A stretch of 23,821 nt of DNA, taken from positions 1 to 23,821 of IMG/VR virus record IMGVR_UViG_3300045051_000754; one strand, given 5' to 3'. The notes under the pieces were generated by a model. The model did no database searches and was not told where the DNA came from. It saw only the letters and a program-made list of their open reading frames with translations. The DNA comes from a virus. Shown one piece after another: positions 1-23,821 of the stretch (position 1 is the stretch's first letter; every line of letters starts with the position of its first letter). The position numbers and the translations under genes were made by a program.

Positions 1-4
1 CGTC

Positions 5-442
5 GTGTACCGTCACACGGTCCCGGGGATACGATCCTACAAGGAGAGCGAGGCTGTTCTCTGGAACGCTCTGGCGAAGAAGACGTTCCGTGTCGTGGTC
101 CTCCCGTTCTCCGTGGTCCATCAGATGTACGGAATCTGCGGGGACGCGAAGTATCATCCGCTCGTGAAGCGCTACGACAACCCGAGGGGGCAAGACACGG
201 GGTACAACTGCGCGCGGGTCCGCTCCCCCACGGTGAACGCCTTTCTCGACAACCCCCACGTCTCCCTCGCCGCTCTGGGGCTGGACCCGGAGCGCTATCG
301 CTGGCGGGTAGGAGAGACGCCCGGCGTGATCGTGGACGGGATACGGGTCGGGGGCATCCCGTTCGCGTGGATCCAGGACGCGGACCACGCCGAGTGGGCC
401 TCCCGGTTCGTGGAGGAGTTCCATCGGGACGTCCCCTTCTAG
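5..442 (+). CDS. Hypothetical protein, possibly cut at its 5' end
   Basis: I do not recognise this protein of at least 145 residues. The frame is open to the window edge; GTG at 5 is the first start-like codon but no ribosome binding site can be judged, so the true start may lie outside. The sequence looks globular, with no membrane segment and no obvious catalytic motif. Residues VVVLPFSVVHQMYGICGD near position 30 suggest a hydrophobic strand followed by a small loop, and the C-terminus is rich in aromatic and acidic residues. It is followed after 51 bases by the recombination genes and reads in the same direction, so it may belong to the early gene block. Its function is unknown. Confidence 0.6.
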   Translation: MYRHTVPGIRSYKESEAVLWNALAKKTFRVVVLPFSVVHQMYGICGDAKYHPLVKRYDNPRGQDTGYNCARVRSPTVNAFLDNPHVSLAALGLDPERYRWRVGETPGVIVDGIRVGGIPFAWIQDADHAEWASRFVEEFHRDVPF

Positions 443-451
443 GCTCGGGGC

Positions 452-457
452 TATAAT
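452..457 (+). promoter_or_regulatory. Possible sigma70-type -10 box (TATAAT)
   Basis: A perfect TATAAT lies in the 51-base gap before the gene at 494, inside the 12-mer GGCTATAATGGG. The same 12-mer recurs at 5209-5220, also at a gene junction. Such an AT-rich hexamer stands out in this GC-rich DNA. No good -35 hexamer is seen 16-18 bases upstream, so the promoter call is tentative. It would start a transcript for the recombination genes. Confidence 0.4.
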
Positions 458-493
458 GGGGGAGTCCATACTTCTGAACGGAGGAAGCGAGAG

Positions 494-1030
494 ATGAGAC
501 AGAGAAGGAAGGAACCGGAGCGAGAGCCTTCCGGGAGCGAGACACCGGACTTCGCCGCGGACATGGAGATCGACTTGGACGCGCTGGACCGGGAGTGGTG
601 GCGACAGCCTCAGCTCTACGCACGGTACGCCAGGCTCTCCGCCGGGGCGACGGCGCGGGCGAAGCGGGCGGAGGAGCGGGTGAAGCAGGTACGCTCCGAG
701 CTGATCCTCCACTTCCTCTCCGAGACCTCCTCCAAGCCTACCGACAAGATCCTGGAGGCCATGTACCGGACGCACCCGGAGCACCTGGCGGTGAAGGAGG
801 AGTGGCTGGCGGCGACGGAGGAGGCGGACGCCTACCAGCAGGCGCTCTGGGCGCTCGGGCACCGGAAGGACGCACTGGAGAACACCACGCGACTCTTCCT
901 GGCCCAGTACTTCGCCGGCTCCTCCCCGCTCCCCCACGACCTCTCGTTCATGCGGGAGCGCGTGGCGGAGGACCGGGGGGAGGCGTTCCGGGAGAAGCTG
1001 GCCGACCGCCAGGCGAGGAGGCGGACGTGA
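494..1030 (+). CDS. Hypothetical helical protein, possible UvsY-like recombination mediator
   Basis: This 178-residue protein starts at ATG 494 behind GGAGGAA. An acidic stretch (about residues 20-35) is followed by WWRQPQLYARYARL, and the rest is helical and charged (about 40-150). It ends in a motif ALENTTRLFLAQYFAG, about residues 127-142. UvsY-like mediators of T4-type phages (about 140 residues) share this layout: an acidic N-terminus, a P-x-L-x-x-x-Y motif, a long helix and a final helix before a short tail. The neighbourhood supports the idea, since a gp32-like single-strand binding protein and a RecA/UvsX-like recombinase follow. UvsY loads the recombinase onto single-stranded DNA coated by gp32. 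The similarity is only by pattern; it could be another phage helical protein. It overlaps the next gene by the GTGA junction. Confidence 0.35.
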   Translation: MRQRRKEPEREPSGSETPDFAADMEIDLDALDREWWRQPQLYARYARLSAGATARAKRAEERVKQVRSELILHFLSETSSKPTDKILEAMYRTHPEHLAVKEEWLAATEEADAYQQALWALGHRKDALENTTRLFLAQYFAGSSPLPHDLSFMRERVAEDRGEAFREKLADRQARRRT

Positions 1031-1236
1031 CCCCGGACTGGGGACGGGTAGCCTGGGCGCTCCTCGCGTTCGTCGGCCTCTTCGCCGTCGCGCCCGTCCT
1101 CCTCGGGGTCCTCGCCGGCTCCGTCGCTTACGCCGTCTACCGACAGAAGGAGACACACATCGCAAGGCTACATGCAATCATGCTCGCCGTCGGGAGGATC
1201 CGACGGCACCACGCCAAAGAGGAGGAAGCGGAATGA
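1027..1236 (+). CDS. Small single-pass membrane protein
   Basis: This 69-residue protein starts at GTG 1027, overlapping the upstream stop as GTGA, and its own stop overlaps the next ATG as ATGA. Residues about 8-34 (WALLAFVGLFAVAPVLLGVL and following) form one long hydrophobic segment. The remaining C-terminal part is basic then acidic (RIRRHHAKEEEAE), so the tail probably faces the cytoplasm. It is coupled in translation to the neighbouring recombination genes. I do not recognise a family. A membrane protein in a recombination operon might tether DNA or act on the host, but nothing in the sequence shows this. Confidence 0.6.
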   Translation: MTPDWGRVAWALLAFVGLFAVAPVLLGVLAGSVAYAVYRQKETHIARLHAIMLAVGRIRRHHAKEEEAE

Positions 1237-2597
1237 GGACGAGAGGCGGACGCGGGGGAGAGGATCGGAGGAGCGCGTGGAGGGAGACGCGCGAGGAGCA
1301 GCAGAAGGAGCGCGGCGGGGACTGGCCCGTCAAGATCCCGGAGGGGGTCGAGCTCTACAAGCGGGAGCGGAAGGGCACGGCGTACCTGAAGCTCGTCACC
1401 TATCCGCGGAAGGACGAGAACCATCCGGATCACCGGCTGGGGGACGAGATGTTCCGCCGGCCGTACTCGGTCCACAAGAACCTCGGGCCGGAGAACCGAA
1501 GCGCCGTCTGCCCGAAGGGGACGTACGGGAAGCGCTGCCCCGTGTGCGAGGAGAAGGAGCGGGCGCGGGCGCGGTACGACAGGGACGACGAGGAGGGGAA
1601 GAAGGTCATCGGGGCGCTCTCCGCCTCCAACCGGGCTCTCTACCTCTGCGTGGACGTGGAGGACGACCTAAAGAAGCTCCTCCTCCTCGACCAGCCGAAC
1701 TCGATGAGCAAGGGCCCCGGGTTCGGCCGCCTACTGGAGGACGAGATCGATGAGCAGGACGCGTCGGAGCCCTTCCCCTGGGACGAGGACGGCCCGATCC
1801 TGAAGGTCCGGTTCGGGGAGGACTCGTTCAACAAGCACGCGTTCTACCCGGCGCAGAAGGTGGACCTGGAGGACGCGGAGAAGGGGCAGCGCGTGGACTT
1901 CTCGAAGCTCGGGGAGGTCCCCTCGCTGGACGACTGCCTGAACCTCCTCTCCTACGAGGCCCTGGAGCGCCTGATGATGGGTGCGGACGAGGAGGACGAG
2001 GAGAAGCCCAAGCGAAGGGAGGAGCAGGAAGAGGAGGAGAAGCCCCGCTCCCGCCGCCAGAAGGCCGAGGAGGAGCCAGAGCCTGAGAAGCCCCGCGGCA
2101 GGTCCCGCAAGCCGGAGCCGGAACCCGAGCCGGAGCCTCCGGAGGACGAGGGGCCGGACGTGGACCGGATCAGGGAGGCCCTGGACGAGATCGCCGACGC
2201 GGACCACGACGACATCGCAGCGCTGGCGGAGGAGTTCAACGTCGAGCTGGACGCGGGCGACCTGAAGGCCAGCAAGAAGGGGGACAAGAACGCGCGGAAG
2301 TCCCTCCGGAAGGAACTCAGGGAGGCGCTGGAGGAGATGCTGGAAGGGGACGACGAGCCGGAACCGGAGCCCGAACCGGAGAAACAGAAGGCCGGTCGGA
2401 CGCGCGGGAAGGCCCCCGACCCGGAGCCGGAGAAGCCCGCCGGGAAGAAAGGGAAAGCGTCCGCGTCCACCGGGGACTGCCCCCACGGCCACGAGTTCGG
2501 GGAGGACACGGACGAGAAGCCGGAGTGCAAGAAATGCGACGTCTGGGAGCGGTGCGCGGACGAGCAGGACGCGCGGAAGGCTACCAAGAAGAAGTAA
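1233..2597 (+). CDS. gp32-like single-stranded DNA-binding protein with long acidic tail
   Basis: This 454-residue protein coats single-stranded DNA during replication and recombination. Residues H81, C93, C102 and C105 (HKNLGP, then CPKGTYGKRCPVC) form an H-x11-C-x8-C-x2-C set. It closely matches the zinc ligands of T4 gp32 (H64, C77, C87, C90). The N-terminus is basic, as expected for the cooperativity segment, and the core OB-fold spans roughly 30-250. T4 gp32 has about 300 residues; here about 200 more follow. They contain two low-complexity runs of PEPEPEPE type with basic patches, a small helical region at about 308-365, and a second Cys/His cluster (C416, H420, C432, C435, C441). Acidic tails of such proteins bind partner proteins. 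Start ATG 1233 overlaps the upstream stop and has GGAGGAA before it. Confidence 0.8.
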   Translation: MRTRGGRGGEDRRSAWRETREEQQKERGGDWPVKIPEGVELYKRERKGTAYLKLVTYPRKDENHPDHRLGDEMFRRPYSVHKNLGPENRSAVCPKGTYGKRCPVCEEKERARARYDRDDEEGKKVIGALSASNRALYLCVDVEDDLKKLLLLDQPNSMSKGPGFGRLLEDEIDEQDASEPFPWDEDGPILKVRFGEDSFNKHAFYPAQKVDLEDAEKGQRVDFSKLGEVPSLDDCLNLLSYEALERLMMGADEEDEEKPKRREEQEEEEKPRSRRQKAEEEPEPEKPRGRSRKPEPEPEPEPPEDEGPDVDRIREALDEIADADHDDIAALAEEFNVELDAGDLKASKKGDKNARKSLRKELREALEEMLEGDDEPEPEPEPEKQKAGRTRGKAPDPEPEKPAGKKGKASASTGDCPHGHEFGEDTDEKPECKKCDVWERCADEQDARKATKKK

Positions 2598-2614
2598 CCG
2601 CTGGTAGGTAGGAC

Positions 2615-2682
2615 GTGAGGGGCCGAGGGACCGTTCGAGGTCCTCTTTAGCTACGGAGCGCCGAGACGCTTCGGCCCCTCAC
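2615..2682. promoter_or_regulatory. Structured intergenic element with 12-bp outer stem and two inner hairpins
   Basis: Between the single-strand binding gene and the next gene lie 115 noncoding bases. GTGAGGGGCCGA at 2615-2626 is perfectly complementary to TCGGCCCCTCAC at 2671-2682. Inside the loop GGACC 2628-2632 pairs with GGTCC 2639-2643, and AGCG 2657-2660 with CGCT 2667-2670. Together they could form a three-way junction of 68 bases. There is no T tract after it, so it is not a standard intrinsic terminator. It could be an RNA regulating the operon, a processing site or a protein-binding DNA site. The 12-mer CGAGGTCCTCTT at 2636-2647 recurs in the gap at 4101-4112. Confidence 0.5.
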
Positions 2683-2712
2683 TCAAGCCGATCAGCCCCA
2701 CGGGAGGAAGTG

Positions 2713-2937
2713 ATGACGACGGAAGAGAGACTGCCGAGAATGCTGGTGCTCCAGGAGGCTAACGACCGGATGGAGAAGCTCGGGCTCCCGAAAAGACCGG
2801 AGATCACCCTTATCAACTGGATCCAGCGCTACCACCTCGGGCACAAGGTCGGCGGGCAGTGGGTCTTCCGGGAGGACCGCTTCGAGAAGTTCCTCCTCGG
2901 GGAGTACGAGAAGGAGGCCTCCCGTGGCGAGAACTAA
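2713..2937 (+). CDS. Small helix-turn-helix (excisionase/MerR-like) DNA-binding protein
   Basis: This 74-residue protein starts at ATG 2713, five bases after GGAGG; a GTG at 2710 is too close to that site. The sequence reads as a winged helix of the HTH_17/excisionase type. A helix LVLQEANDRMEKLG is followed by a recognition region ITLINWIQRYHLGHKV and a wing GGQWVFREDRFEKFL. Proteins of this kind bind short DNA sites and serve as excisionases, repressors or architectural factors. It overlaps the recombinase start by 14 bases. Position directly after the structured element at 2615-2682 makes that element a possible target, which is inference only. Confidence 0.6.
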   Translation: MTTEERLPRMLVLQEANDRMEKLGLPKRPEITLINWIQRYHLGHKVGGQWVFREDRFEKFLLGEYEKEASRGEN

Positions 2938-4069
2938 CGTGCCGGGGGGTCCCGCCCCCATCGCGGAGCAGGTCCGGCGGAGGTCCCGGGAGCCGGCGGA
3001 GGAGAGGAAGGAGCGGGACGAGGTCCCCTCCAGCGTGGACCCGGAGACGCTCATCCCCACGGGCTCCACCATGCTGGACCTCGCCCTCTCTGATCACGCG
3101 GAGGGCGGATACCAAATGGGGCGGATCGACCTCCTCATCGGCAACTCGGACTCCGGGAAGACCGTCCTGGCCCTGACGGAGTTCGCCGAGTGCGCGACGC
3201 GGAGGCGCTTCGACGACTACCGCTTCATCGGGGACTGGGTAGAGACGAACTCCGGGATCGACATCCCCCGCCTCCTCGGCCGGAAGGTTGCCGGGCGGAT
3301 CGAGCCCCCGCGAGAGGACGAGGACGGGGAGCCGCTCTACAGCGACACGATCCAGGACTTCCACGACAACGTGATCCGCGCCTTGGAGGACGGAAGGCCA
3401 TTCCTCTACATCGTCGACAGCGTGGACGCCCTCTCCTCCGAGGAGGAGCAGGAAAAGCTAGAGGAGCAGCGGGAAGCCCGGGAGAAGGAGAAGGAAGTCA
3501 AGGGGACCTTTGGCGGGGAGAAGCCAAAGGTGGCAGGGCAGCTCCTCCGGAACGTGAAGAAGCGGATCAGGGACTCCCGGAGCCACGTCCTCTGCATCTT
3601 CCAGACGCGGGACAATATCGGGGCCATGCCGGGACAGTCGAAGCAGCGGTACAGCGGGGGAAGGGCCTGGAAGTTCTACGCGCAACACGAGGTCTGGCTG
3701 AAGTCCGTCGGGCAGCACGTAGACAAGAAGACGCGGCTGAAGACCGGCGTGAAGTCTGAGGCCGACGTCACGAAGAACCACCTGACCGGGAAGAAGCGGA
3801 GCGCCGCGTTCGACATCTTCTACGACTACGGCGTTGACACGCTCGGCGGGGAGGTGGACTTCCTCGTGGAGGCGGGCATCATCCGGAAGGCCGGGGCATA
3901 TCTGGACCCCCGGGGGCTAGCCGGGATGGAAGAACGCCTCTACCGGGAAGACCTCATCCGTGTGATCGAGCGGGACGGGCTGGAGCGCCGCGTCCGCCGG
4001 GCCGTCCAGCAGGCGTGGCACGAGCGGGAGGAGTCCATCAAGCTGGGGCGGAAGCCCCGCTTCGAGTAG
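2924..4069 (+). CDS. RecA/UvsX-like DNA strand-exchange recombinase
   Basis: This 381-residue ATPase would form filaments on single-stranded DNA and pair it with homologous duplex. The Walker A motif GNSDSGKT is at 73-80 and the Walker B strand FLYIVDSVDAL at 160-170. The sequence before Walker A (PTGSTMLDLALSD, then GGYQMGRIDLLIG) is the usual RecA-core lead-in. Residues 170-195 are a charged linker where RecA has its L1 loop region, and LCIFQTRDNIG (about 222-232) fits the strand leading into L2. The C-terminal 100 residues are divergent. Length is close to T4 UvsX (about 390). Start GTG 2924 follows AAGGAGG and lies inside the upstream gene. With the neighbouring gp32-like protein it makes a T4-type recombination set. 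Overall RecA-superfamily assignment is secure; UvsX role is inferred. Confidence 0.82.
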   Translation: MARTNVPGGPAPIAEQVRRRSREPAEERKERDEVPSSVDPETLIPTGSTMLDLALSDHAEGGYQMGRIDLLIGNSDSGKTVLALTEFAECATRRRFDDYRFIGDWVETNSGIDIPRLLGRKVAGRIEPPREDEDGEPLYSDTIQDFHDNVIRALEDGRPFLYIVDSVDALSSEEEQEKLEEQREAREKEKEVKGTFGGEKPKVAGQLLRNVKKRIRDSRSHVLCIFQTRDNIGAMPGQSKQRYSGGRAWKFYAQHEVWLKSVGQHVDKKTRLKTGVKSEADVTKNHLTGKKRSAAFDIFYDYGVDTLGGEVDFLVEAGIIRKAGAYLDPRGLAGMEERLYREDLIRVIERDGLERRVRRAVQQAWHEREESIKLGRKPRFE

Positions 4070-4273
4070 AGCAAATCTGGGGCGAAGGGTTCACCGACAA
4101 CGAGGTCCTCTTGAGGACCGAACGCTGGAGGTGGTGGAGGCCCAGAGCCCCCGTCCTTTTCTGACACCCCCCGGCCCCGCGTCCCACACCAGTGGGGTCG
4201 TCCTAGCGGCGGGATACCGGAGTGGCGCGGTGCCGCTCGGCCGGGGGAACTTTCTCGGAAGGAGGAACGAGGC
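4070..4273. promoter_or_regulatory. 204-base noncoding stretch with several inverted repeats
   Basis: No gene is supported here. TCTGGG 4076-4081 pairs with CCCAGA 4141-4146 and encloses a perfect hairpin GGTCCTC 4104-4110 / GAGGACC 4113-4119, with GTTC/GAAC flanking it. A short TTTT run at 4157-4160 follows, so this part may end transcription after the recombinase. Downstream are hairpins CCCAC 4183-4187 / GTGGG 4192-4196 and GAGTGGC 4220-4226 / GCCGCTC 4232-4238, the latter with one G-T pair. They lie in the leader of the gene at 4274. GGAAGGAGG at 4258-4266 is the ribosome binding site of that gene. No clear promoter is seen. Confidence 0.45.
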
Positions 4274-4483
4274 ATGGAGTACGTCAGCGTCAGCGGGATC
4301 GTGAAGGCGGCGACGGCCAAGGCCGTGCTCGTGGAGGTGAACGAGGTGGACGGCTCCCCGTTCGACGGGGAGGAGGTCTGGTTTCCCCTCTCCCAGTGTG
4401 AGGACCTGGAGGGTAGCGAGAAGGGGGACGAGGTGGAGTTCGACTGCCCCGAGTGGCTCGCGGAAGAGAAGGAACTGGCGTGA
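4274..4483 (+). CDS. Small acidic beta-rich protein of unknown function
   Basis: This 69-residue protein starts at ATG 4274 behind a strong GGAAGGAGG site. It looks like a small beta barrel: strands YVSVSGIVKAA, KAVLVEVN, EVWFPLSQ and DEVEFDC alternate with turns. It then ends in a short acidic helix PEWLAEEKEL. Small phage proteins with a W-F/I-P-x-S motif and a WLAEEKGL-like end are common next to recombination genes, but I know of no assigned role. An OB or SH3-like fold is a guess from the strand pattern. It overlaps the next gene at a GTGA junction. Confidence 0.6.
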   Translation: MEYVSVSGIVKAATAKAVLVEVNEVDGSPFDGEEVWFPLSQCEDLEGSEKGDEVEFDCPEWLAEEKELA

Positions 4484-4653
4484 GGCCCCTCCGCGTGGTC
4501 CTCCGCTTCCCGTCCCTCCGGCGTCCCCGCTTCCGGCTCCCCGTTGCGTGGATGGAGCAGATCCGGGACCTCAACCGGAGCCGCGAGCCCACCCCCGAAG
4601 ACCTCCGGGCGTACGCGGAGAGGCTCTCCCCTGTTGGCCAAGCGAAGGGGTAG
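4480..4653 (+). CDS. Small arginine-rich hypothetical protein
   Basis: A 57-residue reading frame starts at GTG 4480, overlapping the upstream stop as GTGA, with AAGGAA about 6 bases before. The first 25 residues are strongly basic (MRPLRVVLRFPSLRRPRFR). The rest, EQIRDLNRSREPTPEDLRAYAERL, looks like one or two helices. The basic end might touch nucleic acid. No family is recognised. Its call rests on the coupled start, and it may be only marginally real. Confidence 0.4.
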   Translation: MRPLRVVLRFPSLRRPRFRLPVAWMEQIRDLNRSREPTPEDLRAYAERLSPVGQAKG

Positions 4654-4882
4654 CTGGAGACCCTCCCGCGCCGAGCGTCCCTCCTCCGAACCAGGGGTGG
4701 GCTGGTGCCGTCACTGCAAGGACGTGTTCATCTGGGGGCGGGAGCTAGCCGACCGGCTCTGCCCCACCTGCCGAGCCCGAAGGGAGAAGCGACGTGCCGA
4801 GGACGAACAAGCCCAGCGCCAAACCGGGGAAGGTGAAAGGGGAACAGCGGATCACGCGCTCCGCCGGGAAGGCGAAGGGTAG
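4634..4882 (+). CDS. Small zinc-ribbon protein overlapping the nuclease gene
   Basis: An 82-residue frame with the best start at TTG 4634; GGAGAGG lies about 9 bases upstream, and a GTG at 4697 is the alternative. Residues about 25-46 read CRHCKDVFIWGRELADRLCP followed by TC, a C-x2-C-x15-C-x2-C zinc ribbon. A basic, charged tail follows (ARREKRRAED). The last 89 bases overlap the start of the nuclease gene in another frame. Zinc ribbons of this size bind nucleic acid or proteins; the role here is unknown. The four cysteines argue that the frame is used, but the start is uncertain. Confidence 0.45.
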   Translation: MAKRRGSWRPSRAERPSSEPGVGWCRHCKDVFIWGRELADRLCPTCRARREKRRAEDEQAQRQTGEGERGTADHALRREGEG

Positions 4883-5216
4883 GCGCCTCCAGCAGTGGTG
4901 CTGCGAGCGGATCAGCCTCCTCCTCGATCTCCCCTGGGGGAAGGACGAAGGGATCGCCTCCCGGGAGATGGGGCAGAGCGGGACGGACGTCCGCCTGGTG
5001 GGGGAGGCCGCGCGGCGCTTCCCGTTCAGCGTCGAGTGCAAGGCACAGGAGAGCTGGAGTATCCCCGGCTGGATCGCCCAGGCGCGGGAGAACCAGGCGG
5101 AAGGGACGCGCTGGCTTCTCGTCTGCAAGCGGAACCGGGAGGAGCCCGTCGTGGTGATGGATGCTCGGGAATTCTTCCGCATGATCCGCCCACTTGTGAA
5201 GAACGGGAGGCTATAA
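4794..5216 (+). CDS. PD-(D/E)XK nuclease, Holliday junction resolvase-like
   Basis: This 140-residue protein starts at GTG 4794 behind AAGGGAG. Its basic N-terminus (about 1-31) leads into RLQQWCCERI, then a conserved block QSGTDVRL with D65 and FPFSVECKAQ with E81 and K83. This D...ExK layout is the active site of PD-(D/E)XK nucleases, which bind Mg2+ and cut phosphodiester bonds. The next part, SWSIPGWIAQARENQ followed by WLLVCKR, fits the core strand and helix seen in phage resolvase-like enzymes. In this gene block, after a recombinase, resolving branched recombination or replication intermediates is the natural role. An RNA or single-strand specific nuclease is possible. Confidence 0.65.
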   Translation: MPRTNKPSAKPGKVKGEQRITRSAGKAKGRRLQQWCCERISLLLDLPWGKDEGIASREMGQSGTDVRLVGEAARRFPFSVECKAQESWSIPGWIAQARENQAEGTRWLLVCKRNREEPVVVMDAREFFRMIRPLVKNGRL

Positions 5217-5217
5217 T
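5212..5217 (+). promoter_or_regulatory. Possible second -10 box (TATAAT) at a gene junction
   Basis: TATAAT at 5212-5217 overlaps the stop codon of the nuclease gene and lies inside GGCTATAATGGG, identical over 12 bases to 449-460. Initiation here would give a transcript for the SbcCD block. A TTGTGA at 5194-5199 is only 12 bases upstream, too close for a normal -35, so the promoter is uncertain. Confidence 0.35.
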
Positions 5218-5253
5218 GGGAAGGAACGCGAACCCCTAGTAGGAGCAAGGCTG

Positions 5254-5391
5254 ATGACCTTCCGATCCTTCCTCTATGCGCTCGCTCGGTTCCTCGGGGA
5301 CGTCAGCGCGGTCCGACGCGGGCGCGTGGGTCAGCGGATCAAGAACCGGATCGCCGGCAGGGTCACGGCGAGACTGCTGCGGAGGCTATGA
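5254..5391 (+). CDS. Small basic conserved hypothetical protein
   Basis: This 45-residue protein starts at ATG 5254 with TAGGAG about nine bases before. It is almost entirely a basic amphipathic helix: FLYALARFLGDVSAVRRGRV followed by GQRIKNRIAGRVTARLLRRL. Short proteins of this pattern, with LARxLGDxxAxRRGRVGxR then a repeat of RxxGRxTxRLLR, occur in many bacterial and phage genomes and have no assigned function as far as I know. Its stop is nested with the start of the next tiny gene in ATGATGA. Confidence 0.6.
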   Translation: MTFRSFLYALARFLGDVSAVRRGRVGQRIKNRIAGRVTARLLRRL

Positions 5392-5480
5392 TGATCTGGA
5401 TACTTTCCGGGGCACTTGCCATGATTATCCTCTGCCTATTCATCTACGTAAAGTGGATCAAGGACTATAGCCCATGGTAG
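5391..5480 (+). CDS. Tiny single-pass membrane protein
   Basis: This 29-residue frame starts at ATG 5391, five bases after GGAGG at 5381-5385; an ATG at 5388 is too close to that site. About residues 2-20 are hydrophobic (WILSGALAMIILCLFIYV), followed by KWIKDYSPW. It would be a single transmembrane helix with a short positively charged end. Its stop overlaps the SbcC N-half start by seven bases. No function can be assigned; the good ribosome site and tight packing support that it is translated. Confidence 0.5.
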   Translation: MIWILSGALAMIILCLFIYVKWIKDYSPW

Positions 5481-6532
5481 CCTCCCTCTCCCTCTCCAAC
5501 TTCCAGTCCCACCGCAAGACCCGCCTGGAGTTCTGCGAGGGTGTCAACGCTATCGTCGGCCCCAGCGACTCCGGCAAGACGGCCCTCCTCCGCGCCCTAG
5601 CCTGGGTAGCGACGAACAAGCCCTCCGGGGACGCCTACCGCTCGAACTGGGGTGGGGACACCTCCGTCACGCTCGGGCTAATGGAGGGCGTCACCGTCGA
5701 GCGGGAGCGGACCAAGGCGGACTCCGGGACCTACCGGCTCAGTACCATGGCGGAGCCCCTGCGGCGCCTCGGCCAGGACGTGCCGGAGGAGGTCTCTCGC
5801 GCGCTGAACCTCGGGGACCTGAACGTCCAGCGCCAGCTCGACGCCCCGTTCCTCCTCAGCGAGTCCCCGGCGGAGGTGGCGCGCGTGCTCAACCGCGTCG
5901 TGCGGCTGGACGAGATCGACCGGAGCATGTCCGACGCCAACGGACGCATCCTCTCCGCAGGACGTACGCTCAAGGCGGAGGAGGCACGGGCGGAGGAGCT
6001 GGAGGCGGAGCTGGAGGGATTCGCCGGCCTGGGGGACGCGGAGACGCGGCTGGCGGCGGTTGAGGTCCTGGAGGGAAACCGCGTGCGGCTGGAGCGGGAC
6101 GCCAAGGCCCTCCGCGCGCTGGCCGAGAAAACGTCCCTGGCGGAAGGGGACCTGGAACGCCTCCCGGACGTCCGGAGGGCGGAGCAACTGGCCGCGGGGC
6201 TCTCCAGGAAGGCGGACGAGTTTCGGGACAGGCAGGAGAGCATCTCCCGACTCGGGAACCTGATCGACGGCGTCTCCCGCGCCCAGGACGAGCTGGAAGC
6301 CCTTCCTTCGACGAGAGGGGCTGAACGTCTCCTCCTACGCCTGGCAGAGCGCAAAGCGGAATTTGACGCCTTGTCGCGATCCAGGGGGGCTATCCGGTCC
6401 CTGGCGGAGAGCGCCCGGACCGCGCGGGAGTCCCTCCGGTCCCTGACCAAGCAGCTCGCCACGGAGGAAGAGGAGTTCCACCGGCTGATGCCGTCCACGT
6501 GCCCGCTCTGCGGACAGGAGGTAGAGAAGTGA
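5474..6532 (+). CDS. sbcC: SbcC/Rad50 N-terminal half: Walker A, coiled coil, terminal zinc hook
   Basis: This 352-residue protein carries the first half of an SbcC (Rad50-type) ATPase. The N-terminus SLSLSNFQSHRKTRLEF is the family's opening strand pair. The Walker A motif GPSDSGKT is at 29-36, with a Q-loop-like VQRQLDAPFLL near 118-128. From about 155 to 340 it is coiled coil. It stops just after CPLCGQEVEK (C343, C346), the zinc hook that sits in the middle of a normal SbcC chain. Signature, Walker B and H-loop are missing here and appear in the separate gene at 7982. The two must come together to make an ATP site that, with SbcD, opens and cuts DNA ends or hairpins. Confidence 0.8.
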   Translation: MVASLSLSNFQSHRKTRLEFCEGVNAIVGPSDSGKTALLRALAWVATNKPSGDAYRSNWGGDTSVTLGLMEGVTVERERTKADSGTYRLSTMAEPLRRLGQDVPEEVSRALNLGDLNVQRQLDAPFLLSESPAEVARVLNRVVRLDEIDRSMSDANGRILSAGRTLKAEEARAEELEAELEGFAGLGDAETRLAAVEVLEGNRVRLERDAKALRALAEKTSLAEGDLERLPDVRRAEQLAAGLSRKADEFRDRQESISRLGNLIDGVSRAQDELEALPSTRGAERLLLRLAERKAEFDALSRSRGAIRSLAESARTARESLRSLTKQLATEEEEFHRLMPSTCPLCGQEVEK

Positions 6533-7524
6533 GAACACGTCCCCCCGCCAAGCGACCCCCCGCCGACGCCGTGCTCTGCGCGGACGTCCACCTGCGGGAC
6601 ACCGTGCCGGAGTGCCGGACGGATGACTTCCTCGCCGCGCAGTTCCGGAAGCTCCAGGCCATCCGGGACCTCCAGGAGACGAACGGGGGCTGCCCGGTCC
6701 TGTGTGCCGGGGACGTGTTCGACCACTGGAAGCCGAGCCCCTGGCTCCTCCAGGCCGTGATCCCGCTCGTCCGGGACTGGATCGTCGTCCCGGGGCAGCA
6801 CGACCTCCCGCAGCACTCCCTGGCGCTGTTCGACAAGAGCGGCCTGGCGGTGCTGGAGCGCGCGGGGTGCTGTATAGTGCTGGAAGACCCCGTGGGTCCG
6901 ATAGCAGTCAAAGACGGGGAGGTAATCGTTTCCGGGTTTCCTTGGGGAGCAGAGCCCTCCGGAATAGCGGGGGACGAGGAGCCGTACAAACGGATTGCCC
7001 TCATCCACCGGCTCGTCTACCCCGGCAAGCCCCCGTTCCCCGGCGCGGAAAGCAAGGGAGGAACGGCGCGAGACCTGCTCCGGAAGATGAAGGGCTTCGA
7101 CCTCGTAGTGAGCGGAGATAACCACCAGACGTTCGTTCAACTTCCCGGCGGTCCTATCACTACTGCTATGAACGGCCCCCTTTCCGGGAAGAACGGGGAC
7201 CCTATCCTCGTCAACCCCGGCTCCATGATGCGGACCACCGCGGCGCAGGCGGACCACGAGCCGAGCGTCTTCCTCTGGTGGGCGGAGTCCAACACGGTCG
7301 AGCGCGTGGTCCTCCCTCACGAGAAGGGGGTGGTCAGCCGGGAACACATCGACCGGGACAAGGCGAGGGACGAGCGCATTTCCGCCTTCGTCGAGCGCCT
7401 GCGGGACGACGTGGAGATGGGGCTGGACTTCCAGGATAACCTCCGACGGTTCTTGGCGGAGAACGAGACGCCGAAGGCCGTCGAGCAACTCGTGTGGGAG
7501 ATCGTCGATGGTCGGAACGCGTGA
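6529..7524 (+). CDS. sbcD: SbcD/Mre11-like nuclease subunit
   Basis: This 331-residue calcineurin-like phosphoesterase starts at GTG 6529, overlapping the upstream stop as GTGA behind GGAGG. Metal-binding motifs are in order: D19-x-H21 in CADVHLRD, GDVFDH at 61-66, PGQHD at 88-92 (a Q where GNHD is usual), H160 in ALIHRL, and SGDNHQT at 195-201. The family's last motif is usually GHxH; here it reads GDNH. NPGSM follows at about 235. It is the Mn2+-dependent exo/endonuclease that works with SbcC to process DNA ends and hairpins; T4 gp47 is a phage relative. It lies between the two SbcC halves, which supports one complex. It is somewhat shorter than E. coli SbcD (400). Confidence 0.82.
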   Translation: MRTRPPAKRPPADAVLCADVHLRDTVPECRTDDFLAAQFRKLQAIRDLQETNGGCPVLCAGDVFDHWKPSPWLLQAVIPLVRDWIVVPGQHDLPQHSLALFDKSGLAVLERAGCCIVLEDPVGPIAVKDGEVIVSGFPWGAEPSGIAGDEEPYKRIALIHRLVYPGKPPFPGAESKGGTARDLLRKMKGFDLVVSGDNHQTFVQLPGGPITTAMNGPLSGKNGDPILVNPGSMMRTTAAQADHEPSVFLWWAESNTVERVVLPHEKGVVSREHIDRDKARDERISAFVERLRDDVEMGLDFQDNLRRFLAENETPKAVEQLVWEIVDGRNA

Positions 7525-7753
7525 GCTCGTGCTACTGGGGAGCGGGGAGATTGCCCACCTCGCGTACTTTGGGAGCCGGGAGAGGATGGAGCAGCTCCTC
7601 CCCCCAACGGAGGAAACGCCGGTGAACACTCGCTGCTCCTACTCGGGGAAGGGACACCTGGCGAACGGGAAGGCCCGGCTCTGCCGGCGCTGCTTCCCGG
7701 AACAGTACAACGCCACCGCAGCCGCGTGGAGAATGGGGAACAAGCATGGCTAG
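7508..7753 (+). CDS. Small Cys/His protein in the SbcCD block
   Basis: This 81-residue frame starts at ATG 7508 inside the end of sbcD, six bases after GGGAG. Residues C43, H50, C59 and C62 (CSYSGKGHLANGKARLCRRC) could bind one zinc. The N-terminal half has no recognisable motif; a GTG at 7622 would give only the metal-binding half. It overlaps the next gene by eight bases. Because it is trapped between sbcD and the C-terminal SbcC half, it may be an accessory to that complex, but no family is recognised. Confidence 0.5.
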   Translation: MVGTRELVLLGSGEIAHLAYFGSRERMEQLLPPTEETPVNTRCSYSGKGHLANGKARLCRRCFPEQYNATAAAWRMGNKHG

Positions 7754-7985
7754 CCAGACGGACGCGGAGAAGCTCCTGGCGCTCAAGGGGAAGATCGAGC
7801 GGATCAAGACCCAGCGCGCGCAGGCGGAGGGACGCCTGGAGGAGCTCACGGGGCAGCTCAAACGGGACCACTCCTGCGGGAGTCTGGAGGAGGCCCGGGA
7901 GAAGCTGGAGGGGATGGAAGAGCAGGCCGAGAAGCTCGCCGAGGAGATCCGGCGGGGGGTCGAGGAGTTAGAGGGGATGCTGTGA
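7746..7985 (+). CDS. Short coiled-coil protein in the SbcCD block
   Basis: This 79-residue protein starts at ATG 7746 behind GGGGAA and ends in a GTGA overlap with the next gene. It is nearly all charged heptads: EKLLALKGKIERIKTQRAQA, then EGRLEELTGQL, and EEAREKLEGMEEQAEKLAEE. A short non-helical break, DHSCGS with a single Cys, lies in the middle at about 41-46, so it probably forms a helical hairpin. It could pack against or extend the arms of the split SbcC, but it has no ATPase motif. No other function is suggested. Confidence 0.6.
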   Translation: MASQTDAEKLLALKGKIERIKTQRAQAEGRLEELTGQLKRDHSCGSLEEAREKLEGMEEQAEKLAEEIRRGVEELEGML

Positions 7986-8602
7986 CCCCCCTCACTGAGC
8001 TCCGCTCCCGCCTGGAGAACCGGAAGGGCCGGCGGGACCAGCTCCTCCAGTCCCTGGAGCAGGCCAGGGACCGAGCGCGCGACCAGCGGAGGCTCCTCCG
8101 CAACCTGGACCGCGCGCAGGCCGTCCTCCAGGTCGTCGCGCAGCGGACGCAGCAGGAGTTGGAGGTCCAGATCGGGGGGCTGGTCACCATGGCGTTGGCC
8201 GCCGTGTTCCCCGACCCCTACGAGTTCGTCCTGCGGTTCGAGCAACGGAGGGGGAAGACCGAGGCCGACCTCCTCTTCTCGCGGGACGGCTCGGAGGTCC
8301 ATCCCCTCTCCGCGTCCGGCGGGGGCGTGGTGGACCTGGCGGCGTTCGCCCTACGCGTGGCGCTCTGGCGGATCTCCTCCCCGGGGTTGCGACCGACAAT
8401 CGTGCTCGACGAACCGTTCAAGCACCTATCCGAAGACCTCCAGCCCAAAGCCAGCGCGCTCCTGAAGGAGATCAGCTCCCGCCTGGGGGTCCAGTTCATC
8501 ATGGTGACGCACTCGGAGGAGCTGGTTGAGAGCGCGGACCGGGTGTTCCAGGTGAGCCTGCGGCGGGGGGTGAGCCGGGTAACAGAGGGAGAACAAAAAT
8601 GA
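7982..8602 (+). CDS. sbcC: SbcC/Rad50 C-terminal half: signature, Walker B and H-loop
   Basis: This 206-residue protein supplies the ATPase half missing from the gene at 5474. Residues 1-60 are coiled coil. An ABC signature variant SASGGG is at 110-115 followed by VVDLAAFALRVALW. Walker B TIVLDEPF is at 139-146, a D-loop-like HLSEDLQ follows, and H177 in VTHSEEL is the H-loop. There is no Walker A. SbcC-type ATPases put the Walker A of one head opposite the signature of another, so the two proteins should associate. The coiled coil here is much shorter than in the N-half (about 60 versus 185 residues). Start GTG 7982 overlaps the upstream stop. Confidence 0.8.
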   Translation: MTPLTELRSRLENRKGRRDQLLQSLEQARDRARDQRRLLRNLDRAQAVLQVVAQRTQQELEVQIGGLVTMALAAVFPDPYEFVLRFEQRRGKTEADLLFSRDGSEVHPLSASGGGVVDLAAFALRVALWRISSPGLRPTIVLDEPFKHLSEDLQPKASALLKEISSRLGVQFIMVTHSEELVESADRVFQVSLRRGVSRVTEGEQK

Positions 8603-8931
8603 CGAACTGCGGAGAGAAGCGCGTGACTTGCGTTCTCGGGGAAATCTGCGAGAGGGTAGAGGCCAAGCGCGACGCATGGAAAGAAGCGTACGACTCTCAT
8701 GTTGGTCGTGCCACATCCCTCACTGCTGTGTTGCAAGCCGAGCGCGACCGCCTCGCGGCAGAGAACGCCCGACTCCGAGCGTCCGAAGCCTCGTGGATCG
8801 AGATTGCGGGGGATAGGGACCGGGAGCGCGACCGCCTCGCGGCAGAGAACGTCAGGCTCGCGGCGCGGGTGGAGGAGCTTGAACGGGCCATCATAGCACA
8901 CAGGGCGCCGGCCGGGACGGAGGAGACCTAG
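8599..8931 (+). CDS. Coiled-coil hypothetical protein with internal duplication
   Basis: This 110-residue protein starts at ATG 8599, overlapping the previous stop, behind AGAGGGAG. It is largely coiled coil, with ERDRLAAENARL at about 48-59 repeated as ERDRLAAENVRL 28 residues later. Two cysteines near the N-terminus (NCGEK, TCVLGEIC) add a third at 16. It is the last gene of the plus-strand arm and its codon use is less GC-rich around 8600-8720 than in its neighbours. No family is recognised; similar coiled-coil proteins are frequent in phage genomes. Confidence 0.55.
   Translation: MTNCGEKRVTCVLGEICERVEAKRDAWKEAYDSHVGRATSLTAVLQAERDRLAAENARLRASEASWIEIAGDRDRERDRLAAENVRLAARVEELERAIIAHRAPAGTEET
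8740..8851 (+). repeat. Perfect 28-base direct repeat within a coiled-coil gene
   Basis: The sequence at 8740-8767 is repeated exactly at 8824-8851; each copy begins GAGCGCGACC and ends CAGAGAACG. The offset is 84 bases, 28 codons or four heptads, so the coiled-coil phase is kept. It looks like a recent in-frame duplication. Confidence 0.85.
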
Positions 8932-8994
8932 TGCCAGGGACAAGGGCGGGAGCAGGGAGGGGACTCCCCGACGCAGAGGCTGGGGAAGTCCGGG

Positions 8995-9073
8995 TGGAGG
9001 AGCCTACGGACGGCGGGGCACGGTTCTCGCTCGCAGGACCGGCGCCCCGCCTCCCCCCGGGAGGGCTCCTCCA
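8995..9073. terminator. Nested inverted repeat between convergent gene arms, probable bidirectional terminator
   Basis: The 195-base gap 8932-9126 separates the last plus-strand gene from the last minus-strand gene. TGGAGGAGCC 8995-9004 pairs perfectly with GGCTCCTCCA 9064-9073, and GGCGGGGC 9012-9019 with GCCCCGCC 9044-9051. A smaller stem CCTCCC/GGGAGG lies on the 3' side, at about 9050-9064, as a competing structure. GGGG/CCCC near 8959-8969 gives another small hairpin. There are no T tracts, so it would act by structure or with Rho. No gene is supported in the gap. Confidence 0.55.
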
Positions 9074-9126
9074 GCCCCAACCCCAATAGGAGCCGAACCC
9101 CCATCAGCCACGTCTCCCGCCAGGCC

Positions 9127-11274
9127 TCAGTCAGGGTAGATAGAGGCATCGTACTCCCTCAGCATGACGGTCTGATGCCCCTCCCCGTCCCCCCGCACGC
9201 TGTCGACGATCCAGAGTCTCACGCTCGCGTCGTCGTCCTCCAGCTCCACGGGAGCATCCGGGTACGTCACGTCGTACCCCCAGCCGAAGCGGGGTTCCTT
9301 CCAACGCACGACATCCCCGGTCTCCAACTCGATCAGAGCTAGCGTGGTAGTGACCTCCGCAGTCCAGACGGTCCGGAGCCTCCCGAACTCATAGGCCCCC
9401 AGGCGCTTCGCCTGCGCGTGGCAAGCCACGTAGGGGAGGTCGAGCGTGTGGTCGAACCGCCCGTCCGGGTCGCCGACAGGGAAGGCGTTCGGCTCCCAGT
9501 TCCTCGCTTGGTCCCGGTGGTTCACGAGGAGGGAGGCCGGGCGCTCCTGGGGGTCCCGCTGCGTCACGGAGATCCCCCCGACCAGGTGCTCAGGCTTGAT
9601 CGTCTTCACCGGGCTCCGTTCGCGCTCCACGGACAGGCGGACCGTCCCGTCCGGCGTCTCGTAGCGCGTACCGCGGCAGGTCTGGAGGATGGCCTTCGTG
9701 TTCTCCGCCGCGTCCCTGGCCACGTCCAGCACTACGTCCGCCCGGAACCGCTGCTCCCGGATCGAGATGAACGTGGGAGGGACCAGGAACGCAGCGGGAA
9801 CCTCCAGGAACTGGCCGTCGGTCATGGAGGTGAGGATTGGCAGGACCTCCCCCTCCTGGTTCATCGCCATGTATCCGCCCAGGTCCACCCCGGCCCCGAA
9901 CCCGGCGGCGAACATGATGGAGAACCCGTCCTCGTGGGGGCCGTAGGCGGACACCTCCGTGAAGTCGTAGAGCGTGGAGACGATCCCGTCGCAGTGGGTG
10001 GCTTCAGCCTTCGCGTGCTCCCAGTCCACGCGGGACTCGGCCTTCCCCTCCCCCGCCGGGTCCGTCACGTGCCCGGCGGCGATCCAGACGGGGTTGTTCG
10101 TCCACTCCCTCCGCCAGCGACCCTGCCGCCAGACGCGGAACTTCAGGCCGGCGGGGGTCGCCAGGAAGTTCGTCGAGTGGTCCGCGGCCACCTGCGGGAT
10201 GGTCGCCACCGCGTAGGCCAGGCCGCGCAGGGCCAGGGCGTCGTTCCGCTCCTCCACTTCGACGGCGCTCAGGGCCAGGCGAGCGGCAGTCACGTCCCCG
10301 CCCCCGCGCTCCGCCGCCAGGAACTCCACCTTCAGGTCGTAGTCCCCCGCGTCGAACCCCTTCGCCGTCGTGACCTCGAACACCTCCTGGTAGGTAGGCG
10401 AGACGTCCGTGTCTAGCTCCGGGACCGTCCCCGCCCGGTAGTCGAAGCGCGCCGGGCAGGATACGGTGACGTCTCCCCCAAGGATGACCAGGTACGCGTC
10501 CTTCGTCCCCGCCATGGTGTCGGGGAGGATCATCTTATAGGTCCCGGCGTTCGTCCAGCTCCCCCCGCCCTGGGGACGCCAGTACACGGTGAACTGGATG
10601 TTCTTCTGCTGCTCCTCGTCCAGCTGCATGCTCCCCTGGACGTGGACGCGGACCGTCCCCCCGTCGCTCCGGACGTTGAAGGAGGTGGCGGCGAAGGGAG
10701 GGACGCTCGGGTCCCAACCGTGCGTCACGTAATCCCAGACGGTCAGGTTCACGGGGGTACCATCCGGCTCGACGTGGCGGACGTTCACGCTGGCGGGGTC
10801 CGGCATCTGCGTCCGGGTCCCCAGGTAGAAGGCTCCGCGCGTCCCCTGGAGGGTGAAGAGCCCCGTGCCGTCCACCTCCGCGTCGAAGAAGCGCGTCAGG
10901 GGGCCGATCCCGCAGCCGAGGAAGTAGGTGGTAGACTCCAGGTCGGTGGACTCGTACATCGCGTAGAGGGCTACTCTGGGTCTTCCCGCGATCCAGGGGA
11001 TGGGGCGCCCCTCCGCTCGGACGGTGACGGGGAAGCGTCCGGTCGAGGGGCCCCCGGCGTCGAACTTGGGCATCTTCGGGAGGAAGAGGTTCGAGAAGTC
11101 CGCGAACTGATCGAACGCCCCCTTGATTCCGGTCAACCCGGAAGCGTAGCTCAGGGTCCCCAGGAGGGCCTTGTCCCACTCCCCCCTCCGCATCTGCTCT
11201 AGGCTGGGGAACGGGGTGCTTTTATTGAGGTAGTCGAGCGTATTGTCCCGGAAGTCGCCCCACCAGTTCGCCAT
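9127..11274 (-). CDS. Tail tip attachment / central hub protein (gpJ-like)
   Basis: This 715-residue protein is the last gene of the structural arm. The start ATG at 11274 lies one base after the stop of the gpL-like gene, with AGGCGG before it. The N-terminal 60 residues are helical. After that comes a stretch like that of phage tip proteins of the J family (RPIPWIAGRPRVALYAMYES, then FLGCGIGPLTRFF), where the short beta segment IPxxxGxxRV is typical. The rest is beta-rich with Gly and Trp. The middle reads like a hub domain, and the C-terminal region (VVRWKEPRFGWGYDVTYPDA) is compatible with a gp27-like fold. At the tail tip it would seal the tube and carry receptor-binding parts. Its length is shorter than lambda gpJ (1132). 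The identity follows from order and pattern. Confidence 0.65.
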   Translation of the reverse strand: MANWWGDFRDNTLDYLNKSTPFPSLEQMRRGEWDKALLGTLSYASGLTGIKGAFDQFADFSNLFLPKMPKFDAGGPSTGRFPVTVRAEGRPIPWIAGRPRVALYAMYESTDLESTTYFLGCGIGPLTRFFDAEVDGTGLFTLQGTRGAFYLGTRTQMPDPASVNVRHVEPDGTPVNLTVWDYVTHGWDPSVPPFAATSFNVRSDGGTVRVHVQGSMQLDEEQQKNIQFTVYWRPQGGGSWTNAGTYKMILPDTMAGTKDAYLVILGGDVTVSCPARFDYRAGTVPELDTDVSPTYQEVFEVTTAKGFDAGDYDLKVEFLAAERGGGDVTAARLALSAVEVEERNDALALRGLAYAVATIPQVAADHSTNFLATPAGLKFRVWRQGRWRREWTNNPVWIAAGHVTDPAGEGKAESRVDWEHAKAEATHCDGIVSTLYDFTEVSAYGPHEDGFSIMFAAGFGAGVDLGGYMAMNQEGEVLPILTSMTDGQFLEVPAAFLVPPTFISIREQRFRADVVLDVARDAAENTKAILQTCRGTRYETPDGTVRLSVERERSPVKTIKPEHLVGGISVTQRDPQERPASLLVNHRDQARNWEPNAFPVGDPDGRFDHTLDLPYVACHAQAKRLGAYEFGRLRTVWTAEVTTTLALIELETGDVVRWKEPRFGWGYDVTYPDAPVELEDDDASVRLWIVDSVRGDGEGHQTVMLREYDASIYPD

Positions 11275-11275
11275 G

Positions 11276-11941
11276 TCAGTACCGCCTGGCCACGAGGAGG
11301 GGGTTGCCCCCAAAGTTGAGCTGGTTCGCCATCGTCGTCTTACACGTGTCGTACGTCCGGTCGCAGGTCGTCTCCGCGCCCGCGTACGCGCAATCCGGTC
11401 CCTTGAACAGCAGGTGGCACCCGGAGGCGTAGGTCCTCCCCGGGCTCTGCCGCGCGACGTCTGCGGAGGGGGCCCGGAGTGCGAATGTCACGGAGGCGTC
11501 CCCGTACTGGACCTCGCCGATCTCCAGGTTTGCGGCCACTGTCTCCAGCGCCACGACGTTCCAGTTCACGGTGGACTGCCGGAGGGGCTCCGGGTCCGCG
11601 TCCCATCCCTCCTCGCTGTAGGGGGCCTCCGCGTAGCTGTCGTCGAGCGTCTCCAGCCACGCGCGCCAGACCGTGACGGAGAGCCCCTGCGGGCTGCTCG
11701 CCAGACACGCGCGGGCCACCAGCCCCACGGGGTCGGAGACGGTCAGGGGGCCTCCCTCCGGCCCGCCCTCGAATGAGAAGCGCCGTCCCGCCCAGACCGT
11801 CCCGACAGGGTAGATGAGGTTCTCCCCTCCCGCAGCCCAGAGGACGTCCGGGCCCCCCCAGCCGAGGATGCGGACGACGTGGATCCAGGCGCGGTTGCCC
11901 TGCCTGGCCTGGCCGAGGACGTTGTCGGAGAGGGAGAGCAT
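11276..11941 (-). CDS. Minor tail protein, gpL-like with a C-terminal Cys cluster
   Basis: This 221-residue protein follows the tailspike gene and starts at ATG 11941. The N-terminus has beta-rich segments (AWIHVVRILGWGG). The C-terminal 60 residues contain CHLLFKGPDCAYAGAETTC and CDRTYDTC, four cysteines spaced x8, x8, x6. A final NQLNFGGNPLL follows. Lambda gpL has the same x8 and x6 pairs, and there they hold a 4Fe-4S cluster; the C-terminal N-x-x-x-FGGxP end is also shared. It would sit in the tail tip beneath the gpJ-like protein. The Fe-S cluster is inferred from spacing. Confidence 0.7.
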   Translation of the reverse strand: MLSLSDNVLGQARQGNRAWIHVVRILGWGGPDVLWAAGGENLIYPVGTVWAGRRFSFEGGPEGGPLTVSDPVGLVARACLASSPQGLSVTVWRAWLETLDDSYAEAPYSEEGWDADPEPLRQSTVNWNVVALETVAANLEIGEVQYGDASVTFALRAPSADVARQSPGRTYASGCHLLFKGPDCAYAGAETTCDRTYDTCKTTMANQLNFGGNPLLVARRY

Positions 11942-11944
11942 CCG

Positions 11945-13429
11945 TCAGCCCCCGTACTCGGCGATGGCTTCCCACATGAAGGGCTGATTCGTCGCCGCGG
12001 TCCCGTCGTCTAGGTTGAACGTAATGTCGAACGTGGTGTCCGTCCGGTTCGTGACGAAAGCCACCGTCCGGGCCAGAGAAGGAGTCACCTGCACGGAAGC
12101 GGGGGTACTCCCCAATCCGTGCGTGATCGTCGTCCCGGAAGCGAGCGTCCCCGTCGCCCCGCTCGTCCTCCGCTTCTCGTCGATCGTTCCCACGCTGTCC
12201 GCTACGCTGATGCCAGCGTCCCGCAACGTCCCCTTGATCCGCGTCCCCGTGGCCCCGGACCCGATCCGCAGGCTCCAGTCCGTCGTGCCGGCGATCCGTC
12301 CGCCCTCGATCACGGCGTTCAGAGAGTTGAGGATCTCGATGCCGTAGCTGGCCCCGAACGTGATCATGGGGCGGATGATCTCTAGGCCCAGCAGCGCGGT
12401 CGTGGTCCCGTCCGTCCCCTCGCAGTAGATGGCTGCCTGGGACGGCCCCGCGGAGCCCCCCGTGACGGCGCAGTCGATCAGGCGTACGTTGGCCGGAATG
12501 CCCTCGCTGTCCCCCACCACCATGAACCCGTAGTTCTTCGGGTTCTCGACGAACACTCGACACAGGACGACATTCCGTACCTTCCCGGAAATCGTAACGC
12601 CGTTCCTCCTAATCTGCCCCGCGTCCGGGCTGGCCGGGTCGATCACGTTCTCGATGTTGAAGTCCTCGATCTTGATCCCCTCACAGGTTGGCTGGCTTAG
12701 GGAAGTCTTCGAGTAGATCACGATCACGTCGTTCGTGCAGTCCTTCGCGTACCCTCCCAGCACGTCGATGAAGCTGGCTCCGGCGGAGAGGTAGATCGCG
12801 TGCCGGATGACCCGGTAGAACTCGCACTTCCGGATCGTCACGCGCTTGGCGCCGTCGACCAGGATGGCGTATCCTCCGGTCACGCCGTCCACCCCCACGA
12901 TGTCCTCGTAGACGCAGTTGTCCACGACGTTCCCATCACTCTCGATCTGCGTCCCGTACCGTGTGTTGGAGATGTGGAGGGTATTGCACACGCACCGGGT
13001 GCTTCCCCCGTGGACGTAGACCCCGCGCTCCACGCCGGACGCGATACCGGAGCCGACGATCCGGAAGCCGACGAGCCAGACCCCCTCAACGCCGTCCAGG
13101 TCGAAGACGTCCACGTTCGCGACCCCGACCGTCACGGTGATCCCGCGGTGGATACCCACGATGTTGACGAAGTCCGGGGGCTCGATGGGGGAGCCGTCCA
13201 GCGTGAAGCTGGAGGAGAGATACACGGTCCCCCCGCCCTCGTCCGCGGCGGCGTCCAGCGCGTCCCGGAGGGCGTCCGACCACGTGTTCAGGGCCGTCTT
13301 GAACCGCCGCGTCTCGAACCCGGGCATCCCCTGGTTCAGCCGGTAGAAGTTCTGGTCGATCTCCGCGGAGGTGAGCTCCGAGCCCTTCCCCGCGCCCCAG
13401 TCCCCGGTCGTGCGGTACGTCAGGTCCAT
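11945..13429 (-). CDS. Beta-helix tailspike / tail fibre protein
   Basis: This 494-residue protein starts at ATG 13429 with GGGAG before it and two bases after the gpM-like stop. An N-terminal part (about 1-60) contains TSAEIDQNFYRLNQGMPGF, a virion-attachment-like segment. Residues about 60-400 have the repeating short strands and Gly/Asn turns of a right-handed parallel beta helix, for example VRNVVLCRVFVENPKNYGF and KRVTIRKCEFYRVIRHAIYL. Such pectate-lyase-like folds bind or cleave host surface polysaccharides. The C-terminal 70 residues (THGLGSTPASVQVTPSL and WEAIAEYGG) match a beta domain often found at the end of phage fibres. It lies between tail genes that are usually adjacent. Confidence 0.72.
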   Translation of the reverse strand: MDLTYRTTGDWGAGKGSELTSAEIDQNFYRLNQGMPGFETRRFKTALNTWSDALRDALDAAADEGGGTVYLSSSFTLDGSPIEPPDFVNIVGIHRGITVTVGVANVDVFDLDGVEGVWLVGFRIVGSGIASGVERGVYVHGGSTRCVCNTLHISNTRYGTQIESDGNVVDNCVYEDIVGVDGVTGGYAILVDGAKRVTIRKCEFYRVIRHAIYLSAGASFIDVLGGYAKDCTNDVIVIYSKTSLSQPTCEGIKIEDFNIENVIDPASPDAGQIRRNGVTISGKVRNVVLCRVFVENPKNYGFMVVGDSEGIPANVRLIDCAVTGGSAGPSQAAIYCEGTDGTTTALLGLEIIRPMITFGASYGIEILNSLNAVIEGGRIAGTTDWSLRIGSGATGTRIKGTLRDAGISVADSVGTIDEKRRTSGATGTLASGTTITHGLGSTPASVQVTPSLARTVAFVTNRTDTTFDITFNLDDGTAATNQPFMWEAIAEYGG

Positions 13430-13431
13430 CG

Positions 13432-13782
13432 TCAGACTCCCACGACCCCAAACTGGGCCCGGTAAGAGGTTGGCCCCACCTTGTCTACGGTCGGCCGGTC
13501 GCCGCCGAAGAACCGGCAGGAGTAGGAGGAAGAGTCGTCCGGGTTCGTCCAGGTCCACACCTTCGTGCGGTTGACGGACCAGAAGACGAGGAAGGTCTCC
13601 AGAAGGACGCGGGAGGGGAAAACGGCGTTCAGCACCCCCTCGTAGCGGGGACCGCTCCACTGCCGGCGGACCTCCGGGAGCCCGCCCGCGCGGGTCGTGT
13701 CCTCGAAGACCGGGAGGACGATCTCCCAGCGGTGGCCGTCCAGAACGAGGTAGGGGTTCAGCACTGTGTCGATGCTCGCCAT
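13432..13782 (-). CDS. Minor tail protein, probably gpM-like
   Basis: This 116-residue protein starts at ATG 13782, overlapping the tape-measure stop by one base (TGATG). It is a beta-rich protein with many aromatics: HRWEIVLPVFEDTTRAG, FLVFWSVNRTKVWTW and RAQFGVVGV. The position right after the tape measure and its length (lambda gpM is 109) point to the gpM-type small tail-tip protein. No motif proves it. Confidence 0.55.
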   Translation of the reverse strand: MASIDTVLNPYLVLDGHRWEIVLPVFEDTTRAGGLPEVRRQWSGPRYEGVLNAVFPSRVLLETFLVFWSVNRTKVWTWTNPDDSSSYSCRFFGGDRPTVDKVGPTSYRAQFGVVGV

Positions 13783-16451
13783 CAGCCCACGCTCCTCATC
13801 AGCTCCCTCATGGCGGCGCTCTTCCGCATCGCCGTGGCCACCCCCACCATGCTCCCCTGCGTCGCCGCGCGCCCGACCGCGATAAGCGTCCCCGGGTCCA
13901 CCCCGGACACACCCCCGAACTGGTTCACCACCTGGACGCCCCCTCCGCCTCCCCCCTCCTCCTGCGCCTGCCGGAGGAGTCCCGGAAGCTTGGAGAGCGG
14001 GGCGATCACCTCTGGGCCAACCCCCGGCTCCGCCGCCGTGATCCGCCCGGCGAAGGGCCGCATGAACACGCCTCCCTGGTCGAAGGACTTCGCGGGCTGC
14101 TGGTTCGCGATCAGGGCGACCTTCGTGGCGCCGAGAGCCCCGACGAACGCACTCATCGCCATTGCCGCCGGCCATACCTTGGCGAGCGGGGAGGTCCAGA
14201 CGTTCATCACGCCCTCCGCCGTAGCTACTACCGTCTCGGCGATCGCCATGGCCTTGTACGCTTCCCAGAACTCCTTCGCCTGCCCCCCGGAGTCCTCGTA
14301 GATCTGGCGCATCAGGCTAGCGGTCTGCCCCGCCTGCGTGCCGATCATGGAAACGCCGGCCAGGAGGACCTCGTGCTCCTCCTGCCACTTCTCTTTCTTA
14401 TGTTTGAAGACGCTATCCTCAATCTGCTTGATCCGCTCCGCCGCCCATTCCTCTGCCTCTACGCGCGCCTGCGTTCCCTCCTGGTACCCAGCGACGACCT
14501 CCTGGATCTTCGTCTTCTGCTGCTTCACCCAGTCGTCCGTCATCAGGTCCCGGGAGATCCCTCGGTGCTGCTCGATGTTCCCCATCTTGGAGACGTCCAC
14601 GCGGGAGGCGTCCCGGTCCCCTTGCCAGAGGACGTTCGCCTTCCCCATGTTGAGCTCGCGGAGATCCAGTTCCCCCTGCGTGGGGCCAAAGTTCCAGAGC
14701 GGTACCATCGCGTCGTAGTTGGCCTCCCCCATCTTCTTCCAGTTGTCGAGGGTCTCCGCCAGGTCTGCGGTGGCCTTGTCCAGGTCCCTCCGCATTCGCT
14801 CCTCTGGGAACAGGGAGAAGTCTGCGGCCTCCCCCTCGTTCCCTAGCTGCTTCCACTTCGTCAGGAAGTCAGAGACGCTGGCCTCCCCGGACTTGACGTT
14901 GTCCTGGAAAGCACGGAAGGGTTCCTCAAGGGAGTCCTGGACGGACTGCGCCCCCAGCTCCCCGTCCCTAACCCAGTCCACGACGAAGGTCTTCCACCAC
15001 TCCTCCCCCGCCTGCGCCCGCTCCTGGAACCGAGCGAACCCCGCGTCCTCGAACGACGGGGCCGCCTTCTCCATCAGCTGGGAGAGCTTCGTCGGGTTCC
15101 TGGAAGCGGAGAGCAGGTCCAGGTACTCGGGGCTCTCCCCCATCAGCTCCTTGAGCTCCCCCTTCGTGAGCTCCGCCAGCGCCACGGCCCCGGGCTTCTT
15201 CGCCGAGCCGGGAAGCTCCCCGCTCCCGGCCTGCCTTCTCACCCAAGGGTCCGGAGCCATCTCGTTCCCCTGCCGCCAAGCCAGGGTCTGCTCCAGGCGC
15301 TTCGCCATATCCAGGGCACGGGCTCTATCCGGCCCCGTCGCTTCCTGATAGGCTCTCGTCCCGGTCGGGGTGGCTTGGGCCTTGTACTCGGAGATCCGAC
15401 CCTGCAACTCCGAGATCGTCTGGTACTTCGCTGCCTCCAGGTCGAGACCCCGAAGGCGTCCCTCTGCCTCCCTCCGGACCGCTGGGATCACGTTTGTCAG
15501 ACGCTGGACGTTCCAGTACATCGTCTGGAGCCCAATCCAGGTCATTGCCACGTCCGACCCGACCTTCTTCACAGCAGCCCCGACCTGGTCGGCCCACTTG
15601 TTGATTACACCCTCGTCCGAGAGGGTCTCGATGGTGGAGATGAAGTTCTCCGCCTGCTTCGTCAGCCCGCTGAAAATCCCCTCGCTCCCGTCTCCCGTCA
15701 TCACCCGACGCTTAAAGCGGTCCCACTGGTCCGACATGCGCTCCATCACCCCGCCCCACGTGTGCTGGAACTTCTCCGACGCCCCGCCGAAGCGCTCGTT
15801 CAGGCCCTCCATGATGGCGGTGATCGCCTCGTTCGCCGTGTGACCGGACTTCCCGAGGTTCTCCATCTGCTTCGAGGTGATCCCGAGCTTCTCCTGGAGA
15901 ATCTCGTATGCGGGGATGCCCACCTCGGTGAGCTGCATCAGCTCCTCGGCGCTGATCTTCCCCTTCGCCCCCATCTGCCCCAGGGCGCGGGCGACGCGCT
16001 CCATGATCTCCGGGGACCCGCCCATCGCCATCGTGGTGTCGACGAGGGTGGTCATGTCCTTGATCGTGGGCTTGAGCCCCATGGCGGAGAGCATCCGGTA
16101 CGTGTCGATCGCCTTCGCCGTGTTGACCGGGAGCCTCGCCGCCCACTTGTCGAGGATCTCGAACGTCTCCTTCCCGTGCCCCTTCGTGATGGTGTCGAGG
16201 CTGGTTGCGAGACGCTCGGCCTGAACGGCGGAGTCGAAGAAGGACTTCGCCAGTCCCATCGCCCCCGCCGCGGTGACGAGGCCCCCGATCAGGGGGAGGA
16301 GCCCCTTGATCGAGGCTCCCACTCCGGAGACGGCCTTCTCCGACCGGGCGCCGTAGTCCTCGAACATCTTCTGGCCCTTCGCCAGGTCCGCGCGAAGGGG
16401 GGCATGGTCGGCGGATAGCGTGGCGATCAGGGAGCCTACGTTGACGCTCAC
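13782..16451 (-). CDS. Tape measure protein
   Basis: This 889-residue protein sets the length of the tail and spans its lumen. The start is GTG 16451, overlapping the GT chaperone stop as GTGA. The N-terminus (SVNVGSLIATLSADHAPLRA) is a typical tape-measure opening. Residues about 150-200 include EELMQLTEVGIPAYEILQEK and LGITSKQMENLGKSG, the TP901/lambda-type tape measure N-terminal domain motif. Hydrophobic stretches near 50-68 (LLPLIGGLVTAAGAMG) and near 740-790 (TAEGVMNVWTS, AAMAMSAFVGALGATKVALI) match the membrane-active parts of tape measures. The C-terminus has a glycine run GGGGGG. At about 0.15 nm per residue the tail would be about 130 nm. Confidence 0.9.
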   Translation of the reverse strand: MSVNVGSLIATLSADHAPLRADLAKGQKMFEDYGARSEKAVSGVGASIKGLLPLIGGLVTAAGAMGLAKSFFDSAVQAERLATSLDTITKGHGKETFEILDKWAARLPVNTAKAIDTYRMLSAMGLKPTIKDMTTLVDTTMAMGGSPEIMERVARALGQMGAKGKISAEELMQLTEVGIPAYEILQEKLGITSKQMENLGKSGHTANEAITAIMEGLNERFGGASEKFQHTWGGVMERMSDQWDRFKRRVMTGDGSEGIFSGLTKQAENFISTIETLSDEGVINKWADQVGAAVKKVGSDVAMTWIGLQTMYWNVQRLTNVIPAVRREAEGRLRGLDLEAAKYQTISELQGRISEYKAQATPTGTRAYQEATGPDRARALDMAKRLEQTLAWRQGNEMAPDPWVRRQAGSGELPGSAKKPGAVALAELTKGELKELMGESPEYLDLLSASRNPTKLSQLMEKAAPSFEDAGFARFQERAQAGEEWWKTFVVDWVRDGELGAQSVQDSLEEPFRAFQDNVKSGEASVSDFLTKWKQLGNEGEAADFSLFPEERMRRDLDKATADLAETLDNWKKMGEANYDAMVPLWNFGPTQGELDLRELNMGKANVLWQGDRDASRVDVSKMGNIEQHRGISRDLMTDDWVKQQKTKIQEVVAGYQEGTQARVEAEEWAAERIKQIEDSVFKHKKEKWQEEHEVLLAGVSMIGTQAGQTASLMRQIYEDSGGQAKEFWEAYKAMAIAETVVATAEGVMNVWTSPLAKVWPAAMAMSAFVGALGATKVALIANQQPAKSFDQGGVFMRPFAGRITAAEPGVGPEVIAPLSKLPGLLRQAQEEGGGGGGVQVVNQFGGVSGVDPGTLIAVGRAATQGSMVGVATAMRKSAAMRELMRSVG

Positions 16452-16822
16452 TTCTGCACCATCGTCATGAGCAGGGCCTTCATCTCCTCGGGGGTCTGCT
16501 TCACGATGCCCTCCACTTTTTCCGTGAACTTCGGCATGAAGTCCCCCGGCGCGTACGCCTTGCTGTTTTTGCCCCGGTTCGCGTTGGCTACGGTGGCCGC
16601 CACGATCCCCGCTCGGAGGTCCCCGCGCTCCTCACCGAATGGCTCGACGCGGTCGTACGCCATCCAGTCCAGGACCTGCCGGTGGGAGAGGCAGGCCAAG
16701 AGGTGGTCGGGATGGGGGTAGCCCAGCCGGAGCGCTAGACGGAAGAGGAACCGCCGCTCTGGCCGGGCGCGGATTCCCCCTCGGCCCTCTCCTCCGCGGA
16801 GGGCTTCCCGTCCTCCCGCCAC
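16448..16822 (-). CDS. Tail assembly chaperone GT extension (gpT-like), read by -1 frameshift
   Basis: This is the open frame that begins with GTG 16822 and ends at 16448; it lies in the -1 frame relative to the gene at 16735. The conserved part is downstream: LGYPHPDHLL, then LSHRQVLDWMAYDRVEPFGE and ERGDLRA. This is the pattern of T-type tail chaperones (DUF4035-like, with W-x-A-Y and EPFGE). There is no ribosome site in front of GTG 16822. As in lambda gpG-GT, the product is probably made by ribosomes slipping out of the upstream gene, giving a fused protein that scaffolds the tape measure. The free N-terminus is therefore uncertain. Confidence 0.7.
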   Translation of the reverse strand: MAGGREALRGGEGRGGIRARPERRFLFRLALRLGYPHPDHLLACLSHRQVLDWMAYDRVEPFGEERGDLRAGIVAATVANANRGKNSKAYAPGDFMPKFTEKVEGIVKQTPEEMKALLMTMVQK

Positions 16823-17166
16823 ATCCCGCTCAGCCGCATCACGACCGGGTAGATGCGGCTGAGCACGTCCGGGTGCTTTCTACCGAGCAGGTCGAGCTCC
16901 GCGTCCGAGAAGAGGCGCTCCCCCTCCTCGTCGCAGAGCCCCATCCCGCAGACCCGGATGCGGAGCCCCTCCGGCTGCGGGAGCTTGTCCGCATCCGCCA
17001 GCTCGGGGTGGGCCTCCCGCACCCTCATGTACTCCCGGGCGACCTGCTCCGCCTCCCGGCCGTTCAGCTCCCTCACCAGCACGGACCCGCCCCACTCGGG
17101 GACGTCGACCGTCTCGCGCTTCAGGTCCTGGGCCGCCAGGATGTCCGCCTTCGTCAGGTACGTCAT
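16735..17166 (-). CDS. Tail assembly chaperone G (gpG-like)
   Basis: This 143-residue protein starts at ATG 17166 behind GGAGGAA. It precedes the tape measure gene and overlaps the gpT-like frame, the fixed arrangement of siphophage tail chaperones. The N-terminus (TKADILAAQDLKRETVDVPEWGG) followed by VLVRELNGREAEQV has the pattern of many phage tail-assembly chaperones. The centre is helical and acidic, and the last 25 residues are a disordered Gly/Ser/Glu tail containing the slip site. Chaperone G and the GT fusion coat the tape measure until the tube is polymerised; neither stays in the virion. Confidence 0.78.
   Translation of the reverse strand: MTYLTKADILAAQDLKRETVDVPEWGGSVLVRELNGREAEQVAREYMRVREAHPELADADKLPQPEGLRIRVCGMGLCDEEGERLFSDAELDLLGRKHPDVLSRIYPVVMRLSGMWREDGKPSAEERAEGESAPGQSGGSSSV
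16774..16780 (-). promoter_or_regulatory. Possible -1 ribosomal frameshift site in the tail chaperone
   Basis: In the minus-strand message the G frame reads GAG GGG GAA, giving the heptamer G-GGG-GAA at 16780-16774. Slipping back one base would re-pair GGG on GGG exactly and lead into the T frame 28 codons before the G stop would be reached or earlier. The A-site pairing is imperfect, so it differs from the GGGAAAG of lambda. It is the best candidate I see in the overlap. Confidence 0.35.
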
Positions 17167-17210
17167 GTCTCGTTCCTCCGTTCCAGTTGGACCCAGCTAA
17201 GGCGCCAGGA

Positions 17211-17633
17211 TCAGGTGTTGATGTTGACGGGCCCAGTGATCTTGATCGTTACCGTGGCGGTGACCTTGTCGTCTAGGGGGACAGCGCTCCCCATGGCGGT
17301 GACGAGGCCGGAGAACTCGAACGTCGTCTCCCCGGTGTCCGGGAACACGATCTGGTAGTCCCGGGGGCTCTCGTCCTCGAAGTCGTCGTTGAGCAGGGTG
17401 TACGTCGCCAGGGTGAAGTTCATCGAGAGCTGGACCTCGCCCGGGTCCCGAAAGCTCGCCCGGAACTCCCGGTAGCCCCCCGTCGAGTCGAGCGACGTCA
17501 CGTCCATCGTGGCGCGGCTCTTGTTCGGCCCGGAGATCGAGTTGATCTCCGCGATGGCCGAGAACGTGGGAGTGCTGAGCATATTGGACCGCTTGAACTT
17601 GGTTCCTACTCCGGAGATCGCATTGCTCGACAT
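17211..17633 (-). CDS. Major tail tube protein
   Basis: This 140-residue protein starts at ATG 17633 behind GAGGAGG. It reads GVGTKFKRS, then FSAIAEINSISGPNKSRATM and DVTSLDSTGGYREF, followed by RDPGEVQLSMNF. This is the characteristic pattern of gpV-type tail tube subunits, which stack as hexameric rings around the tape measure. The C-terminal strands (TFEFSGLVTAMGSAVPLDDK, then VTATVTIKITG) complete the beta sandwich. It lies between the tail terminator and the chaperones as usual and lacks the extra C-terminal Ig domain that lambda gpV has. As a highly abundant virion protein it should be strongly translated, which fits the clear ribosome site. Confidence 0.87.
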   Translation of the reverse strand: MSSNAISGVGTKFKRSNMLSTPTFSAIAEINSISGPNKSRATMDVTSLDSTGGYREFRASFRDPGEVQLSMNFTLATYTLLNDDFEDESPRDYQIVFPDTGETTFEFSGLVTAMGSAVPLDDKVTATVTIKITGPVNINT

Positions 17634-17646
17634 CTCTCTGCCTCCT

Positions 17647-18048
17647 CTACTGCGCTGGGGTTCGGTGGATGCGGAAGTTCATCGTGAATATCGGCCGCTC
17701 GGACTCGTCCGCGCCGAGCGGGTTGACGTCCCCCTCCAGCCAGACGCCTGCGTAGCGGGCGCTCCCCGCTACGGTCTCCTCGTGGAGGAGGTGGAGGCGG
17801 TCTCGGACGGAGGAGGCGAGAGCGTAGGCCCCCCGGTAGTCCCCGCGCACGCCGCGCACGCGGACCTGGACGGTCGGGCGCCGGTAGTCCGCGCCGGAGT
17901 CCGGGGCGTACCCGCCGGAGTCGAGCACCGTCACGCAGAGGTCCGGCGAGGGGGGCTCGGAACAGGCGAAGAGGTTCGTCCCCAGGACCAGCGGGGAGGC
18001 GCTGGGGAGGTCCAGGAGGGCGGCGACATCTACGCAGGGCGGGTTCAT
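17647..18048 (-). CDS. Tail terminator / minor capsid-type connector protein
   Basis: This 133-residue protein starts at ATG 18048, overlapping the upstream stop as ATGA. The motif SPDLCVTVLDSGGYAPD, followed by RPTVQVRVRG, is typical of the phage tail terminator/minor capsid family. The beta-alpha pattern continues with AYALASSVRDRLHLL and ends in strands FTMNFRIHR. Tail terminators cap the tail tube with a hexamer and form the joint with the head. The gene order, just before the tube protein, agrees. Confidence 0.75.
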   Translation of the reverse strand: MNPPCVDVAALLDLPSASPLVLGTNLFACSEPPSPDLCVTVLDSGGYAPDSGADYRRPTVQVRVRGVRGDYRGAYALASSVRDRLHLLHEETVAGSARYAGVWLEGDVNPLGADESERPIFTMNFRIHRTPAQ

Positions 18049-18563
18049 GCCTCGGCTCCTCTGTCGTCCTTCAGCGCCTTCCGGACCCGCGCGGCGACGA
18101 TCCGGAGGAAGCGATCCGCGTTGACCTTCAGCGCGGTCTCCAGGAACTTCCATTCCCCCTTCTCGGAGTAAACGATCCTCTCGCTCATCCGCCCGCTGGG
18201 GAGCCGTCCGGGGACGTACTTCCTCCCGCTCGGGCTGGCCCCTCCCGTCTTCCCGGCCCGCGGGTTCTCGTGGACGTTCGCCGCGTAGACGGCTGCGTAT
18301 CCCACGGCGACGGTAGGCTGCTCCCTCCCGGCGGCGGAGCGAGCGTCCTCCGGGACGGTCCCCCGCTCGATGGTCTCCCCTCCCTTCCAGACCACGAAGG
18401 CGGAGCCCCGGAGGTTCCCGGTCACGATCGGGGTGAGCTTCTGGGACTCCTTCCGGACCATCTGCCCCCCGGCGACGAGGCCCTCCAGCGCGGCGCCCTC
18501 CATCTCCCGGAGCGCCTTCGCCAGGTTCCGCTGGACCTCGTCCAGTCCGCGGACGGCCTTCAC
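18045..18563 (-). CDS. HK97 gp10-like neck / tail-completion protein
   Basis: This 172-residue protein starts at ATG 18563 and overlaps genes on both sides by ATGA junctions. The first helix (GLDEVQRNLAKALREMEGAA) followed by GGQMVRKESQKLTPIVTGNL matches the HK97 gp10-like family, where P-x-x-T-G-x-L-R is the hallmark. Then YAAVYAANVHE, with a Y-A-x-x-x-H/E motif, and a helical C-terminus are seen. Its family completes the head-tail joining. A central stretch of about 35 residues (PRAGKTGGASPSGRKYVPGR) is longer and more basic than usual. Confidence 0.78.
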   Translation of the reverse strand: MKAVRGLDEVQRNLAKALREMEGAALEGLVAGGQMVRKESQKLTPIVTGNLRGSAFVVWKGGETIERGTVPEDARSAAGREQPTVAVGYAAVYAANVHENPRAGKTGGASPSGRKYVPGRLPSGRMSERIVYSEKGEWKFLETALKVNADRFLRIVAARVRKALKDDRGAEA

Positions 18564-18907
18564 AGGATGGCCCTCCGGACCGCGATCGCCCCCCGGACGT
18601 CCGGCGTCTGCTCGAACGCGCGGACGACCAGGGCGCCCGCCACGGGCTGGGGGTTACTCTCCTGCGCGTTCGTGAGGTCGGAGAGGGTCCCGAGGAGGAG
18701 AAGTCCCCCGACCGCCAGGTCCTGCGCTACCCAGACCTCGGCGGAGGCGACGAACTCTTCTCCTTGCGCCGTGGAGAAACGCTTGCTCGACGGCTCCCAG
18801 CGGCAGGGGACCTCGACCGGGTCTGCGTAGGAGCGCCCGCCATACCCGTCAGGGACGGGGGAGGCCCAGTAGACGGCGGTCTGGCGAAGGAGCCTACGAA
18901 GGTTCAT
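18560..18907 (-). CDS. Head closure (stopper) protein
   Basis: This 115-residue protein starts at ATG 18907 within the end of the upstream connector gene. The pattern LLRQTAVYWASPVPDGYGGR and VEVPCRWEPSSKRF is the usual shape of small phage head-closure proteins: an aromatic strand, PDGYG turn and C-R-W strand. It lies in the fixed order connector, stopper, gp10-like, terminator. It would close the connector after DNA packaging. No catalytic motif is seen. Confidence 0.7.
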   Translation of the reverse strand: MNLRRLLRQTAVYWASPVPDGYGGRSYADPVEVPCRWEPSSKRFSTAQGEEFVASAEVWVAQDLAVGGLLLLGTLSDLTNAQESNPQPVAGALVVRAFEQTPDVRGAIAVRRAIL

Positions 18908-19280
18908 GCCTCACCCCGTAGTCCGCGACCCCGAAGGAGGCGGGGAGCCGTCCCATCCGCGCCAGCCTCCCCGTGGGGTCCATCAGTAGCGCCCGCTCCC
19001 CGTAGACCGTCGTGCCGAGCCCCGACGCCGCGTTCCCCGTCTGGTAGCTCTGCGTCACGCCCCCGATCGACTCGCTCTTCACCTGCTTGTCCTTCGCGCT
19101 GACGAAGTGCGCGGCTACCCAGCGCTCGATCTCCGCCAGGAGCGCGTCCGGGAGCCCCGAGCCCCCGAGCTGCTGCGTGACGATCAGGTTCGCCCCAGTC
19201 AGGAACGGGGTCACGTCCTCGTCCTCCAGCTCCGAGTCCGGCATGATGTCCCGGACGTCCGACTCAGACACTCTGGCCAA
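18894..19280 (-). CDS. Head-tail connector (adaptor) protein, gp6-like
   Basis: This 128-residue protein has no ATG start near its N-terminus. TTG 19280 is six bases after GGAGG, the best fit; GTG 19271 is the alternative. The protein reads SESDVRDIMPDSELEDEDVT, then PFLTGANLIVTQQL. A helix LLAEIERWVAAHFVSAKDKQ follows, and then TTVYGERALLMDPTGRLA. The I-E-x-W-x-A-A-H-F and Y-G-x-x-A-x-x-L-D-x-T-G motifs are those of gp6-like adaptors, which form a ring under the portal. It overlaps the glycosyltransferase gene upstream, so the connector genes are coupled to the glycosyltransferase cassette. Confidence 0.72.
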   Translation of the reverse strand: MARVSESDVRDIMPDSELEDEDVTPFLTGANLIVTQQLGGSGLPDALLAEIERWVAAHFVSAKDKQVKSESIGGVTQSYQTGNAASGLGTTVYGERALLMDPTGRLARMGRLPASFGVADYGVRHEPS

Positions 19281-19959
19281 TTCCCGCCTCCTTCCACCAG
19301 CAACGGTCCATCCAGGGGAGGCCGGACACCTGGTGCGGCCGGGGCTTCCCGTGGAAGCAGACGACCCGCGCGTGGTCCGGCAGCTCATAGTCACACTCCG
19401 CCACCACGTGCTTCTTGTAGCTGACGATCCCGGGGACGGCGAGCGTCACGTCCTCCGGCTCCCTCCCGGCCTCCTCCGTGTACCAGCGGGCGACATACTC
19501 CTGGTCCCACGCGCCGGGGGCGATCCCGCTCCGCTCGCGGAGGTAGCGTTTGAGGAGGAAGCCCAGGTCCGCTCCCCCGTCCCAGGCCATGACGCCGGAG
19601 GCCCAGCGGTCCCGGGGGTTCGTCCTGCGGTTGAAGCCGGGGAGCATGGCGAAGCCCAGCCCGTCCGGCCGCAGGACCAGGTAGCGGACGAGCACCGTGT
19701 CCAGGTCCAGGTAGACGACGCGCTCCCCCTTGCCAGTCAGACCGGGGCGGAACGCCTCCATCTTCGACCACCAGCCAGGGAGGCCGTGTAGCAGGGGCTC
19801 CGCCCAGGGCTCCCGGAGGAGCGAGGGGTCGTCGGTCAGGCAGAGGAAGCGTCGGTCCTGCCCCGCCAGAGACCGCCCCGCGCCCGCCCGGAGCGCGCGG
19901 ACATAACGGGCGTCGTAGTCCCCGCCGAGCCGCAGGACGCAGAGGACGGTCGTCGTCAC
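19264..19959 (-). CDS. Glycosyltransferase with DxD motif (GT-A fold, GT8-like)
   Basis: This 231-residue enzyme would move a sugar from a nucleotide sugar to an acceptor. VVYLDLDTVLV at 81-91 contains the metal-binding D85-x-D87, and PGWWSKMEAFRPGL at 61-74 is the usual lead of this group. The remainder (GVMAWDGG, AWDQEYVARWY) matches the active-site aspartate region of a GT8-like or related GT-A transferase. The C-terminal VVCFHGKPRPHQ has the family's H-x-G-K/P stretch. The start is GTG 19959, overlapping the upstream stop as GTGA. It is the third of three different transferases in a row. The donor and acceptor cannot be read from the sequence. Confidence 0.75.
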   Translation of the reverse strand: MTTTVLCVLRLGGDYDARYVRALRAGAGRSLAGQDRRFLCLTDDPSLLREPWAEPLLHGLPGWWSKMEAFRPGLTGKGERVVYLDLDTVLVRYLVLRPDGLGFAMLPGFNRRTNPRDRWASGVMAWDGGADLGFLLKRYLRERSGIAPGAWDQEYVARWYTEEAGREPEDVTLAVPGIVSYKKHVVAECDYELPDHARVVCFHGKPRPHQVSGLPWMDRCWWKEAGIGQSV

Positions 19960-20732
19960 AGCGTCGCCCCCTCTCCCCGCGGGGCCTGCCCGCGCTCCCG
20001 GCACCTCCGCTCGTAGAGGTCCCTGTTCCTCGCCACCTTCTGCCGGTAGCCGCTCGCCCTCCCCGCCAGCTTGGGGTGCCACTGGTGGACCGTGCGGAGG
20101 TCGTCCCGGGGGACCACGCGGAGGCCGGACGCCAGCACGCGGTCCCGGAAGTCGTTGTCCTCGTAGGCGATCCCCCCGGCGAACGCCTCGCACATCCCCC
20201 CGAGGTCAAGGTACGCCTGCCGTGGGATGGCGTTGCAGAAGTGGTAGAGCACGTTACGCTCCTGGGAATGCTGGTACCACATCGCCCGCTTGTACCGGAA
20301 GCCCTCGGGGGAGTCCGCCCGGGTGGCTCCCTCCGCCGCCGCCTCGCACGAGCAGACCACGTAGGACTCCGGCTCCCGCTCGAACTCCGCGTCCAACCCA
20401 GCCAGGACGTCCGCCAGGTGGAAGACCTCCGGGCTGGTCAGGAGGAGGACGGACCCGCGCGCCACCTTCGCCCCGTGGTTGTACGCCCGGCACGGGTTGT
20501 ACGTGTCCGGGAAGGAGACGGGGCACCAGCTCAGGGGGACCTCGTGGGAGTGCTCCCGCAGGAGGTCGTCTAGCGCCTCCTGCGCGCCGGGGATCTTCCG
20601 GTCCTGCGGGACGTCCTCCAGGACCAGCACCTCATAGTCCCTCCGCCCCCGGTAGTGATGCGCGAGAGAGAGGAGCGTGTTGCGGAGCGCGTCCGGCCGG
20701 TGGACGTAGGGCATCAGGATCGAGTACCTCAC
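19956..20732 (-). CDS. Family 2-like glycosyltransferase
   Basis: This 258-residue enzyme starts at GTG 20732 at a GTGA junction. It opens with YSILMPYVHRPDALRNTLLS, a GT2 start, then YEVLVLEDVP. NPCRAYNHGAKVARGSVLLL at about 79-98 is the conserved N-x-G helix region. The usual DxD is replaced by TSPEV at 99-103. The acceptor-side motif GGMCEAFAGGIAYEDNDF at 178-195 includes the catalytic E191-D192. The replaced DxD is a known variation in some phage and bacterial GT2-like enzymes, which are likely active, but this is not certain here. Substrate unknown. Confidence 0.72.
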   Translation of the reverse strand: MRYSILMPYVHRPDALRNTLLSLAHHYRGRRDYEVLVLEDVPQDRKIPGAQEALDDLLREHSHEVPLSWCPVSFPDTYNPCRAYNHGAKVARGSVLLLTSPEVFHLADVLAGLDAEFEREPESYVVCSCEAAAEGATRADSPEGFRYKRAMWYQHSQERNVLYHFCNAIPRQAYLDLGGMCEAFAGGIAYEDNDFRDRVLASGLRVVPRDDLRTVHQWHPKLAGRASGYRQKVARNRDLYERRCRERGQAPRGEGATL

Positions 20733-21556
20733 CACGAGTACCTCGCCATCTCCCGCGCCAGCGCGGACGTCTCGCCGAGCCTCCGGACGTTTCCCTCCCG
20801 CAGCTCCGCCTCCGCCCTCACGCTTGCGGGGTGGCCGCCGAACCAGTGGAGGCCGATCGTCTCGGGGCCCAGGACCAGAGGAGCCTTCTCGTAGTACCGG
20901 GCCGTCTGATGCGGGGGGACCGGGTAGACCGCCGCGTAGGGCAGGTTGACCAGCGCACCGTCCGGGGAGCCGACCAGGCGCTCCAGGACGTGCTCCACCG
21001 CGAACCGCCCCGCGCTCTGGTACTCCCGCGCGTCCACGCCCCGGACGGCCTCCTCGAAGACCCTCCGGTGGAACTCCCTGCCGAACCCCTCCCCGGAGGA
21101 AGCGAGGAAGCCAACGCTCGCCCACCCGTGGAGGCAGATGAGGGCCTCCGCGTGCTCCTCCCTCCCGACGGGGACCTCGGAGAGGGGGCGGGTCCATAGG
21201 ACGTCGAAGTCGGACCAGACCCCGCCCTGTTCGGCCAGGAGGTGCCAGCGCAGGAGGTCGGACCGGGGGACCTCCGGGAGGCCGGCGCCGATCCGGGAGG
21301 GGACCAGCTCAACTTGCCTGAGCTCCGCCAGGTTCCAGAAGTAGTCCCAGCCGTCGTACCTCGCGGGGCCCTTCTGCTCCGGGGTCCGCCAGGGCTCCAC
21401 GGCCACAGGCTCCTCCGGGTAGTGGACCCGGACGTCCCAGTCGGGGTTCAGCTCGACGAAGCTCACCGCCGTCAGGAACCGCGCGTAGCTGAGCGGCCGG
21501 TTCCTCCCCCAGTAAAGGTGGAGGACCCGCGGGACCTTGACGAGGGGCCAGCTCAC
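20729..21556 (-). CDS. Glycosyltransferase, GT32/Gly_transf_sug-like
   Basis: This 275-residue enzyme starts at GTG 21556 at a GTGA overlap. The opening KVPRVLHLYWGRNRPLSYAR is the P-R/K-x-x-H-x-x-W motif of GT32-type transferases. The core block SDLLRWHLLAEQGGVWSDFD at 99-118 holds the R-x-x-x-L-x-x-x-G-G-x-x-x-D-x-D signature with D116 and D118. Proteins of this family are found in capsule and glycoprotein synthesis, and in phages they can decorate virions or change host surface sugars. GLHWFGGHP near the C-terminus is the H-W motif of the family. Confidence 0.78.
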   Translation of the reverse strand: MSWPLVKVPRVLHLYWGRNRPLSYARFLTAVSFVELNPDWDVRVHYPEEPVAVEPWRTPEQKGPARYDGWDYFWNLAELRQVELVPSRIGAGLPEVPRSDLLRWHLLAEQGGVWSDFDVLWTRPLSEVPVGREEHAEALICLHGWASVGFLASSGEGFGREFHRRVFEEAVRGVDAREYQSAGRFAVEHVLERLVGSPDGALVNLPYAAVYPVPPHQTARYYEKAPLVLGPETIGLHWFGGHPASVRAEAELREGNVRRLGETSALAREMARYSW

Positions 21557-22116
21557 GGGGTGAACTCCCCGTTTCGAAGGAACCCGTGGTAGCTGCCCGC
21601 CATGATCGACCCCGCCCCCGCTTGGCAGGTGGGACCGTTCTTGTCCACGGTGACGTTCGGGGGCTCCCCGTGCCGGATCCAGCAGCGGTGGATCCGGTCC
21701 TCCTTCATCGTGCAGTTGTTCGCCCGGCTGTCGATGTCCCAGTACTCCCCGTTCGGGAGGACCACGGTGAGGTGCGTCCCGTCGCAGTTGTCGTGGTAGT
21801 AACACTCCCTCGGGGCGTTCTCATCCTCGTTGTAGCGGTAGGCGGTCCGCCAGAAGAGGCAGCCAGGCTCCAGCTTCCCGCTCGGCGTGTCCCAGACCGT
21901 CGCGGGGCGCCAGAACCAGTGACCCCCGTCGAACGGCGTCCCGCAATCCGGGCAGACGTGCGTCTCCGCCACCTTGAAGCATTCGTCGTGCTGCTCCTCC
22001 GTCACCTCATACAGGACGGAGCAGTTCCCCTTCTTCGCAGAGCAGGAGCGCGGAGCCGATACCCCGGCCTCCCAGCGCTTCCCGACTTCCGTGACCAGCC
22101 GCGTCTTCAGTCCCAT
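21553..22116 (-). CDS. Conserved cysteine-rich phage protein of unknown function
   Basis: This 187-residue protein starts at ATG 22116, overlapping the radical SAM stop by one base. It has 11 cysteines. VCPDCGTPF (C55, C58) could be half of a zinc site. The central and C-terminal parts hold unusually distinctive blocks: DTPSGKLEPGCLFW, CYYHDNCDGTHLTVVLPNG, WDIDSRANNCT, HRCWIRHGEPPNVTVDKNG and SYHGFLRNG. I have seen this type in other phage and environmental sequences but know no function. Conserved H, D and N residues near C111 and C145 suggest a metal-binding active site or tight fold. It sits between radical SAM and glycosyltransferases, hinting at a shared modification task. Confidence 0.7.
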   Translation of the reverse strand: MGLKTRLVTEVGKRWEAGVSAPRSCSAKKGNCSVLYEVTEEQHDECFKVAETHVCPDCGTPFDGGHWFWRPATVWDTPSGKLEPGCLFWRTAYRYNEDENAPRECYYHDNCDGTHLTVVLPNGEYWDIDSRANNCTMKEDRIHRCWIRHGEPPNVTVDKNGPTCQAGAGSIMAGSYHGFLRNGEFTP

Positions 22117-23177
22117 CACACGAACTCCTCGTGCTCGGGCCGGGGAGCCATCAAGGCCCCCAGGACCTCGTTGTACTGCCGGTAGTAGCACCGCGCGCAG
22201 CCTCGGCCGTCCAGCGGGACGTCGCTCCCCCGCATCAGGCCCTCCAGGTCGAACGCGCTCCCGAGGCAGAGGCTCTCCGGCATCCGCTTGCTGGGGACCG
22301 AGTGCGCGTACTGAACGCCGCAGCAGGCGTACACCCGGCAGTCCGCCCCGATGACGGGCTTCAGCGCGCCGACGTAGCAGTCCCCGCCGCGGTCCGACTC
22401 CGCGCGGGCCTGGAAGATCGTCCGGGAGAGGTCCGCTCGTCCGCGCGCCCTGAGCTCGGACTCCGCCCAGAGGAGGGGGACCTCGTCCGCCACCAGGAGG
22501 TCGGGGACCAGCCGGACGTGCGTGAACCGCCAGGCGTTGGCGAACCCCACGACGCGCTCGATCTCATCCAGGTTCGGATCCGTCCCGACCACGTGGGAGA
22601 AGGCCCAGTCCACGCTGGGATGCTCCTGTATGACCTTGGCGTACCGCTCTGCCGTCGCGTCTGTGAACTCCCGGAAGTCCCCGTTTGAGATCCGGCACCA
22701 CGTCAGCCGGTCGAGGGACTCCGGCGGGGCCTTGTGGAGGAGCGTCCCGTTCGTCACCAGGCCGACCTTGATCCGGCTCGCCCAGAAGGCATCCACGATG
22801 CACCCGATCTGCGGGTGCATCAGCGGGTCCCCTCCACCCGTGATCGACACCGCCCTGGCCCCGAGCCGCGCTAGGTCCCCGACGATCCGGAGCGCGTCGC
22901 CCAGGTCCATCTCCACGTCCCGGTCCTCCTCCGCGCAGGAGCAGAACGGACAAGAGAGATTACAGCGGTTCGTCGGCACGAACTGGGGATGGATCGGGAG
23001 TATCCGTCGCGTCTTGGTGACCCCCCGGAGGTTCCCCCAGTCCCGGAGGAACTTCGCGGGAAGCGAGTTCGCCGACGTGTAGCTTGCCTGGAGGCTCACG
23101 AGTCCCAGGAGGCCGTCCGGACGACGCTCCTCCTCTTCCGGCCAGTCCCGAAGGTCCACGTCTCCAATGGCACTCAT
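22116..23177 (-). CDS. Radical SAM protein with SPASM-like C-terminal cysteines
   Basis: This 353-residue enzyme starts at ATG 23177 behind AAGGAGGGG. CNLSCPFC at 72-79 is the CxxxCxxC set (C72, C76, C79) holding the 4Fe-4S cluster that splits S-adenosylmethionine. SITGGGDPLMHP at 111-122 is the GGE-like SAM-binding stretch. VGLVTNGTLLH near 145 is the next core strand. The C-terminus has a cysteine-rich region (CYVGALKPVIG, then CRVYACCGVQ and GCARCYY) like SPASM domains, which bind auxiliary clusters. Such enzymes modify peptides, sugars, or RNA. In this place, before glycosyltransferases and connector genes, a modification of virion protein or of a sugar is likely, but its substrate cannot be read. 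A YfkB/MoaA-like member is possible. Confidence 0.82.
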   Translation of the reverse strand: MSAIGDVDLRDWPEEEERRPDGLLGLVSLQASYTSANSLPAKFLRDWGNLRGVTKTRRILPIHPQFVPTNRCNLSCPFCSCAEEDRDVEMDLGDALRIVGDLARLGARAVSITGGGDPLMHPQIGCIVDAFWASRIKVGLVTNGTLLHKAPPESLDRLTWCRISNGDFREFTDATAERYAKVIQEHPSVDWAFSHVVGTDPNLDEIERVVGFANAWRFTHVRLVPDLLVADEVPLLWAESELRARGRADLSRTIFQARAESDRGGDCYVGALKPVIGADCRVYACCGVQYAHSVPSKRMPESLCLGSAFDLEGLMRGSDVPLDGRGCARCYYRQYNEVLGALMAPRPEHEEFV

Positions 23178-23187
23178 CTTCCCCTCC

Positions 23188-23688
23188 TTACCTCACATGC
23201 GGGGGAACCGGACGGGGGCAGAGCGTGACCAACTCGGCGAGCGTCTTGTCCACCCCGCTGATCCAAAGCTCCGTCCGAGATCTCCACGTTGTATTGCTTG
23301 CGATCCGCTGCTCCTGGCTGATGCTCTCCCCCTTGAGCAGCGTCACGTCCGCCGAGATGACCGACTGCTGGTGCCCGTAGTACCCCACCACCATCGCCAC
23401 GATCGCTTGCGCCACCCCCAGCCCTACGAGCCCGAACTTGGCGGACACGCGCTGGGTCGTGGACACGTCGGTCACGGCCTTCGTGATCGCCAGGATGGCC
23501 TTGTCCATGTCCTTCCGGACTTCCTTGAACTCCTCCCGGACCGCGTCGCGATCCTCTTTAAACTCCTTCCGGACGGCCTCCATGAAGTCTTCCATGTGCT
23601 TGACGAGCTGGTCGTGCAATCCACAGTTCACGGGATGGAAGTCCTTTCGTCGCTCCAGGCCGGAACGCTGGGAGGTCTGGTCGGGCAT
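23188..23688 (-). CDS. Membrane-anchored coiled-coil protein (XhlA- or holin-accessory-like)
   Basis: This 166-residue protein starts at ATG 23688 just after the upstream stop. Residues 23-80 are a charged helix (QLVKHMEDFMEAVRKEFKED and AVREEFKEVRKDMDKAILAI). A single transmembrane segment follows at about 85-104 (FGLVGLGVAQAIVAMVVGYY), and then about 60 residues. Haemolysin XhlA-type phage proteins have a coiled coil followed by one membrane segment, and are part of lysis cassettes. The long tail after the membrane span is not typical. A spanin or membrane-linked assembly factor is possible. Confidence 0.5.
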   Translation of the reverse strand: MPDQTSQRSGLERRKDFHPVNCGLHDQLVKHMEDFMEAVRKEFKEDRDAVREEFKEVRKDMDKAILAITKAVTDVSTTQRVSAKFGLVGLGVAQAIVAMVVGYYGHQQSVISADVTLLKGESISQEQRIASNTTWRSRTELWISGVDKTLAELVTLCPRPVPPHVR

Positions 23689-23693
23689 GTCGG

Positions 23694-23821
23694 TCACCTC
23701 AACGCAAGGGCGTCGGCAAGGGTGATCTTGGGGAAGCACTCCATGGCGGAGTCCGGACTGGCGTTCAGGCACTCGACGCCTAGCGCCCGGAGGTCCGCGG
23801 CCACCACCTCCATCCGGGGGA
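23694..23821 (-). CDS. Hypothetical protein, cut by the window edge
   Basis: Only the C-terminal part is visible: a frame open from the edge to a TGA at 23696-23694. It reads MEVVAADLRALGVECLNASP from an ATG at 23813, then DSAMECFPKITLADALALR. The ATG at 23813 has no good ribosome site, so the gene probably starts outside. It ends five bases before the next start. The function cannot be judged. Confidence 0.4.
   Translation of the reverse strand, partial: PRMEVVAADLRALGVECLNASPDSAMECFPKITLADALALR

Follow-up and report, generated by a model that had tools for sequence, protein, structure and literature searches.

Results

Organization of the locus

Is a Rad50/SbcC chain that is encoded in two genes, cut at its zinc hook and with sbcD between the pieces, a damaged gene or a form, in its own right, of the DNA-break repair complex Mre11-Rad50 (SbcCD), whose arm protein is normally a single long chain? 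The question is raised by the virus record IMGVR_UViG_3300045051_000754, which in its entirety (23,821 bases) makes up the window analysed here. A sequence-only reading of this window had claimed that SbcC is split at the hook, that the hook thereby lies at a free C-terminus, that the two coils are unequal (about 185 and 60 residues) and that two extra small proteins lie between the halves. The five open reading frames (ORFs) concerned, 5474-6532, 6499-7524, 7508-7753, 7746-7985 and 7982-8602, were all confirmed at the coordinates first noted, and are given below with their neighbours and internal features.

2924..4069, plus strand: UvsX/RecA-like recombinase, upstream and in the same recombination block as the split module
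5474..6532, plus strand: Rad50/SbcC N-half, 352 aa; N-lobe with Walker A (GPSDSGKT) and Q-loop, arm, zinc hook
N-half residues 145-338: four-helix arm (AlphaFold)
6500..6511, plus strand: codons of the hook motif CPLC, N-half residues 343-346 (translation; position calculated from the start of the ORF)
6529..7524, plus strand: SbcD/Mre11 nuclease, likely extent; frame open from GTG 6499
7508..7753, plus strand: Cys/His ORF, 81 aa; weak S14-like zinc motif
7746..7985, plus strand: coiled-coil protein (cc), 79 aa; probable helical hairpin
7982..8602, plus strand: Rad50/SbcC C-half, 206 aa; short coil, SGGG signature, Walker B (VLDEP), H-loop (MVTHS)
8599..8931, plus strand: coiled-coil ORF, 110 aa; 4-nt overlap with the C-half end

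The C-terminus of the N-half reads ...STCPLCGQEVEK, with the stop six residues past the zinc-hook CPLC. Because AGGAGGT lies just upstream of GTG 6529, and because the GTGA there overlaps the stop of the N-half by 4 nt, we prefer 6529 over 6499 as the start of sbcD. The ORFs at 7508-7753, 7746-7985 and 7982-8602 overlap by a few bases, resembling a translationally coupled operon. A frame joining the halves was looked for and does not exist; a complete sbcD and two small genes separate them. Upstream, a T4-like recombination set occupies window positions 494-5216, with UvsY-like (494-1030), gp32-like (1233-2597) and RusA/PDDEXK-like (4794-5216) proteins in addition to the UvsX/RecA-like recombinase (2924-4069). 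The minus strand carries a glycosyltransferase-like protein (19264-20193; PHROG 1962) and a QueE-like radical SAM protein (22116-23177).

Both halves match one Rad50, and SbcD matches Mre11

The N-half matches the Rad50-type AAA_23 family of Pfam (score of 56 bits, the cut-off being 27) and PHROG 16465 'exonuclease' (4e-43), and the C-half matches PHROG 15167 'ATPase' (1e-33) as well as the Rad50 C-lobe. No NCBIfam model scored above its cut-off for any of the four proteins, nor for those relatives from Bacillota and phages that were tested. For both halves, profile searches give the same best solved structure, Rad50 of M. jannaschii (3aux; E-values of 4.6e-15 for the N-half and 4.5e-16 for the C-half), the tail of the N profile matches the solved Rad50 zinc-hook domains 1l8d, 6zff and 5gox, the top structural matches of the AlphaFold model of the N-half are Rad50 heads, and SbcD matches Mre11 structures. 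From these profile and structure matches, to 3aux by both halves, to zinc hooks by the N tail and to Mre11 by SbcD, it follows that the locus is a Rad50/SbcC cut at the hook, together with its nuclease.

The motifs of the halves are complementary: Walker A and the Q-loop are present in the N-half only, and the signature, Walker B and H-loop in the C-half only. Among aligned N-halves G29, G34, K35 and Q121 (Walker A, Q-loop) are invariant; in the C-half alignment D143, E144 and P145 are invariant and H177 is nearly so. The signature is present as SGGG, and both it and the D-loop deviate from those of canonical Rad50. SbcD keeps the metal-binding phosphoesterase residues D29, H31, D72, H101, H170 and H209. 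In the phage clade, that is the SbcD of the window (6529-7524) and those of the aligned phage loci, most sequences read GQHD and GDNH where Mre11 has GNHD and GHxH; the canonical Mre11 metal motifs are retained in SbcD of phage vB_BboS-125 and of the Bacillota members. An altered use of metal by the phage-clade SbcD is possible. We stress that, with a noncanonical signature and D-loop and with GQHD and GDNH in the phage SbcD, neither ATPase nor nuclease activity can be taken for granted. At the C-terminus of SbcD, where a Rad50-binding helix-loop-helix would be expected, the alignment has a conserved, helical-looking tail; the match to Mre11 structures stops before it.

An arm that seems to lack a return strand

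In the AlphaFold model of the N-half (mean pLDDT of 81), the N-lobe is followed by helices at residues 145-182, 186-228, 231-275 and 282-338, and then by the hook. The longer Caloramator N-half is modelled with helices at 147-194, 197-250, 258-295, 298-342 and 345-454, a hook at 457-460 and, after it, a short stub helix. The coil of the C-half, judged by its alignment with Rad50 of M. jannaschii, spans only about 45 residues, so that the coils are indeed unequal.

Profile self-alignment, which replaced a simple helix-break predictor too crude for unit counting, resolves the arm into tandem helical units, each about 47 residues long; additional registers occur near 92 and 146. The distance from P-loop to hook clusters near 263, 315, 365-385, 425-430 and 477 residues, sequence relatedness having been only partly removed. 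We infer that the arm lengthens by whole units, in variable number; whether the helices run in line or fold back cannot be read from the models.

Among phages the distance from P-loop to hook ranges from about 257 to 390 residues, yet cc stays near 82 aa and the length of the C-half is unchanged (Spearman correlations with arm length of -0.08 and 0.06, respectively). Since neither cc nor the C-half grows with the phage arm, we conclude that the coil lacks its return strand. In Bacillota the C-half is slightly longer where the arm is longer (0.58), but this gain is far below that of the arm.

The hook is kept at the free end. Its cysteines, C343 and C346, are invariant in all 24 aligned N-half relatives, whose chains end 3 to 30 residues past the motif, and, of 144 distinct N ORFs, 134 have a CxxC no more than 40 residues from their C-terminal end (80 of 85 from phages, 54 of 59 from genomes). 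Microbacterium phage Magritte, in which the halves are diverged and far apart, has an N-half without CxxC.

The split is conserved in phages, with a constant fourth gene

The sequence-only reading had judged that a complex of four or five parts with an open hook would be unusual, while being unsure of the spread of the split. Searches showed the split to be conserved in phages and in Bacillota chromosomes, and it is far more widespread and older than that reading could have known. A C-half search returned 27 viral loci, nearly all with separate genes for the N-half (N), SbcD (D), a coiled-coil protein of about 80 aa (cc) and the C-half (C), in that order. A wider viral profile scan gave 414 relatives, of which the best 80 were kept; the order N-D-cc-C is found in 91 phage loci, and a UvsX/RecA-like gene is nearby in 50 of 105, as in the window. 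An intact SbcC gene was looked for and found in no related locus, nor did any related phage or cellular locus contain a fused N+C ORF: wherever both halves occur, they are two genes. An apparent N+cc fusion in one locus (L044) proved to be a coiled-coil cross-match of 18 bits.

In Bacillus phage vB_BboS-125 the split halves are gp32 and gp35; gp34 resembles cc, and an SbcD that lacks annotation lies downstream. SbcC goes unmentioned in the paper on this genome (PMC6375668). An AP2-domain gene (L030:5017-5589) lies there between the N-half and the remaining genes. In one other contig the C-half occupies two frames (L015:5968-6603), probably through sequencing error or recent decay.

The two small proteins between the halves fare differently. 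By profile, cc is present in 26 of the 27 first-round C-half loci and, by position and size, in the 27th; relatives of about 75-100 aa occur in nearly every locus, and they stay with D-N where C is unlinked. Conservation thus shows the 79-aa cc to be a genuine, constant fourth part of the module, its membership of a complex being inferred. Its cysteine is not conserved, and the alignment suggests that the protein is probably a helical hairpin. No relative of the Cys/His ORF at 7508 was found beyond this phage itself, of which a near-identical contig also has it, and we reject it as a fifth subunit. The ORF at 8599 has no relatives in the first-round loci and is unsupported as a member of the module.

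The split module in Bacillota

A profile scan of a genome collection gave 270 relatives, the best 80 of which, mostly from Bacillota, were kept. The split is present in 57 cellular loci, 50 with the order D-N-cc-C and 7 with N-D-cc-C. Eight genomes first showed C only; whole-genome searches found D-N-cc elsewhere in each, and the notion of orphan C genes was dropped. Some Clostridia thus have C apart from D-N-cc, which fits the reading as four parts and shows that linkage is not required. Matches in a Listeria contig were discarded as well, the protein there being an intact one of 1186 aa.

In Alkalihalophilus pseudofirmus OF4 the block D-N-cc-C lies between recA and rny-ymdB. The same neighbours, recA-[D-N-cc-C]-rny-ymdB, recur in most Bacillota loci, and in the Clostridia with C apart, C still precedes rny-ymdB. 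The Bacillota site is a core chromosomal place and not a prophage.

From an evenly drawn sample of 121 Bacilli and 118 Clostridia, in which intact SbcC was scored by TIGR00618 at an E-value of 1e-15 or better, intact SbcC was found in 1 of 24 genomes with a split C-half versus 140 of 215 without (Fisher p = 3.6e-9). No correction for shared ancestry was made in this test, and at the thresholds used neither form is found in many Clostridia. With kinship thus uncorrected, it is likely that the split module substitutes for intact SbcCD in most genomes where it occurs.

In a maximum-likelihood tree of the C-lobe, the 44 split sequences form one clade (SH-aLRT of 99), whose nearest intact neighbours are archaeal Rad50; bacterial SbcC and T4 gp46 fall apart from it. 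This deep placement is tentative owing to long branches. The four-gene form is probably ancient, and standard in many phages and a set of Bacillota.

Discussion

A proposed four-subunit Mre11-Rad50

We hypothesize that the locus encodes a four-subunit Mre11-Rad50 (SbcCD) with a Rad50 chain that is always made in two pieces, parted at the zinc hook. We regard this as likely, while stressing that the complex itself, its binding of zinc and its ATPase and nuclease activities are inferred, no complex having been modelled. Where a complex of four or five parts had been proposed from sequence alone, the four-part module is supported and the five-part one is not; that the parts form a single complex is still an inference.

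In the mechanism that we propose, an N- and a C-half would pair into one rebuilt Rad50 head, the short coil of the C-half packing against the first helix of the arm. A head rebuilt from two chains is feasible, since crystals of Rad50 heads have been obtained with the N and C segments produced separately. Two such heads would close on ATP, and SbcD, at the base of the coil, would cut DNA ends. The tips of the two arms would be joined by a Zn(Cys)4 site to which each contributes its free C-terminus; without a return strand, the outer arm may fold on itself or pair with a second N-half. The 79-aa cc, constant in size whatever the arm length, may bind a constant part, for example the head base or the hook. 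The complex would hand processed ends to RecA/UvsX, and would replace intact SbcCD in most carrier genomes.

A bolder reading, towards which we lean without pressing it, is that this is a distinct, as yet unnamed four-subunit class of Mre11-Rad50, with a repeat-unit arm that lacks a return strand, a free zinc half-hook, a head separable into N and C and an arm length set by whole units, which part of the Bacillota use as their standing SbcCD, encoded beside recA, and have in common with phages.

Alternative explanations

The alternative that survives best, though we consider it unlikely, is that cc and the C-half coil are a detached return strand (coil B), the arm being an ordinary Rad50 coiled coil in pieces. 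In its favour, cc is a coiled coil, is always encoded beside the halves and precedes the C-half where coil B would be expected. Against it, the lengths of cc and the C-half do not track that of the phage arm, the Bacillota C-half gains far less than the arm, and the cc alignment suggests a hairpin.

It is also conceivable, though we hold it very unlikely, that N and C are two separate ABC-type proteins (RecF/RecN/SMC-like) with different partners rather than one Rad50 head. Weak RecN and SMC matches, the divergent signature and the fact that C can be unlinked from N speak for this; the complementary motifs, the shared best match to one Rad50, the constant presence of SbcD and the hook on N speak against it.

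Decay, or a sequencing or assembly error, of an intact sbcC has nothing but the odd architecture to support it and is practically ruled out by the complete sbcD between the halves, the starts and stops overlapping by a few bases, the invariant catalytic residues and the recurrence of the architecture in about 150 loci, including finished chromosomes and unrelated contigs.

Significance and comparison with known systems

Models of Mre11-Rad50 and SMC proteins assume that the chain extends along one coil, reverses at the hook or hinge and returns. A conserved natural form that ends at the hook tests the need for a return strand and for a covalent linkage of the lobes, and offers a small, dissectable complex that allows either lobe, the arm and the hook to be expressed on their own. 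The module also suggests who performs the work of SbcCD in Bacillota without SbcC, and our analysis gives a name to genes now spread in annotation among 'exonuclease', 'ATPase' and 'hypothetical protein'.

One of the nearest known systems is archaeal Rad50-Mre11 (M. jannaschii, P. furiosus): both head lobes and the hook match by profile, it supplies the nearest intact neighbours in the tree, and there are crystal structures of Rad50 heads made up of two separate chains (1f2t, 1ii8 and 3qkr, chains A and B). Archaeal Rad50 is nevertheless a single chain with two long paired coils, whereas the split module encodes Rad50 in two genes, lacks the return strand, carries the hook on a free C-terminus and adds a small subunit. 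Bacterial SbcCD (E. coli, B. subtilis) is of the same enzyme class and presumed role, and is nearly mutually exclusive with the module in the sampled Bacilli and Clostridia; its intact SbcC, however, is of about 1000 aa or more and lies outside the split clade. T4 gp46/gp47 is likewise a phage Mre11-Rad50 beside recombination and replication genes, with the small genes 46.1 and 46.2 between 47 and 46, but gp46 is one chain of about 560 aa with both lobes. In vB_BboS-125 the same split is annotated as exonuclease and ATPase (gp32 and gp35; PHROG 16465 and 15167), although the order there is N-cc-C-D, with the AP2-domain gene between.

The inverse arrangement, a Mre11-Rad50 fusion, has already been described (PMC3175470). 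A review of jumbo phages reports SbcC and SbcD to be near universal and describes split polymerases, with no split SbcC in its text (PMC7824862), and we found no description of a split SbcC/Rad50 in the open-access literature searched, which leaves out most subscription papers and all preprints. Within that literature, the parts of the module are of known kinds, and what appears to be new is a Rad50 cut at the hook and accompanied by a constant fourth subunit, in a recA-rny locus.
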